DNA from: Oscillospiraceae bacterium
Lineage (GTDB): Bacteria; Bacillota; Clostridia; Oscillospirales; CAG-272
DNA length: 64,000 nt
Direction: 5' to 3'
Assembly (NCBI GenBank): GCA_015065385.1
Contig: SVQK01000044.1
Location: 1 to 64,000, forward strand
The stretch's first letter is position 1; each line of letters begins with the position of its first letter. The position numbers and the translations under genes are program-made. Of the stretch, positions 1-64,000 are shown in pieces. The notes below the pieces were generated by a model. That model worked only from the letters and a program-made list of their open reading frames with translations, made no database searches and was not told the DNA's origin.

Positions 1-1886
1 AGAAGGATGATCGTGCCCGCCTTCTTGATGAAGGACCAGCCGCGCTCCCACATGGACCGGAGCACGTTGCCGAGGGTCGGCCAGTGGTAGGCGGGAAGCT
101 CCATGACGAACGGAGCGGGATCGCCGGCGAACATCTTCGTTTTCTTTAAGATAATGCCGGAGACGATGATCGCGGCCATTCCGATGAAGTAGGAGCCTGT
201 GGAGATCAGGGCGGATCCGCCGAAGATGGCGCCCGCGATCATGGCGATGAAGGGAACCTTCGCGCCGCAGGGGATAAAGGTGGTGGTCATGATCGTCATG
301 CGGCGGTCGCGCTCATTCTCGATGGTACGGGAGGCCATGATGCCGGGGATGCCGCAGCCCGTTCCGATGAGGATCGGGATGAAGGACTTGCCGGAAAGGC
401 CGAAGCGGCGGAAGATCCGGTCAAGCACGAAGGCTACGCGGGCCATATAGCCGCAGGCCTCCACGAAGGCCAGAAGGAGGAAGAGCACCAGCATCTGGGG
501 AACGAAGCCGAGCACCGCGCCGACGCCGGCCACGATACCGTCCTGAATCAGACCGTAGAGCCAGTCGGGGATCCGGGGCTCTCCCTCGGAGTCGCAGAGG
601 ATCTTGTCGATCAGAGCGGGAACGCCGGGAACCCATACGCCGTAATCAGCCGGATCGGGCTCCTCGCCGTCGTATTTCGCAAAGACTTCGACCGCGTCTT
701 TCAGGTCATTGTAGGTGTAGGTCACATCCTCGGTCTCGAGGGTCTCCTCGTCCTCGAGGGTGTAGTCGGCGGTCGCGGAGGCGTCGATCGAGGAGAGAGC
801 GGTACGGACGTCGTCCGCGGAGAAGTCTTCGCCCAGCTCATCGCCCAGAAAGGCGTCGATCACGTTCGCGGCGTCGCCGAATTCTTCGCCGGCCTCTTCC
901 GCCTCGGCGGATCCGATGCCGAACAGATGCCAGCCGTCGCCGAACAGGCCGTCGTTGGCCCAGTCGGTGGCGGACGCGCCCACGGTGACCATGGAGATGT
1001 AGTAGATGAGGAACATCACGGCCGCGAAGATCGGAAGGCCCAGCCAGCGGTTGGTGACGACCTTGTCGATCTTGTCGGAGACGGTCAGGCCGCCCGCGTT
1101 CTTTTTCTTGTAGCAGGCCTTGATGATGTCGGCGATGGCGAGATACCGCTCGTTCGTGATGATCGATTCGGCGTCGTCGTCCATCTCCTTCTCGACCGCC
1201 GCGATGTCCTGCTCGATGTGGCCGAGGGTGGCGGAGGAGAGCTTCAGCTGTTCGATGGCTTTGGAGTCGCGCTCGAAGAGCTTGATGGCGTACCATCTCT
1301 GCTGTTCCTCCGGCATGGAGTGCACCGCGGCCTCCTCGATGTGGGCGATGGCGTGCTCCACGGGGCCGGAGAACTTGTGCATCGGGACGGTCTTCGCGCC
1401 TTTTGCCGCGCGGATGGCCGCCTCAGCCGCCTCGTTGATCCCCGTTCCCTTCAGGGCGGAGATCGGAACCACGTCGCACCCGAGCTGGCGGCTCAGTTCC
1501 TCGACGTTGATTTTGTCGCCGTTCTTCGTGACCACGTCCATCATGTTGATGGCGCAGACCACCGGGATCCCGAGCTCCGTGAGCTGGGTGGTGAGGTAGA
1601 GGTTCCGCTCGAGGTTGGAGCCGTCGATGATGTTCAGAATGGCGTTCGGGCGTTCGCCGATCAGGTAGTTCCGGGCGACGACCTCTTCCAGCGTGTACGG
1701 GGAGAGGGAGTAGATGCCAGGCAGGTCGGTGACGATGACGTCGTCGTGCTTTTTCAGCTTGCCTTCCTTCTTTTCGACCGTGACGCCCGGCCAGTTCCCG
1801 ACGAACTGGTTGGAGCCGGTCAGCGCGTTGAACAGCGTGGTTTTGCCGCTGTTCGGGTTGCCCGCTAAGGCGATGCGAATCTCCAT
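1..1886 (-). CDS. feoB: Ferrous iron transport protein B (FeoB), 3' end cut by the window edge
   Basis: Minus-strand translation from ATG at 1886: MEIRIALAGNPNSGKTTLFNALTGSNQFVGNWPGVTVEKKEG (FeoB G domain: P-loop, NWPGVTVE), then DLPGIYSL and transmembrane FeoB core (GFVPQMLVLFLLLAFVEACGYMARVAFVLDRIFRRFGLSGKSFIPILIGTGCGIPGIMASRTI). Downstream of two feoA genes. Confidence 0.97.
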   Translation of the reverse strand, partial: MEIRIALAGNPNSGKTTLFNALTGSNQFVGNWPGVTVEKKEGKLKKHDDVIVTDLPGIYSLSPYTLEEVVARNYLIGERPNAILNIIDGSNLERNLYLTTQLTELGIPVVCAINMMDVVTKNGDKINVEELSRQLGCDVVPISALKGTGINEAAEAAIRAAKGAKTVPMHKFSGPVEHAIAHIEEAAVHSMPEEQQRWYAIKLFERDSKAIEQLKLSSATLGHIEQDIAAVEKEMDDDAESIITNERYLAIADIIKACYKKKNAGGLTVSDKIDKVVTNRWLGLPIFAAVMFLIYYISMVTVGASATDWANDGLFGDGWHLFGIGSAEAEEAGEEFGDAANVIDAFLGDELGEDFSADDVRTALSSIDASATADYTLEDEETLETEDVTYTYNDLKDAVEVFAKYDGEEPDPADYGVWVPGVPALIDKILCDSEGEPRIPDWLYGLIQDGIVAGVGAVLGFVPQMLVLFLLLAFVEACGYMARVAFVLDRIFRRFGLSGKSFIPILIGTGCGIPGIMASRTIENERDRRMTIMTTTFIPCGAKVPFIAMIAGAIFGGSALISTGSYFIGMAAIIVSGIILKKTKMFAGDPAPFVMELPAYHWPTLGNVLRSMWERGWSFIKKAGTIIL

Positions 1887-1968
1887 GATCCGATTGTCCT
1901 TTCTTAGCTTATGCTTTCGGCAGTTTGAGTTCGGTGATCCGGTCAGACGGATCCGATTTTTGGAATAA

Positions 1969-1986
1969 GGTTAGAAGCAACTAACC
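1969..1986. promoter_or_regulatory. Operator-like inverted repeat GGTTAG-N6-CTAACC upstream of feoB
   Basis: Perfect 6-bp inverted repeat ggttag aagcaa ctaacc; shares the TTAG-N6-CTAA core with the site at 2586-2601. DtxR-type binding is inferred. Confidence 0.55.
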
Positions 1987-2010
1987 TCCGGGCAGAGAAA
2001 ACCGAAGCGG

Positions 2011-2244
2011 TTACTTCGCTGTTTTTTCGACCTCGACCATTTCCGCGTCGGCCTTCCGGATGGACAGCTCGTAACCGCGGACGGTGACCTCGATGGGATC
2101 TCCCAAGGGCGCTACCTTGCGGACGTAAACGGACACGCCCTTGGTCAGGCCCATGTCCATGATCCGGCGTTTGATCGCGCCTTCCCCGTGCAGTTTCACG
2201 ACGCGTACGGTCGAGCCGATGGATGCGTCTCTCAGTGTGTTCAT
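2011..2244 (-). CDS. feoA: FeoA domain protein
   Basis: 77 aa; MNTLRDASIGSTVRVVKLHGEGAIKRRIMDMGLTKGVSVYVRKVAPLGDPIEVTVRGYELSIRKADAEMVEV, typical FeoA. Confidence 0.95.
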   Translation of the reverse strand: MNTLRDASIGSTVRVVKLHGEGAIKRRIMDMGLTKGVSVYVRKVAPLGDPIEVTVRGYELSIRKADAEMVEVEKTAK

Positions 2245-2296
2245 GCGTTTCCTCCTCTTTATATGGATATGGATCTCAGACAGTGAATGCGGCGGG

Positions 2297-2512
2297 TCAG
2301 TTCACGAAAACCTTTGCGGCGAGCCCGCGGTCGATCCCCACCCGGCTTTCCTTCACGTTGACGATCAGGTTTCCGGCCAGCTCGGATACGACGGTGATGT
2401 TGTGGCCGACTACGAAACCGAGGTTTTCAAGGTGCTTCTTCACTTCGGGACTTCCGCTGATTCTGACGATGGTGTGGGCGTTTCCGTCCGCGGCCAGCAA
2501 TAAAGGCATCAT
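2297..2512 (-). CDS. feoA: FeoA domain protein (second copy)
   Basis: 71 aa; FeoA-like (HLENLGFVVGHNITVVSELAGNLIVNVKESRVGIDRGLAAKVFV); first gene of the minus-strand operon. Confidence 0.88.
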   Translation of the reverse strand: MMPLLLAADGNAHTIVRISGSPEVKKHLENLGFVVGHNITVVSELAGNLIVNVKESRVGIDRGLAAKVFVN

Positions 2513-2585
2513 GCTTGTTCTGCTCCCCTGACGGCCTTCCGGGGCCGCCGCCGATGATTAGAAACTGAAATGCGTCTGGCGGATA

Positions 2586-2601
2586 ATTAGCACCAGCTAA
2601 T
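2586..2601. promoter_or_regulatory. Operator-like inverted repeat ATTAG-N6-CTAAT just downstream of the feo promoter
   Basis: attag caccag ctaat; lies just downstream of the -10 box on the minus strand. Confidence 0.55.
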
Positions 2602-2612
2602 CTACCATGCCT

Positions 2613-2641
2613 ATTATAATCCTTTTCATCGGAGTTGTCAA
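2613..2641 (-). promoter_or_regulatory. Sigma-A type promoter of the feo operon
   Basis: Minus strand TTGACA-N17-TATAAT. Confidence 0.8.
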
Positions 2642-2800
2642 GTGCTAACCGACGATTTTTTGCCGCGCGGGGGCTTTTTGTCGAACCATCCGGAATGGGC
2701 GGGCCGGGCGCGGTTCAGTTTTGGCAGCCGTGACAACCGGCGGGGGAGCGGATTTCGCCTCCCCGGGTCCTCCGCTCCTTTCCAAATTGGCCCGGGTATC

Positions 2801-2829
2801 TTGCAAATCCGCGCGGAATCGGGTATAAT
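2801..2829 (+). promoter_or_regulatory. Sigma-A type promoter
   Basis: TTGCAA-N17-TATAAT upstream of the CAT-like gene. Confidence 0.7.
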
Positions 2830-2869
2830 ACCAGTATCATACAGCGTGATTTGCGCGCAGGAGGACGAC

Positions 2870-3553
2870 ATGGCCGAAATCCGACCGATCGACATGGAAC
2901 ATTGGCCCAGAGCCGCCCATTACCGCCGGTTCACCGAGGAGAACCCCTGCGCCGTGACCATGACGGACGATGTGGACGTGACCGAGCTGCGCCGCGCCTG
3001 CAAAGCCTCGGGCCGGTCCTTCTATCTATCCGTGCTCTGGTTGGTGTCCGCCGCGCTCAACGCCCATGAGGAATTCCGCTTGACGGAGGTGGACGCGTCC
3101 GATCTTCCGGCTCCGGTCCCCGCCGTCTGGGACGTGATCCACCCCGCCCACAACGTCTTTCACGAGGAGAGCGAGACCTATACCGGAACCTTTTCGCTCT
3201 TCTCCCCCGATCCCGTCCTGTTCATGGAGCGGGCTGCGGAGGACGTCGAGCGGGCAAAGCGTCTGACGATCCCGGCCGTCCCGACCCCGCCCAACGTGTT
3301 TGACGCGTCCTGCGTTCCGTGGCGTCATTTCACCCACGCCGGAGCTCTGACGGACGCGCCTTCCCTCTCCCCTCTGGTCGTCTGGGGAGGATTCCGGGAA
3401 ACGGAGGTTCGGGGCAAAGCCGTGACGCTCATGCCCTTGTCCGTGACGATCTCCCATGCCGCGGCGGACGGATTCCATCTCGCGCGGTTTCTGAACGAGG
3501 TCGAGGAGGCGGGCTGCGCGCTTGCCGGGTCGATGGGAGGGGTGAGGCTGTGA
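2870..3553 (+). CDS. Chloramphenicol acetyltransferase (CatA) family protein
   Basis: ATG after GGAGG; CAT-like fold signatures and C-terminal active-site-like motif SHAAADGFHLARFLNEVE. Confidence 0.85.
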   Translation: MAEIRPIDMEHWPRAAHYRRFTEENPCAVTMTDDVDVTELRRACKASGRSFYLSVLWLVSAALNAHEEFRLTEVDASDLPAPVPAVWDVIHPAHNVFHEESETYTGTFSLFSPDPVLFMERAAEDVERAKRLTIPAVPTPPNVFDASCVPWRHFTHAGALTDAPSLSPLVVWGGFRETEVRGKAVTLMPLSVTISHAAADGFHLARFLNEVEEAGCALAGSMGGVRL

Positions 3554-4089
3554 GACTGTTTGTCGCCGTCCGGTTTTCCGCCGGATTTGTCCGCGCTCTG
3601 ACCGACTGCCAGCGGAGCGTCCGCCTGATGGCCGGAGAAGAATCCGGAAATCGAAAGCCTGTCAACTGGACGAAACCGGACAATCTCCACGTGACGCTGG
3701 CCTTTCTCGGGGAGAGAAAAGATCCCGAATCCGTGATCCGCGCCCTCCGCTCCGTCTCCTTCGAGCCCTTCCGGATCGAATGCGGACCGTTCCGGAAGTT
3801 CGGAGACGCCCTGACAGTCGGGATCCGGGACGGCGGGGAGAGCGTCCGTCTCGCAAAAGCCGTGCGGTCCGCTCTGGACGGAGCCGGAATCTCTTACGAT
3901 GGGAAGCCTCCCGTTCCCCACGCGACCCTTGCCCGGAATTTCCGCCTTCCCCTGCCGGACGGGATCTCCCTCGCGGCGCCGGAAGGGAAGGAAACCGTGT
4001 CCTCCTTCTCCCTCATGAAGTCCGAAGGGGGCGGCCCGTCCCTCGTCTACACCGAACTCTGGAACAGCGCGAGGGGGGATCGCCGCTGA
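3550..4089 (+). CDS. thpR: RNA 2',3'-cyclic phosphodiesterase (2H/LigT family)
   Basis: GTG start overlapping the previous stop; RLFVAVRFSAGF, two HxT motifs: LHVTLAFLGE and PHATLAR. Confidence 0.92.
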   Translation: MRLFVAVRFSAGFVRALTDCQRSVRLMAGEESGNRKPVNWTKPDNLHVTLAFLGERKDPESVIRALRSVSFEPFRIECGPFRKFGDALTVGIRDGGESVRLAKAVRSALDGAGISYDGKPPVPHATLARNFRLPLPDGISLAAPEGKETVSSFSLMKSEGGGPSLVYTELWNSARGDRR

Positions 4090-4159
4090 CTGACCGCTTT
4101 GCCTTTGTTCTGCCATTTCCCGCCGTGCGGCGGATCTGATAAAAAGGAACCTGACCGAT

Positions 4160-6076
4160 ATGAAGCATGGATTCATCAAACTCGCCGCCGCTGTGCCGGA
4201 TGTGCATGTGGCCGCGCCCATGAAAAACGCCGCCGAGATCTGCCGCCTGATCGATCGGGCATATGACGAAGGCGTCCGCGTTCTCGTCTTTCCGGAGCTG
4301 TCCCTGACGGGCTACACCTGCGGCGATCTCTTCCTCTCCGACGGACTGCTCGACGGAGCGGAGAAAGCCCTTCTGACCGTCGCGGAGCACACTGCCGGAA
4401 AGAAAATGCTCGTTTTCGCCGGACTCCCGCTCCGGGTGAACGACCGCCTGTACAACTGCGCCGCTGCGATCTGCGACGGGGAGATCCTCGGCATCACCCC
4501 GAAGACCGCCATTCCGAACTACGGCGAATTCTACGAGGCGCGGCATTTTTCCGTCCCTTCCGGGGGCGAGGTCGCCGTGCTCCGGAACGGTGAGGAAGAA
4601 TATTATATCCCGCTGTCCCACGGGGTCTATGTCTGCCGGGAGGTCCCCGAGCTGGCCGTGGGCGCGGAGATCTGCGAGGAGATGTGGACGGCGGGATCCC
4701 CCTCGGAAAAGCTGGCCGCGGACGGAGCGACGGTCATCGTCAACCTTTCCGCCTCCAATGAGACCGTCGGCAAGGACGAATACCGGCGGACCCTCGTGAA
4801 AGCGGCCTCCGGAAAGTGCGTCGCGGCGTATGTGTACTGCGACGCCGGAGAGGGGGAATCGAGCACCGACTCCGTCTTCTCGGGCCACTGCATGATCGCC
4901 GCAAACGGGACGATCCTCGCGGAAAACGAACCTTTCGGCGGGGCGGAGCTTCTCACGGCGGTGGTGGATCTCGCCCATCTGCGCCACGACCGGAGGAAAA
5001 TGAATACATGGAAGGGCGGCGTGTCCGCTTCTCCTTCCTTCTCCCTCGATCTCTGCGACACGGATCTTGCGGGTCTTCTGAATCCGCGCCCGTTCATCCC
5101 GTCCGAGGGAGAGCGGGACGCCGTGTGCCGCCGGATCTTCGATATTCAGGTGGCGGGCTTGGTCAAGCGGATCAAAGCCGCCCATGCCTCGACCTGCGTG
5201 ATCGGTCTGTCCGGCGGGCTCGACTCCACGCTGGCGCTGCTCGTGACGCGCGAGGCCATGCAAAAGCTCGGACGGGATCCGCGGGATCTGATCGCGCTGA
5301 CCATGCCCTGCTTCGGGACCACCTCCCGCACCAAATCGAACGCGGAAACCCTCGGCGCGCTGTTCGGGACCCGCTTCAGGACGGTGGATATCAAGGAATC
5401 CGTGGATCTGCACTTCCGCGATATCGGCCACGACGCGGCGGATCACTCCGTGGTGTACGAAAACGCGCAGGCAAGGGAGCGGACCCAGATCCTCATGGAT
5501 ATCGCCAACGCGGAAAACGGCCTCGTGATCGGGACCGGGGATCTTTCGGAGCTCGCGCTCGGATGGGCTACTTACAACGGGGATCATATGTCGAATTACG
5601 GCGTCAACGGCGGCATTCCGAAGACCCTGGTGCGCGTGCTGGTCGCGTGGTATGCGGATACCTTCGGAGACGGACTCCGGACAGAGACGGAAGACGGGGA
5701 GGTTCGCACCCTCGGCGGTGTGCTCCGGGATATCTTGGACACTCCCGTCAGCCCGGAGCTTCTGCCCCCGAAGGAAGGCGAAATCGCCCAGAAGACCGAG
5801 GATCTCGTCGGCCCGTACGATCTGCACGATTTCTTCCTCTACCACTATGTCCGCTGGGGCGAATCGAAGGACAAAATCGCAAGAGAGGCGAAGGCCGCTT
5901 TTGCAGGGACTTTCGACGGCGAAACGGTCGAAAAATGGCTGAACACCTTCTTCCGCCGGTTCCGTACGCAGCAGTTCAAGCGGTCCGCCCTGCCCGACGG
6001 TCCGAAGGTCGGATCGGTAGCCCTGAGTCCGCGCGGCGACTGGAGAATGCCCTCCGACGCGGAAGCGGACGAGTGA
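4160..6076 (+). CDS. nadE: NAD(+) synthase, glutamine-hydrolysing type (nitrilase domain plus NAD synthetase domain)
   Basis: 638 aa; N-terminal nitrilase (FPELSLTGYTCGDLF), C-terminal SGGLDSTLALLV PP-loop, GTGDLSELALGWATYNGDHMSNYGVNGGIPKTLV. Confidence 0.97.
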   Translation: MKHGFIKLAAAVPDVHVAAPMKNAAEICRLIDRAYDEGVRVLVFPELSLTGYTCGDLFLSDGLLDGAEKALLTVAEHTAGKKMLVFAGLPLRVNDRLYNCAAAICDGEILGITPKTAIPNYGEFYEARHFSVPSGGEVAVLRNGEEEYYIPLSHGVYVCREVPELAVGAEICEEMWTAGSPSEKLAADGATVIVNLSASNETVGKDEYRRTLVKAASGKCVAAYVYCDAGEGESSTDSVFSGHCMIAANGTILAENEPFGGAELLTAVVDLAHLRHDRRKMNTWKGGVSASPSFSLDLCDTDLAGLLNPRPFIPSEGERDAVCRRIFDIQVAGLVKRIKAAHASTCVIGLSGGLDSTLALLVTREAMQKLGRDPRDLIALTMPCFGTTSRTKSNAETLGALFGTRFRTVDIKESVDLHFRDIGHDAADHSVVYENAQARERTQILMDIANAENGLVIGTGDLSELALGWATYNGDHMSNYGVNGGIPKTLVRVLVAWYADTFGDGLRTETEDGEVRTLGGVLRDILDTPVSPELLPPKEGEIAQKTEDLVGPYDLHDFFLYHYVRWGESKDKIAREAKAAFAGTFDGETVEKWLNTFFRRFRTQQFKRSALPDGPKVGSVALSPRGDWRMPSDAEADE

Positions 6077-6115
6077 AAAGTAAGGATGATTCAGACATAA
6101 AAAGGAGCGAAAGCA

Positions 6116-6871
6116 ATGGGTAAAAAGGGAACCTACGGCGTGATCGCCGCCATGAAGATCGAAGCGGAGCACATCGTCGCCGCCATGGAGGAGGCGCGGA
6201 GTGAGACCGTCGGCGGGATCGAGTTCACCGTCGGAAAGATCCGGATGGCCAACGGACACGCGGGCGGGGAAATCGGCGAGGCGGACGTGATCGTGGCGGT
6301 CTGCGGCATCGGCAAGGTGTTCGCCGCCATGTGCGCCCAGACCATGATCGTGAAGTATCACCCCGGTTGTATCATCAACACCGGCGTGGCGGGCAGTCTG
6401 TCCCCGGATATCGGTGTCGGGGACGTGGTGATCGCCGAGGACGTGGTGGAGCACGACTTCGATACCTCCGCGTTCGGGGATCCGGTCGGGCTGATCCCCA
6501 CTTTGAACGTCGTGAAGATGCACTGCTCGGACAAGCTGCGCATGAGCGTGCTCCGGAATGCCGCAGAAACGGTGCTCGCAGGGACGGATTCGAATGTCTT
6601 CACCGACCGCGTGATCGCCACCGGGGATCAGTTCATCGCAGACAGCGCGAAGAAACGCTGGATCGTGGATACGTTCGGCGCGTCGGCATGCGAGATGGAG
6701 GGCGGCGCGATCGGGCAGGTCTGCACGGCCAATCAAATCCCCTTCGCCGTTGTCCGGACCATTTCGGACAGCGCGGACGGCGGGGCGGTGGAGGACTATC
6801 CCTCCTTTGCGAAGCGATCCGCTGAGATTTCCGCGAAGATCGTGCTCCGCGCCGTCACGCTGATCTGGTGA
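6116..6871 (+). CDS. mtnN: 5'-methylthioadenosine/S-adenosylhomocysteine nucleosidase
   Basis: GVIAAMKIEAEHIVAAME, GIGKVFAAMCAQTMI, NTGVAGSLSPDIGVGDVVIAEDVVEHDFD, CEMEGGAIGQVC, RTISDSADG. Confidence 0.96.
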   Translation: MGKKGTYGVIAAMKIEAEHIVAAMEEARSETVGGIEFTVGKIRMANGHAGGEIGEADVIVAVCGIGKVFAAMCAQTMIVKYHPGCIINTGVAGSLSPDIGVGDVVIAEDVVEHDFDTSAFGDPVGLIPTLNVVKMHCSDKLRMSVLRNAAETVLAGTDSNVFTDRVIATGDQFIADSAKKRWIVDTFGASACEMEGGAIGQVCTANQIPFAVVRTISDSADGGAVEDYPSFAKRSAEISAKIVLRAVTLIW

Positions 6872-7947
6872 GCCCCGTGGAGTATTCCAGCGATTTTCTC
6901 GATCGTGCCGCGCGCCTCTTCTTCCCGGATCCCGAGGCCGTTTCGCTGATCGCCTCGAGTGAGCGGGAGGACGATTTCCGGGCGTCCGCGCTCGTCTCAG
7001 GGTCCGGAGAGCGGTACGTTTTGAAGCTGGCTTCGAACGCCTTCACCCATGCCGCGCGGATCGAAGGGTGGAAGACCCTCGTCCGGGTGACCCGCTCCCT
7101 CGGCGCGTACATGCCGGATCTGATTCCATCCGCCTCCGGGCATCTTTCCGAACAGATCGAGTCGGACGGGCGGATTTTCACCGTATGGGCGGAGGAATTC
7201 GCTCCGTTCGAGCTTGCGCAGACGGAGGAGGAGTTCAAAGACCGCGAAGCCTATGCCCGGAAGGACGCCGCGCGGCCGAAAAACGCGGAAGGGGCCGCTC
7301 CGGCGTGGGAGGAAGAACTGATCCTTCTGTACGCGAAGCTCGGCGCGAAACGCATTCCGTGCGGCTGGGGCGTGTCGGGATATGCCCGCCTGACTCCCTT
7401 CGACGGGGAAGAGACGGATGAGGTCGAGGAATGCGTCCGCCTGTTCGGGGGAGATCTCCGGGATCGTTTCCCCGCGCTCCGCAGCCGCTGGGAGGATCTT
7501 CTGTGCCGCTGGCGGGAAAACCGGGACGCCCTCGCCGCGCTGTATTCCCGCCTGCCGACCTCCGTTTTTCAGGCCGACTGGAACGACACGAACGTGCTTC
7601 TGACGGACGACGGACATTTTGCGGGCCTGATCGACTGCAACATCGCCGGGGAGGACACGGTGCTCAATATGGCATTGTCCATCGGGCGGGTCGGCTTCAA
7701 CGAGGACGACCGGGAATCCGCGGATCGCGCCCGGACGGTTCTGCGCCTCTTCTCCCGCGCGTACCGCTGGAACGGGGACGAAATCGACGCCGCTCCCCTG
7801 CTTTGGAAGTATATCTCCGCGCTGTTTTGGGGAGAGGTGAACGATCTGAAAAAGGCGGAAAAAGAGGAAGAGGCCGCGGCGATCCTCGACCGGATCGAAA
7901 AACAGCTCTCGGAAGAAGCTGATTTCCGCTCTGCGATGGAAGGTTGA
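6868..7947 (+). CDS. APH-like phosphotransferase (small-molecule kinase fold)
   Basis: GTG start overlapping the mtnN stop; kinase-like motif VFQADWNDTNVLLTDDGHFAGLIDCNIAG. Confidence 0.75.
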   Translation: MSPVEYSSDFLDRAARLFFPDPEAVSLIASSEREDDFRASALVSGSGERYVLKLASNAFTHAARIEGWKTLVRVTRSLGAYMPDLIPSASGHLSEQIESDGRIFTVWAEEFAPFELAQTEEEFKDREAYARKDAARPKNAEGAAPAWEEELILLYAKLGAKRIPCGWGVSGYARLTPFDGEETDEVEECVRLFGGDLRDRFPALRSRWEDLLCRWRENRDALAALYSRLPTSVFQADWNDTNVLLTDDGHFAGLIDCNIAGEDTVLNMALSIGRVGFNEDDRESADRARTVLRLFSRAYRWNGDEIDAAPLLWKYISALFWGEVNDLKKAEKEEEAAAILDRIEKQLSEEADFRSAMEG

Positions 7948-8021
7948 CCGCTTCTTCCTGTATAAATACCAAAATCCAATCGACGATCCGTGAGCGATCG
8001 GGAATAAGGAGGATTCGAACG

Positions 8022-9872
8022 ATGTTCAAACTGCGTCCATTCACCCCCGCGGAGCTGAAACCGGCGGGATGGCTCAGACGGGAGCTTGAGATTCAGGCGG
8101 ACGGGCTGTCCGGGAATCTCGACAAAATCTGGCCCGACGTCCGGGATTCCCGCTGGATCGGCGGAGACCGGGAGGGCTGGGAGCGCGTGCCGTACTGGCT
8201 CGACGGCTTCATTCCGCTCGCCTATCTGCTCGACGACAGGGACAAGATCGCCCGGGCGAAGCGGTATATCGACGCCATTGTTTCCGGACAGAAGGAGGAC
8301 GGCTGGCTCTGTCCCTGCACCGACGAGGAGAGAGCGGGCTACGACATGTGGGCGCTCTACCTCATCGACAAGGTGCTGATGCTGTACTACGACTGCTCCG
8401 GCGACGAACGGATCCCGGACGTGGTGCGCCGCTCGCTCAAAAACCTCGCCGGACACATCGAGGCGCATCCGATCTTCGGCTGGGCGCATTCCCGCTGGTT
8501 CGAATGCCTGATCCCGATCTTCCGGCTGTACGAGACGGAGCCGGAGGAATGGCTGCTCGATCTGGCGCGGACGCTGAGAAAGCAGGGCATGCACTACGAG
8601 GAGATCTACGCCGACTGGAAGTACAAGATCCCGGAGCGCAAATGGCAGTGGGAGTCCCATGTGGTCAATCAGGGCATGGCGCTCAAGGAGGGCGCCCTCG
8701 CTTCTCTGCTGGACGGGGACGAGGCGGACGATTTCTTCTCCGAATACATGCTGTCCCAGCTCTTCGAATACCACGGCACGGCGGTCGGGCACTTCTCCGG
8801 GGACGAATGTCTGGCCGGCCACTCTCCGATTCAGGGAACCGAGCTCTGCGGCGTCACCGAGACGATGTACTCCTACGAGGTGCTCTTTGCGCTGACCGGC
8901 AATCCGATCTGGTCCGACCGGCTCGAGAAGCTGGCCTTCAACGCCCTGCCCGCCACTCTGACGCCGGATATGTGGGGCCATCAGTACGATCAGATGACCA
9001 ATCAGGTCGCGTGCGTGAAGCTGGATCCCGGGCATGTGGTGTTCCTGACCAACTCCGCCGAGTCCCATCTCTACGGACTGGAGCCGAACTACGGCTGCTG
9101 CACGGCGAACTTCAATCAGGGCTGGCCGAAATTCGCCCTGTCTCTGCTCATGCGTACACAGGACGGGATTGCGGTGAACGCCGTCGCCCCCTGCCGTCTG
9201 GAAACGGAGATCGGAGGAGCCGCGGTGACGGTGGAGTGCGACACGATCTATCCCTTCGGCGGGGAAGTGAACTACATCGTGGAAACCGCGTCCCCCGCCG
9301 AATTCGCTCTGACGCTCCGGATCCCGGGAACCTGCTCCGCGGCCTTTGTGGACGGAGAACCCGCCGAGCCCGGGAGCCTGCTCACCCTGAAACGGGTCTG
9401 GGAAGGAAAAAGCGTCGTGACGCTCAGCCTGCGCGTTGAAACGAAATTCGTTCGTCGCCCCACGGGGCTTTACTCCCTCGAGCGCGGGCCTCTGGTCTAC
9501 GCCCTGAAGATCGGGGAGGAGTGGACAAAGCTCGAATACGAGCGGAACGGCGTCGAGCGGATCTTCCCCTACTGCGACTGGGAGGTGCGTCCCACGACGG
9601 AATGGCAGTTCGCTCTGGCATCGGTGGACGGCGAGGGTGTCGGCGTGCGCGAGACTGGGGAGATCGGAGACCTGCCCTTCGCTCCGGAGAACGCCCCCGT
9701 GGTGCTGGACGTCCCCGTATACCGGATCAACTGGGGCTATGAGAACGAATACCGGATGATCGCTCGGGAGAAGCCGCTCTCCGCCCTTCCGATCGGACCG
9801 CTCACCACCGCGCAGTTCATCCCCTACGGCTGCACGAATATCCGGATCACGGAAGTGCCGAAGGCGGAGTGA
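8022..9872 (+). CDS. Glycoside hydrolase family 127-like (DUF1680, beta-L-arabinofuranosidase family)
   Basis: ATG with GGAGG upstream; PYWLDGFIPLAYLLDD, HLYGLEPNYGCCTANFNQGWPKFALSLLM typical of the family. Confidence 0.92.
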   Translation: MFKLRPFTPAELKPAGWLRRELEIQADGLSGNLDKIWPDVRDSRWIGGDREGWERVPYWLDGFIPLAYLLDDRDKIARAKRYIDAIVSGQKEDGWLCPCTDEERAGYDMWALYLIDKVLMLYYDCSGDERIPDVVRRSLKNLAGHIEAHPIFGWAHSRWFECLIPIFRLYETEPEEWLLDLARTLRKQGMHYEEIYADWKYKIPERKWQWESHVVNQGMALKEGALASLLDGDEADDFFSEYMLSQLFEYHGTAVGHFSGDECLAGHSPIQGTELCGVTETMYSYEVLFALTGNPIWSDRLEKLAFNALPATLTPDMWGHQYDQMTNQVACVKLDPGHVVFLTNSAESHLYGLEPNYGCCTANFNQGWPKFALSLLMRTQDGIAVNAVAPCRLETEIGGAAVTVECDTIYPFGGEVNYIVETASPAEFALTLRIPGTCSAAFVDGEPAEPGSLLTLKRVWEGKSVVTLSLRVETKFVRRPTGLYSLERGPLVYALKIGEEWTKLEYERNGVERIFPYCDWEVRPTTEWQFALASVDGEGVGVRETGEIGDLPFAPENAPVVLDVPVYRINWGYENEYRMIAREKPLSALPIGPLTTAQFIPYGCTNIRITEVPKAE

Positions 9873-9875
9873 TAC

Positions 9876-10173
9876 TATAGTGTATTCACACTATGAGGAA
9901 TGAAACGCTGCGCGTTTCGAATCAAATCCCGCTACGCGCGGGAGGCGCCGGGGAGGGACACCATCTCTGGCCGAAGGTGCCCCTCCCCGGAGGGTCCCCC
10001 TTGGCCATATGGCATAAGGCGACAGCTCGCTCCTGTATCCGAATTCGATTTCGTATCCCAATCCTCGCGCGGACTCTGTTACGTCAGCCGACACCATGCG
10101 ATGAATTCCGGCTTCACCGAAATTCATCGGTTTGCTATGCTGACGCGCTGCAAACAGCGATCGAAACGCGCAT
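9876..10173 (-). repeat. Dispersed structured element, family 1, copy A (inverted relative to copy B)
   Basis: 53 nt with one mismatch to 57119-57171 (ATGCGCGTTTCGATCGCTGTTTGCrGCGCGTCAGCATAGCAAACCGATGAATT), 19-nt identical block TTATGCCATATGGCCAAGG, shared hairpins; boundaries approximate. Confidence 0.9.
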
Positions 10174-10212
10174 TGGAATGGGTAAAACGTGCAGTTCAAC
10201 CTTCCTTGCCTC

Positions 10213-10260
10213 GCCCTCCGGGAGAGGTGGCGCCGTCGAAGACGGTGACGGAGAGGGCCG
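10213..10260. repeat. REP-like palindromic intergenic element
   Basis: gccctccgggagaggtggcgccgtcgaagacggtgacggagagggc folds on itself (GCCCTCC/GGAGAGGGC arms, GTCgaaGAC hairpin). Confidence 0.5.
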
Positions 10261-10272
10261 AAATGAAAAACT

Positions 10273-10319
10273 CGCGGAGCTGTCCTCCCATACAGGGAAC
10301 AGGCTCCGCGTTCTTCTTT
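10273..10319. terminator. Rho-independent terminator-like hairpin
   Basis: CGCGGAGC...GCTCCGCG followed by TTCTTCTTT on plus and preceded by an A-rich stretch. Confidence 0.65.
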
Positions 10320-10337
10320 GATTCGGTTTTCTACTGT

Positions 10338-10457
10338 TCTCTGCCCACAAAAGCAAACCTTCGTGGGCTTTGAACGCTATATCGAGCGGCTCATCTTGTT
10401 GAGGGGATTTTATCCGAAAGAAACCCGTGTTTCCTTTTCGGCTTGGGAGTAGGTTCA
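10338..10457 (+). repeat. Dispersed element, family 2, copy C (short form)
   Basis: Aligns to 61064-61335: gtgggctttgaacgct / atgggttttgaacgct and GGCTCATCTTGTTGAGGGGATTTTATCCGAAAGAAACCCGTGTTT-CCTTTT / GGCTCAACTTGTTGAGCGAGCTTTCATCCGAATGAAAGCCGCGTTTCTCCTTTT. Confidence 0.75.
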
Positions 10458-10940
10458 ATTGATCTCGTCCCGCATGTTCTTTCTCACCGGGGGCAGGCCG
10501 GGGCGGTACAGGTAGCGGGCTCCGAGACGGTCGGCCCACGATTCGCACCAGAGGCGGGAATAGGGGACGCGCTTTTCCCGGCGGTATTTCTCGAATACCG
10601 GCAATCCGGCCCAGAGCAGGGAGGGCAGGCTCACGGCGAACAGGTAGAGCGGCCCGAGCATCAGGGACTGAAAGGTGTGTCCGTATTCGTGAAGGTGGAT
10701 CCTCCCGTTTTTCGGGCAGAAGAAGAATAAACCCAGCGACACCCCGTCCGGCCTGTGCCATTCGGTGCAGACCGCCGTACCCATGGAGAAGGAACGGCAC
10801 TTTTTCATCCGGCACAGAAGGAACACCGCGAATCCGATCACGGTCTGCGGCAGTCCCCAGGTGCATTGGATCAGGACGCAGACCGCGCGGCGCATCCGGA
10901 CGGAGAGGGGAGTCCGCTCCCGGCTGTCGGATCCGCTCAC
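10455..10940 (-). CDS. Membrane-associated HExxH-type protein of unknown function
   Basis: 161 aa; HLHEYGHTFQSLMLGPLYLFAVSLPSLLWAG and WCESWADRLGARY; start overlaps the upstream hydrolase stop (ATGA). Confidence 0.7.
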   Translation of the reverse strand: MSGSDSRERTPLSVRMRRAVCVLIQCTWGLPQTVIGFAVFLLCRMKKCRSFSMGTAVCTEWHRPDGVSLGLFFFCPKNGRIHLHEYGHTFQSLMLGPLYLFAVSLPSLLWAGLPVFEKYRREKRVPYSRLWCESWADRLGARYLYRPGLPPVRKNMRDEIN

Positions 10941-12427
10941 TGCCTGCCGTCCTTTTCCCCGTCGTCGTCTTCCCCGAGGAAGAGCAGCTCGTCGTCAAAA
11001 TCAGATCCGCCGGAGGTCTTCGTCTCTTTCGCTCCGGTTTCCCTATCCGGATCCGGGCCGAGAATCAGCTCGATTTCCTCATCCGCGTCAGGGGCGTCCT
11101 GCTCCGTCGGCGGTTCGTTCGCCGTCTTTTCCGGGAGCTCTTCGGAGAATTCCGTGCCGAGAATGGAGTCCCAGTCCTCAAACGAGCTGTCGGAGGCATC
11201 GAAGGACGCGTCGAGGGTATCCGGCGCGGAGGAAAGGATCTCGTCAAACAGGGCTTCGGATTCGGAAGTCGGTTCCGGATCCGGTGCGGACTCGGGTCCG
11301 GGATCTATAGCAAACTCCGCCTCCGGTTCAAAGGAGACTTCTGATTCGGATTCCGGTTCGGGAGACGCCGCAGGCTCCGGTTCCGGTTCGGATCGGGGAG
11401 TCGGAGCGGGTTCTGTCCGCTGGGCCTCCGACGCGGCGCGCTTGCCGGGAAGATTGGTCAGGCAGAAGCGGGCCATGTCCGCGAAGGGCGACTGCCGTCC
11501 CTCGTCCATGAAGATCTCGTGGCGCAGATTTCGGTACATCCGCTCGTCCACGGAGGCAAAGCCCATGTCGGAGAGGAATTTCCCAGCGTAGATCATCCAG
11601 TCGTCCCCGCCCGCGATCGGATCCTTCTCCCCGGCCATCAGCAGAACCGGGATGTCCGAGGGCTTGTCCCAGAAGGAGGGCTTCCAGACGTCGCGCACGA
11701 GCCGGAGCAGATTCCGATAGTCCCCGAGCGGATGGGGCCGGTTGCAGAGCGGATCCGCGGCGAAGGCCTCCCGGACGGCGGGATCGTTCGCCAGCCAGAG
11801 AAACTGTCCGTCCGATCCGGGCTCCGGAATGAAGTACCCGTTGTAGCGGTCGAACGCCTTCCGGTTCAGTCCCTTCGGGCAGGCGGCGTCCCCGGTGAAG
11901 AGGCTCCGGAATCCGAGTCCGAAGAGCGCGGCGGAAACCATGCTTTCCTTGTGCGGAAGCCCCGAGAGGATCAGCCCGTCGATGGAGCGGGACCGTCTCG
12001 CGGCGTAGGCGGCGGCCATGAGCGCGCCCATGCTGTGCCCGAAGAGAAACCGCGGCAAAAGCCTCTCTCCCGCCGGATCCGGGATCTTTTCTCCCCACGG
12101 ATCGCCGAACGCGGAATACACTTCGTCGATGTCGTCCATGAGGGTCCCGTAGTCGTAGCCGAGATCCGCGACGCCGTCCTCGGGGTGTTTGACCGCGCCC
12201 GACGGAGCTGAAGCGCCGTGTCCCCGCAGGTCGTGCGCGAGAACAACGCCTCCGCAGGCCGCGATGAACTGCATGAGGGAAAACCAGCGTTCCTTCCGCT
12301 CGGAAAAGCCGTGAAGCAGCTGGACGCAGAAACGGGGACGCCTCTCGGGCAGAATCCGCGCGACGGAGAGAGTCCACGGGGTTTTGCCCCGGTCCCGCCG
12401 CTCACAGGTCATGAGTTCTATGTTCAT
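10937..12427 (-). CDS. Alpha/beta hydrolase (serine aminopeptidase/lysophospholipase-like) with long acidic C-terminal tail
   Basis: VQLLHGFSERKERW, LAHDLRGHGAS, FGHSMGALMAAAYAARR, LLMAGEKDPIAGG, followed by about 160 aa of E/P/S/D-rich sequence. Confidence 0.88.
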   Translation of the reverse strand: MNIELMTCERRDRGKTPWTLSVARILPERRPRFCVQLLHGFSERKERWFSLMQFIAACGGVVLAHDLRGHGASAPSGAVKHPEDGVADLGYDYGTLMDDIDEVYSAFGDPWGEKIPDPAGERLLPRFLFGHSMGALMAAAYAARRSRSIDGLILSGLPHKESMVSAALFGLGFRSLFTGDAACPKGLNRKAFDRYNGYFIPEPGSDGQFLWLANDPAVREAFAADPLCNRPHPLGDYRNLLRLVRDVWKPSFWDKPSDIPVLLMAGEKDPIAGGDDWMIYAGKFLSDMGFASVDERMYRNLRHEIFMDEGRQSPFADMARFCLTNLPGKRAASEAQRTEPAPTPRSEPEPEPAASPEPESESEVSFEPEAEFAIDPGPESAPDPEPTSESEALFDEILSSAPDTLDASFDASDSSFEDWDSILGTEFSEELPEKTANEPPTEQDAPDADEEIELILGPDPDRETGAKETKTSGGSDFDDELLFLGEDDDGEKDGRQ

Positions 12428-12430
12428 CCG

Positions 12431-14428
12431 TCAGTTGCCTCCTTCGGCATTTGTTTCTTCGTCCGGATCCGCGAACCGCCCGCCGCTGTCATAGGCGTTG
12501 TACACGTTTTCGAACCAGTTGTCCGCCTCGGGAATGGGCCGCACGGGAACAAACCGGTTCCGGGCCGAGAGCGATCCGTCCGCCCGCGTTCCGATCCGCG
12601 TTTCGAGCACGGAGGATGCGTGGGTGCGATCGAGCCCGTCCGCCTCCGCCCCTTCCACGAGGAACGATCCCCGGGACAGCCCGCCGTCGTCGATATACGC
12701 GACGATCGCGGAGAGCATGGCGTACCGGGCGGTCAGCGTGTCGGCGCGGATCAGTAGGGCGAGCAGCGCGCGGGAATCCCGTACCCGGACGGACGGAAGC
12801 TCCCGGAGGGCGCGGTTTGTCTCCTCCATGAGGGCCGCCGCGTCCTCCCGGTTCCGCAGAAACGCGGCGCACCGATCGTGGCGGAGTCCTTCCTGCCGCA
12901 TGAGCGCGAGGATCTCGTCCGCCTCCGTGTCTCCTCCGGTCAGCAGAGTTCCGAAGGCCGCCGCGTCCGAGAGCTGATCCGCGAGGGCGGGATCGGAGGG
13001 GAGGGGCGCGTCCCGGTTTTCAAAGGCGATCTTTTCCGCCGCCCGCTGGGAGCTGACCTGCGTGGAATTGAGGGCGGATCCTCCCGGCCTTTTTACGCCG
13101 AACACTCCGGCGCACTCCCCGACCGGATACAGTCCGGGCAGATCGGGGCTTTCGTACCACAGGGTGCACGAGAGCCCTCCGTTCAGATGCTGCGCGCAGA
13201 CCGCCGTCCGGAGCGGGGCCTTTTCGAGATCGATCCCGTGATCCAGATAGAGCCGGTACGCCTTTTCGTTCATCTGCCGGAGTCTTCGGACGGGGGAGTC
13301 TCCGAGGGCGCGGCTCGCTTCGAGATACCGGTACGCGGTCTCCCCGATCGTCTCCGGCGTCAGTCCGCGCTCTTCCACGAGGGACGGCGACCTGCGGAAG
13401 TCGAGATAGACCTCCCGCCCCAGCGAACGCTCCCGGTACACGGCAATATCGACTTCGGAGGAGCGGGATCCGCCCCGGTTCCCGATGTTCGCGGGATTGA
13501 AGGGCCACTCGTATCCCTTGAGAAACTGCGCGCGGACGGCTTCTTCTGCCGATCCGAGCGCGTCGGGGAGAAATTCGCGCTCGCTCCCGTCCCCGTCCAC
13601 GGAGATATACCGCGGCAGAACCTGCTGATACGAACCCGAGAGATTCCAGCGGAAGTCCACGGAGGCAAGGCCGTACTGGGATTCCGTCAGGTTGGAGGCT
13701 CCCGCTCCCGCCAGCAGCGGAGGGCCGAGGGACCCGGTCTGACTCTCCGGATAGACGGACGCGCCGTAGACCGCCGAGGGGCCTCCCGTCGCCCAGATCA
13801 CCGCACCGGCGAGGACGGCGGAAAGTCCGGCGGGATTCTCTGCCGTCACGTCCGCTTCTCCCACGGCGACGATCCCGACCGCCTGTCCTTGTGACGTCAG
13901 GATCCGCACGGCGCGCCGACCGTCGCAGAGCGGGACGTTTTCGCGGCGGCAGGCGGATTCCAGCGCCTCGGTCATGTGCTTCGAGGTGAGGGGGCCGCAG
14001 GACGAGGCGCGCATTCTGGGATCGTGGTCCGTCTTGTAGCCCGTGTACTCGCCGTACCGGTCCGCGGGGAAGGGAACGCCGAGGGACACCAGCCGGAAGA
14101 AGCCCCGCAGGGATCCGGCGGCCTCCGTCAGGGCGAGATCTCCGTGCATGGATCCGCAGGCGAAGTAGTCCCGCGCCATGTCCATGACGGAATCGGAGAC
14201 GTTCGCGCCGGTGGAGAGCTTGTAGTACGTCTGCTTGTCGGAGCCCGTGTTGCGGGACGCGCCCATGTTCACGCCCTCCGTGACAAGGAGGATCTCACCG
14301 GGGCGCATGCCGAGGCGGCAGAGGGACAGCGCGGCGTTGAAGGCGGCGGCCCCGCTCCCCACAATCACGGCTTTGACCCGGACGATCCGCCCCGGAAAGC
14401 TCCGTTTTTCAAGCCCGTTTCCGCACAT
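12431..14428 (-). CDS. FAD-dependent oxidoreductase (succinate dehydrogenase/fumarate reductase flavoprotein-like)
   Basis: VKAVIVGSGAAAFNAALSL dinucleotide-binding motif; ASRNTGSDKQTYYKL; LNGGLSCTLWYESPDLPGLYPVGECAGVFGVKRPGGSALNSTQV. Internal GTG start possible. Confidence 0.85.
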   Translation of the reverse strand: MCGNGLEKRSFPGRIVRVKAVIVGSGAAAFNAALSLCRLGMRPGEILLVTEGVNMGASRNTGSDKQTYYKLSTGANVSDSVMDMARDYFACGSMHGDLALTEAAGSLRGFFRLVSLGVPFPADRYGEYTGYKTDHDPRMRASSCGPLTSKHMTEALESACRRENVPLCDGRRAVRILTSQGQAVGIVAVGEADVTAENPAGLSAVLAGAVIWATGGPSAVYGASVYPESQTGSLGPPLLAGAGASNLTESQYGLASVDFRWNLSGSYQQVLPRYISVDGDGSEREFLPDALGSAEEAVRAQFLKGYEWPFNPANIGNRGGSRSSEVDIAVYRERSLGREVYLDFRRSPSLVEERGLTPETIGETAYRYLEASRALGDSPVRRLRQMNEKAYRLYLDHGIDLEKAPLRTAVCAQHLNGGLSCTLWYESPDLPGLYPVGECAGVFGVKRPGGSALNSTQVSSQRAAEKIAFENRDAPLPSDPALADQLSDAAAFGTLLTGGDTEADEILALMRQEGLRHDRCAAFLRNREDAAALMEETNRALRELPSVRVRDSRALLALLIRADTLTARYAMLSAIVAYIDDGGLSRGSFLVEGAEADGLDRTHASSVLETRIGTRADGSLSARNRFVPVRPIPEADNWFENVYNAYDSGGRFADPDEETNAEGGN

Positions 14429-14517
14429 AGTCTCTCCCCGATCCGCCCGTTTTTTTCATCATACCATAAAACCGGCGGAAAATCAAGGCGATCTTTTGGA
14501 TTGAGCGGAAGGGGACA

Positions 14518-14556
14518 AAAAATCCCCCTCCCGGGAATGGGAGAGGGACGGGGGAT
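14518..14556 (-). terminator. Rho-independent terminator-like hairpin
   Basis: Minus strand: CCCTCTCCCattcccGGGAGGGGGATTTTTTG, just past the stop at 14573. Confidence 0.75.
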
Positions 14557-14572
14557 CCGGAATCGGTTCCGC

Positions 14573-15787
14573 TTATTTCAGAAGGCCGAGGATGGAGGCC
14601 AGAAGAACCGTTCTGTAGTCGTAGGCGTTGTAGACGATGCCGGTCGTGCCGTACTTGTTGAGGTTGTACAGCCCGAGGACCGTCGTGACGTTGTTCTTGT
14701 CGCCGTAGGCCATGCGGAGCAGATCGAGGTAGGTGAGGGAGTCGCCCACGAGGATCTTGGAGCCGGTGGCAGCGGGAACGGCCGTCGGAAGGGGAGCGGC
14801 GTCGTAAACCTTCACAACGGGGATGTAGATGCCGTCGGTGCGGATCCAGCCGCTCACATAGGAGCCGTTCAGGCCGCAGACGTCGTAAACATCGTAGCCC
14901 CAGCCGGACACGCGGATGCCGTCCTTGCAGGTGGACCAGCAGCCGTCGTACACGGAGGAGGTGTAGTTTCCGGCGTAGATGAAGGTCTCGCCCCAGACAT
15001 TCTGGTTGGACTTGCTGTACGCGCGGATCACCACGGGGCCGTTGCCGTAGGTGTTGATCTTGCCGTCGGCGACGTAAGCCACGTTAAAGCCGCGGACGAT
15101 GGAGAACGCGATATCGTTGTAGAGCTTGCCGCTCTTCGAGGTCACGGTCAGAGGCGTGGAACCATAGGAAGAGGGATTCCATGTGCCGGGGGTGAGGATC
15201 AGGGTGTCGGCGTTCTTCTCACCGGGGAATTCGGCGCGGACGCCGACGTCCAGACGGATCATCGGGACGCCGCCTCTGGTGTAAACGTACACCTGAGCGA
15301 GACCGATGGACTTCGCCACGAGCTTGCCGGAGGCGTAGTCATAGTAGCAGACGGAGGGATCGGTGGAGTAGTAGTACGCGCCGTCGCAGAAGCTGCGCTT
15401 GTCGCCGAGCAGCATGGTGATGTTGTAGCAGTTGTCGGCGAGATACTGGGCGACGGCATTGCGTCCTTCGGCAGCGCTGTAGTAGCAGCCGCCGCGGAGG
15501 ATGTCGCCGGCAGTGGGACGGTACCAGCTCCAGCCGCCGTACCCGTAGGACGGGGCACAGTCGGGAAGCTGAACGACGCTCGTATAGGTAGCGCTTTCCG
15601 CCTTGTAGACGGTCGCGCCGGGAGCGTTCACCGGATTGCGGGGCTCGAGGGCTTTCGGAGAGTTGGGTACGAGAGTGGCGACCTCCTGGCTGACGAACAG
15701 GGTCTTCGCGGACGCCGGAAGAATGGCGGCGGTTCCGAGAAGGACGGCCAGCAGCACGGCGGAAATCACCTTCAGGCTTTTCTTCAT
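14573..15787 (-). CDS. Secreted protein with Ig-like region and possible degenerate dockerin-like C-terminus
   Basis: Signal peptide MKKSLKVISAVLLAVLLGTAAILPASA; repetitive Tyr-rich beta-type sequence; C-terminus ILVGDSLTYLDLLRMAYG...YNAYDYRTVLLASILGLLK. Confidence 0.75.
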   Translation of the reverse strand: MKKSLKVISAVLLAVLLGTAAILPASAKTLFVSQEVATLVPNSPKALEPRNPVNAPGATVYKAESATYTSVVQLPDCAPSYGYGGWSWYRPTAGDILRGGCYYSAAEGRNAVAQYLADNCYNITMLLGDKRSFCDGAYYYSTDPSVCYYDYASGKLVAKSIGLAQVYVYTRGGVPMIRLDVGVRAEFPGEKNADTLILTPGTWNPSSYGSTPLTVTSKSGKLYNDIAFSIVRGFNVAYVADGKINTYGNGPVVIRAYSKSNQNVWGETFIYAGNYTSSVYDGCWSTCKDGIRVSGWGYDVYDVCGLNGSYVSGWIRTDGIYIPVVKVYDAAPLPTAVPAATGSKILVGDSLTYLDLLRMAYGDKNNVTTVLGLYNLNKYGTTGIVYNAYDYRTVLLASILGLLK

Positions 15788-15823
15788 GATGATACTCCTT
15801 TGTAGAATTTCTGATACACAGTC

Positions 15824-15852
15824 ATTATACCATCGGCCGGGATCGTTGTCAA
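15824..15852 (-). promoter_or_regulatory. Sigma-A type promoter
   Basis: Minus strand TTGACA-N17-TATAAT. Confidence 0.75.
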
Positions 15853-15883
15853 GGGATTGTCGGATTTTTTCGGATCGGGGCGG

Positions 15884-17908
15884 TTAAAATTTGTTCATGG
15901 AATCAACCGCCGGGGCGTTCGGCCGTCCGATCTTTTCGACCGGGATCTCGGGGAAATCCTCCGGAGGGCTGACGAAGCGGAGCGTGACGGGATCGAGTCC
16001 TGCTTCTTCGGCCGAGCGGAAGATCCGGTTGTTTTCCACGGTCCCGTAGCGGTACACCGAGTCCGCGATCCACCCGAGCTTTCCTTCCGGATGTACGATG
16101 ATGTTATCCGTGACCTCGGAGCCTGTCGGATTGATGGGGAAGTCCGGGTCGTCCGGATCGGAGAAGTCCGTTTTCAGCCGCGAGAGGGAGGGATATTTCG
16201 CCCGCCACGGATCGGAACGGTACGGGATCGCGCGGAGCTTCTGCCAGTGGGGCGCGTCCGGGGTGTTGACCGCCTGCTTCGCCCAGCCTCCGTTCACGAA
16301 TCCGTCCCGGTTCCGGTCGTCGTACTGGATGGGATTCTGCCCGTCCCCGACGATCAGGTTGTGGCGCACGGTGTTCTCGAATCCGCCGCCCACGAGGAAT
16401 CCGTTCTTCGGCACGCCGATCACGATGTTTCCGTAGGCGGTCTGCCCGCTCTGGCCGTCGTCCCAGTAGATGCCGTCGGGGGTGAAGCCGTTTCCTCCGA
16501 TGCGCCGCAGCAGATTGTACCGGATCACCGTCCCGTGCCCGCACCAGTCGAACCCGGAGTAGATGGCCCCGGCGTCGCTCGAATGGAGCACCACGTCGTG
16601 GATGTCGTTGTATTCGATCAGGTGCCCGTTCCCTCCGTACGTCACGGCGATGTGGGGGGAGCCGCAGATCTCGTTGTGCGCGCAGACGTTCCCCACGCCC
16701 TGAAGCGACACGCCGCACTGATAGGTCTGATACACCTCGGAAAAGTCGTGGATATAGCAGTTTTCCACGCGGTTGTTCCCCGGCGTGAGCGTCTCCCGGT
16801 CGCCTCCCGTCAGGTAGACGCCGCCCCGCCCCGTCCGGGTGATTTCGCAGCTGTCCACGGTGTTGTCCGTACCGTTGAGGACGATCCCGTGATCCGCGGC
16901 GTTCTTCACCGTCAGGTTTCTGAGCGTGATTCCACGGCCCGACAGCTTGATCCCGTTCGCGCGGACGGAGGTCAGGGTGAAGCCTTCGAAGAGGACGTTG
17001 TCCGCGGAGCCCGAAATCAGCGGCTTTTTCGAGAGGGAGAGGGAGATCTCGTCCCCCGGCTCCTCCGGCCAGACATAGAGCAGGCCTTTGTCCCGGTCCA
17101 GCCAGTATTCGCCGGGGGAATCCAGCTCTTCGAGGACGTTGTAGAGATAGTACAGCGCGCCGGGCCGGGCTCCGTAATTGCTGACGAAGCGCGGGTACAT
17201 CGCCCGGTTTGGGGTGTAGAAGGTCACCGGGGAGGAGGAGTCCGCCCAGTCCCACATGAAGTATCCGAAGGCCCACGCCGTTTCCGGTTCCTTCCACGTC
17301 TTGATCCGCTCGTTGGTTTCGGGATCGAGGATGTAGCAGCCGCCCCGGGGATTGCGGAGCCCGTTGTTGCACCGCCAGTAGTTCTGCGGCGGGAATTCGT
17401 TGACCTCGCCCACGTCCATGACGTTGTCCAGTCTGAGATATCCTTCGTTCGGATACCGCGCGAGAGTCATGCGCCGCCCGCCCGAGAAGACTTCGAGGTT
17501 GGTCCCGATCGGCGCGTCGTCATAGCGGTTGCCCGTATGGAAGCCGCCGATGACGCAGACGGGCCCCCAGTCCTTCGCCGTCAGTCCGAACGCGGTCAGG
17601 TCGGCGACCCGGACGCGCTCCGCTGCCTCGGGCGTCAGCCGGTCCCGGATCCCGGACGGGACGGGAGCGAGGGCGGAGGCGGGGAGGGAGAGACCTCCCG
17701 TCAGAGTCGCGCCTTCTTCTCCGATCCAGCGGGAGCCGCCGTCCTCCGCCGTGAGAACGAGGGATTCCCGGTATTCGCCCGCGCCGACGCGGATTTCGGA
17801 GCCGGGATGCGTCCGGGCCTCCGCCTGCGCCCTTGCGAGTGTGAGAAAGGGAGCGGACTGTGTCCCGGGATTCGAGTCCGCGCCGCTTTTCGCTACATAG
17901 TATGTCAT
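15884..17908 (-). CDS. Right-handed parallel beta-helix repeat protein (pectate lyase-like fold)
   Basis: MTYYVAKSGADSNPGTQSAPFLTLARAQAEAR... and repeated NAADHGIVLNGTDNTVDSCEITRTGRGGVYLTGG type coils. Confidence 0.88.
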   Translation of the reverse strand: MTYYVAKSGADSNPGTQSAPFLTLARAQAEARTHPGSEIRVGAGEYRESLVLTAEDGGSRWIGEEGATLTGGLSLPASALAPVPSGIRDRLTPEAAERVRVADLTAFGLTAKDWGPVCVIGGFHTGNRYDDAPIGTNLEVFSGGRRMTLARYPNEGYLRLDNVMDVGEVNEFPPQNYWRCNNGLRNPRGGCYILDPETNERIKTWKEPETAWAFGYFMWDWADSSSPVTFYTPNRAMYPRFVSNYGARPGALYYLYNVLEELDSPGEYWLDRDKGLLYVWPEEPGDEISLSLSKKPLISGSADNVLFEGFTLTSVRANGIKLSGRGITLRNLTVKNAADHGIVLNGTDNTVDSCEITRTGRGGVYLTGGDRETLTPGNNRVENCYIHDFSEVYQTYQCGVSLQGVGNVCAHNEICGSPHIAVTYGGNGHLIEYNDIHDVVLHSSDAGAIYSGFDWCGHGTVIRYNLLRRIGGNGFTPDGIYWDDGQSGQTAYGNIVIGVPKNGFLVGGGFENTVRHNLIVGDGQNPIQYDDRNRDGFVNGGWAKQAVNTPDAPHWQKLRAIPYRSDPWRAKYPSLSRLKTDFSDPDDPDFPINPTGSEVTDNIIVHPEGKLGWIADSVYRYGTVENNRIFRSAEEAGLDPVTLRFVSPPEDFPEIPVEKIGRPNAPAVDSMNKF

Positions 17909-18023
17909 GCCGATCCTCCTGATGCGGCGCGCCGAAGCGTACCGTCGTTTCCGGGAACAGTATAGCACAAATTCCGGCCCGGCGCAACAGGATGAGAAAA
18001 AACGGAAAAGTTCGCCGCGGGGG

Positions 18024-18052
18024 TTGACAAACGGAACTGAATGGTTTATAAT
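18024..18052 (+). promoter_or_regulatory. Sigma-A type promoter
   Basis: TTGACA-N17-TATAAT. Confidence 0.8.
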
Positions 18053-18179
18053 GATAGCGCAGGTTTATAAAAATAAATTTTCGGGAGGATGCGGGGGCAT
18101 TCTGACGCGGACAGACGAATCAGCGGAATTGTGCGTATGGAAAGAAAACGGTCTCAAAGTCAGACGCAAGGAGAACGGT

Positions 18180-20573
18180 ATGCTCAAAGAAAAGTTCAGG
18201 CAATACTCCAATGTGTTTCAGTATTTCAGCGGCATGGGAAATCGAAGACTGTCGGCATTGCTTCTCGCGGTGGCAACGCTTTTCTGCGGATGTACGAAAA
18301 ACGAAAAAGCCCCGGTCACAGACAGCGCCGCAGATTCGCCGAGCGGGGAGGAGATCGTCGAAAAGACGGACATGCTCACGCATATTTACCGCGGATCGGC
18401 TTACCCCATGCCGGAGGGAGTTTCCGTTGACGGTCTGATGACGAATGCGTGGTTCGACTCCGAAACCGGTGAGGTGACCTGCGTCGTCCGGGATGGGAAC
18501 GGCGGCACACGGCTTCTGACCGTCGGCGATAAGGGCGTGGTCGGGGACGAGGACCTCGGCGTCCCGGAGGACAGGGAATTTTACCGCGCCGCGTTCCGGA
18601 AGAACTTTTGCTTCTATCTGACTTACGAGGTCACCTATGAGACGGAGGGCTCGAACCGGTTCTATCTCAATCGTTACAACCGCAATACCGGAAAAACGAA
18701 GCAGAGCGAATCCCTTGGGCCGCTTTTCGGGAAATCGGGCTTGAACGGCTTCACCGACATGGCGGTGGATACGGAAAACCGCGTCTGGCTCCTCGGCGGC
18801 GGGGAGATCTGGATCCTCTCCTCCGAGCTGGCCCCGGTGAACACCCTCAACGCGATGGTCGTCAACCGGCTCGCGGCGTCGCCCGACGGAACGGTGTGGG
18901 GACTCACGACTGCCGGAGTGCAGGTTTTTGAAGCGGAAAGCATCAAGAGTATACGCGAGCTGACCTTCCCCGAAAGTCCCTCCGCCGTCGTTTTTCCGGA
19001 GGAGGGGGAATACGATTTTCTGTACGCTTCGGACAACGGCATCTTCGGCGCGTCTGTCGGGGAGGAGGGGCAGGTATCCGACACCCTGCTCATGAGCTAT
19101 CAGAACTCCAACGTCACGGCGGGCAATCTGCTCCTCGTCTCATGTGCCGATCCCGCAAGCCTTGTCTTTCTCGAAACGGTAGGTTCTGTCCGCGGTCTTT
19201 CCCTGTACCGGGCGTCGGAGGACGTGAACCTGAACGAGGTGACGGTGCTTGAGATCGCGCAAGCCGTCGATGTGGAAGAAATATCGATGCTCGGCCGCGG
19301 CATCAAAAACGCGATCGTGTCCTTCAACAAAAAACATCCTGACACGCGGATCGTCCTGCGGGATTATTCACAGTACAACACGAAGGAAAACCCGAACGGC
19401 GGCGAAAACAAGCTCATGATCGACATAGTCACGGGCATCTATCGCCCGGATCTGCTCATCGTCAGCACCGAGCGCGGCGGCACCTCCATGCTCGAGCTCA
19501 TCCCGAAGGGGCTGTACACCGATCTCACGCCATTTCTCGAGAAAGACCCGGAGGTCAACATGGAGACGACCTTCGGCGGGATGCGACGGCTGTTCAGCGA
19601 TATGAAGGGCGGAATCTGGGGCATCACGCCGAGCGTTGTGATCCATACCCTGCTTTCAACCGTGGATATGCTCGGAAGATTCGCGGATCGGGAGGCGGAG
19701 GGCTGGACGCTCGCGGAACTGCTCGACTATGCCGAAAACCTTCCCGAGGACGTGACGTTTGAACCCTATCTGACCGAAAAGCGCGCGCAGGAGCTTCTCC
19801 TCGGTCGGGATGCGTTCCGCCCCTTCTATGACCGGGAGAACGCTTCCTGCTCCTTTGACTCCCCGGACTTTATCCGTCTGCTCGGTTTTCTCGCCGGACT
19901 TCCGAAGGACCGTCAGGAACTTCTCCGGGTGTCCGAATTCGACCGGGCGGATTCTGTCGAGCGGTACAGTTATTTCTACAACAACAAAGTCGCGTTGGTT
20001 CCCTTCACGCTCTCCGGACCCGACCGGCTGAGGGACGCGGAATCGCAGTTCGGCACGAAGGACTGGAGGATGATCGGATTCCCCGCCGAGGGCCGCAACG
20101 GAACATATCTGACGACGGACACCTGCCTCGTTATGACCTCGTTCTGCGCCGCACCCGCTGAGGCGTGGGAATGGCTGCGCTCCGTGATGCTCGGAGAGGA
20201 CGACGACTGGAGCTCTGCCCGCTGGTCCTCCCTGAAAAGCGCGTTTGACCGCCGCGCGGAGAACCTATGGAATACGCAGAGTCTCGTTTACTTCAACGGG
20301 CAGACAGAAAGCTATTCAAATTATGAACCCTTTACCGAGGCCGATCTCAAATCTCCCGGCTATATCTGCCGCCTCGACAAAAGCGACACCGACCGTCTCA
20401 AAACCCTGCTTGACGACGTTTTTGGCTATCCCATGATCGACGCCGTACCGGAGGAGGTCACGGAGATCGTGAACGAGGAGATTTCCGCGTTCATCGGCGG
20501 CGTCGGCACATCAGAAGACTGCGCCCGCAAGATCCAGTCCCGCGTGTCGATCTGGCTGGCGGAGCATCAATAA
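18180..20573 (+). CDS. Lipoprotein with C-terminal extracellular solute-binding-protein-like domain
   Basis: Lipobox LLLAVATLFCGC; C-terminal half GRGIKNAIVSFNKKHPDTRIVLRDYSQY...RPDLLIVSTERGG...GLYTDLTPFLEKDP resembles ABC sugar-binding proteins. Confidence 0.8.
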   Translation: MLKEKFRQYSNVFQYFSGMGNRRLSALLLAVATLFCGCTKNEKAPVTDSAADSPSGEEIVEKTDMLTHIYRGSAYPMPEGVSVDGLMTNAWFDSETGEVTCVVRDGNGGTRLLTVGDKGVVGDEDLGVPEDREFYRAAFRKNFCFYLTYEVTYETEGSNRFYLNRYNRNTGKTKQSESLGPLFGKSGLNGFTDMAVDTENRVWLLGGGEIWILSSELAPVNTLNAMVVNRLAASPDGTVWGLTTAGVQVFEAESIKSIRELTFPESPSAVVFPEEGEYDFLYASDNGIFGASVGEEGQVSDTLLMSYQNSNVTAGNLLLVSCADPASLVFLETVGSVRGLSLYRASEDVNLNEVTVLEIAQAVDVEEISMLGRGIKNAIVSFNKKHPDTRIVLRDYSQYNTKENPNGGENKLMIDIVTGIYRPDLLIVSTERGGTSMLELIPKGLYTDLTPFLEKDPEVNMETTFGGMRRLFSDMKGGIWGITPSVVIHTLLSTVDMLGRFADREAEGWTLAELLDYAENLPEDVTFEPYLTEKRAQELLLGRDAFRPFYDRENASCSFDSPDFIRLLGFLAGLPKDRQELLRVSEFDRADSVERYSYFYNNKVALVPFTLSGPDRLRDAESQFGTKDWRMIGFPAEGRNGTYLTTDTCLVMTSFCAAPAEAWEWLRSVMLGEDDDWSSARWSSLKSAFDRRAENLWNTQSLVYFNGQTESYSNYEPFTEADLKSPGYICRLDKSDTDRLKTLLDDVFGYPMIDAVPEEVTEIVNEEISAFIGGVGTSEDCARKIQSRVSIWLAEHQ

Positions 20574-20594
20574 AAGAAGAACGCGGCAAAACCG

Positions 20595-20634
20595 CCCGGA
20601 GCATTTCCGAAACAGGAGCTGCCCGGGCTTTTCC
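20595..20634 (+). terminator. Terminator-like hairpin (twin of 22468-22506)
   Basis: CCCGGAGCATTTCCGAAACAGGAGCTGCCCGGGCTTTTCC. Confidence 0.7.
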
Positions 20635-20690
20635 TTTCCTCCTGGAGCGCAGCGGATCGGGGAGAATACGGGGAAGTTCCGGCCCGGTTC

Positions 20691-20720
20691 TTGACGGACG
20701 GGGCGGATCCGGTATATAAT
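20691..20720 (+). promoter_or_regulatory. Sigma-A type promoter
   Basis: TTGACG-N18-TATAAT upstream of the sigma factor gene. Confidence 0.65.
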
Positions 20721-20862
20721 CGTCTCGGCAAGTCCCGGTTATAAAATGCGGGAAGATTCGTTTTTTTCCGTTTTCGTGTGACCGGAACGGGGGATTTGAC
20801 GCTGTTTGGGGTGAGGGCCGCCCGAGAAAACCGGCGGACGATTCAAAAAGGAGGGGGAGCGC

Positions 20863-21423
20863 ATGGAAGACAGAGCAATCGTCGCGCTGTACCTGAAACG
20901 GGACGAGGACGCCATCGCCGAAAGCGCGCTGAAATACGGGGCGCGTCTGCGGAGCATTTCGCAGGGGATCGTGGAGGACGCGCCGACCGCGGAAGAATGC
21001 GAAAACGACACCTACTTTGAAGCGTGGAGGCGGATCCCTCCGCACGACCCGTCCGAGTACCTGTTCGCGTTTCTCGCGCGGATCATCCGGAATCTGTCCA
21101 TCGACGCCCTCCGGAGGCAGAACCGCCTGAAACGCCGCGCCGACGTCGTGCAGCTCAGCGCGGAGATGGAGGCGTGCATCCCCGCCCCGGACGACACGGC
21201 AGCCCGCGTGGAGGCCCTCGAACTCGGGAAAGCCGTAGGCCGGTATCTGGCCACGCTCTCCGAGGAGAAGCGCGTGCTGTTTGTCCGGCGGTACTGGTAT
21301 CTCGATTCCGTCCCGTCCATCGCGGAGCGGATGAACATGGGGCAGAGCAGGGTGAAAATGACGCTGTTCCGCGTGAGAGCCGGGCTCAGGGAGTTTTTGC
21401 GGAAGGAGAGATACGATCTGTGA
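20863..21423 (+). CDS. RNA polymerase sigma-70 family (ECF-type) sigma factor
   Basis: 186 aa; region 2-like EECENDTYFEAWRRIPPHDPSEYLFAFLARIIRNLSIDALRRQ and region 4-like FVRRYWYLDSVPSIAERMNMGQSRVKMTLFRVRAGLREFL. Confidence 0.93.
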   Translation: MEDRAIVALYLKRDEDAIAESALKYGARLRSISQGIVEDAPTAEECENDTYFEAWRRIPPHDPSEYLFAFLARIIRNLSIDALRRQNRLKRRADVVQLSAEMEACIPAPDDTAARVEALELGKAVGRYLATLSEEKRVLFVRRYWYLDSVPSIAERMNMGQSRVKMTLFRVRAGLREFLRKERYDL

Positions 21424-22436
21424 GAGGCGGGGAGTTTTTGAATGCCGTCGCATACATCGACCCGAAGTGGATCGAGGAGGCCGAATCATTCCGGAAAAGA
21501 CGCGCGCCTCTTTGGAAGCGCATAGCGGCAAGGGCTGCCGGATTTCTTCTCGCGGCGGGATCGCTTTTCCTGCTCGGCGCATGGCTCTTTCTGCCCGTCG
21601 AGCCGCGGGAGGGGAGCGCGCGGATGCTCTATGTCCGCGTTGAAGACAAGGCGGCGGAATATCGGAGCGCGGCGGTGAGCCGGTTTGACGAATGGACGCT
21701 GTCCGCCCGCGTCGGGGAACCGTTCGGGAGCGGGGAAACCGTGTTCCGGCTCAAAGGTACGGAGACGCTCTCCCGCCTGATTCTGCGCCGGCCGGACGGG
21801 AGCTTCGAGCTGTACCGCTTTGTCCGGTTCGAGCCGGATCTGACGGAGCAAACCGTCGATCACCTGATCGAAAGGGACTTTTTCACGGAGGAAGACCGGG
21901 GACTTGTCCGTCTGGGGGCGGAGAACCCCTTCGGAGACGTGCTCGTGCTGATCTATAACGTGCGTGAGGCCGGGGACATCGTCAGCGTGACGTGGGAAAA
22001 GGCGGAATTCGATCACACGAAGATCGGAAAGAGCGTGCGCGTGCCGACGGTCGTGATGAAGGACGCCGCCGACGTTCTGCGGGCTTACGGGATTTTCCGC
22101 GGCCTCGTGAGCGCTCAGGATGAACCGGCCCCCCCCGCGCGGATCACCGCTCAGACTCCGGCTTACCGGGAGGGGGAGGCTCCGCTCAGCATCCAGACGG
22201 GCCGGAAGGTCACGCTCCGGCTGAAAAACGGGGAGACGGTCTCGCTCGAATACGACGCGCTGTCCGGCGTCTTCACGCAGACGTTCCGCTCGCTGTACGA
22301 ACCTGTCTCCGAGGAAGACCGCCTGTGGATCGCAGAGACGGTCGGGATCGACACGGAATGGCGCGATCACGGAGCCGCTTCCCAGCCGCAGGGCATGGAG
22401 ACCGCCCCGCCTCCCGATCCCGGACAACCGGGGTGA
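21420..22436 (+). CDS. Membrane-anchored putative anti-sigma/regulatory partner of the ECF sigma factor
   Basis: GTG start overlapping the sigma stop (gtga); FLNAVAYIDPKWIEEAESF... then single TM RIAARAAGFLLAAGSLFLLGAWLFL and extracytoplasmic domain. Confidence 0.7.
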   Translation: MRGGEFLNAVAYIDPKWIEEAESFRKRRAPLWKRIAARAAGFLLAAGSLFLLGAWLFLPVEPREGSARMLYVRVEDKAAEYRSAAVSRFDEWTLSARVGEPFGSGETVFRLKGTETLSRLILRRPDGSFELYRFVRFEPDLTEQTVDHLIERDFFTEEDRGLVRLGAENPFGDVLVLIYNVREAGDIVSVTWEKAEFDHTKIGKSVRVPTVVMKDAADVLRAYGIFRGLVSAQDEPAPPARITAQTPAYREGEAPLSIQTGRKVTLRLKNGETVSLEYDALSGVFTQTFRSLYEPVSEEDRLWIAETVGIDTEWRDHGAASQPQGMETAPPPDPGQPG

Positions 22437-22467
22437 GGGGGCACAGGATCCCGTGAACAGAAGAATA

Positions 22468-22506
22468 CCCGGAGCATTTCCCAAAAGGATCTGCCCCGGG
22501 CTTTTT
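22468..22506 (+). terminator. Terminator-like hairpin (twin of 20595-20634)
   Basis: CCCGGAGCATTTCCCAAAAGGATCTGCCCCGGGCTTTTT. Confidence 0.75.
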
Positions 22507-22523
22507 CTCTTCCTTTTTCGGCG

Positions 22524-25500
22524 TCACTGTCCCGCGTACTCCGCCATTCTCTCAAAATACATCATCACGCCGTCCGCGATCCCCTGCGCGCCGCGTTCGA
22601 TCCCGGCCTCGGAGGTCATGGTCTCGTATTCCTCCACCGAGGTCATAAAGCCGACCTCGATCAGCGCCTGCGGGAACTTCGGATTGCGGCACATCGCCAG
22701 AGCCTGCCACGACGTCCCGCGATAGTTCCGGTACAGGGCCGACGCGACGGACCGTCCGACGCAGTCCGCCAAAAGCTGTCCGCCCGCCTCGCAGAAGAGC
22801 CCGAGCGTCCCGCGGATCTTCGTGATATCGGAAGAATAGCCCATCGAGTTCTGATGGAGGGAGAGGCAGAGATCCGGCTCCAACGTCTCGAGCAGCTCCG
22901 CGCGGGAGAGCGTATCGAAGGTCACGTCCTCCTCCCGCGTCAGGATCACGTCCGCGCCGAGAGAGGAGAGCTTTTCCGCCGCCGCGAGGGTCAGGGCAAG
23001 GTTGATGTCCTTTTCGCTGTTCGAGAATCCGGGGGCGTCCGACGCGTTATCCGTCAGGGAGGAATTCGCTCTGAGCGGTCCGAACGCGCCGGGATCGCTG
23101 CCCCCGTGGCCCGCGTCCAGCACGATCCGGATCCCGTCGAGCGGCGTGTCCGACTTGAGATCCGCCGCATAGGGATTGCGCAGGATCAGAACGGTCTCCC
23201 CGCTCTCCCGGTATTCGAGATCGAAGCCGTAGAAATTCAGGACGTCCCTGAGGGGGAACACATACCGCACCCGGTCGGAGAAGGGAAGGATCTCGACCGA
23301 GTCAAACAGCGGATTGGACGACACCGACGGGGCGGCCGACCGGGTTCCGTTCACGGAGTAGAAGGTCAGCACGAAGGAACCGTCCTCGACCGTTCCGTTG
23401 TACGGCGGCGCGGCGTCGGAATCCATCCGGAAGACGACCTCTGTGACCCGTCCCCGGTTGAACGTCTCGCCGGACAGAACGGTCGCCCGCCCGGGAAGCA
23501 TCGCGCCGTACAGATCCGCCGTGATGACTTCCTCCGGCTCCGGTTCCGGTTCGGCCTCCGTCTCAGGCTCACCTTCGGATTCTGTCTCAGGTTCCGCCTC
23601 GGATTCGGATTCCGTTTCAGGTTCCGCCTCGGGTCCGGCCGGGGATTCCGCTTCTTCTTCGGAAACGGATTCGGGCTCCGCTTCCGTCTCCGTCGGTTCG
23701 GAACCTGCGGATTCGGGCTCCTCCTCCCCTCGCGGCGCGTCTTCCGCATCTTCGCTGATCGGCGGTTCGGGGAAAAGGGACGCGAAATCGGCGGGATCGA
23801 CGCGGTCAAGCGGAAGCTCCTCCACGTCCCCTTCCGCAACGAATCCGCCCATCCGGAGCAGGTAGAACCCGTCCCGCTGCGCGACCGCCAGATCGGTCAT
23901 CCCGGCGGACTGGACGGTGTAATCGCTGTAGTAGGAGCTCTGCCGGGAGATTTTCAGGGACGTATAGTCCGCCTTCGCTCTGACCGGAACGCCCGCGTGT
24001 TCTCCGAGCGTCCTCACCCGGATCCCGTCCCGCGTCAGGGGCTCGTCCGAATCCGGATGCGTGGCCGTAAAGCGCACCGGGCCGCAGTCCCAGAGGTAGT
24101 TCGCAGGGGCCTCGGGCAGCTTCGCGTTCGCGCCGTAGGAGATGTAGACCCAGCCGTCCTCCGTCTTTTCCTTCGACGGGCTGGAGAGCGGGACCAGCTT
24201 TGTGACGAGCCCGCCGATGTCCGCCGTGACGTCCGATCCCGCCGGAGCCGTGCAGGACACCCAGAGAATGTCCTCGTCCGTCATGACGTCGGTCACGGGA
24301 TAGGACCAGGTGACGGCGAGGCGGTCAAGGACGGTCAGCTCTTCCTCCTCTTGGGCAGGGTCAGGGTCCGGATCGGCCTCGGAAAGCTCCGTCTCTTCCA
24401 CGGCGGAGGTCTTTTTGCCGAACCAGATCGTGTAGACGTACTTCTTTCCGTTCTGCTCGAAGACGAAGGTGTTCTCCCCGGGATCCAGCGTCACGACAAA
24501 GCTGAAAAATCCGCTCTTGGTCCGCCCGACCTTCCGCCCGTCCACGGTCAGGGGATAGTAGGGGTCGGACATGCCCATGACGTAGGTGGACGCTCCGTCC
24601 AGCTCCGTCCCGGGAAGCGGGGAGGACACCGTGACACCGAGCCCGTTCGAGAGGGTGGGAGAGTAGATGATCTCCGGCTCGAACGCCTCCTTCGTGTCGT
24701 CCGACGCGCCGCGGGAGTTCCGTTTCAGCTCGTCGTAGCCGTAAAGGATGGAGCCGTAGTAGGACCGCTCGCTCCGTGCGTAGGTGATCTGCTGGCAGAG
24801 CTGCCCCGCGGGATCCGGCCAGTCCGGTTCGTCGTATTTATAACAGGCGTGGGACACCCAGAGCTTGATATCCGTGCCGTCCAGCCGGTCGTTCCACCAG
24901 CGGACCATGGTGTCGAAGGGGGCCTGATCCGTCTCGAAATCCCAGTAGATCTGCGGGGAGAGGAAGTCCACGGAGCCCGCCTCGATCCACGCCGGAGCGT
25001 CGCAGTAAAGGGATTTGTAGGCCTCGAAGGAACGGGAGTCCGAACCGCCGTTTTTTCCGTCGCTGTTCTGCCACACGCCGTAGGGGGACACGCCGAAGAC
25101 GCACTCCGGATCGATGAACCGCACGGTGTCGTGGACGAGCCCGACGAGCCGGTTGATGTTGTCCCGCCTCCAGTCCCCCCGGTCGTCGAAGTCGCCGCCG
25201 TACAGACGGAAGGTCTTGTCGTCGCCGAAGTCCGCCTGACGCCCGTCGTCTCCGTTCACCGGATAAGGGTAGAAATAGTCGTCGAAGGCCACGCCGTCCA
25301 CGTCGTACTTCATGACGATCTCCCGCACGCCGTCCGTGATGAACTGCCGCACCTCGGGGAGACCGGCGTCGAAGTACAGCCGCCCGTCCGCGTAGGCCAC
25401 GGTCCATTCGGGGTGCTCCTTCGCCGGGTGTCCCGCGGGAAGGGCGGAGACGTCCGTGCCGAGCAGGGTCGCCCTCAGCGGATTGACCCACGCGAATACG

Positions 25501-25958
25501 CGGATGTTCCTCGGCCGCGCCGTCTCGACCAGATAGCGGAGGGGATCGAAGGTCAGAGTCCCCGCGGTGGAAAGGGCCTGCGAGACGGGGAAGAGGTCGC
25601 TGTCATAGAGCGCGTCTCCGGCGGTACGGACCTGAAAGAAGATCGCGTTCAGCCGGTTTTCCTCCATGACGGAGAGGATCTCGTCGAGCTCCGCCCGCAG
25701 CTCGTCCGCCGAGAGATCGGTTCGGGAGGGATAATCCAGATTCCAGACGGAGGCGATCCAGACGCCGCGCAGCTCGGAATCCGGGTCGATCAGGTGTCCG
25801 GCCTCGACGCTCGGCACGGGGGACGGTTCGGCGGGATTGGAGGTCACGGGGAGCTCCTTTCTGCGGCAGGAGGAAAAAAGGATCGGGATCAGACAAAAAA
25901 GCGCAAGGAGCGCGGCAAGGGCGGAAAGTGAAGGTGGGAGGCGGCGTTTCTTCGGCAT
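22524..25958 (-). CDS. Lipoprotein fusion: GHL10/DUF187 glycosyl hydrolase-like domain plus N-acetylmuramoyl-L-alanine amidase (Amidase_3)
   Basis: Lipobox CLIPILFSSC; ELRGVWIASVWNLDYPS...NAIFFQVRTAGDALYDSDLFP (GHL10); C-terminal IRIVLDAGHGGSDPGAFGP...SEKDINLALTLAAAEKL...CLSLHQNSM (amidase). Confidence 0.92.
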   Translation of the reverse strand: MPKKRRLPPSLSALAALLALFCLIPILFSSCRRKELPVTSNPAEPSPVPSVEAGHLIDPDSELRGVWIASVWNLDYPSRTDLSADELRAELDEILSVMEENRLNAIFFQVRTAGDALYDSDLFPVSQALSTAGTLTFDPLRYLVETARPRNIRVFAWVNPLRATLLGTDVSALPAGHPAKEHPEWTVAYADGRLYFDAGLPEVRQFITDGVREIVMKYDVDGVAFDDYFYPYPVNGDDGRQADFGDDKTFRLYGGDFDDRGDWRRDNINRLVGLVHDTVRFIDPECVFGVSPYGVWQNSDGKNGGSDSRSFEAYKSLYCDAPAWIEAGSVDFLSPQIYWDFETDQAPFDTMVRWWNDRLDGTDIKLWVSHACYKYDEPDWPDPAGQLCQQITYARSERSYYGSILYGYDELKRNSRGASDDTKEAFEPEIIYSPTLSNGLGVTVSSPLPGTELDGASTYVMGMSDPYYPLTVDGRKVGRTKSGFFSFVVTLDPGENTFVFEQNGKKYVYTIWFGKKTSAVEETELSEADPDPDPAQEEEELTVLDRLAVTWSYPVTDVMTDEDILWVSCTAPAGSDVTADIGGLVTKLVPLSSPSKEKTEDGWVYISYGANAKLPEAPANYLWDCGPVRFTATHPDSDEPLTRDGIRVRTLGEHAGVPVRAKADYTSLKISRQSSYYSDYTVQSAGMTDLAVAQRDGFYLLRMGGFVAEGDVEELPLDRVDPADFASLFPEPPISEDAEDAPRGEEEPESAGSEPTETEAEPESVSEEEAESPAGPEAEPETESESEAEPETESEGEPETEAEPEPEPEEVITADLYGAMLPGRATVLSGETFNRGRVTEVVFRMDSDAAPPYNGTVEDGSFVLTFYSVNGTRSAAPSVSSNPLFDSVEILPFSDRVRYVFPLRDVLNFYGFDLEYRESGETVLILRNPYAADLKSDTPLDGIRIVLDAGHGGSDPGAFGPLRANSSLTDNASDAPGFSNSEKDINLALTLAAAEKLSSLGADVILTREEDVTFDTLSRAELLETLEPDLCLSLHQNSMGYSSDITKIRGTLGLFCEAGGQLLADCVGRSVASALYRNYRGTSWQALAMCRNPKFPQALIEVGFMTSVEEYETMTSEAGIERGAQGIADGVMMYFERMAEYAGQ

Positions 25959-26123
25959 GGGAGTTCCTTTCGGCATCTGTCCGGATTCCGGACGGAGGGA
26001 CAGGTTTCGACAACATTCCACTTTAATTTTATCACAGACGCCCCCTCATTGCAAGGGGAGGCGGAAAAGAGCCCGGTTTTTTTCCATGCGTATGCGCCGC
26101 TTTCCTCCCGTATGCGGGGAATG

Positions 26124-26154
26124 AAAAAAAGGAGGTTCCCGCGCGGGAGCCTCC
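26124..26154 (-). terminator. Rho-independent terminator
   Basis: Minus strand GGAGGCTCCCGCGCGGGAACCTCCTTTTTTT. Confidence 0.8.
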
Positions 26155-26215
26155 GGAATCGCCGGAAAAGCGGAAAGAGGGCGATCCGCTCCGAACCGCC
26201 CTTTGTTCTGTTTTT

Positions 26216-27097
26216 TCAGTCCTCCGTCACGTCCGACAGCCAGACGACGTCCATATACTCGGCGGGATCGACCGCCTTGCCGTCCACGGCCAGTTCGAAG
26301 TGGAGATGGTTTTCCTCCGCGCTCTCGATGAGGGCTGTCTCGCCGGACGCGCCGATCACCTGCCCCGCGAGCACCTTGTCCCCGGCTTTGGAGATGTTCG
26401 CGCTTTCCTCGCTCAGCCCCGCGTACCGGGTCACGGCTCCCCCGCTGTGTCCGAGCGTCACGGTCCAGCCCATCATGGGATCCTTGGCGACGGATACGAC
26501 CGTTCCGCCGGCGGCGGCCAGAACCGGCGTCCCGGGCGCGCAGGCAAAGTCGATCCCGCCGTGGGTGCGGTAGTCGTCCATGGTTGCGGAGAACACGGGC
26601 ACGGCGAGCGAACAGCCCTTCACCGCCACGGCGTTTTCAAGCGGAGGGCGGAAGGTGGGGAGCAGCTCGTCCGTGAGGTCGGCGGAGGTGGGAACGGCGG
26701 CGGTGTCCCGGTCGGCCTCGGATCCCGCTCCGACTCCGGATCCGGCTTTTCCGTCGGGCGTTTTCTCCACGGAGTTCATTTCGGCTGTCGGGGCCAGACG
26801 CTCGTCAAAGCCCTCGTCCTCCTCTGTTTCACCGGCGGCAGGCGCAAAGGAAGGGGCGGTCTTGCCGTCGCTCTTACCGTTGTCGTCGGAGGGCGCGGGG
26901 GATTTTGCCGGGGCGGAGCTTTCGTCCTCCCTGTCCCGTCCGCCGTTCCATGTCTCCCCCACGGGAGGTTCGTCCGCCGGGGGCTTGGCTTTCCGGTTCG
27001 CGCCGGAGGTGATGGCGATGAGGGCGATCAGGGAGGCGATGAGGATGATGAGGGATGCCGTCAGGATGCGGTTCTGCTTCTTCGCGTTGGTGGTCAT
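26216..27097 (-). CDS. Membrane-anchored M23 (LytM) peptidase family protein
   Basis: TM near N-terminus (ILTASLIILIASLIALIAITSG); DYRTHGGIDFACAPGTPVLAAAGGTVVSV and NHLHFELAVDGKAVDPAEYM. Confidence 0.9.
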   Translation of the reverse strand: MTTNAKKQNRILTASLIILIASLIALIAITSGANRKAKPPADEPPVGETWNGGRDREDESSAPAKSPAPSDDNGKSDGKTAPSFAPAAGETEEDEGFDERLAPTAEMNSVEKTPDGKAGSGVGAGSEADRDTAAVPTSADLTDELLPTFRPPLENAVAVKGCSLAVPVFSATMDDYRTHGGIDFACAPGTPVLAAAGGTVVSVAKDPMMGWTVTLGHSGGAVTRYAGLSEESANISKAGDKVLAGQVIGASGETALIESAEENHLHFELAVDGKAVDPAEYMDVVWLSDVTED

Positions 27098-27210
27098 GAG
27101 ATATCCTTCCTTCTGTCTGTGGATTGGTCGGGAGTATTGTGGACAGAAGGAGGCCGCATTATGCACGGAACCGGGAACAAAAACGAAAACGGAGGGAAAC
27201 GCGGCGGATC

Positions 27211-28194
27211 TTAACCTTTCCGGAACGCTTCGGGATCCACATACTCGTGGCGGATCTCCCCGACTCCGTTTTCCGTGATCCGGAGCACCGTTCCGCCGTT
27301 CAGGGAGGGCTCCCAGTAACAGCCCGCGCCCGCCTTGAGGCTGTAGACAAAGGCCACGCCGCGATGGCGGATCACGGTGTTGTTGACGTGGTCGTGTCCG
27401 GCGATCAGGGTCTTCGTGAGGCCGCCCTCGAGGATCGCGCCGAACATCCCCTCGTCGGCGGGATAGCTGCAGATCCCCTCGTGGCGCACGCCGAAGGACG
27501 ATTCATATCCCGGATTCCAGACCTCGTCCCCGTCGGCCTGCGCGGGAGTTATCGCTTTCCGGTCGATCCCGGGCTTTTCCGCCGCCGCGTGCGCTTCCCG
27601 GTAGGCATAGATCGGGATGTGCATGAGAAGCGCGGCGTCGCGGCATCCGTCCTCTTTCAGCGCGGCGATCTGTTCCCGATACCACGCGATCTGCTCCGGC
27701 CAGAGCTTCGCCCACTCCATGCTCTCCTCGCCCTTTTCGTTCACATACGGCGCGCGGTCGTGCGAGTCCATGACGATGATCCCTTCCACGGGGCGGCCGT
27801 TTTCCTCGATCCGGATCACGAAGTTGCCGTTGCCGAGATTCGCCGGGCCGCGCTCGTAGAGGCAGAGCGGGCGGGTCAGGTACCGCTTCACCACGGATTC
27901 GATATAGTCCGCGCCTCCCTGATTGTCGTGATTGCCCCACATGACGGTCCACGGGATCCCGAAGGAGTCGAGCAGGTCGGCCAAGGCGTCGTAGGCGAGA
28001 TCGTCTCCGGCCCACGCGAGATCCCCCGATACGGTGATGAGATCGGGCTTCACGCGGCGGCAGAGTTCCGTGACGGTCCCCTCGAGAATGGCGCGGTTCG
28101 GGTGTCCCTCGGCCCACTCCCCGTCGCCGAGCTGGGGATCGGAGAGGTTGAGCAGGATGAAGTCCTTCCCGGGCGTTTTTTTCAGTGCGAACAT
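27211..28194 (-). CDS. Metallophosphoesterase
   Basis: LNLSDPQLGDGEW, VSGDLAWAGDD, TVMWGNHDNQGG, LIAGHDHVN. Confidence 0.92.
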   Translation of the reverse strand: MFALKKTPGKDFILLNLSDPQLGDGEWAEGHPNRAILEGTVTELCRRVKPDLITVSGDLAWAGDDLAYDALADLLDSFGIPWTVMWGNHDNQGGADYIESVVKRYLTRPLCLYERGPANLGNGNFVIRIEENGRPVEGIIVMDSHDRAPYVNEKGEESMEWAKLWPEQIAWYREQIAALKEDGCRDAALLMHIPIYAYREAHAAAEKPGIDRKAITPAQADGDEVWNPGYESSFGVRHEGICSYPADEGMFGAILEGGLTKTLIAGHDHVNNTVIRHRGVAFVYSLKAGAGCYWEPSLNGGTVLRITENGVGEIRHEYVDPEAFRKG

Positions 28195-28231
28195 GGCAGG
28201 ATGCCTCCCGTTCTGATTTGGAATCGGCTCT

Positions 28232-28260
28232 ATTATAGCAAACTCCGCGCGGAATGTCAA
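28232..28260 (-). promoter_or_regulatory. Sigma-A type promoter
   Basis: Minus strand TTGACA-N17-TATAAT. Confidence 0.75.
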
Positions 28261-28293
28261 AGGGGCAGAGGAAAAAGCACTCTCTCCGGGAGC

Positions 28294-28323
28294 TTGACAG
28301 GGCAGCGGGGCGCGTGCTATAAT
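28294..28323 (+). promoter_or_regulatory. Sigma-A type promoter
   Basis: TTGACA-N18-TATAAT. Confidence 0.7.
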
Positions 28324-28328
28324 GAAGG

Positions 28329-29909
28329 ATGAAAAACACATTCCGAGGAGTTCTCCGATCCATGAAGCCCATCGCCTCCCGCGTCCTCACCGTCCTGCTC
28401 TGCGCCCTTCTGCTGTCGTCCTGTGCCGTGAATCTGAGACCGTCAGACCCGTTTTCGGATGCCGAAACCGTTCCGACTGTTCCGGACGTTCAGTCGGATC
28501 AGAACACGCCCGATCCCGTACCGGAACCGGACCAGGAATCGGAGACCGAGGCGGAGGAGACCGAATCCGCGGAAACGGATCCCCCCGAATCTCCGGAGAA
28601 CGGGACGGAGGAGCCCGAAACGGAGCCGAACGTACCGGAGACTGCCGAACCCGAAGCGCATGAAGAAGCGGGGGAACCCGAAACTCGGGAGACGGAAGCG
28701 CGGGATCCGGAACCCGAAAAGACCGATCCGCCCGAACCGGAGCAGTCCGAGCCCGAAGCGGAACCGGAGCCCGATCCAGAGCCTTCCGCAGAATGGACCT
28801 TCGGCACGCGCGAGGGGGACGTCTGGCGGAACGAGGCGGCGGGAGTGCGGTTCGTGCTGCCCGGGGACGACTGGATCTTCGCGGGAGAAGCGGAGCTGGA
28901 CGCCGCCAACAGGGAACTGCCCGAAGGGACGCTTTACGACATGCAGGCGGTTTCGGAGGCCGGATCCAGTGTGCTGGTTATGGCGCGGCGGGTGCCGGAT
29001 CCGGAGGACGGAGAGGAGCCCGTGACCCTCGCGGAATACGCGGCGATTCTGTCCGACGGGATGACGGAGAGCGGCGGGGAAGAGGCGTCGATCCGCGCGG
29101 GGGAACCCGAAACCGCGGACTTCGCCGGTTCCTCATGGCTCCGGGTGGAATACGGCATGACGTGGTTCGGGACCTATGAGAGCCGGAGCGTGTGGTACAC
29201 CCGGGAGGAGGACGGCTGGTTCCTGACCGTTGCGGTAACGGCCTCCCCGGCGGACTGGCTCGACGCGGACGGGATCCTCTCGATGCTTACCGCCGCCGAC
29301 GTTCCACTGCCCGTGAAGCCGGAGAAGCCCGCCGAGCCCGAGCCCGAGCCTCCCCGGTTCCGCTGGGGGAGCGACTCCGTAGAGAATGGCGTCTACCGAA
29401 ACGAATTTGCCGGTATCACGGTGCGGGCGGCGGACGGCTGGACGTTCATGAGCGAAAAGGAGCTGGCGAAGCGGAATGACCTCCATGTGGCGGCGGATGC
29501 GGACAGCGCGGCCATCGCGGAGGCGGAGGATAAGGAGAACGCGCGCTGCGTCATGCGTCTTTCCAGCGCGGACGGCGCGGCGATGGAGCTGTCCTTCATC
29601 CGGCTGGACACCTTCGGCGCGGAGGGAGACTGGGAGAAATACGCCTCCTTCCTCGCGGAAAGCCTGATCGAAAGCGGGGAAAAGGCCGGATTCACCATGA
29701 GCGCGACCGACGGGGAATGGGCGGAGATGGCCGGGCAGCGCTGGTTCGCGCGGATCGTCACGTTTTCGAGCGGCGGATACGCGGTGGGACAGCAGATGCT
29801 TCTGTGGCGTCCCGTCGGAGGCGAGCTTGCGGAGCTGACGCTGGACAACGGCGTCTGGACCGACCGTTCGCTCTCCTCCATGCTTTCCATGATCGGAACT
29901 GCGGAATAA
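28329..29909 (+). CDS. Lipoprotein with acidic linker and two tandem related domains, function unknown
   Basis: Lipobox VLLCALLLSSC; E/P/T-rich linker; duplicated unit EGDVWRNEAAGVRFVLPGDDWIFAGEAEL / ENGVYRNEFAGITVRAADGWTFMSEKEL. An internal Met (nt 28362) may be the true start. Confidence 0.75.
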   Translation: MKNTFRGVLRSMKPIASRVLTVLLCALLLSSCAVNLRPSDPFSDAETVPTVPDVQSDQNTPDPVPEPDQESETEAEETESAETDPPESPENGTEEPETEPNVPETAEPEAHEEAGEPETRETEARDPEPEKTDPPEPEQSEPEAEPEPDPEPSAEWTFGTREGDVWRNEAAGVRFVLPGDDWIFAGEAELDAANRELPEGTLYDMQAVSEAGSSVLVMARRVPDPEDGEEPVTLAEYAAILSDGMTESGGEEASIRAGEPETADFAGSSWLRVEYGMTWFGTYESRSVWYTREEDGWFLTVAVTASPADWLDADGILSMLTAADVPLPVKPEKPAEPEPEPPRFRWGSDSVENGVYRNEFAGITVRAADGWTFMSEKELAKRNDLHVAADADSAAIAEAEDKENARCVMRLSSADGAAMELSFIRLDTFGAEGDWEKYASFLAESLIESGEKAGFTMSATDGEWAEMAGQRWFARIVTFSSGGYAVGQQMLLWRPVGGELAELTLDNGVWTDRSLSSMLSMIGTAE

Positions 29910-29915
29910 AAAAGA

Positions 29916-29957
29916 CCGCGCGGTGTCTCCCGGAAAAGGAGGCCGCGCGGATTTTGT
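29916..29957. terminator. Bidirectional terminator between convergent genes
   Basis: CCGCGCGG...CCGCGCGG (each self-complementary) flanked by A-rich and T-rich runs. Confidence 0.65.
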
Positions 29958-29969
29958 CTGTCTGCGGGA

Positions 29970-30677
29970 TTATTTCGTGAAGCCGGGGAAGAAGAGACCG
30001 CGGGAGATCTTTCTCGGCAGGACGTTTTCGGATTCCTTGTCCGCGGAGGAGATCACCGGGGGGGTCTGACCGACGGGGACGACTTCCGCCGAACCGTAGG
30101 ACAGGACGGGCTCGCCGAGGTCGGGACGGATCAGCAGGCATTCGCCGAAGGTGAAGCCGGTTTCCGACGCGCTCGTGAATTCGATCTTGTAGAAGGCGTA
30201 TTTTTCAGCCTTTTCCCAGCCGCCCTCGGGTTCGGTGATGTTGAGGATGCGCCAGTCGCCGGTCCTCACGACGGGAAGGGCGAAGGAGAGGGGCGTCCAT
30301 TCCTTCTCGGTGGAATCGTTCGTGCCCCAGACCCGGACGGTCAGCTGCGCCTCGTTCTCGGAAGAGGTGATGAGCGCGACGGCGGAAAGCGCGGTCGGGA
30401 ATCCGGTGGCGGCGCGGAGGACGACGGAGGTCCCTTCGCCCTTCAGGTCCACATCGACGGAGGTGTCCGCCTTGCCGTCGAACAGCGGGGAGGTGTCGGC
30501 GGTGAAATCGGCGACGGACGAGGTCACGGCGACGGGCGCCATTCCTTTCGCCACGACGGGAATGGGCTCGGCCTGCTTGAGAAGCGCGGGAGAGGCGTCG
30601 GTGAACACGGCGGACGCGGACGTCGCCATGAGAAACGCGGCGGCTGCGGCGGTGAGGGTGCGGAACAGGGTTTTCAT
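29970..30677 (-). CDS. Secreted protein of unknown function
   Basis: Signal peptide MKTLFRTLTAAAAAFLMATSASA; single-frame 235 aa. Confidence 0.7.
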   Translation of the reverse strand: MKTLFRTLTAAAAAFLMATSASAVFTDASPALLKQAEPIPVVAKGMAPVAVTSSVADFTADTSPLFDGKADTSVDVDLKGEGTSVVLRAATGFPTALSAVALITSSENEAQLTVRVWGTNDSTEKEWTPLSFALPVVRTGDWRILNITEPEGGWEKAEKYAFYKIEFTSASETGFTFGECLLIRPDLGEPVLSYGSAEVVPVGQTPPVISSADKESENVLPRKISRGLFFPGFTK

Positions 30678-30844
30678 GATGCGGATAAAACCTCCGAGAT
30701 TTGTTTGATTTTGTCCTATCATAGCACATTTTTTCCGTTTTTGCAAGAGAGCGGACGGAAATGTAATATTGTTGCACGCGGATTTCGGAGGGCGGAGCCG
30801 TGTAAACGATTTGTAAATTTCCGCCCCGGCGGCTGACGCCCGCT

Positions 30845-31510
30845 TTGGGGAATGCTATAATAAACGAAATCAACGGTCGGGAGGTCGGGATCATGGGCCA
30901 TATTCCGAAATCGGACACAGCCTCCATTCCGGTGCTGTCCTTCGAGGAGGCGCTGGAGCGGAGGGAAGAGAGCGCGGCGTACGACCGGGAACGCTGGCTG
31001 TATGTCCCGGATTTTTACTCCGAATACCGGTACATACTGGGCACGCGAGGGAGCCGTCCCCTCATCGCCGTGGGGATCAATCCCTCCACCGCCGCCCCCG
31101 ACGCTCTGGACAACACGCTCAAATCCGTGGAGCGGATCGCGCTCGCAAACGGGTACGACAGCTTTCTCATGTTCAACGTCTACGCCCAGCGCGCCACCGA
31201 TCCGGACGCCATGGAACGGGAGCTCAATCCGATCCTGCACCGGGAGAACATGAAGGCGTTTTCCTATCTGCTGGATCTGGCCGGTGAGACGCCGGACGTC
31301 TGGGCGGCATGGGGGACCATCATTCTCAAGCGTCCGTGGCTGGCGGACTGCGTGCGGGACATGGCAGCCATCGGACGGGAGCGGGGCGCGCGCTGGTTCA
31401 CCTGCGGAGCGAGATCCAAAAAGGGAGGCCATCCCCACCATCCCCTCTACCTGAAAAAAGACGCCCCCCTCGAACCCTTCGACGCGGACGCCTATCTGAA
31501 TACTCTCTGA
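30845..31510 (+). CDS. DUF1643 domain protein
   Basis: YRYILGTRGSRPLIAVGINPSTAAPDALDNTLKSVERIALANGYDSFLMFNVYAQRATDPDAM...WAAWGTII. True start may be an internal ATG. Confidence 0.85.
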   Translation: MGNAIINEINGREVGIMGHIPKSDTASIPVLSFEEALERREESAAYDRERWLYVPDFYSEYRYILGTRGSRPLIAVGINPSTAAPDALDNTLKSVERIALANGYDSFLMFNVYAQRATDPDAMERELNPILHRENMKAFSYLLDLAGETPDVWAAWGTIILKRPWLADCVRDMAAIGRERGARWFTCGARSKKGGHPHHPLYLKKDAPLEPFDADAYLNTL

Positions 31511-31558
31511 GAAAGATTAAAATTCGATAAGAATATATCGAATAACAATAAAAACAGA

Positions 31559-31587
31559 TTGACAAAACAGGAAAACGGCGGTATAAT
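31559..31587 (+). promoter_or_regulatory. Sigma-A type promoter
   Basis: TTGACA-N17-TATAAT. Confidence 0.75.
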
Positions 31588-31654
31588 AGAGCCATCAGGC
31601 AGCGGCTGGCCGGAGGAATTTTCCCAACGGGAGCCGAAGAAAGGAGCGAATCCA

Positions 31655-32635
31655 TTGAAATCAGATGAAATCCGTCCGCTTGAGGACGAAACCATCCGGA
31701 CGGAAAACCCGCCGTCCGACGCCGAAGACCTCGGAGAACCCGGAGAATCCGAAGGACCCGGGGCGGAATCCGTTTCCGAAGAGGAGAGCGGAGGCACGGA
31801 GGAAAAGCCGCGGACCGAAGAGCGGGCGGGCACGGGAGACGAGGTTTTTCCGGCAGCTCCGGCGCATCCCGCGGCGCAGGTTCCTCTCTCCCCTCAGGCG
31901 GCGGAACCGACCGGATCCACACCGGCGCCCGCGGCTCTACCTGCTGTGGGTTGCTATGGACTGACCAAGGTCTACGGCTCGACTCCGGCGCTCGAGGGAC
32001 TCGGGATCGAGCTTCCCGCCGGCAGGATCATCGGCCTGCTCGGTCCGAACGGCAGCGGCAAGACCACGCTCATCAAGATCCTCGCCGGTCTTCTCACGCC
32101 CACGGCCGGGGAGGCGCGGATCTACGGGCAGATCCCCGGGACCGCCACAAAATCCATGGTCTCCTACCTCCCGGAGCGGATGTACTTCGATCCGGGCATG
32201 AAGGTGGAGGAATGCGTCGGCCTGTTCCGGGATTTTTACGCCGACTTCGACGAAGGACGCGCGCGGGCCATGCTGTCCGTTCTGAACGTGCCGACGGACA
32301 AAAAGCTCAAGTCCCTGTCCAAGGGGACGAAAGAAAAGGTGCAGCTCGTGCTGGTCATGTCCCGGCGGGCGAAGCTGTATCTTTTGGACGAGCCCATCGG
32401 TGGCGTGGACCCCGCGGCGCGGGATTTCATCCTGTCCACCATCGTGGCGTCGCATGATCCGGGCGCGACCGTTCTGATCTCCACCCACCTGATCCGCGAC
32501 GTGGAGCCGATCCTCGACGGATTCGTCTTCCTCGGCGGAGGGCGGTGCGTCATGAGCGGGGAGGCGGAGGCTGTGCGGAAGGAATCCGGCAAATCGCTGG
32601 ACGAGCTGTTCCGGGAGGTGTTCAGATGTTTCTGA
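31655..32635 (+). CDS. ABC transporter ATP-binding protein with acidic N-terminal extension
   Basis: TTG start after AAAGGAG; GLLGPNGSGKTTLIKILAGLL, LSKGTKEKVQLVLVMSRRAKLYLLDEPIGGVDP. Confidence 0.88.
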   Translation: MKSDEIRPLEDETIRTENPPSDAEDLGEPGESEGPGAESVSEEESGGTEEKPRTEERAGTGDEVFPAAPAHPAAQVPLSPQAAEPTGSTPAPAALPAVGCYGLTKVYGSTPALEGLGIELPAGRIIGLLGPNGSGKTTLIKILAGLLTPTAGEARIYGQIPGTATKSMVSYLPERMYFDPGMKVEECVGLFRDFYADFDEGRARAMLSVLNVPTDKKLKSLSKGTKEKVQLVLVMSRRAKLYLLDEPIGGVDPAARDFILSTIVASHDPGATVLISTHLIRDVEPILDGFVFLGGGRCVMSGEAEAVRKESGKSLDELFREVFRCF

Positions 32636-33462
32636 AACTGTTCAAATACGATTTCAAAGGACTTGGCCGCTGGATGTGGCCCGTGATGATCGGCATCGGC
32701 GGCGCGGCGGTTTTAGGGTTCCTCAACACCCTGTTCCTCGGGGGGACCTCCCGGTTGGATACCTCGTCCGCCGGGGCCTCCGTGATGCTCATGTCCGCGG
32801 TCGGAGGGACTGCGCTTGTCGCAATGGCTCTGGCGGCGGCGGTCACGGTGATTTTCGTGCTGATCTTCGTGAAGTTCTATAAATCCATGGTGACGGACGA
32901 GGCGTATCTCACCTTCACCCTCCCCGTGACCGCCGGGCAGCTGATCGGATCGAAATTCCTTGCCGCGGCTGTCTGGACGCTGATCGGCGGAGTTGTGATC
33001 GCCTGCGCGTCCTGTGTGATCGCCGCGGGACTTCTGATTTCGGGAGGCCCCGAACTGCGGGAGGATTTCTTCTGGATACTCGGCGACGTAGCGGATACCC
33101 TGCTCGAGAACCTCGGAACGGTGCTTCTCTTCTTTCTGTTTTCGCTGATCCGTTCCATCCGCGGGTATTTCCAGATCACCTGCGCGATCCTCTTCGGCGC
33201 GTCTGTCGTGCGGAAGTACAAGGCGCTGGCGGCGGTGGGCATGGTGCTTGCCGTGAACTTTGCCGTGAACCTCATTCTGTCGGTGTTCGGCGCGGCCGGC
33301 CTGTTCCCGCTGGTCTTCGGCATGGATTACGGCTTCGGCGCGGGCGGATCGCTTTCGCTTGAGTCCGTCCTCTGGATCCAGATCGCCGTGGACGCCGTGC
33401 TCGTCGCCGTCTTCTGGTGGTGGAGCTGGCACATCGCCAAAAAGAGCGTGAATATCGAGTGA
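32626..33462 (+). CDS. ABC transporter permease-like membrane protein
   Basis: Start overlaps the ATPase stop; multiple TM segments; MFLKLFKYDFKGLGRWMWPVMIGIGG. Confidence 0.8.
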   Translation: MFLKLFKYDFKGLGRWMWPVMIGIGGAAVLGFLNTLFLGGTSRLDTSSAGASVMLMSAVGGTALVAMALAAAVTVIFVLIFVKFYKSMVTDEAYLTFTLPVTAGQLIGSKFLAAAVWTLIGGVVIACASCVIAAGLLISGGPELREDFFWILGDVADTLLENLGTVLLFFLFSLIRSIRGYFQITCAILFGASVVRKYKALAAVGMVLAVNFAVNLILSVFGAAGLFPLVFGMDYGFGAGGSLSLESVLWIQIAVDAVLVAVFWWWSWHIAKKSVNIE

Positions 33463-33524
33463 CCGTCTTTGTCCGAAAAACATCCCGCTTCTCCGCTTTC
33501 CGGGGAGGCGGTTTTTCTGCGCTC

Positions 33525-33553
33525 TTGACAAAGCCCGCCCGCTCTGCTATAAT
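33525..33553 (+). promoter_or_regulatory. Sigma-A type promoter
   Basis: TTGACA-N17-TATAAT. Confidence 0.75.
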
Positions 33554-33598
33554 ACCATCCGACATCTCTGAAATCTGTAAAAGAAGGAGTTTTACAAA

Positions 33599-34270
33599 AT
33601 GGAAACCAATTTCAGGCGGATCCGGGACATCGTGTCCATCAAGCGCACCATCTGGTCCAATTACGATAAATTCCGCACGCTCGGCGTGTTCTATGAAGAG
33701 CGGAACGAAGTCCTCGACCGCATCTGCCAGATGAGCGAGGAGGAGATCGCGTCCATCGCCGCGGACTGCCGTGAGGGGGGCGTCCGGTGGAGAAGCTTCA
33801 CGAAGTACATGAACAAGGCGGAGAGCGCGCTGCTCGGGGACCGCGAGATCGTGGACGGATCCCAGGAGGAGAAAAGGCTTTTTGAGACGATCGGCGGCGT
33901 CCCGGCGGAGGAGTTTGTAAAGATCCGCGAGACCGCGTCCGGCGCCCTCGTGTCCTTCAGCGTCACGGGGACCTTCGACCTGCTTCAGAGGGGGAACCGG
34001 AACGGCTGCTGCGAGATCCGCGGGCTGAATGTCACGCCCGAAACCGAGTTTACCGCGGTGAACGAGCTTCTGCCGTACTGGGAGGATCGGTATTCCATCG
34101 CGCTCAAGAGTCCGGAGCTGTCCTTTGCCATCGCCGCGGAGGACCCGAAGATCGGAAAGAAGGGCTCCGCCTGCGTCCGCCTGTACGTTCTCGAACCCGG
34201 CCGCGCCGCCGTGGACGACCTCGGCAAGTACACCGACACCTCCGCCCTCACCCTCTGGATCAACCCGTGA
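33599..34270 (+). CDS. Hypothetical protein
   Basis: 223 aa with AAGGAG RBS and own promoter; no family recognised. Confidence 0.65.
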   Translation: METNFRRIRDIVSIKRTIWSNYDKFRTLGVFYEERNEVLDRICQMSEEEIASIAADCREGGVRWRSFTKYMNKAESALLGDREIVDGSQEEKRLFETIGGVPAEEFVKIRETASGALVSFSVTGTFDLLQRGNRNGCCEIRGLNVTPETEFTAVNELLPYWEDRYSIALKSPELSFAIAAEDPKIGKKGSACVRLYVLEPGRAAVDDLGKYTDTSALTLWINP

Positions 34271-34467
34271 CCCGCGTTGGGCCGGACGGTGACGCGATTT
34301 AGCACAATTCCGGAGCCTGCGGAGGGCCGAACTTCTCCCCTTTCCCCATTGTTTCGCCCCGGGGAGTGTGCTACAATACCGGAGGAGATCGGACGCGCCC
34401 CTGCATCCGCGCTGCCGAATCCTTCGTTTTTCAACCAAAATCTCTCTATATGCGGTGGAGTCTTGTC

Positions 34468-35250
34468 ATGGGAATGATCTGCAATCTTCACGCCCACACC
34501 GTCCGGTGCAACCATGCGTCCGGCACGGAGCGGGAGTATCTCGAAAACGCGCTGGCCGGCGGGCTCAGGATCTTCGGATTCGCCGACCACGCCCCCTACC
34601 CGTTCCCCGGCGGCTACCGGTCCGGATTCCGGATGCGGGTGGATCAGACGGAGGACTATGTGACCACGCTGCTCGCGCTCCGGGAGGAATACCGCGGGCG
34701 GATCGACGTGAAGATCGGCTACGAGGCGGAGTACTACCCGCGCTTTTTCGCCGACTTTCTGAAAAACATCACCTCGTACCCGGTGGACTTTGTCATCATG
34801 GGTCAGCACTTCATCGAGAACGAGGTGGAAGGGAAGTACTCGGGGCGCACCACGGAGAGCGAAGAGGATCTCGCCCGGTATGCGGATCAGGTGATCGAGG
34901 GGATGGACACCGGCGTCTTCACCTACGTCGCGCATCCGGACCTCATGAACTATGTCGGCTCCCCCGCCGTGTTCGAGAAGCACTACGGACGGCTGATCGA
35001 GCACGCGAAGAAGCTCGACTTGCCGCTTGAGATCAACCTTCTCGGCATCCGCGATCACAGGGCGTATCCCCACGACCGGTTCTTTGAACTGTGCGGGGAG
35101 ATGGACGCGCCGGTCTGCATCGGCTGCGACGCCCATTCCGCGGACGTGGCCTACGACGGGCCCTCCTATGCCGCCGCCATGGAGATGAAGGAAAAGTTCG
35201 GCCTGCGTATCATCGACTGCCCGACCCTCGTGCCGGTCCGCGCCCTCTGA
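34468..35250 (+). CDS. PHP-domain histidinol-phosphatase family protein
   Basis: NLHAHTVRCNHASGTEREYLENALAGGLRIFGFADHAPYPF...FTYVAHPDLMNYVG...CIGCDAHSADVAY. ORF extends upstream to 34366. Confidence 0.88.
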   Translation: MGMICNLHAHTVRCNHASGTEREYLENALAGGLRIFGFADHAPYPFPGGYRSGFRMRVDQTEDYVTTLLALREEYRGRIDVKIGYEAEYYPRFFADFLKNITSYPVDFVIMGQHFIENEVEGKYSGRTTESEEDLARYADQVIEGMDTGVFTYVAHPDLMNYVGSPAVFEKHYGRLIEHAKKLDLPLEINLLGIRDHRAYPHDRFFELCGEMDAPVCIGCDAHSADVAYDGPSYAAAMEMKEKFGLRIIDCPTLVPVRAL

Positions 35251-35257
35251 AACGGCT

Positions 35258-36163
35258 ATGGCGGACAAAACCGTAACGGGGAGCGGAAAGAACCGGGCTC
35301 CCCTCTGCATGCTCGCGGCGTCCCTGCTGTTTTCCCTCGGCGGGATGCTCGTCAAGCTCGTGCCGTGGCCTCCCATGGCGATCAGTTGCGCCCGGTCCGT
35401 GATCGCGGGGATCGTGCTCTTCTGCTACATGAAGCTCCGGGGACACCGGATCGTGGTCAACCGGGCGGTTCTGCTCGGCGGGTTCGCCATGGGCGCGACG
35501 TCCACGCTCTATGTGATCTCGACCAAGATGACCACCGCGGCCTGCGCCATTCTGCTCCAGTACACGGCCCCGATCTTCATCATCCTGCTCATGTGGGCGA
35601 TCTTCAAGGTGAAGCCCACGGGACTGGATATCGGCGCGACCTTTGTGCTGCTCTGCGGCGTGGTCCTGTTCTTCGCGGACTCCCTGCGGGGCGGGGCGGG
35701 AACCATGGCCGGCAACATCACGGCTCTGGTCTCCGGCGTCACATGGGCGCTGGTCTTTATGATGAAGCAGTGGGACGGAGCGGACAATCTCTCCTCGGTC
35801 TTCTTCGGGTGCGTGTTCTGCGCGGTCATCGGGCTGCCGTGGATGTTCTCGGAGGGCGTGGTCTGGACGGCTCCGGCTGTGGGCGGCATTCTCGCCATCG
35901 GGCTGTTCCAGTTCGGCGCTGCCTATGTGTTCATGGCCGAGGGGCTGGAGCGGACGCCGCCTCTTGCCGCTTCGCTGATCAGTATGCTGGAGCCCGTCCT
36001 GAATCCCATTCTCGTCGCGCTGACCGTCGGGGAGAGAGTGACCGGGCTTGCCCGTGCGGGAGCCGTCGTGGTGGTGGGCGGGGTGCTCGTTTACAACCTG
36101 CTCAAGGCGAAGGCGGAAGGGGAAGCCAAAGTTCAAATGCCTCCGAGGCGGAATGCTGACTGA
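35258..36163 (+). CDS. DMT superfamily (EamA) transporter
   Basis: ten-TM-like EamA repeats; CMLAASLLFSLGGMLVKLV, CAILLQYTAPIFIILLMW, SLISMLEPVLNPILVALTVGE. Confidence 0.9.
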   Translation: MADKTVTGSGKNRAPLCMLAASLLFSLGGMLVKLVPWPPMAISCARSVIAGIVLFCYMKLRGHRIVVNRAVLLGGFAMGATSTLYVISTKMTTAACAILLQYTAPIFIILLMWAIFKVKPTGLDIGATFVLLCGVVLFFADSLRGGAGTMAGNITALVSGVTWALVFMMKQWDGADNLSSVFFGCVFCAVIGLPWMFSEGVVWTAPAVGGILAIGLFQFGAAYVFMAEGLERTPPLAASLISMLEPVLNPILVALTVGERVTGLARAGAVVVVGGVLVYNLLKAKAEGEAKVQMPPRRNAD

Positions 36164-36195
36164 GAAGCCCGGGGACTGAATTCGAATCGAACCTC

Positions 36196-37569
36196 ATGAA
36201 ACAAGCAAACAACCGCGCGGTTCTGGATCTCACCTCCGGTCCCGCGCTGCCCCTGATGCTGCGGTTCTGCCTGCCGATTCTGGCCGGGAACCTGATGCAG
36301 CAGTTTTACAACATGGCAGACGCCGCCGTGGTGGGAAAACTCGTCGGAACGAACGCGCTGGCGGCAGTCGGAGCGACCGGAGCCCTCACGTTTCTGGTGA
36401 TCGGATTCGTGAACGGGATCTGCGCCGGATTCTGCATCCCCGCCGCGCAGGCATTCGGACAGGGAAACCGCCCCCTTCTGCGCCAGTGCGTCGCGCACAT
36501 CGTCCTGCTCGCCGGGATCTCCGCCGTGCTCCTGACAGCCGCGACCTCCCTTCTGCTCGACCGGATGCTGACGCTGATGGCCTTTCCTCCGGATATCTAC
36601 GCGGACGCCCACGCCTATCTGCGGGTGATCTTCGCCGGGATCCCCGCCACCATCGCCTACAACACGCAGGAGGGCCTGATGCGGGCCATGGGGAACAGCA
36701 GAACGCCGCTCTTCATCCTCATGGGCGCATCCGTGACCAATATCCTTCTGGATCTGCTTCTGGTGGGCGGGGCCCGTCTCGGCGTCCGGGGAGCGGCCAT
36801 CGCCACCATCGCGTCCCAGATCCTTGCCGCCGCGGCCTGCTTTGTCTACATCCGGCGGGTCTATCCCGATCTGCGGCCCCGGCGCGGGGAGACGAGACTT
36901 GACGGACTGCTGGCCCGGCGTCTGATCCTGTCCGGCCTGCCGATGGCGCTGCAATATTCCATCACCGCCGTCGGATCCGTGCTGATCCAGACCGCGGTGA
37001 ACGGACTGAGCACGACGGTCATCGCCTCGGTCACCGCCGCGAACAAGGTGCAGACCTTTGTTCATCTGCCGTTTTCCACGCTCGGCGTCACGATCTCCAC
37101 CTTCGTCGGGCAGAATATGGGCGCGCGCAGATTCGACCGGGTGAAGGACGGATTCCGCTCCTCCATGAAGATCGCGGTGATTTATTCCATCGGCATGGGC
37201 GCGTTCATGTTCTTCTGCGGGGCGTATGTCTCCCTGATCTTCCTCGACCGGGGCGACCCGCGGTTAGACGAGCTTTTGTCCGTGATCCGGGAATTCCTCC
37301 GGATCAACTGCCTCTTCTACATTCCGCTCGGCGTGCTGACCGTCTGCCGGTTCACGCTGCAGGGGATGGAGCACGGCGTGACCGCAATGTTTGCCGGGGC
37401 GTTCGAGATGGCAGCGCGGGCTGTTGTGGCGACGGTGTTCGCCTCGCGGTTCGGGTTCCGCGCCGTCTGCTTCGCCAATCCCGCCGCGTGGATCGCCGCG
37501 TGCGTTCTGCTGGTGCCCGCCTGCGCCGTCGTGTTCCGAAAGGCGGAGAAGAAGACCGGCGCGATCTGA
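36196..37569 (+). CDS. MATE family efflux transporter
   Basis: LPLMLRFCLPILAGNLMQQFYNMADAAVVGKLVGTNALAAVGATG...QAFGQGNRPLLRQCVAH. Confidence 0.95.
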   Translation: MKQANNRAVLDLTSGPALPLMLRFCLPILAGNLMQQFYNMADAAVVGKLVGTNALAAVGATGALTFLVIGFVNGICAGFCIPAAQAFGQGNRPLLRQCVAHIVLLAGISAVLLTAATSLLLDRMLTLMAFPPDIYADAHAYLRVIFAGIPATIAYNTQEGLMRAMGNSRTPLFILMGASVTNILLDLLLVGGARLGVRGAAIATIASQILAAAACFVYIRRVYPDLRPRRGETRLDGLLARRLILSGLPMALQYSITAVGSVLIQTAVNGLSTTVIASVTAANKVQTFVHLPFSTLGVTISTFVGQNMGARRFDRVKDGFRSSMKIAVIYSIGMGAFMFFCGAYVSLIFLDRGDPRLDELLSVIREFLRINCLFYIPLGVLTVCRFTLQGMEHGVTAMFAGAFEMAARAVVATVFASRFGFRAVCFANPAAWIAACVLLVPACAVVFRKAEKKTGAI

Positions 37570-37599
37570 TTTTCCCATATCACCTTCAAGGAGACGCGT

Positions 37600-38355
37600 A
37601 TGTTTTCCCATGACCTGTTTGCCGACGTTCCCGCCGCGTTCCGCCCGGTCCGGATCACGCTGACCGCCCGCCAGACCGGCGTCAATCCCCCCTTCGGACT
37701 GGGCGGGGAGCCCTCCCTGTTCGGCGCGCGTCCCGGCGTCATCCCTCCGCGCGAGGAGATCGGGGACGTGACGCCCGAAAACGCGCCCGAAGCTTTGGAC
37801 TACGCCGTGGACGAGATCATCGACCGGGACAGCGACGGCTACGCCTTCCCCCCCGAGGAGGATTACCGCGAGGAGGAGGGCGGCGAGGACAGCTGGGACG
37901 GCGATCCCGCGAACATCTGGGAGGCGCTCGAGAACATGCTCCGCTCCCTCGGCGAGCCGGAGGAGGACGACAGCGTGGTGATCCGCACCGTGGGACGCAT
38001 GGAAAAGCGGAATCTTCCCGGCGGATACGTCGAGCTCTCCCTCCGCTACGACGAGGAGAACCCGGACGATCCGGCGGAAACGGTGATCACGCTGAGCTCC
38101 CGGGAGCCGGATCTCTTGACGATCTCGCGCCACGGGCCCTTCACGAGCATGATCGTCTGCGAGGAGGGAGTCCGCCATGTGACGGCTTACCGGACGCCGT
38201 GGGGGATCCTCGAGCTGGCGGTGCTGACCCGGTCGTTCCGCTCCGATCTGACCTTCCGGGACGGGGGGACGATCGCCGCCGATTATCTCGTGGAGTTCCA
38301 CGGGTCGGACATGCAGTATTCCCAGCTCCGGATCGAAGCGGAGCCGATGGACTGA
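37600..38355 (+). CDS. DUF1934-like domain protein with acidic N-terminal region
   Basis: C-terminal VIRTVGRMEKRNLPGGYVELSLRYDEE...MIVCEEGVRHVTAYRTPWGILELAVLTRSFRSDLTFRDGGTIAADYLVEFHG. Confidence 0.75.
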   Translation: MFSHDLFADVPAAFRPVRITLTARQTGVNPPFGLGGEPSLFGARPGVIPPREEIGDVTPENAPEALDYAVDEIIDRDSDGYAFPPEEDYREEEGGEDSWDGDPANIWEALENMLRSLGEPEEDDSVVIRTVGRMEKRNLPGGYVELSLRYDEENPDDPAETVITLSSREPDLLTISRHGPFTSMIVCEEGVRHVTAYRTPWGILELAVLTRSFRSDLTFRDGGTIAADYLVEFHGSDMQYSQLRIEAEPMD

Positions 38356-38416
38356 GGCCGCCCCGATTCGCCGAAGTTTTCGCCGAAATTTTATAAAAGA
38401 AATTCGAAGATTCCTC

Positions 38417-38445
38417 TTGACAAACCGAAGGCCCCGCGCTATAAT
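38417..38445 (+). promoter_or_regulatory. Sigma-A type promoter of the tRNA gene
   Basis: TTGACA-N17-TATAAT, about 40 nt upstream of the tRNA. Confidence 0.8.
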
Positions 38446-38484
38446 ATATGAGCACGCAAAAGAGCCCCTCTCGAAGCGATGCAT

Positions 38485-38557
38485 GCGCCCTTAGCTCAGC
38501 GGATAGAGTGCCCGGCTACGAACCGGTAGGTCGTAGGTTCGAATCCTATAGGGCGCG
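38485..38557 (+). tRNA. tRNA-Arg (anticodon ACG)
   Basis: Acceptor GCGCCCT/AGGGCGC, D arm GCTCAGCGGATAGAGT, anticodon loop CTACGAA, T arm GTAGGTTCGAATCCTAT; CCA not encoded. Confidence 0.95.
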
Positions 38558-38560
38558 GAA

Positions 38561-38596
38561 AAAATGACTTTCGCAATGAAGGTCATTTTTGTTTTT
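38561..38596 (+). terminator. Rho-independent terminator after tRNA-Arg
   Basis: AAAATGAC...GTCATTTTTGTTTTT. Confidence 0.75.
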
Positions 38597-38672
38597 CCGG
38601 TGTTTACTCTTTACACGGATTTCCGGATGTGCTATAATTTCATAAACCAATTTCCCGCAAGGAGCTTTTCTG

Positions 38673-40166
38673 ATGCAGGACGGATTCAAAAAATGCCTGG
38701 CCCTGTTCCTCGCGCTGACAGCGGCGGCCGGATCGGCCGGATGCTCCGAAACGCGCTCCGATCCGGCGGAAACGGAGACTCAACCTCCCGCGTAAGAACA
38801 GGCGGAACCCCAGACCGCGCCCGAGACCGAAACGACTCTGCGCGACGAAGTCCCGGAGCTGGATTTCGGCGGGGACACGCTGACCTTTTCCGTGACGACG
38901 GCCTATGCGTATGAAATGGACACGGAGGAGCTGACCGGCGAGGTGACGAACGACGCCGTTTTCAACCGCAACAAGAAGATGGAGGACCGCTTTAACGTCA
39001 CAATCGACGAAATTGCGGTCGATAATCCGTCCCACACCGAGCATCAGGCTTTTATCCGGCAGAGCATCGCGGCCATGGACAACAGCTTCGACATCGCGGC
39101 GGTGTTCGTCTATTACGCCGGCGATCTGGTGCTGGAGAACCTGTTTGCAGGCTGGGACTCTGTTCCGTATGTGAACTTTGAGAACCCGTGGTGGGTTGAA
39201 AAGATCAATCAGACCTTCACGGTGCGCGGCAAACTCTATACGGCGGTTTCCGATCTCTGCGTGACCAGCATGCAGCTTGCGTACGCATATCTGTTCAACC
39301 AGAAGATCTCCGCGGATTACAATGTGGAGAGCCTGTACGACGTGGTGGAGGAAGGCCGCTGGACGCTCGACTATGAATACGGGCTGACGAAGGATTTCTA
39401 TGTGGACTTAAACGGCGACGGAACCCGGGACGCCAAGGATGTATATGGACTCCTGTCGGACGTGAACACCAGTCTGGACTGCTACTACGCCGCCTGCTGA
39501 CAGCCGCTTCTCGTCGAGGGGGAGGACGGGCTGGAGGTAATGCTCAACACCGAAAGAGCGCTCACGATCTACGAGAAGGTGAACCGGCTCATCAACGAAA
39601 AAGACGGCGCGTTCCTGATCTACCACGGGCAGAACGGGCTTTCCTACGATGACAAATACCCGATCTTCAAGAACGATTCCGCGCTGATCATGCCGGTGCG
39701 CCTGTCCGCGCTGTACAACCAGCTCCGCGACATGGAATCGGATTTCGGAATCATTCCCTATCCGAAGGGCGACGAGGCGCAGAAGGACTATCTGACGTGC
39801 AGTCTGGACAACTACTCCGTGCTCTGCATTCCCAACGTTTTCACGGATTACGGGATGATCGGAGCGCTCGCTGAAGCGCTGTCCTGCGAAAGCAAGATCT
39901 CCGTGATGCCGGCCTTCTACGAATCGGCATTGCAGGACAAGTATTCGAGAGACGAGCGGTCCGTGAAGATGCTCGATATCATCATGGACGGGCGTACCTA
40001 CGATCTCTCGGTGCTCTTTACCTATGCGGAGGGAATCAAGAACTTCATGACGCAGGGCGTTCGGAATCAGACGCCGTTCGCCTCCAACTATCAGTCCAGA
40101 GAGAGAATGATTGCGAAAGGCGCGGACAAGATCTATAAGATGCTGTCCGAGCTCGGCAATCCGTAA
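38673..40166 (+). pseudogene. Extracellular solute-binding lipoprotein gene interrupted by two in-frame stops (TAA 38793-38795, TGA 39498-39500)
   Basis: One continuous frame: MQDGFKKCLALFLALTAAAGSAGC...QPPA*EQAEPQ...DCYYAAC*QPLLVEGEDG...MLSELGNP. Lipobox and solute-binding-type sequence. Confidence 0.85.
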
Positions 40167-40351
40167 AGAGAGTGATTTGCCGACGGGGAGGCTGAGCGCG
40201 GCCTCCCTTTTTTCGAGTCCGCCGGACACCCCCGGAACCCGGCGAAAGTATTTACAAATCTCCGGTTGCAATCCGCTCCCCATGCCTGTTATAATAGGAC
40301 AAAACCCGGGGCGTTTCCCGGAGAATCGCGGCGAGCGGGGAGGGGTGCGCG

Positions 40352-41275
40352 GTGTACGGTTATGTCAGGCCACACATCCCGGAGCTGAAGGTGGCGGACT
40401 GGGAGCGGTACCGGGCGGTGTACTGCGGCCTGTGCAGAAGCATGGGGCGCGTCACGGGTCAGCTCTCGCGCGTGAGCCTGTCCTATGATTTCACGTTCTT
40501 TGCCGCGGTCCGGATGGCGCTTGAGGGCGTCGTCCCGAGGTTCGTTCCCGCGCGCTGTCCGGCTCATCCCACGCGGAAACGGCTGATCGCGGAGGACAAT
40601 CCCTCCCTCGCCTTTTCTGCCGCCGTGTCCGCCCTGTTCGCGGGAGAAAAGACCCGGGACGATCTGAAGGACGAGCGCGGATTTCAGCGGGTGAAGCCTC
40701 TGCTCCGCCGTCCTCTGACGGGATTCATGGAGGGACGCGCCGAAAAGAGCGGGCTTCTTCCGTCGGACTGCGGGACGCGCGTCTCGGCGCTTTTGTCCCG
40801 ACTTGGCGAGGCGGAGGCGGCGGGCTGTCCCTCGGCGGACGAGACGGCGGGACTCTTCGGCGACGTTCTCGCGTACGCCTTTTCCATCGGATTGGACGGG
40901 GAGGCGGCGCGGGACGCGGAACTCTTCGGGCGCTGCGCGGGGCGTTTCGTCTATCTCTGCGACGCGGCGGCCGATCTGCCCGGGGACGTGAAGCGGGGGC
41001 GGTACAATCCGCTCGCGTCCGGATGGGGGGATCTCGCTCTGGCCGACGGAAAGCTCTCCCCCCTTGTGCGGGACTCCCTGTCCGCCGCCGTGCCTCTGAC
41101 GCTTGAAAAGATGGGGGAGGCCGCGGACCGTCTGGATCCCGCCCATCCCCTGACCCCGGTACTCCGGAATATCGTATATCTCGGGCTTCCCGCCATGCTT
41201 CGGCGCGTCCTCTCCGGCGAAAAAACGGACGGGGCGGGCGGGGATTTCGGAAAGGAAAGGTTCGGATCTCTATGA
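40352..41275 (+). CDS. DUF5685 family protein
   Basis: GTG start; YGYVRPHIPELKVADWERYRAVYCGLCRSMGRVTGQLSRVSLSYDFTFFAAVRMAL; stop overlaps the next gene. Confidence 0.85.
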   Translation: MYGYVRPHIPELKVADWERYRAVYCGLCRSMGRVTGQLSRVSLSYDFTFFAAVRMALEGVVPRFVPARCPAHPTRKRLIAEDNPSLAFSAAVSALFAGEKTRDDLKDERGFQRVKPLLRRPLTGFMEGRAEKSGLLPSDCGTRVSALLSRLGEAEAAGCPSADETAGLFGDVLAYAFSIGLDGEAARDAELFGRCAGRFVYLCDAAADLPGDVKRGRYNPLASGWGDLALADGKLSPLVRDSLSAAVPLTLEKMGEAADRLDPAHPLTPVLRNIVYLGLPAMLRRVLSGEKTDGAGGDFGKERFGSL

Positions 41276-41913
41276 AGGATCCTTATCAGGTGCTCGGCGT
41301 TCCGCGCAGCGCTTCCGACGAGGAGGTCAAGAAGGCGTGGCGCGATCTGGCCCGGAAATATCATCCCGACAACTACGCGGGGAGCGCGCAGGCCGCCGGA
41401 TACGAAGAGGTCATGAAGGAGATCAACGAGGCCTACGATGCCATCCAGAAGGAGCGGGCGGGCGCGTCCTCCTCGGCCTCCGGCGCGTCTTCGACGTATT
41501 CCAGCTACACCTCCTCCGGGACCACCTCCTTCTACGAGGTGCGCCGCCTGATCAACGAGGAAAAATACGACGAGGCGAAGTTCATCATCGATTCGACGCC
41601 CGCTGCGGATCGGGGGGCGGAATGGCATTATCTCATGGGCTGGCTTCTGTATCGGAGCGAGAACTACGCGGACGCCGCCCGCCATTTTGAGACCGCCTGC
41701 TATCTCGATCCCTCGAATCGGGAGTATCAGGAAGCCAGAGCGCGGATGCAGGCGCGGGCGGGGAGCTACGGAAACGTCTACAGGACCGTGGGGACCGGTT
41801 CCTCGTCCGGAGACGACTGCCTCGGAGGGGATGCCTGCGGACTCTGCTCCACGCTGATCTGCTGCGACACCTGCTGCGAGTGCATGGGCGGGGATCTGAT
41901 CCGCTGCTGCTGA
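41272..41913 (+). CDS. J-domain (DnaJ-like) protein with Cys-rich C-terminus
   Basis: MKDPYQVLGVPRSASDEEVKKAWRDLARKYHPDNY; C-terminal DDCLGGDACGLCSTLICCDTCCECMGGDLIRCC. Confidence 0.93.
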   Translation: MKDPYQVLGVPRSASDEEVKKAWRDLARKYHPDNYAGSAQAAGYEEVMKEINEAYDAIQKERAGASSSASGASSTYSSYTSSGTTSFYEVRRLINEEKYDEAKFIIDSTPAADRGAEWHYLMGWLLYRSENYADAARHFETACYLDPSNREYQEARARMQARAGSYGNVYRTVGTGSSSGDDCLGGDACGLCSTLICCDTCCECMGGDLIRCC

Positions 41914-41929
41914 GAGGGGGAAGGGATTC

Positions 41930-42454
41930 ATGGATAAGAAATCCGCCACGAGGAAGGTGGCGGTCTGCGGGGTGTTCGCCGCGCTCTGCCTCGTGATCCT
42001 GTGGCTGGGCGGCATGACGGTGCTGGATCTGTCCGTGCTCGTGATCTGCGCCCTCATGACCATGCTGCTCGTCGTGGAGACCGGGGAGAGGATGGCGTGG
42101 GTCTACGCCGCCGCGACCTCCGCCCTGACGCTGCTCCTTCTGCCCGACAAGCTCTACGCGATCGAATACATCCTCTTTGCCGCGGTCTATCCGATTCTGA
42201 AGCTCCACTTCGAAAAGCTCCCTGCGCTTCTGGCATGGCCGGTGAAGATCTCCTTCCTCGACTCGATGCTCCTCTTGTGCGTAGTGCTCGGTCAGCATGT
42301 GTTCATGGCCGGCGAGGACTACTACGCCCTGAGCTGGGTCACGATCGGGGTGGGGACGGCGTTTTTCGTGCTGTTCGACGTGACGCTCTCCCTGTGCATC
42401 TCCCTGTACATCGTCAAACTGCGCAAAAAGCTCCGGATCGGCCGCCGCGGGTAA
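41930..42454 (+). CDS. Integral membrane protein of unknown function
   Basis: 174 aa, about five hydrophobic segments; follows the DUF5685/J-domain genes. Confidence 0.75.
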   Translation: MDKKSATRKVAVCGVFAALCLVILWLGGMTVLDLSVLVICALMTMLLVVETGERMAWVYAAATSALTLLLLPDKLYAIEYILFAAVYPILKLHFEKLPALLAWPVKISFLDSMLLLCVVLGQHVFMAGEDYYALSWVTIGVGTAFFVLFDVTLSLCISLYIVKLRKKLRIGRRG

Positions 42455-42485
42455 GGGAAATCTGTATGAAAAACTGCCGTTGTCG

Positions 42486-42514
42486 TTGACAGCGGCTTGT
42501 TTTTATGATAAAAT
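42486..42514 (+). promoter_or_regulatory. Sigma-A type promoter
   Basis: TTGACA-N17-TAAAAT. Confidence 0.7.
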
Positions 42515-42606
42515 GTAAGGTAGAGTATTATCGGTCTTTATACCCTTGAGGCGGACGGCGCGCTTGCGTTTCGAACGGTTCGTCCGCGGCTCAGAAGGAG
42601 GTCCGG

Positions 42607-43839
42607 ATGCGCCGTATTCTGTCGGTTGTCCTGCTGCTCGCGGTCCTGTGCGCGGCTTTTCCGATGTTCGTTTCCTGCGAAAAGGGAGCGGACGAAACCA
42701 CGGCTGAGGCGTCCTCTTCCAAAGCGGCTTCCGCGCTGACCGAACAGGCGCTTCTCGGCTATTCGATCCTGCGGGACGACAACGCGGCGGAACTCGGGAT
42801 CCATAACGGCATGAGGCTGCGGGAGGCCATGGAGGCGGAAGGGTATTCGCTTCGCCTGACCACGGACTTCTTTAGGGAAGGGATCGCGGGGATGGAGATC
42901 CTTCCGAACGAGATCCTGGTCGGCAAGACCAACCGGGAGGAGACGGCGGAGTTTCTCTCGTCCCTGACGCCGTGGCAGTGGGGATATGCCCTGATCGGTA
43001 CCAAGATCGTGATCGCCGGGCACAGTGACGAGACGACGGCCGAGGCGGTGGACGCGTTCATCGAAAACATTGTGAAGCGCGCGCCGCTGTCCTTCTCGGA
43101 ATCGGACCGGTATGTGTTCGGCGACGTCGTGAAGGGCGAGGGCAGGATCTATTCCGTGCTGACGGCGTACGCGGCTTCGGAAACCGATCTGTCGGAGGGG
43201 GACATCCTCCGCGCGGTCGAAGAGACGTCTCCCGAGATCCTCATTCTCGTTCGGAAGGGGACGGAGGAGAATTCCGAACCCGGGAAGGATCAGATCGTTG
43301 GGGATTTGTTTCTGGAGGACGATCTACCCGAGGGATACGCCGTCGGATTTGCCGGGGCCGCCGGTGAGACCGTAACGGAGATCTATTACCTCGAGTCCGC
43401 TTACACCTTCTCTGCCGGTGAGCAGGCGCGTCTTCTGTCCTATCCGAACCTCTCGGAGGCGGAGAAGGGCGCGCTGGTCTATTCCGTGCTCCGGTGCCGG
43501 GATACGGGGAAGAAGATGCTCTTTGCGGCGGCCGATCTTCCGAACGATGCCTATTCCTCCGCCCGGATGCGCACGGTTTCGTCCTTCCTCGGGCACGCCT
43601 ACCAGTATCCGACCGTCGTATTCGGCGCGGATCTGGCCCTCGGCGCGAAGAATTCCACGGTGTCGGACGACTTCTTTGCCGCGGGATTCACGCCGGGGAG
43701 CGAGATCGCGGAGGAAAAGAGCGGGGAGGCCGACGCGGGAGCTGCGCTGTTCTTCCGGTTTGCGGACACCGCCGTTTTGAGCAGCGAAGCGCTTTTACCG
43801 GGGCTCGCTTACCACGAATTTCAGGAGGCGGCACGTTGA
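42607..43839 (+). CDS. Lipoprotein of unknown function
   Basis: LLLAVLCAAFPMFVSCEKG lipobox-like; 410 aa, GGAGG RBS. Confidence 0.75.
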   Translation: MRRILSVVLLLAVLCAAFPMFVSCEKGADETTAEASSSKAASALTEQALLGYSILRDDNAAELGIHNGMRLREAMEAEGYSLRLTTDFFREGIAGMEILPNEILVGKTNREETAEFLSSLTPWQWGYALIGTKIVIAGHSDETTAEAVDAFIENIVKRAPLSFSESDRYVFGDVVKGEGRIYSVLTAYAASETDLSEGDILRAVEETSPEILILVRKGTEENSEPGKDQIVGDLFLEDDLPEGYAVGFAGAAGETVTEIYYLESAYTFSAGEQARLLSYPNLSEAEKGALVYSVLRCRDTGKKMLFAAADLPNDAYSSARMRTVSSFLGHAYQYPTVVFGADLALGAKNSTVSDDFFAAGFTPGSEIAEEKSGEADAGAALFFRFADTAVLSSEALLPGLAYHEFQEAAR

Positions 43840-43906
43840 GGTCCGCGCTCCGTTCCATTCTGAATCATCTATTGAAAACAGGCCCGATCGGGTCGGGGAG
43901 CAAGGT

Positions 43907-44800
43907 ATGCTGAAATCCATGACCGCCTTCGGACGCGCCCGGAGTTTGTCCTCCGACGGCACGCTTGACATTTCGGCGGAAATCAAATCGGTCAACTCGC
44001 GTTATCTGGATCTCGCCATTCATATGCCGCGGCTGTACGCGCACCTCGAGGACAAGGTCAAGACCTTCCTCTCCGACGGCGGACTCACCCGGGGCAAGGT
44101 GGAGGTCTACATCACCGTGGACGTTCTGGAACAGCGCGGCGTCGAGGTCGTGCTGGACAGGGAAGCCGCCCGCTCGTACATCGCCGCCCTGGAACAGCTC
44201 CGGGACGAATTCGGCCTGAAGGACGATATTTCCGTGATGCGCGTGGCGTCGAACCACGACCTTTTCTCCATCAAAACGCACGAGGAAAACGACGAACGGG
44301 ACTGGGACGAGATCCGGTCCGTGCTGGCCGAGGCCTTTGAGGGCTGGGATCGGATGCGGTCCGGCGAGGGCGAGCGGCTCTGCGAGGACATTCTCGGAAA
44401 GATCGACAAGGTCCGTTCTATGGCGGCCGAGGTCAAAAAGCTGTCCGAGACGGATATCGCCGGATACCCGCTGAAGCTCGAGAACCGCATCCGGAAGTTC
44501 CTCGCGGACTTCGACGCGGAGGCGGCGGAACAGCGCATCGTGACCGAGGCTGCGATCTACGCGGACAAGGCGGCGATCGACGAGGAGCTCGTGCGGCTGG
44601 ATTCCCACTTCAAGGCGTTCCGCGAGATCGTGCATTCGAACGAGGCGGCGGGGCGCAAGCTCGATTTCCTCATCCAGGAGATGAACCGCGAGACGAACAC
44701 CATCGGCTCCAAGGCCGGGAACGCGACCATCGCCCATCTCGTGGTGGATATGAAGACCGAGATTGAGAAGGTCCGGGAGCAGATTCAGAATCTGGAGTGA
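43907..44800 (+). CDS. YicC/YloC family endoribonuclease
   Basis: MLKSMTAFGRARS...SVNSRYLDLAIHMPRLYAHLEDKVK...DFLIQEMNRETNTIGSKAGNATIAHLVVDMKTEIEKVREQIQNLE. Confidence 0.95.
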   Translation: MLKSMTAFGRARSLSSDGTLDISAEIKSVNSRYLDLAIHMPRLYAHLEDKVKTFLSDGGLTRGKVEVYITVDVLEQRGVEVVLDREAARSYIAALEQLRDEFGLKDDISVMRVASNHDLFSIKTHEENDERDWDEIRSVLAEAFEGWDRMRSGEGERLCEDILGKIDKVRSMAAEVKKLSETDIAGYPLKLENRIRKFLADFDAEAAEQRIVTEAAIYADKAAIDEELVRLDSHFKAFREIVHSNEAAGRKLDFLIQEMNRETNTIGSKAGNATIAHLVVDMKTEIEKVREQIQNLE

Positions 44801-44804
44801 TTCC

Positions 44805-45116
44805 ATGAAATTCGTGAATGTAGGTTTCAACAATATGGTCAACGCCGAACGCGTCGTCGCGGTGATTTCTTCGGAATCCGCGCCGGCGAAACGGCTGATT
44901 CAGGACGCGAAGGATCAGGGGCGGGCCGTGGACTGCACCTCCGGGAGAAAGACCAGATGCGTGGTGATCATGGACTCCGACCACATCATCCTGTCCGCGC
45001 TGGCGAACGAGACCATTTCGGGGCGGCTGAACGGCTCTTCTTCGGAGGCCGAATCCGGTTCCGAAAACAGCTCGTCCGAAGACGGGGACGCCATCGCGGA
45101 CGCTATGAACGGCTGA
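44805..45116 (+). CDS. remA: RemA/DUF370 family DNA-binding protein with acidic C-terminal tail
   Basis: MKFVNVGFNNMVNAERVVAVISSESAPAKRLIQDAKDQGRAVDCTSGRKTRCVVIMDSDHIILSAL; between yicC and gmk as in other Firmicutes. Confidence 0.93.
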   Translation: MKFVNVGFNNMVNAERVVAVISSESAPAKRLIQDAKDQGRAVDCTSGRKTRCVVIMDSDHIILSALANETISGRLNGSSSEAESGSENSSSEDGDAIADAMNG

Positions 45117-45143
45117 CGGAACCAGCCGGGGAAGGAGCAGCGC

Positions 45144-45794
45144 ATGGAAGAGAAAGAGACAATAAAACGGCAGCCCGAGGGCATCATCTTCGTGATCTCC
45201 GGACCATCCGGCAGCGGAAAGGGAACGGTGATGGAGATCCTCAGAGAGCTTTATCCCGAGGCGGGTCTCGCCGTTTCCGCCACTACCCGGGCCAGACGCG
45301 ATTACGAGGAAGAGGGCCGGGAATACTTCTTCAAGACCCGCGAACAGTTCGAGCAGCTTCTCGCCGACGGGGAGATCCTCGAGCATACGGTGTACAACGG
45401 CAATTACTACGGAACCCTGAAGAGCGAGGCGGACCGCATCCTCGGATCGGGGAAGGATATGCTTCTCGAGATCGAGGTGGACGGAGCCGGTCAGATCAAG
45501 CGGCTGTTCGGCGACAGAGCGGTGAGCATCATGCTGATCGCGCCGTCCGGCGAAGAACAGGCAAGGCGTCTGAGAGGGCGCGGGACCGATTCCGAAGAGG
45601 TCATCGCCCAGAGAGTGGCGCGGGCGTACGAGGAGATCCGGCAGGCTTCCTTGTATGACTATGTGACCGTGAACGAAACCGACCGGGCCCGGGAATGCGC
45701 GGAGGGGATCCTTTCCGTGATCCGGGCGGAGCATATGAGATCCCGCCGCATGGCGGACTATATCCACGACTATTTTCCGGACGACGAGCTCTGA
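45144..45794 (+). CDS. gmk: Guanylate kinase
   Basis: FVISGPSGSGKGTVM, VSATTRARRDYEEEGREYFF, ILEHTVYNGNYYGTLKS. Confidence 0.97.
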   Translation: MEEKETIKRQPEGIIFVISGPSGSGKGTVMEILRELYPEAGLAVSATTRARRDYEEEGREYFFKTREQFEQLLADGEILEHTVYNGNYYGTLKSEADRILGSGKDMLLEIEVDGAGQIKRLFGDRAVSIMLIAPSGEEQARRLRGRGTDSEEVIAQRVARAYEEIRQASLYDYVTVNETDRARECAEGILSVIRAEHMRSRRMADYIHDYFPDDEL

Positions 45795-45854
45795 GCGGGC
45801 GTTTCGTCATCCCTTCCCAATCAATCCGAACAACACGAAAGGACGGAACAGATT

Positions 45855-46280
45855 ATGAGCAACGAAGAGCGCACCGCGCCCGAGGAGAAGTACAACCGGT
45901 ATTCGCTGGTGGTGGCTGCTGCCAAATGCGCGCGGATCATCACGGACGAATATGTGCTCCAGCGCGAACACGCCGAAAAGCTGGCGGCCAGCAATAAGGA
46001 CACCGAGAAGAAGAACCCCTATTTCCAGCAGATCCCGAAGGAATACCGGGACGAGAAGGCCGTGAAGACCGCTATCACCGGACTGTACAAGGGCGACTTC
46101 AAGATCATCGGCGAGAACGGTGAGGACGAACTTCTCACCTCGTACGGCACGAACAAGGTTGCCGAGCCCGGCGAGTTCCCCGACGAGGAGGAGCGCGAGG
46201 AGACCATCGACAACTTCGCTCTGGACGCGAACACGCCTCCGAAGAAGGAAACCGCCGCGTCGGACGCAGAGGCGTTCTGA
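45855..46280 (+). CDS. rpoZ: RNA polymerase omega subunit
   Basis: NRYSLVVAAAKCARII then KAVKTAITGLYKGDFKI; between gmk and priA. Confidence 0.8.
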   Translation: MSNEERTAPEEKYNRYSLVVAAAKCARIITDEYVLQREHAEKLAASNKDTEKKNPYFQQIPKEYRDEKAVKTAITGLYKGDFKIIGENGEDELLTSYGTNKVAEPGEFPDEEEREETIDNFALDANTPPKKETAASDAEAF

Positions 46281-46326
46281 ACCCGTTCAACCAGATCTTT
46301 TTATCGTGCCGAAGGGAGGGGGCAGC

Positions 46327-48933
46327 GTGTCCCGGCTTGCCGAAATCTACATTCTGGACGTTCCGTTCCACGCGGATCGGGCGTACACCTATTATATTCC
46401 CGAATCGCTGACGGACAGCGCGGTTCCCGGCTCCCTGTGCGAGGTTCCCTTCGGACGAGGAAACCGCCGGATGACGGGCGTTGTGGCGTCCGTGCGCGAC
46501 GGAGAGGCGTCCGAGGGGATCAAGCCCGTGGCCTCCTCCGTGGGGGACGGACCGGTGCTGGACGGGGAAGCCCTCTCTCTCTGCCTGTTTATGAAGGAAT
46601 ACACCCTGTGCACCTTCGGGGACGCCATCAGAGCGGTGGTTCCCGCGGGCGCCATGGCAAAAGTCATCACTTCCTACCGCGTCGTCCGGAGCACAGCGCA
46701 GGCGTTTGCCGATGCTGCCGGGGAACGCGGTCGGCTTGTTTTTTCCCTGATCGGAAACAGAAAGAGCTTCACGAAACAGTCCCTGCAGTCGGAGCTGGAT
46801 TTCGACTGCACCTCCGCCGTCCGAGCCCTGTTCGAGGCCGGGGTGATCGAGAAGGTCACCGAGATCCGGGGCGGCGGAGCTGCCAAAGTCCGCAGGCTGC
46901 TTGTGCCCTCCCCCCTCTTCGGATCCGATCCGGAGGAGTGGAACCGCGTCGCGGACCGGCTGACCGGCAAGAATCAGCGGGTTCTGGCGGAGGCGGTGCG
47001 CGAGGCCGCGGAGCACGGAGGCAGTTTTGAGGAATCGGTTCTCGAAGGCGAAACCGGACTCTCCCAGACGGCGATGCGGGCGGCGGAAAAGAGCCTCGCC
47101 GAGCGCGGACTTCTCGCCGTGAAGGAGGAGGACGACTGGCGCAATCCCTTCGATCCGGAGCTCCTTCTCGAAGAGGCGGAGAAAAGCGGAGCGCCCGAAC
47201 CGCTTGCCCTGACGGAGGAGCAGACCCGTGCCTATGAGACGGCGGCCGAGCTGCTCGAGAAACGGGAGCCCGGCGCGATGCTTCTGCACGGCGTGACGGG
47301 ATCGGGAAAGACGAGCGTCATTCTCGCCGCCATCGAAAAGACCCTGTCCATGGGCCGCGGCGCGATCATGCTCGTCCCGGAAATCGCCCTGACGCCGCAG
47401 ACGGTCAATATCTTCGTGCGCCGGTTCGGAAACCGCGTCGCCGTCATCCACTCCGGACTGTCCGGCGGGGAGCGGTACGACGCGTGGAGACGGATCCGGG
47501 AGGGGCTGGCGGACGTGGTGATCGGCACCCGGTCCGCGGTGTTCGCTCCGGTTCCGGATCTCGGCCTGATCGTGATCGACGAGGAACAGGAATACACCTA
47601 CAAATCCGACACCGCCCCGAAGTATCGGGCCCACGACATCGCCCGGTTCCGTTGCCGGGAGCACGGGGCCGTCATGCTCCTTTCTTCCGCCACGCCGTCG
47701 ATTTCCAGCTATTACAAGGCGAAGACCGGCGTCTACCGGCTCGCGGTCCTGAAGGAGCGGTACGGAAACGCGCGCCTTCCCGACGTGGAGATCGTCGATA
47801 TGCGGGACGAGACGGCGGCGGGAAACCTGACTCCGGTGAGCCGTCGGCTGGCGGACAAGCTCCGGGCGGACCGGGACGCGGGGAGACAGGCCATCCTGTT
47901 TCTCAACCGGCGCGGATACAACAACTACGTCTCCTGCCGGACGTGCGGAAAGAGCATCAAATGCCCGGAGTGCTCCGTGAGCCTCACCTATCACACCGTC
48001 CGACGGCGGATCGACCGGATCGAGCGCGAGGGCGGGGAGTACGAGGAGACCCGGCGCGAAAACGGCTATCTCGTCTGCCATATGTGCGGACACCGGGAGG
48101 CTGTCCCGAAGGTCTGTCCGGACTGCGGCGGGGAGCACTTCCTTTTCATGGGCTTCGGGACCCAGAAGGCGGAGGACGACGTCGCCGCGCTGTTCCCCGA
48201 CCTGCGGATCCTGCGGATGGATACGGACACCACATCGGGGAAATTCTCCCACGAGCGGATCCTGTCGGCGTTCCGGCGGGGAGAGGCCGACGTTCTTCTT
48301 GGCACGCAGATGGTTACGAAGGGCCACGACTTCCCGAAGGTGGCGACGGTCGGCGTGCTGAACGCGGATTCCGCCCTGTGCGCGGACGATTACCGGGCGG
48401 CGGAGAGAACCTTCGCCATGCTGACGCAGGTGATCGGGAGGGCCGGACGCGCCGACGTTCCGGGACTCGCGCTGATCCAGACGCACAACCCCCTGTCCGA
48501 GGTGCTCCGGCTCGCGGCGAAACAGGACTACGAGACCTTCTACGAGTCCGAGATCCGTCTGCGGCGCGCGCTGACCTTCCCTCCCTTCTGCGATATGGCG
48601 ACGGTGACGCTCTCCAGCCCGGACGAGACATATTTGCAGGTCGTGACGAAGCGGATGTACGAACGGGTCATCGAGCACACCAGAGAGGACTTCCGGGACG
48701 TGCCCATGATGCTGTTCGGTCCCTTCGAGGCTCCGGTCTACCGGGTGCAGAACGCCTGCCGGATGCGGCTCGTGTTCAAGTGCAGGCTGAACCGGAGGAT
48801 GCGCGCGCTGCTTTCCTCCCTTCTGACGGAATTCGGCAAGAGTTCCCCGCGCGAGCTGGCCGGAGGCATGGTGGAGACCAAATCCGCCCGGCGCATCTCC
48901 GTCTCGGTGGATCTGAATCCGAGCACAATTTGA
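46327..48933 (+). CDS. priA: Primosomal protein N' (PriA helicase)
   Basis: GTG start; LLHGVTGSGKTSVILAAI, VIDEEQEYTYKSD, zinc-binding CRTCGKSIKCPECSVSLTYH / CHMCGHREAVPKVCPDCG, GTQMVTKGHDFPKV. Confidence 0.97.
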   Translation: MSRLAEIYILDVPFHADRAYTYYIPESLTDSAVPGSLCEVPFGRGNRRMTGVVASVRDGEASEGIKPVASSVGDGPVLDGEALSLCLFMKEYTLCTFGDAIRAVVPAGAMAKVITSYRVVRSTAQAFADAAGERGRLVFSLIGNRKSFTKQSLQSELDFDCTSAVRALFEAGVIEKVTEIRGGGAAKVRRLLVPSPLFGSDPEEWNRVADRLTGKNQRVLAEAVREAAEHGGSFEESVLEGETGLSQTAMRAAEKSLAERGLLAVKEEDDWRNPFDPELLLEEAEKSGAPEPLALTEEQTRAYETAAELLEKREPGAMLLHGVTGSGKTSVILAAIEKTLSMGRGAIMLVPEIALTPQTVNIFVRRFGNRVAVIHSGLSGGERYDAWRRIREGLADVVIGTRSAVFAPVPDLGLIVIDEEQEYTYKSDTAPKYRAHDIARFRCREHGAVMLLSSATPSISSYYKAKTGVYRLAVLKERYGNARLPDVEIVDMRDETAAGNLTPVSRRLADKLRADRDAGRQAILFLNRRGYNNYVSCRTCGKSIKCPECSVSLTYHTVRRRIDRIEREGGEYEETRRENGYLVCHMCGHREAVPKVCPDCGGEHFLFMGFGTQKAEDDVAALFPDLRILRMDTDTTSGKFSHERILSAFRRGEADVLLGTQMVTKGHDFPKVATVGVLNADSALCADDYRAAERTFAMLTQVIGRAGRADVPGLALIQTHNPLSEVLRLAAKQDYETFYESEIRLRRALTFPPFCDMATVTLSSPDETYLQVVTKRMYERVIEHTREDFRDVPMMLFGPFEAPVYRVQNACRMRLVFKCRLNRRMRALLSSLLTEFGKSSPRELAGGMVETKSARRISVSVDLNPSTI

Positions 48934-48960
48934 AATTCTTACTCATCGGCGAGGTTCGAT

Positions 48961-49440
48961 ATGGCTATACTGAACATTGTTAAAGAAGGCGATCCGACGC
49001 TGCGGAAGGTCTGCCGTCCCGTCGTGGAGATCACGCCGCGGATTCTGACGCTGCTGGACGACATGAAGGAAACGCTGGCCGAGGCGAACGGCGCGGGTCT
49101 GGCGGCTCCTCAGGTGGGCATTCTGCGCCGCATCGCGCTGGTGGATCTGGGCGAGGAGGTCGTGGAGCTCATCAATCCCGAGATCATCGAGACCGAGGGC
49201 GAGCAGGAAGAGGTGGAAGGCTGCCTCTCCGTTCCCGACGTCTGGGGGGTCACGAAGCGTCCCGCGTATGTGAAGGTCAGGGCGACGAACCGCTTCGGCG
49301 AGGAATTCACCGTCGAGGGGGAGGGCCTGAACGCCCGCTGCCTCTGCCACGAGATCGACCATCTGGACGGACACCTCTTCACCGACAACGTGCTCCACAT
49401 CCTCACGCCCGAGGAAGTGGAGGAAATGATGGAGGACTGA
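48961..49440 (+). CDS. def: Peptide deformylase
   Basis: GAGLAAPQVGILRRIAL, EGCLSVPDVWG, CHEIDHLDGHLFTD. Confidence 0.97.
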   Translation: MAILNIVKEGDPTLRKVCRPVVEITPRILTLLDDMKETLAEANGAGLAAPQVGILRRIALVDLGEEVVELINPEIIETEGEQEEVEGCLSVPDVWGVTKRPAYVKVRATNRFGEEFTVEGEGLNARCLCHEIDHLDGHLFTDNVLHILTPEEVEEMMED

Positions 49441-49446
49441 GGCCCC

Positions 49447-50397
49447 ATGCGGATTCTGTTTATGGGAACGCCCTCCCTCGCCGCCGAAACGCTGCGAGCA
49501 GTCCATGAAAAAGACGGCGTCCGGGTCGTCGGCGTCGTGACGAGGCCCGACAAGCCGAAGGGACGGGGCATGAAGCTCATTCCGTCCCCGGTGAAGGAAT
49601 ACGCGCTCGAGCACGGGATCCCGGTGTTTCAGCCGAAGACCCTGAAAGACGGCGCGTTCCGGGAGGAGCTCGAAGCGCTCGATCCCGAGCTGATCGTCGT
49701 CGCGGCCTACGGGAACATTCTCCCGCCCTATGTGCTGGACTACCCGAAATACGGATGCGTCAACGCGCACGGATCCCTTCTGCCGAAATACCGGGGAGCG
49801 GCTCCCATCGAGCGGGCCATCATGGACGGCGAAACGGTGACGGGCATCACGGCAATGTTCATGGACGAAGGGCTCGACACGGGGGACATGATCGCGGCGT
49901 ATCCCTGTCCCATCGAGGAAGAGGACGACGGCGGGACGCTGACGGAGAAGCTGTCGAAGCTGGCCGGACGCGCGATGTGCGACGTGATCGGCGCGATCGA
50001 AGCAGGGACCCTCACACGGACGCCCCAGCCCGCGGAGGGATCCACCTACGCCGCGAAGATCGGGCGGGAGGATCAGCGGATCGACTTCACAAAATCCGCG
50101 CGCGAGGTCTTCAACCGGATCCGCGCCCTGAATCCCGCGCCCTGCGCCGAGACGACCCTGCCGGACGGATCCCTGCTCAAGATCACCGACGCGCGGCCCG
50201 CGGATTTTCTCACCGAAGGCGCCGTTCCCGGGACGGTGCTCGAGGCGGACGGAAAGGGAGCGGGCAGAATCGTCGTCGCCTGCGGGGAGGGAGCCGTCGC
50301 GGTCTTTGGACTGATCCCCATGGGCAAGAAAAAGATGACCGCGGGAGATTTCGTCCGCGGAAGAAAGATCGCCGCGGGGGACGCGCTCGGCGGATGA
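49447..50397 (+). CDS. fmt: Methionyl-tRNA formyltransferase
   Basis: MRILFMGTPSLAAETL, VTRPDKPKGRGMKLIPSPVKEYAL, NAHGSLLPKYRGAAPIERAIMDGE. Confidence 0.97.
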   Translation: MRILFMGTPSLAAETLRAVHEKDGVRVVGVVTRPDKPKGRGMKLIPSPVKEYALEHGIPVFQPKTLKDGAFREELEALDPELIVVAAYGNILPPYVLDYPKYGCVNAHGSLLPKYRGAAPIERAIMDGETVTGITAMFMDEGLDTGDMIAAYPCPIEEEDDGGTLTEKLSKLAGRAMCDVIGAIEAGTLTRTPQPAEGSTYAAKIGREDQRIDFTKSAREVFNRIRALNPAPCAETTLPDGSLLKITDARPADFLTEGAVPGTVLEADGKGAGRIVVACGEGAVAVFGLIPMGKKKMTAGDFVRGRKIAAGDALGG

Positions 50398-50464
50398 ACC
50401 GCTGAAAAGGTCTTGCGGCTGCTGTTTTGGAATAACTCTCCCGAAGGAAGAAGGAGGCGGACTC

Positions 50465-51160
50465 ATGCGCTTCGGTACGGTCGATACCACTTATCTGATT
50501 TTCGTTCTTCCCGCGCTGCTGTTCACGCTGTGGGCGCAGTTCCGGGTCAAGACGACCTTTGCGAAATACCGGGGGCTCCCCTCCGACCGGAATATGACCG
50601 GGGCGGACGCGGCAAGGCTCGTGCTGGAACAGAACGGCGTCACGGGCGTCACGGTCACGCGGATCGCCGGCCAGCTCACGGATCACTACGACCCGAAGGA
50701 GAACGTGATCCGTCTGAGCGAAAGCGTGTACGACGCACGGACGGCGGCAGCGGTCGGCGTAGCGGCGCACGAGGCGGGACACGCGGTTCAGTACGCCGTG
50801 GGGTACGCCCCCATCCGCGCCCGGCAGACGGTGATCCCCGTGACCAAGATCGGGACATACGCCGCGTGGCCCCTCTTTATCGTGGGGATGATCTTCGCGG
50901 CGCGGCCTCTGCAGCTGGCGGGGATCGTTCTGTTCAGCGCGTGCGTGCTCTTTCAGCTGCTGACCCTTCCGGTAGAGATCAACGCGAGCCGAAGGGCGAT
51001 GAACTCCCTCGAGACGGCGGGTCTGTCCGAAGAGGGGCTGAAAGCGGCGAAATCCGTGCTGACCGCCGCCGCTCTGACCTATGTTGCCGCGCTGGCTTCC
51101 GCGATCGCTAACCTTCTGCGCCTCCTCTCGCTGTTCAACTCCGGATCCCGCAGGCGCTGA
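50465..51160 (+). CDS. Zinc metallopeptidase, YugP-like
   Basis: VGVAAHEAGHAVQYAVGYAPIRARQTVIPVTKIG, ALTYVAALASAIANLLRLLSLF. Confidence 0.92.
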   Translation: MRFGTVDTTYLIFVLPALLFTLWAQFRVKTTFAKYRGLPSDRNMTGADAARLVLEQNGVTGVTVTRIAGQLTDHYDPKENVIRLSESVYDARTAAAVGVAAHEAGHAVQYAVGYAPIRARQTVIPVTKIGTYAAWPLFIVGMIFAARPLQLAGIVLFSACVLFQLLTLPVEINASRRAMNSLETAGLSEEGLKAAKSVLTAAALTYVAALASAIANLLRLLSLFNSGSRRR

Positions 51161-51182
51161 GCGGAGAAGGATCGGAGCCGGA

Positions 51183-52514
51183 ATGACGAAACAGGACGCG
51201 GGGCCGCGGGCTCTTGCGCTCCGTTCCCTTGCCGCGCTGGAACGGGACGGACGGTACGCGAATCTGGAAATCGACGCGCGGCTGAAACACGACGGAGCGG
51301 ACCTCTCCCCCGCCGACCGGGGACTGTACACCCGTCTGGTCTACGGCGTGACGGAGCGGAGGATCACCCTCGACTATATCATCGACCGGTGCGCCAGCCG
51401 CCCCGCCGCGGAAATGGACGCCGGAATCCGGGACGCTCTGCGGCTGGGGCTGTATCAGCTCCTGTACATGGAGCGCATTCCCGATCACGCCGCCGTGTCC
51501 GAGACCGTCGATCTGGCCAAGAAGACCGGCCGAGGAGGCGCGGGAATGGTGAACGCGGTGCTCCGGGCCTTTCTGCGCTCTGGAAAGCGGGTGGAATGGC
51601 CGGATCCCGCCGTCGATCCGATCCGCGCGCTCGAGGTGAGACATTCGATCCCCGCCGCGCTGATCCGGGTGTACGGGACCGCGCTGTCCGCTTCCGGCAG
51701 AACGGGAGAGGGAGAGCTTGACGCGCTGCTGTCCGCTCTCAACCGGGAGCCCATGATCGGACTGCGGGTCAACACGCTCCGGCTCACGGCGGAAGAGGCG
51801 GCGGAGGCGGTCGGGGGAGAGCTTTCCCGGATCGCGCCGGATATCGTGAAAATCAGCTCCCTGACCGAAGCCGCGCGGCACGGGATCGAGGAGGGACTCT
51901 GGTTCGTCGAAGACGAGGCGTCTCGGATCGCGGCGAAAGCGGTGGGCGCGGAACCCGGCGAAACGGTCGCGGACACATGCGCCTGCCCCGGAGGGAAGAC
52001 CTTTTCGATGGCGCTGGACATGCAAAACCGCGGGGAAGTCCGGGCGTTCGATCTGCACGCGAACAAGCTCTCCCTCGTGCGGAAGGGAGCAGAGCGGCTG
52101 TGCCTGACCGTCGTGACGGCGGAGGCGAGGGACGCGCGGGATCCGGATCCGAACCTGATCGGCAAAGCGGACCGGGTGCTCTGCGACGCGCCGTGTTCCG
52201 GATTCGGCGTGATTGCCAAGAAGCCCGATCTGCGCTACAAGGATCCCTCGTCGGCGGAGAGACTGCCCGGGATCCAGCGGGAGGTGCTCCGGGGAGCGGC
52301 GGCCTATGTGAGACCGGGCGGGATCCTTGTGTATTCCACCTGTACGCTCAGCCGGGCGGAGAACGAGGATACGGCGGAGGCCTTTCTCGGGGAGCATCCG
52401 GACTTTGCCCTGTGCGAAGACGCGCTTCTCCCGGGCGGAATGCGGGCTTTCTTCCCCCATGTGGACGGAACGGACGGCTTCTTTGCCGCGAAGATGATAA
52501 GGAGAACGGAATGA
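51183..52514 (+). CDS. rsmB: 16S rRNA (cytosine(967)-C(5))-methyltransferase
   Basis: NusB-like N-terminus; DTCACPGGKTFSMALDM, DAPCSGFGVIAKKPDLRY, YSTCTLSRAENEDT. Confidence 0.95.
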   Translation: MTKQDAGPRALALRSLAALERDGRYANLEIDARLKHDGADLSPADRGLYTRLVYGVTERRITLDYIIDRCASRPAAEMDAGIRDALRLGLYQLLYMERIPDHAAVSETVDLAKKTGRGGAGMVNAVLRAFLRSGKRVEWPDPAVDPIRALEVRHSIPAALIRVYGTALSASGRTGEGELDALLSALNREPMIGLRVNTLRLTAEEAAEAVGGELSRIAPDIVKISSLTEAARHGIEEGLWFVEDEASRIAAKAVGAEPGETVADTCACPGGKTFSMALDMQNRGEVRAFDLHANKLSLVRKGAERLCLTVVTAEARDARDPDPNLIGKADRVLCDAPCSGFGVIAKKPDLRYKDPSSAERLPGIQREVLRGAAAYVRPGGILVYSTCTLSRAENEDTAEAFLGEHPDFALCEDALLPGGMRAFFPHVDGTDGFFAAKMIRRTE

Positions 52515-53626
52515 CGGCAGAAGATGCGGCGGTCGGAACGGTCGCGGAGCGGACGGCGCGCCCCGATTTCATGTCCATGACCCCGGAGGAACTGGAGGCG
52601 TTCGTCGTCTCCCTCGGCGAGAAGCCGTACCGGGCCGGGCAGCTCTTTTCGTGGATGGCAAAGGGCGCGCCCCTCGACGAGATGACGAACCTGTCCGCCC
52701 CCTTCCGGAAGAAGCTCGCGGAGTACGGGGAGTACCGCCTTCCGGTCATCGAGAAAAAGCTGGTCTCCCGGATCGACGGAACGGTCAAATACCTCTTTTC
52801 CCTCGCGGACGGTGAGTGCGTGGAGTCGGTCTTCATGCGGTACGAGCACGGGACCTCCCTCTGCGTGTCCTCTCAGGCGGGGTGCGCGATGGGCTGCAAA
52901 TTCTGCGCCTCCACGCTGAACGGGCGGGTGCGGAATCTGACGGCGTCGGAGATCCTCGGACAGGCTGCCGCGGCGGCGAGGGACACGGGCGAGCGGGTGG
53001 ACGGCATCGTGCTCATGGGGATCGGCGAGCCGCTTGACAACTACGACAACGTGATCCGGTTCCTGCGGCTCGTTTCGGACAGCCGGGGCATGGGGATCGG
53101 GCTGCGGCACATTTCCCTGTCCACCTGCGGTCTTGCCCCCCGGATCCGGGATCTGGCGGGGGAAGGGCTGCCCGTGACGCTGTCGGTTTCCCTGCACGCG
53201 CCGGACGACGAGACGAGATCCGCCCTCATGCCCGTGAACCGTCGGTACAACGTGGCCGAACTGCTCTCGGCCTGCCGGTTTTATTTCGAGAAGACGGGCC
53301 GGAGGGTGTCCTTCGAATATACTCTGATCGCCGGGCGGAACGACAGCAGGGAAGACGCCGGACGTCTCGCCGCGGTTTTGAAGGATGGGATGCGCTGTCC
53401 CTGTCATGTGAACCTGATCCTGCTCAACGAGGTGGCGGAGACCGGGCTTTCGACCCCGGACCGGCGGCGCGCGGAGGAGTTTCGGCGGGAGCTGGAAAAG
53501 CGCGGCATAAACGCGACGATCCGCCGCAGACTCGGTTCCGACATCAACGCCTCCTGCGGTCAGCTGCGCCTTCAGAAGCTCGCGGAGAAGGATGCCGGAG
53601 GGGTTTCGGAACGGCCGGTGTGCTGA
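52511..53626 (+). CDS. rlmN: 23S rRNA (adenine(2503)-C(2))-methyltransferase (radical SAM)
   Basis: CVSSQAGCAMGCKFCASTLNGRVRNLTASEIL, MGIGEPLDNYDNV, LRHISLSTCGLAPRI. Confidence 0.97.
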   Translation: MTAEDAAVGTVAERTARPDFMSMTPEELEAFVVSLGEKPYRAGQLFSWMAKGAPLDEMTNLSAPFRKKLAEYGEYRLPVIEKKLVSRIDGTVKYLFSLADGECVESVFMRYEHGTSLCVSSQAGCAMGCKFCASTLNGRVRNLTASEILGQAAAAARDTGERVDGIVLMGIGEPLDNYDNVIRFLRLVSDSRGMGIGLRHISLSTCGLAPRIRDLAGEGLPVTLSVSLHAPDDETRSALMPVNRRYNVAELLSACRFYFEKTGRRVSFEYTLIAGRNDSREDAGRLAAVLKDGMRCPCHVNLILLNEVAETGLSTPDRRRAEEFRRELEKRGINATIRRRLGSDINASCGQLRLQKLAEKDAGGVSERPVC

Positions 53627-53762
53627 TTGTACAATAGAAGCGCGTAAAAACGCCCCGAATTTATCCGATTTGGAAAACTTCCGGATCGAATTGACAGGTT
53701 GTTGCATGATAATTCAAAAAAATTGAAAGAACTATTTATATCTTTGCCGTATAATAGAAACA

Positions 53763-53850
53763 GTACCCCTATGCCCGCAGGCGGAAGTCTGTCCGGACCT
53801 CGGGGGTACAGGATACGCCGTCAACAGACAAACTGATGCTGAACCAGGAG
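53763..53850 (+). ncRNA. Candidate structured 5' leader of the phosphatase/kinase operon
   Basis: GTACCCC (53763-53769)/GGGGTAC (53803-53809) closing stem; GTCTGT (53787-53792) complementary to downstream ACAGAC (53824-53829), giving a possible pseudoknot or switch. Confidence 0.4.
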
Positions 53851-53857
53851 TGATCAC

Positions 53858-54619
53858 ATGTTGTTCTACGGAAAAACCGATGTCGGCAGAAGACGCGCCG
53901 TGAATCAGGACAATTTTATCATCCGTAAATACGCGGGGGACGTGCTTTTTGCGGTCGTCTGCGACGGAATGGGCGGCGCGAACGGGGGAGACACTGCATC
54001 CGCCGTTGCTGTTGAGGTGTTCCGCGAGCAGCTGGACAGAAGCGAGAGAGAGCATCCGTCCTTCTTCGGACTATCCGGCGACGATATTCTCGATATCCTG
54101 TCCGTGGGCGTGACGGAAGCGAACCGCGAGGTGTTCCGCATGGCGAACGGCGACCCCGCCCTGACTGGCATGGGGACCACGCTCGTGGGATGCGTCGTGG
54201 AGGGAGACCGGGTCTACGCCGTGAACGTGGGCGACTCCCGGATGTACGCGGTGAAGGGCGGGGAGATCGAGCAGGTTTCCCACGACCACTCTCTCGTGCA
54301 GTATCTGGTGGACTGCGGACGGATGACGCCCGAGGAGGCGAAGGTCTCCACCATGAAGAACCGGATCACCCGGGCGGTGGGGACGGAAAGAACCGTCGGC
54401 GCGGATTTCTTCGACCTGACCGTTGAGATCGGGGACAGGCTGATCCTCTGTTCCGACGGGCTCACCAACCATGTGGAGCCGGAGGAGATCCGGGATATCA
54501 CCGCGGGCGTCTCGCCCCACGATCCCGCGTCGATCCAGCAGGCCGCGGAAAATCTGATCGCCTTGGCGAACGAGCGGGGCGGCACCGACAACATTACGGC
54601 TGTCATTCTGGCGGTCTGA
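53858..54619 (+). CDS. prpC: PP2C-type Ser/Thr phosphatase (Stp/PrpC)
   Basis: TDVGRRRAVNQDNF, VCDGMGGANGGDTAS, GTTLVGCVVEGDRVYAVNVGDSRMY, LCSDGLTNHV. Confidence 0.96.
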   Translation: MLFYGKTDVGRRRAVNQDNFIIRKYAGDVLFAVVCDGMGGANGGDTASAVAVEVFREQLDRSEREHPSFFGLSGDDILDILSVGVTEANREVFRMANGDPALTGMGTTLVGCVVEGDRVYAVNVGDSRMYAVKGGEIEQVSHDHSLVQYLVDCGRMTPEEAKVSTMKNRITRAVGTERTVGADFFDLTVEIGDRLILCSDGLTNHVEPEEIRDITAGVSPHDPASIQQAAENLIALANERGGTDNITAVILAV

Positions 54620-54632
54620 GGGGAGACTGCCT

Positions 54633-56906
54633 ATGGAATTATACGAAAAATATGTCGGACTGGTGTTCGACAACCGCTACCGGATCGAAAAGGTCATCGG
54701 GATCGGCGGCATGGCCATCGTGTTCAAGGCGACGGATCTGCTCATGCGCCGGACGGTGGCCGTCAAGATCCTGAAAGACGAGGTGGCGGCCGACGAACAG
54801 TCCGTGAAGCGGTTCACCAACGAATCGCGCGCCGTCGCCATGCTCTCCCACCCGAACATCGTCAACATCTACGATGTGTCCGTGCGGGAGAACATCAAAT
54901 ATATCGTCATGGAGTTCGTGGAGGGCATCACCCTCAAGAGCTACATGCAGCACCGGGAGGTTCTGAACCTCCGCGAGATCATCAGCTACACCACCCAGAT
55001 TCTCCGCGCCCTCGACCACGCCCACAAGAAGGGGATCGTTCACCGGGACATCAAGCCCCAGAACATCATGCTCCTGAAAAACGGCGTCATCAAGGTCATG
55101 GACTTCGGCATCGCCAAGCTGCCGAACGCGGAGACCGTCACCATGACCGACAAGGCGATCGGCACGGTGTATTATATCAGTCCGGAGCAGGTGTCCGGCG
55201 CGAAGATCGACAGCAGGAGCGACCTCTACTCCCTCGGCGTGCTGATGTACGAAATGGCGACGGGCCAGCTCCCCTTCACGGCGGAGACCCCGGTTTCGGT
55301 CGCCCTGATGCAGGTGAACGACGAGCCCGCCCCGCCCCGCTCCCTCAATCCCCATATTCCGCAGGGACTGGAGCAGATCATCCTGCGGGCGATGGAGAAG
55401 GATCCCGAGGAGCGGTACCAAAGCGCGGAGGACATGCTCGGGCATCTTTTGAAGCTCCGCGAGAACCCGAAGATCGTCTTCCGGGACAACAAGGCGAAAA
55501 AGCAGAAGCAGAAGACCCAGACCGTCGTGAAAAAGACCCGGCACTCCAGCAAATCCATGTTCCCGATCATCATGGGCGTGACGCTGGCGTTCCTGATCAC
55601 GGCGGGCGTGGCGGCCTATTATATTATCTCGAGTCTTCTTCTGAACAGCCCCATGAACAACTACCAGTCCGTCACGGTCTACGATCTGGTCTGGGCGGAG
55701 TACAACGACGATCTGATCGGATGGTTCAACGCTTCCCAGTATTTCACGTCGAAGGTGACGTACGCCTACGACGACAAGGTGCCGAAGGGCTATATCATCG
55801 ATCAGGATCCCGTGGCGGGAGAGGTCCGGAAGGTGCTCCCCGACAAGCAGAAATGCGAGATCAGTCTTACGGTGAGCCTCGGCGAGAGGACCATCGTGCT
55901 GGCCGATTACGCGGTCCGGGACTACCGGCTGGTCGAAAACGAGCTGCGCAAGCTGGGACTCCGGGTCAAAACGGAGAACGTCGAAAACTCCGTCTACGAG
56001 ATCGGCTATGTGGTCCGGACGGATCCGGAAGCCGGAACGGTGCTCAGACCGAGCGACACCGTCACCATCTTCGTCAGCCACGGCAGCGAATCCGCGAAGA
56101 CCGTGGTCCCCGATTTCGTCGGAAAGAACGAGGCGGAGGCCTATGTGCTCGCCCTCGACAGCAGGATTACTGTCGGCCACGTCACCTATGAAAAGTCGTG
56201 GAGCGCGGTGGGAACCGTTCTGAAGCAGACCGTGGAAGCGTGGAGTCAGGTTCCCGAATACGAGACGGTGGACATGGTGGTCTCCGGCGGCGCGTACTAT
56301 ACCGGGGACGGAGAGCGCATCCCGGTGGCGGACGACTACACCTGGAGCATCGACAAGCTGATCGTGGACGACAGCACAACCTCCGGAGGCGACTGGTGGT
56401 CCCCCGGAACGGACAGCATCTCCGGCACGGGTCAGACCTCTTCCGGGACCGGCACGGGTACTGACACGGGAACGGGAACCGGGACGGACGCGGCGAATTC
56501 CGGATCGACGGATGCCGGCACGGCGGATGCTTCCGGAACGGAGCACACGGACAGCGGAGCGGGCTGGGAGCTCGATCTCGGCGGAGACTCTTCCTCCGAC
56601 GCCTCGTCCGCGTCTGACGGCGGATGGAACGCGGGAGAGTGGTCCCAGAACGAGGGCGGCTCGACCTCCGGCGACTGGTCTTCCGGCGACGGATCCGCAA
56701 ACGAGTGGTCCTCGAATGACTGGACTTCCGATTCCGGATCGGACGGCGGATGGACTCAGGATACGCAGGACAGCGGTTCGACGGATGACTGGAACACCGG
56801 CGGCTGGACCTCGGACGGCGAAGACAGCTCCTCCGACGACTGGTACAGCGACTGGAATTCCGGCGACGGAGACGGCTGGATCTTCGTGGGAGAAGGCGGC
56901 AACTGA
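54633..56906 (+). CDS. prkC: PASTA-domain Ser/Thr protein kinase with Trp/Ser/Gly/Asp-rich tail
   Basis: YRIEKVIGIGGMAIVFKATD, VHRDIKPQNIMLLKNGVIKVMDFGIAKL, TM segment, about three PASTA repeats, then repetitive tail. Confidence 0.96.
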   Translation: MELYEKYVGLVFDNRYRIEKVIGIGGMAIVFKATDLLMRRTVAVKILKDEVAADEQSVKRFTNESRAVAMLSHPNIVNIYDVSVRENIKYIVMEFVEGITLKSYMQHREVLNLREIISYTTQILRALDHAHKKGIVHRDIKPQNIMLLKNGVIKVMDFGIAKLPNAETVTMTDKAIGTVYYISPEQVSGAKIDSRSDLYSLGVLMYEMATGQLPFTAETPVSVALMQVNDEPAPPRSLNPHIPQGLEQIILRAMEKDPEERYQSAEDMLGHLLKLRENPKIVFRDNKAKKQKQKTQTVVKKTRHSSKSMFPIIMGVTLAFLITAGVAAYYIISSLLLNSPMNNYQSVTVYDLVWAEYNDDLIGWFNASQYFTSKVTYAYDDKVPKGYIIDQDPVAGEVRKVLPDKQKCEISLTVSLGERTIVLADYAVRDYRLVENELRKLGLRVKTENVENSVYEIGYVVRTDPEAGTVLRPSDTVTIFVSHGSESAKTVVPDFVGKNEAEAYVLALDSRITVGHVTYEKSWSAVGTVLKQTVEAWSQVPEYETVDMVVSGGAYYTGDGERIPVADDYTWSIDKLIVDDSTTSGGDWWSPGTDSISGTGQTSSGTGTGTDTGTGTGTDAANSGSTDAGTADASGTEHTDSGAGWELDLGGDSSSDASSASDGGWNAGEWSQNEGGSTSGDWSSGDGSANEWSSNDWTSDSGSDGGWTQDTQDSGSTDDWNTGGWTSDGEDSSSDDWYSDWNSGDGDGWIFVGEGGN

Positions 56907-57118
56907 GCCGTCATGCCGCCCATGGCAAACAGAATCACGGCGCCGCGGCGGACAAACCTGCGGCGCTTTCCTCATTTTGGACAGGAAGGCTTTATTACTG
57001 AGACAGCAAACTGGGATGTGTTCACACAACTGACCGAAAAGAATTCAAGACCAGAGCTGAACCGATCTGTTGCAGCGCAAAGGGGAATGATATCTACCGT
57101 TCTCAGATTACTCCTTTT

Positions 57119-57412
57119 ATGCGCGTTTCGATCGCTGTTTGCGGCGCGTCAGCATAGCAAACCGATGAATTACGGCGTAGACGGAATTCATCGCATGTTT
57201 CAGCTGAAGTAACATAGTCCGCGCGAGGACAATGCGCTAAACAGTCGGGTTTGGTTGAAGGAACGAGCTGTACTGTTATGCCATATGGCCAAGGAAACCC
57301 CCGCACGGGGGGAAACCTGCGGCCAGAGCTGGTGTCCCCCCGTGCCTCCCGCCCTGAGCAGGGCATTTTTCCAGAAACGCGCAGCGTTTCGTTTTTCATA
57401 GTAATAGTATTA
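57119..57412 (+). repeat. Dispersed structured element, family 1, copy B
   Basis: Homologous to 9876-10173 in opposite orientation; central hairpin 57303-57345 conserved by compensatory change. Confidence 0.9.
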
Positions 57413-57430
57413 GACCGGAGAAAGAACAAG

Positions 57431-58558
57431 ATGGACGAACCGAAGGAGAAAATCAGGGGGATCGTGACCCGCGGCGTGGGCGGGCTGTACGGCGTGCGGA
57501 CCGCGGAGGATCCGGACACGGAGATCCTGTGCCGGGCGCGGGGGATCCTCCGGCAGAAAAAGACCTCCCCGACCGTGGGAGACGACGTCTGGATCGAGCT
57601 GTCCGACGCGAGGGATCCCGGAGAAGAGGCGGCTGAGGAGCCGGAGGAATCCGGAAAGAAGACTCCCGCCGGGGGACACGCCGGACCTGCGAACCGCCGA
57701 TCCCGGAAACCGATCCGCGGAAAGAGCGCGATCGAGCGGGGAGAGGCGGATTTTGACCGGGGCGTGGACGTGGACTGGGTGATCGACGCGGTGGACGAGA
57801 GGCGCAGTCTCATGATCCGCCCTCCCGTCGCCAACCTCGACTACCTCTTCGCGGTGATTCCCTGCGCGTCACCGGAGCCGGACCTTCTGACCGCGGACAA
57901 GCTGACCGTCATCGCCGAAAACTACGGGATCGAATGCGTGATCGCGGTGAACAAGGCGGATCTCGATCCGGGCCGCGCCGAGGAAATTCGCCGGATCTAC
58001 GGGACGGCGGGACTGCGCGTCTTTCCGCTGTCCGCCGCGTCCGGAGAGGGCGTGGACGAGCTGCGGGCGTATCTCTGCGAGATCAGCCGGTCCCGGTCCG
58101 ACGGGCGGCATGTGAGCGGAGCCTTCGCGGGGGTGTCCGGCGCGGGAAAGTCCACCCTCATGACCGCGCTCTTCCCCGATCTGAAGCTGGCGACGGGGAG
58201 CGTGAGCCGCAAGATCGAGCGCGGACGCCACACCACCCGCCATGTGGAGCTGTTTCCGATCCGCATGGAGACGGGCGGCATATTCTGGCTGGCCGACACG
58301 CCGGGATTCTCCATGCTGGACTTCACCCGCTTCGACTTTTTCCCCTATGACGAGCTGGCGTCCTCCTTCCGGGAATTCGACGACTGCCTCGGGAAATGCC
58401 GCTATACCAAATGTACCCATCTGCGCGAGGAAGGATGCGCCGTGCTCGAAAAACTGCGTGCCGGCGGGATCGCCCCGAGCCGCCACGACAGCTATGTGCG
58501 GATCTGGGAGGAACAGAGGAAGGTGCCGGAATGGAAGAGAAAACAGAACGCGGAATGA
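57431..58558 (+). CDS. rsgA: Ribosome small subunit-dependent GTPase A
   Basis: IRGIVTRGVGGLYGVR; NKADLDPGRAEEIRRIY; GAFAGVSGAGKSTLMTALFPDLKLATGSVSRKIERGRHTTRHVELF; DTPGFSMLDF; Cys/His zinc site. Confidence 0.95.
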   Translation: MDEPKEKIRGIVTRGVGGLYGVRTAEDPDTEILCRARGILRQKKTSPTVGDDVWIELSDARDPGEEAAEEPEESGKKTPAGGHAGPANRRSRKPIRGKSAIERGEADFDRGVDVDWVIDAVDERRSLMIRPPVANLDYLFAVIPCASPEPDLLTADKLTVIAENYGIECVIAVNKADLDPGRAEEIRRIYGTAGLRVFPLSAASGEGVDELRAYLCEISRSRSDGRHVSGAFAGVSGAGKSTLMTALFPDLKLATGSVSRKIERGRHTTRHVELFPIRMETGGIFWLADTPGFSMLDFTRFDFFPYDELASSFREFDDCLGKCRYTKCTHLREEGCAVLEKLRAGGIAPSRHDSYVRIWEEQRKVPEWKRKQNAE

Positions 58559-59241
58559 ACGGGCATCCTGACCATGCTGTGATCGTCGCGGGCGGCTTCT
58601 GCGATACGGAAGCTATCGGCGCGGATCCGGGCATGAAGGCTCTTTTCGGGAGCGCGTTCGTGATCGCGGCGGACAGCGGACTGACGGCGGCGGAACGGAT
58701 GGGCCTCGAGCCGGATCTGATCGTCGGGGACTTCGATTCCTACACGGGTGAGCTGCCCGAGGGACCCGGCGCGCCAGAGATCGTGCGGGTTCCGGCGGAA
58801 AAGGACGTGACCGACACGGTGCTGGCCTGCGAGATCGCCATGGAGCGCGGATACCGGCGTCTGACGATCCTCGGCGGAACGGGAGGCCGCGCGGATCATT
58901 CGCTCTCGAACATCCTTTACCTCTATGCCTTGAAAAACAAAGGGATCGACGCCTCGCTCACCGACGGGCGGAACGAATTCCGGGTTCTGCGGGACGAGAC
59001 GGTCCGGATCCCGAAATCGGACTCGGCGGAGGGCGGGGAATGGTATTTCTCCCTGTTCGCTCTCGGGTTTGCGGCGGGCGAGAGATGCGCCGTCCGAGCT
59101 TTGGGGTGCAAATATCCCCTGCCGAATCCGACGCCGCTCGACTGGTCCAATCCCTCCTACGCCGTATCGAACGAAGTGACCGCGGACTGCGCCGTCGTTT
59201 CCGCCGAAGGGACGGTCCTTCTGGTGAGAAGCAGAAAATAG
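58531..59241 (+). CDS. thiN: Thiamine pyrophosphokinase
   Basis: VIVAGGFCD, FVIAADSGLTAAERMGLEPDLIVGDFDSY, EKDVTDTVLACEIAMERGYRRLTILGGTGGRADHSLSNI. Confidence 0.94.
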   Translation: MEEKTERGMNGHPDHAVIVAGGFCDTEAIGADPGMKALFGSAFVIAADSGLTAAERMGLEPDLIVGDFDSYTGELPEGPGAPEIVRVPAEKDVTDTVLACEIAMERGYRRLTILGGTGGRADHSLSNILYLYALKNKGIDASLTDGRNEFRVLRDETVRIPKSDSAEGGEWYFSLFALGFAAGERCAVRALGCKYPLPNPTPLDWSNPSYAVSNEVTADCAVVSAEGTVLLVRSRK

Positions 59242-59314
59242 AAGTCCTTCCGTCACCTCCGTGCGGACGCGGGCATATACTGGCGTGAACGTCCGCGAAA
59301 AGGGGGAGGTTTAT

Positions 59315-59407
59315 GTGAAGGTTGTGATCTGGAAAAGTCCGCGCCTCTGCGTGCCGCTTTTGAAAAAGCTCTTCCGCTTCGGAAGAGACCGGGAGAAGAA
59401 CCGGTGA
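59315..59407 (+). CDS. spoVM: Stage V sporulation protein M (SpoVM), 30 aa
   Basis: GTG start 8 nt after AGGGGGAGG; VKVVIWKSPRLCVPLLKKLFRFGRDREKNR; aligns to B. subtilis SpoVM (K2, K7, P9 match); directly after thiN as in Bacillus. Confidence 0.85.
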   Translation: MKVVIWKSPRLCVPLLKKLFRFGRDREKNR

Positions 59408-59427
59408 CAAATTCATAAAAAACAGCG

Positions 59428-59466
59428 CAGCCGCGCGGGGATTCTCCGGAATTTACCGCGCGGCTG
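59428..59466. terminator. Perfect 11-bp hairpin after spoVM
   Basis: CAGCCGCGCGG...CCGCGCGGCTG, preceded by A-rich sequence. Confidence 0.55.
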
Positions 59467-59536
59467 TTCCGCATAATCCCGATCCGTTCGGACATACTTT
59501 CACCGGAACGACTCAGCGTCGGATCGGGAGGAAGAT

Positions 59537-60016
59537 ATGAAAAACTACGAACGAGAAAACCGGAGCGGGGACGCTACGGGGGAGCTGCTGGCGGAGATGT
59601 ACCGGAACGTGACCATGGGGGCGGAGAGTCTTGCGGCGGTGATCCCCGGGATCCGCGCGGAACAGCTGATGACGAGCGTCACCGGGCAGATGGAGCAGTA
59701 CGCGGATTTCACGAAGCAGACGGAAAAGCTCATGCGGCTCCGGGCGGAGGAACCGAAACAGCCGGGCCTTTTGAAAAAAGCGGCGACGCGGGGCGGGATC
59801 CTCGTGAACCGGCTGCTCAATCCCTCGGAGAAGAATATCTGCGACATGATCGCCAAAGGGACGAGGACCGGCGCGGAGCAGCTTCAGGATAAAATGGAGG
59901 AGTTCGGAGCGCGCGGCACGTCTCAGGAGGCCGAAGAGCTCTGTCGGGACATTCTGAGCTTCGAAGAAGAAGAGATCATCCGGGCGGAGAAAATGGCGCG
60001 GATGCTCGGGGAATAA
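59537..60016 (+). CDS. Hypothetical helical protein
   Basis: 159 aa with GGAGG RBS; predicted largely alpha-helical by composition. Confidence 0.7.
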   Translation: MKNYERENRSGDATGELLAEMYRNVTMGAESLAAVIPGIRAEQLMTSVTGQMEQYADFTKQTEKLMRLRAEEPKQPGLLKKAATRGGILVNRLLNPSEKNICDMIAKGTRTGAEQLQDKMEEFGARGTSQEAEELCRDILSFEEEEIIRAEKMARMLGE

Positions 60017-60121
60017 GTCGAAAGACGCAGTTATCCGGTATGGAAACGGCTCTGCGGGTCGTTTTTCATCCGGATTTGCGTCTTTTTTTCGTCCGGGAGG
60101 CAAAAAGCGGCTTTCCTCCCC

Positions 60122-60150
60122 TTGCGAACGCGCCGAAAATCTGCTATAAT
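60122..60150 (+). promoter_or_regulatory. Sigma-A type promoter
   Basis: TTGCGA-N17-TATAAT. Confidence 0.6.
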
Positions 60151-60185
60151 CCAGAAAGGAATAAAGCGGAGAAAGAGGTAGTCCC

Positions 60186-60950
60186 ATGGCGCGCTGTGCG
60201 AATTGCGGGCGGGAGATCCCCGAAGAAGACAAGACAAGGCTCTGCGAGGACTGCAAGAGGATCATCCTGCCCTTTATCAAATTTATGGACGGCTCGGACA
60301 CCCCCGCGGTCAAGAGGCTTTTGTCCAACGAGCCGAATCTCCGCATCGCGGGCGTGACGGACAGCGGGATGGATTATCTTTACCGCATCTGCGAGCTGAA
60401 GGACCGGAAAGCGCAGATCGCCCGGGAGTCGAAGGAAAATTCCAGCACCGCGGCTGCGTTCGGAACGGCTGCGGGGGGGAGCGGCGCGGGCAGCTCGGGC
60501 GGCTTCGGTAAAAAGAAGATCACCGCGCAGTCCCTTCCGCCATCCCAGTCGGCGAAGGGCGATTCGCAGGATCCCCCGTCCGGTCAGGGGCAGTCGGAGG
60601 TCTCCGATTCGAAGTCGCAGACAAAACCGGCGGATCAAAAACGCGAAAAGAAGAGCAAACCGCTTGCCGGGGAGCCGGATGCGAACGCCGGACGGACTTC
60701 CGACGCCGACCGGGGGTGGGAGGATGATTCCGCCGTCGGACGCGCCCTCCCCGCCGCAAAGTGGATCATGATCCTCGCCGGAACCGCCTCCCTTTTGTGG
60801 TTCGCCGCAAAGATCGTGACGCGGACCTTTGTGGGAGAGTCGCTTGCGGACAGCATCGACGTGGGAGCTCTCGCCGCCGCGCTGTCCTCTTATTCCGGCG
60901 CGTATGCGGCCGAAACCGTGCGGAAAATGCTCGACCGCATGGGGAAATAA
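60186..60950 (+). CDS. Zinc-ribbon, membrane-anchored hypothetical protein
   Basis: CANCGREIPEEDKTRLCEDCKRII; low-complexity Gly/Ser/Lys middle; C-terminal hydrophobic segment IMILAGTASLLWFAAKIV. Confidence 0.75.
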   Translation: MARCANCGREIPEEDKTRLCEDCKRIILPFIKFMDGSDTPAVKRLLSNEPNLRIAGVTDSGMDYLYRICELKDRKAQIARESKENSSTAAAFGTAAGGSGAGSSGGFGKKKITAQSLPPSQSAKGDSQDPPSGQGQSEVSDSKSQTKPADQKREKKSKPLAGEPDANAGRTSDADRGWEDDSAVGRALPAAKWIMILAGTASLLWFAAKIVTRTFVGESLADSIDVGALAAALSSYSGAYAAETVRKMLDRMGK

Positions 60951-61063
60951 GCGAAATCCGTTCAACGAAAAAACTGTCGCCCTCCGCCTCCGGTCACGGA
61001 TCGATCGGAGCAGAGGAGCGGCAGTTTTATTGCTGGTACAGTAAACTTATACTATTCTCAGCC

Positions 61064-61335
61064 TAAAAGGCTAACTTTATGGGTTTTGAACGCTTCATGT
61101 AGGAGGCGAATCGCCTTGCGGCTCAACTTGTTGAGCGGATGGGCATTGCGTGCGATAACTCTGATAAGGTTGGATAGCTAAATTGGTGTGCTGAAGGTAA
61201 GCAATACTGTATGGGTACAGCCAATCCTTTTCCCCTTTCAAAGTTCTTTGCCGGCTCAACTTGTTGAGCGAGCTTTCATCCGAATGAAAGCCGCGTTTCT
61301 CCTTTTAGCTTGAGATTAGTATGAACGCCGGTTTT
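61064..61335 (+). repeat. Dispersed element, family 2, copy D (long form with internal insertion between two GCTCAACTTGTTGAGC hairpins)
   Basis: GCTCAACTTGTTGAGC at 61121-61136 and 61254-61269; aligns in two blocks to 10338-10457. Confidence 0.75.
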
Positions 61336-61345
61336 CAAACGCACG

Positions 61346-61402
61346 GCTGCCGGAGCCCTTGATTGGCTTGGCTTTCAAACACAGGATACCAATTCCGGCA
61401 GC
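61346..61402. other. Long bulged hairpin downstream of glutamine synthetase
   Basis: GCTGCCGGA...ATTGG / CCAAT+TCCGGCAGC; 14 pairs with one 7-nt bulge. Confidence 0.55.
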
Positions 61403-61430
61403 ATTCTGCTTGTCAGCGGAGCAAGTTCAG

Positions 61431-63527
61431 TTATTCCACCCCGAACAGCAGGGCGGCGTAGGTGGGATAGGGCCAGTATTTTTCGGCGGTTCTGGATTCG
61501 GCGGCGTCGCAGAGGGCTCTGAGCTCCGTCATGGGGTGCGTGACGATGTACCGGGCGGCGTCGGCCTGCGCCATGGCGTCCTTGTTTCCGGACATGGATT
61601 CGACGGCGGTCTGAAGCTCGTCCGTCTTCGCCGTGATCTCCCGGTAGAGACCGGACAGGCGGGCGGCAAGCTCCCCTTCCGATCCGCCGAGATCCGGGGA
61701 CAGGTTTTTGAGGGCGGCGGCGGTCTCGGCCAGATCCTTCGAGCAGGCGGCGACGGCGGGGAGGATCTCCTTCCGGGCCATGTCGATCATGGTGTTGGCC
61801 TCGATCCGGATGGTCTTCGCGTAGTTCTCGAGGGCGATTTCACGCCGCGAGCGCATCTCCACCTCCGTGAATACGCCGTGGGAGGTGAAGAGCCGGACGT
61901 TCTTCTCGTCGAGGAAATGCGTGAGCGCCTCGGGCGTGGAGGACAGGTTCGAGAGCCCGCGTTCCTCCGTCGCCTCCCGGATCCAGTTTTCGTCGTAGCC
62001 GTTGCCGTTGAAGATGATCCGGCGGTGCTCGCGGACGGTTTTGCGGATCAGGTGGTTGAGCATGTAGGTGAAGTCCTCGGCGGCTTCAAGACGGTCGGCG
62101 AACACCCGGAGCGCCTCGGCCACGGCGGTGTTCAGGGCGGTGTTGCAGTCTGCCACGGACTGGGAGGATCCCACCATGCGGAATTCGAACTTGTTGCCGG
62201 TGAAGGCGAAGGGAGAGGTCCGGTTCCGGTCGGTGTTGTCCATGGGAAAGGAGGGCAGGGCGTCCACGCCAAGCTGCAGCTTCACCTTTTCCTTGGGGTC
62301 GTAGGTCTTGTGGGCCTCCAGCGTTTCGAGGATCGCCGTAAGCTCGTCCCCGAGGAATATGGAGATCACAGCCGGAGGAGCCTCTGCCATGCCGAGCCGG
62401 TGGTCGTTCCCGGCGGACGCGGTGCTGATGCGCAAGAGATCCTGATATTCGTCCACAGCCTTGATGACGGCGCAGAGGAACAGAAGAAACTGCGCGTTTT
62501 CCGAGGGAGTGTCGCCCGGCGTCAGAAGGTTCGTGCCGTCGCTTGTGCCGAGGGACCAGTTGTTGTGCTTGCCGGATCCGTTGACGCCGGCGAAGGGCTT
62601 CTCGTGGAGGAGGCAGACCAGATCGTGCCGTTTGGCGACCTTCTGCATCATCTCCATGGTGAGCTGGTTGTGATCCACGGCGATCCCGGTGCGGCTGTAA
62701 ACCGGAGCGAGTTCGTGCTGAGCGGGGGCGGCCTCGTTGTGTTCCGTCTTGGCGAGGATTCCGAGCTTCCAGAGCTCCTCGTCCAGATCCTTCATAAAGG
62801 CGTCCACCTGCGGCTTGAGCGTCCCGAAATAGTGGTCGTCCAGCTCCTGACCCTTGGGAGGACGGGCGCCGAAAAGGGTCCGCCCCGTGAAGATCAGATC
62901 CCGTCTCTGATCGTAGAGCTTCTTCGGCACGAGGAAATACTCCTGTTCCGGCCCGACGTAGGTGTGGACGCGGGTGACGGTCGTCCGGGGATCGAACAGG
63001 CGGAGGATCCTCAGCGCCTGCGTGTTGAGCGCGTCCATGGAGCGGAGCAGGGGGGTCTTCTTGTCCAGCGCGTGCCCGCCGTAGGAACAGAACGCCGTCG
63101 GGATGCAGAGGGTGCGGTCCTTGATGAAGGCGTAGGCGGTGGGGTCCCACGCGGTGTAGCCCCGGGCTTCGAACGTCGCGCGCAGGCCGCCGGAGGGGAA
63201 GGAGGACGCGTCGGGTTCGCCCCGGACCAGCTCTTTCCCGGAGAATTCCATGATGATCTTTCCGTCGCCCGCGGGGGAGATGAAACTGTCGTGCTTTTCC
63301 GCGGTGACGCCGGACAGGGGCTGGAACCAGTGGGTGAAATGGGTGCACCCTTTTTCGATGGCCCAGTCCTTCATGGCGTTGGCTACGACGTCGGCGATGG
63401 CGGGATCCAGCCCCTTCCCCTCGTCCATGGTCGTTTTCAGGGAGCGGTAGGTGTCGCGGGGCAGACGGGCTCTCATGACGGAGTCGTTGAATACAAGGGT
63501 GCCGAAATAATCCGAGACGTTCGGCAT
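61431..63527 (-). CDS. glnN: Glutamine synthetase type III
   Basis: about 700 aa; MPNVSDYFGTLVFNDSVMRARLP...THFTHWFQPLSGVTAEKHDSFI...GSGKHNNWSLGT. Confidence 0.96.
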   Translation of the reverse strand: MPNVSDYFGTLVFNDSVMRARLPRDTYRSLKTTMDEGKGLDPAIADVVANAMKDWAIEKGCTHFTHWFQPLSGVTAEKHDSFISPAGDGKIIMEFSGKELVRGEPDASSFPSGGLRATFEARGYTAWDPTAYAFIKDRTLCIPTAFCSYGGHALDKKTPLLRSMDALNTQALRILRLFDPRTTVTRVHTYVGPEQEYFLVPKKLYDQRRDLIFTGRTLFGARPPKGQELDDHYFGTLKPQVDAFMKDLDEELWKLGILAKTEHNEAAPAQHELAPVYSRTGIAVDHNQLTMEMMQKVAKRHDLVCLLHEKPFAGVNGSGKHNNWSLGTSDGTNLLTPGDTPSENAQFLLFLCAVIKAVDEYQDLLRISTASAGNDHRLGMAEAPPAVISIFLGDELTAILETLEAHKTYDPKEKVKLQLGVDALPSFPMDNTDRNRTSPFAFTGNKFEFRMVGSSQSVADCNTALNTAVAEALRVFADRLEAAEDFTYMLNHLIRKTVREHRRIIFNGNGYDENWIREATEERGLSNLSSTPEALTHFLDEKNVRLFTSHGVFTEVEMRSRREIALENYAKTIRIEANTMIDMARKEILPAVAACSKDLAETAAALKNLSPDLGGSEGELAARLSGLYREITAKTDELQTAVESMSGNKDAMAQADAARYIVTHPMTELRALCDAAESRTAEKYWPYPTYAALLFGVE

Positions 63528-63562
63528 AGGCTCCTCCTCGGTGCGGCGTTGATGTTTCAACT

Positions 63563-63591
63563 ATTATAGCGCAGATCCCGCGAGATTGCAA
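63563..63591 (-). promoter_or_regulatory. Sigma-A type promoter of glnN
   Basis: Minus strand TTGCAA-N17-TATAAT. Confidence 0.7.
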
Positions 63592-63785
63592 GGTTGGCGG
63601 CGTTATTTTCCGCGGTTTTGTCGAAACGGCGAAAAGCGGGTTCTCTCCCGGGCGTGTTCTCGGTTCATTTGCCACGGGAGGGGCGGAATTTCCGGAAAAA
63701 ACTGTACATCCGGGCCGGGATGTGGTATAATTCCCTAAAAAGTGCGCCGAACGAGGACGAACAAGAACGAAGGAGGGCGGAGAGA

Positions 63786-64000
63786 ATGAACAGGGAAGCC
63801 GCCGTGCGCCCGATCCTCACCTGCCGGGATCTATCCGTGGGATACGGGGAGGCCGTGCTCTGCTCGGGAATCTCCCTGACGATCCGCGAGGGGGAATATG
63901 TTTCGCTGGTCGGGCCGCGCGGATCCGGAAAAAGCGCGCTGATCGCCACCATGCTCGGAGCGCTCGAACCGATGGCCGGAGAGGTGATTTTTGAAAACGG
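63786..64000 (+). CDS. ABC transporter ATP-binding protein, truncated by the window edge (metal-type ABC ATPase-like)
   Basis: LTCRDLSVGYGEAVLCSGISLTIREGEYVSLVGPRGSGKSALIATMLGALEPMAGEVIFEN. Confidence 0.85.
   Translation, partial: MNREAAVRPILTCRDLSVGYGEAVLCSGISLTIREGEYVSLVGPRGSGKSALIATMLGALEPMAGEVIFEN

Follow-up and report, generated by a model that had tools for sequence, protein, structure and literature searches.

A modular, high-copy intergenic repeat with a large covarying fold in an Oscillospiraceae genome

The window, the whole 64,000-nt stretch of DNA analysed here, contains two copies of a high-copy repeat family, referred to as copy A (minus strand) and copy B (plus strand). The family is probably a non-autonomous, modular, mobile intergenic repeat that behaves like BOX, ERIC or MITE elements and that spreads, or functions, through a folded RNA or a single DNA strand. 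The fold is real, and the element behaves as mobile.

Copies A and B are 79% identical across 284 bases, and the blastn E value of 1e-61 shows that this likeness is not due to chance. All motifs quoted for the two copies in the original prediction were found at their positions, including the common 53-nt block with its single mismatch (at 10149 in A), the 19-nt block TTATGCCATATGGCCAAGG (Table 1), the CGATGAATT hairpin and the terminal GAAACGC-N3-GCGTTTC. The central stem reads CCGGGGAGGG/CCCTCCCCGG in A (9990–9981 with 9957–9948) and GCACGGGGGG/CCCCCCGTGC in B (57303–57312 with 57336–57345), and four of its ten pairs are changed on both sides, as had been claimed. These double changes do not amount to four independent events, since they mostly reflect one difference between two recurring stem versions; across the family the central stem exists in a few such versions, and independent support comes from the large alignments described below. 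The proposed dispersed element of ~290 bp is indeed dispersed, with a family of at least 140 copies in the genome, but its extent was set too short. Self-comparison places the repeat zone at about 9870–10261 for A and about 57014–57442 for B, zones of about 390–430 bp and thus below 500 bp; the element has a GC content of about 60%. Each copy folded better than 200 of 200 shuffles (z = -7.1 for A and -3.5 for B).

Table 1. Coordinates of element features and of empty orthologous sites in the window
Feature	Position	Strand	Basis
Empty orthologous site; related species G005 has a divergent element pair, 732 bp vs 60 bp here	6077..6137		flank alignment
Copy A, entire repeat zone: module X + linker + class I element + 3' palindrome	9870..10261	-	self-comparison, own-genome loci, depth <=49
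Copy A, 3' palindrome CATAGTGTGAATACACTAT	9877..9895	-	same place after terminal hairpin in ~12 copies
Copy A, terminal hairpin GAAACGC-GCA-GCGTTTC, terminator-like, U tract poor	9902..9918	-	sequence
Copy A, 3' domain	9926..10093	-	CM: R1 E 1.9e-41, R2 E 1.6e-27; pair counts
Copy A, 3'-domain hairpins: central; small	9990-9948; 9943-9927	-	
Copy A, 3'-domain parts: CCGCGCGAGG, then variable arm, TTATGCCATATGGCCAAGG	10072-10063; 10017-9999	-	
Copy A, 5' domain, class I four-way junction: ATGC[GCG..CGC][GTTTGC..GCAAAC][GATGAATT..AATTCATC]GCAT	10095..10173	-	nhmmer; pair counts, 67 copies
Copy A, first bases ATGCGCG	10173-10167	-	ATGCGCG conservation
Module X, 5' of copy A: GCCCTCTCCGTCACCGTC-TTC-GACGG...CTCCCGGAGGGCGAGGCAAGG, separate hairpin repeat	10204..10258	-	pattern search + alignment
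Second empty orthologous site; G005 with element 552 bp vs 114 bp here	50390..50504		flank alignment
Copy B, entire repeat zone	57014..57442	+	self-comparison
Copy B, unit 5' end motif GGATGTGTTCACACAAC, possible degenerate terminal repeat	57014..57030	+	
Copy B, 5' domain, class I four-way junction	57119..57200	+	nhmmer; pair counts
Copy B, 3' domain	57198..57367	+	CM: R1 E 1.4e-47, R2 E 5.7e-41; pair counts
Copy B, 3'-domain parts: CCGCGCGAGG; TTATGCCATATGGCCAAGG	57219-57228; 57276-57294	+	
Copy B, proposed pseudoknot strand GGCC, partner = loop GGCC at 57321-57324	57287..57290	+	
Copy B, 3'-domain hairpins: central; small	57303-57345; 57351-57364	+	
Copy B, terminal hairpin GAAACGC-GCA-GCGTTTC, then GTTTTT; intrinsic terminator-like	57374..57390	+	terminator scan
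Copy B, 3' end CATAGTAATAGTATTA	57397..57412	+	sequence comparison

Anatomy and fold of the family

The family is modular, with 5'-domain classes, loop inserts and stem versions as its variable parts. Copies of both main classes start with ATGCGCG, which is exact in 138 of the 139 scorable copies and carries a single change in the remaining one. The 5' domain comes in exchangeable classes. Class I, to which A and B belong, forms a four-way junction, while class II (for example L022, L026 and L029) and another class frequent in G024 differ between ATGCGCG and CCGCGCGAGG. The 3' domain is universal and consists of CCGCGCGAGG, a variable arm, TTAYGC-N4-RGCCAAGG, the central hairpin with loop GGCY, a small hairpin and the terminal hairpin. 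A few fixed loops can carry additional hairpins as inserts. The terminal hairpin was found in 142 of 160 copies, compared with 5% of random windows, and a U-rich tract follows it in only 57 of the 160. A conserved open reading frame was not found in the element copies. A coding peptide was considered and rejected; an ATG and a short frame exist, yet the frame is interrupted by TAG in many copies and by indels of 3–4 nt.

Repeated sequence also flanks the element upstream, as module X, as a 'CTGAACCGGTCTG' type and as a spacer common to divergent pairs. Module X has 39 pattern matches in the genome, most but not all of them directly 5' of a class I element. The stem of its hairpin CCGTCACNGTC-TTC-GACNGYGCCACCTCTCCC (10204–10258 in the window) varies in a paired manner. 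Divergent pairs contain 40 of the 169 copies examined. Strongly diverged versions in species G016 (L057 at 2417–3353, L058, L034 and L038) form inverted pairs around 360–640 bp of hairpin-rich non-coding DNA and have the appearance of an earlier or alternative unit form.

The original prediction of an undescribed structured RNA rested on covariation, which holds in alignments of 145 and 67 distinct copies, across several species and against slide and shuffle controls. Pairs of the 3' domain were counted in 145 distinct copies, in an alignment fitted to a model having that structure; it therefore leans toward the tested structure, which makes the slide control important. The first covariance model (R1) had a poor RNAalifold structure of 18 pairs, and R2 was used instead for the pair counts. 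In the 3' domain, 29 of 32 pairs were changed on both sides, giving 446 double-change cells, a figure inflated by relatedness among copies and not a count of events. Paired cells made up 93.5% of the total, against 42–58% with slid partners. None of 500 shuffles attained the observed values, and slid structures yielded at most 82 double-change cells. The class I 5' domain, with 67 copies aligned by MAFFT alone, had 98.6% of its cells paired (32–42% in slid controls) and 158 double-change cells, to be read with the same caution.

G-U wobbles far exceed A-C mismatches, at 225:64 and 60:4 in the two domains. A strand-neutral process would give equality, so one particular strand is selected for the fold. 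Within the inner central stem (columns 214–220), G-U does not rise above A-C. This, together with the recurrence of stem versions as blocks, would be expected if template-switch (quasipalindrome) correction kept DNA palindromes perfect and the RNA were not selected. Such an origin of the pairing is quite improbable, as the G-U excess over A-C gives a strand asymmetry in both domains, the pseudoknot covariation is unlike that of a palindrome, and the fold includes a long-range GGG/CCY closing helix as well as the four-way junction.

Comparison of the copies points to a likely pseudoknot between a loop and a strand. In every aligned standard loop, the base at R in RGCCAAGG is complementary to that at Y in the GGCY loop, with GGCC/GGCC in 109 copies, AGCC/GGCT in nine and AGCC/GGCC in none. 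Three copies with enlarged loops break the rule, combining A with C, and the nine A/T copies may stem from few founding events. A competing small hairpin, GCC-ATAT-GGC, carries a C-A mismatch in most A/T copies. A GCGCG/CGCGC closure is a further candidate pairing. A long helix joining the 5' GCGCGTTTC to the terminal hairpin, seen in single-sequence folds, was rejected as not conserved, because the terminal stem varies and the 5' end does not.

Constraint on the fold is visible at shallow depth. Among copies at least 90% alike, differences amounted to 13/1000 at paired against 87/1006 at unpaired positions of the 5' domain, and to 49/979 against 133/1632 in the 3' domain. This fits selection along the lineage of active source copies or a function of individual copies, and is at odds with unconstrained decay of every copy once inserted. 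It is unexpected of a passive MITE that so complex a fold should be conserved even among close copies, and individual copies could be functional.

Distribution, insertion sites and mobility

Searching the genome and its relatives, a check suggested with the original prediction, identified a multicopy family in the host and in related species of its genus. The 4.3 Mb host assembly yielded 43 copies by blast, and a covariance model of the 3' domain, built from the copies, found at least 143 matches among 150 scored candidates. Many contigs of the genome start or stop inside an element copy; the MAG assemblies break at the repeat, and these copy numbers are therefore underestimates. Copies were examined as individual loci taken from contigs, giving a set of 169. 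Five of the 25 species of the genus are carriers, with at least 113, 110, 69, 65 and 32 matches, and the other 20 have no element among the matches listed. A DNA pattern search of a species collection matched the 'uncultured Ruminococcus sp.' MAGs RUG10688, RUG12348 and RUG12770, relatives that are presumably of rumen origin, as we read their RUG names. The sole other match in that collection, in Desulforhopalus (L116), was dismissed as chance; the covariance model finds nothing there.

Across 198 genomes of the bacterial family, weak relatives occurred in one further genus only (g41). These (L233–L239, in G171 and G064) are short single hairpins, AGCCAAGG...GAAAACTTCGGCGTCTGAGATGGTGTC... and AGCCAAGG...CTTCGGCGTCTGAGATGGTGTC, which have the core loop motif and GCCAAGG in common with the element family and are possibly its minimal or ancestral form. 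In a motif search of 392 genomes of the bacterial class, the host was the sole match, and the viral, phage and plasmid collections searched contained no match to the element.

None of the 169 copies lies inside a gene, as called by a simple program based on codon usage that was written for this analysis. Copies occupied 86 of the 307 tandem gaps of at least 60 bp and 17 of the 66 convergent ones; divergent gaps of that length were the least used (8 of 74). The 3' neighbour was on the same strand in 74 cases and on the opposite strand in 82, which gives no orientation bias. These data bear on the idea of a cis-acting, riboswitch-like leader or attenuator for downstream genes, in which CCCCC/GGGGG/CCCCC could form two alternative hairpins. 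Some copies do stand directly 5' of a ribosome-binding site and start codon, as B does before rsgA, and the observed central stem versions permit alternative pairing. A leader is nevertheless very improbable given the 74:82 orientation, with many copies, A included, facing a converging gene, neighbours that are unrelated genes with no consistent codirectional class, and a patchy species distribution.

Flank alignment between species revealed about 12 orthologous loci that are short gaps without the element; two empty sites lie in the window (Table 1). Examples of gene pairs with and without the element are gaps of 385 bp in G000 against 18 bp in G018, and of 393 bp against 28 bp in G005. Species have few flanking genes in common, with gene orientation reversed in some. 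The interspecies empty sites and the scarcity of common flanks indicate turnover of positions at the species scale. The empty-site comparisons are interspecies only, and the intergenic sequence is too diverged for junctions or a target duplication to be read. A consistent terminal inverted repeat was not found, as unit ends vary by subtype. In some units the 5' end is TATACTRTTCTCAG or GGATGTGTTCACAC and the 3' end is CATAGTGTGAACACACTAT, in which many units finish; further subtypes end differently. Some unit ends begin with TATACT or TATAGT. One terminal inverted repeat for all copies was rejected, since GGATGTGTTCACACAAC is common to only a few units (in the host genome five element units have it at their 5' end, and there is one further, unrelated match at two mismatches). 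A cassette array was also rejected, the spacers between copies being ordinary host genes. The suggestion that the element is a MITE stands in part: its copy number, its distribution across species and the orthologous loci that lack it identify a mobile repeat, but a strict MITE is not established.

A second dispersed repeat with a classic MITE look lies at 61049–61325; it is ~277 bp long, has inverted ends TATACTATTCTCAGCCTAAAAGG / TATACTAATCTCAAGCTAAAAGG and occurs in several copies. Its TATACTRTTCTCAG end also starts some class I units, which we regard as a lead only.

The same observations weigh on whether the family is a widely spread gene for a functional host noncoding RNA, such as a small RNA or an RNA-protein particle, with each copy transcribed and ending in its own terminator. 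Several features agree with this, namely the complex covarying fold, the near-invariant ATGCGCG, CCGCGCGAGG, GGCCAAGG and loop GGCC, the slower change of paired sites even among close copies, and the terminator-like 3' end. It is unlikely all the same, for the element is missing from 20 of 25 congeneric species among the matches listed, insertion sites mostly differ between species, the 5' flanks fall in several unrelated families, and the U-rich tract accompanies only 57 of 160 copies. No sigma-70-like promoter was found in the regions scanned near A and B.

Partner enzymes and known repeat families

If the family is a non-autonomous mobile repeat, as we consider probable, an enzyme would have to act on it in trans. 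Three partner families were searched in the carriers, Y1 transposases (PF01797), TnpB/Cas12f-like proteins (PF07282) and PF00078. Neither Y1 nor TnpB/Cas12f-like proteins occurred in any of the five, so RAYT/IS200 and TnpB partners were rejected. All five carriers had a reverse transcriptase (RT)-domain match, with families mutually unrelated or common to non-carriers too; a retron, group II intron or other RT partner was rejected for that reason. A 425-aa RT-domain protein at L165 (3930–5205; G000 C45:187134) is distant from other RTs of the genus and is possibly defence-related. An autonomous version with an internal ORF was considered and rejected, as most lone 5' domains examined lay near contig ends. 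There was no convincing gene in the 360–640 bp interiors of the G016 inverted pairs and no recurrent dedicated ORF beside the examined copies. Against our preferred explanation stand the failure to find a transposase or other partner among the searched families in carriers and, at the ends of the units, the failure to find consistent inverted repeats or a target duplication.

Comparison with Rfam, also suggested with the original prediction, gave no family match to the element at the gathering score, a tRNA being the sole match in the window. With lax thresholds, three regions gave no meaningful weak matches to the element. It is very improbable that the family belongs, as a non-autonomous form, to a mobile class already known, be it IS200/IS605 (PATE, TnpB omega RNA), REP/RAYT, HEARO/IscB or a group I/II intron remnant. 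Size is comparable, ends are hairpin-rich and copy number is high, but Y1 transposase and TnpB-like protein are found in none of the carriers, and the Rfam families without a match, at lax thresholds too, include HEARO and the introns. The HEARO or IscB-IsrB omega RNA is a structured RNA of about 300 nt that can be dispersed in many copies. The present family resembles it in both respects and differs in having neither a Rfam HEARO match nor a recurrent dedicated ORF beside the examined copies. REPs are short single hairpins. Like REP/BIME repeats with RAYT, the family forms many-copy intergenic palindromes, some in oppositely oriented pairs; unlike REPs, its units are not short single hairpins, and its carriers are without the Y1 family.

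The closest likeness in behaviour is to small interspersed repeats. The BOX elements of Streptococcus are folded, non-autonomous repeats of intergenic regions, built from modules (Croucher et al. 2011, PMC3049150). Compared by described features and not by sequence, both families are high-copy, modular and intergenic, have a predicted folded RNA, variable internal modules and no transposase of their own, and cluster with other repeats. The fold described here is much larger and closed, with a four-way junction, a likely pseudoknot and a terminal hairpin, and it has demonstrated covariation and strand asymmetry, several 5'-domain classes and inverted pairs. As a group, MITEs are short intergenic elements whose transcripts fold (PMC10969869). 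The family resembles them, ERIC and Correia included, in its length below 500 bp, its non-coding and intergenic nature, its tens to hundreds of copies, its patchy distribution and its folded transcript, which is predicted here. MITEs are AT-rich, whereas this element is GC-rich, and their fold is one hairpin between inverted ends, whereas the fold here is complex and neither consistent terminal inverted repeats nor target duplication were found. In S. pneumoniae, SPRITE consists of one 18-bp duplex and a U-rich tract (PMC3049150). It too is a dispersed repeat with a terminator-like hairpin at its end; here such a hairpin forms the final part of a fold of ~290 nt. Because its fold is large, closed and strand-asymmetric, with a likely pseudoknot, and no consistent terminal inverted repeat was found, the family is not filed as a strict MITE; it is a new member of the small-interspersed-repeat kind.

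Proposed mechanism and significance

In the mechanism that we propose for a mobile, non-autonomous repeat, the folded strand, as RNA or single-stranded DNA, would be the form recognised by an enzyme during copying or mobilisation in trans. Copies that fold well would leave descendants, and covariation would in this way build up between subfamilies. After insertion, the terminal hairpin of some copies may serve neighbouring genes as a transcription terminator or 3'-end stabiliser. A possible though rather doubtful variant is a new class of mobile element that encodes no protein and for which a large folded RNA, or a defined single DNA strand, is the vehicle of movement or the target of selection. 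Its core of ATGCGCG...CCGCGCGAGG, GGCCAAGG and the GGCY-loop pseudoknot would then be the recognition fold of an enzyme acting in trans, with exchangeable peripheral domains.

Small interspersed repeats are commonly regarded as decaying hairpins. Herein, several hundred natural variants from five species record a large two-domain fold, a likely pseudoknot and a selected strand. This makes the data set well suited to the question of whether selection on a bacterial non-autonomous element acts at the level of RNA or of single-stranded DNA. The contrast between five carriers and 20 non-carriers within one genus offers a route to the enzyme by presence and absence. The repeat also helps account for the short contigs of these rumen genomes, whose assemblies break at its copies.
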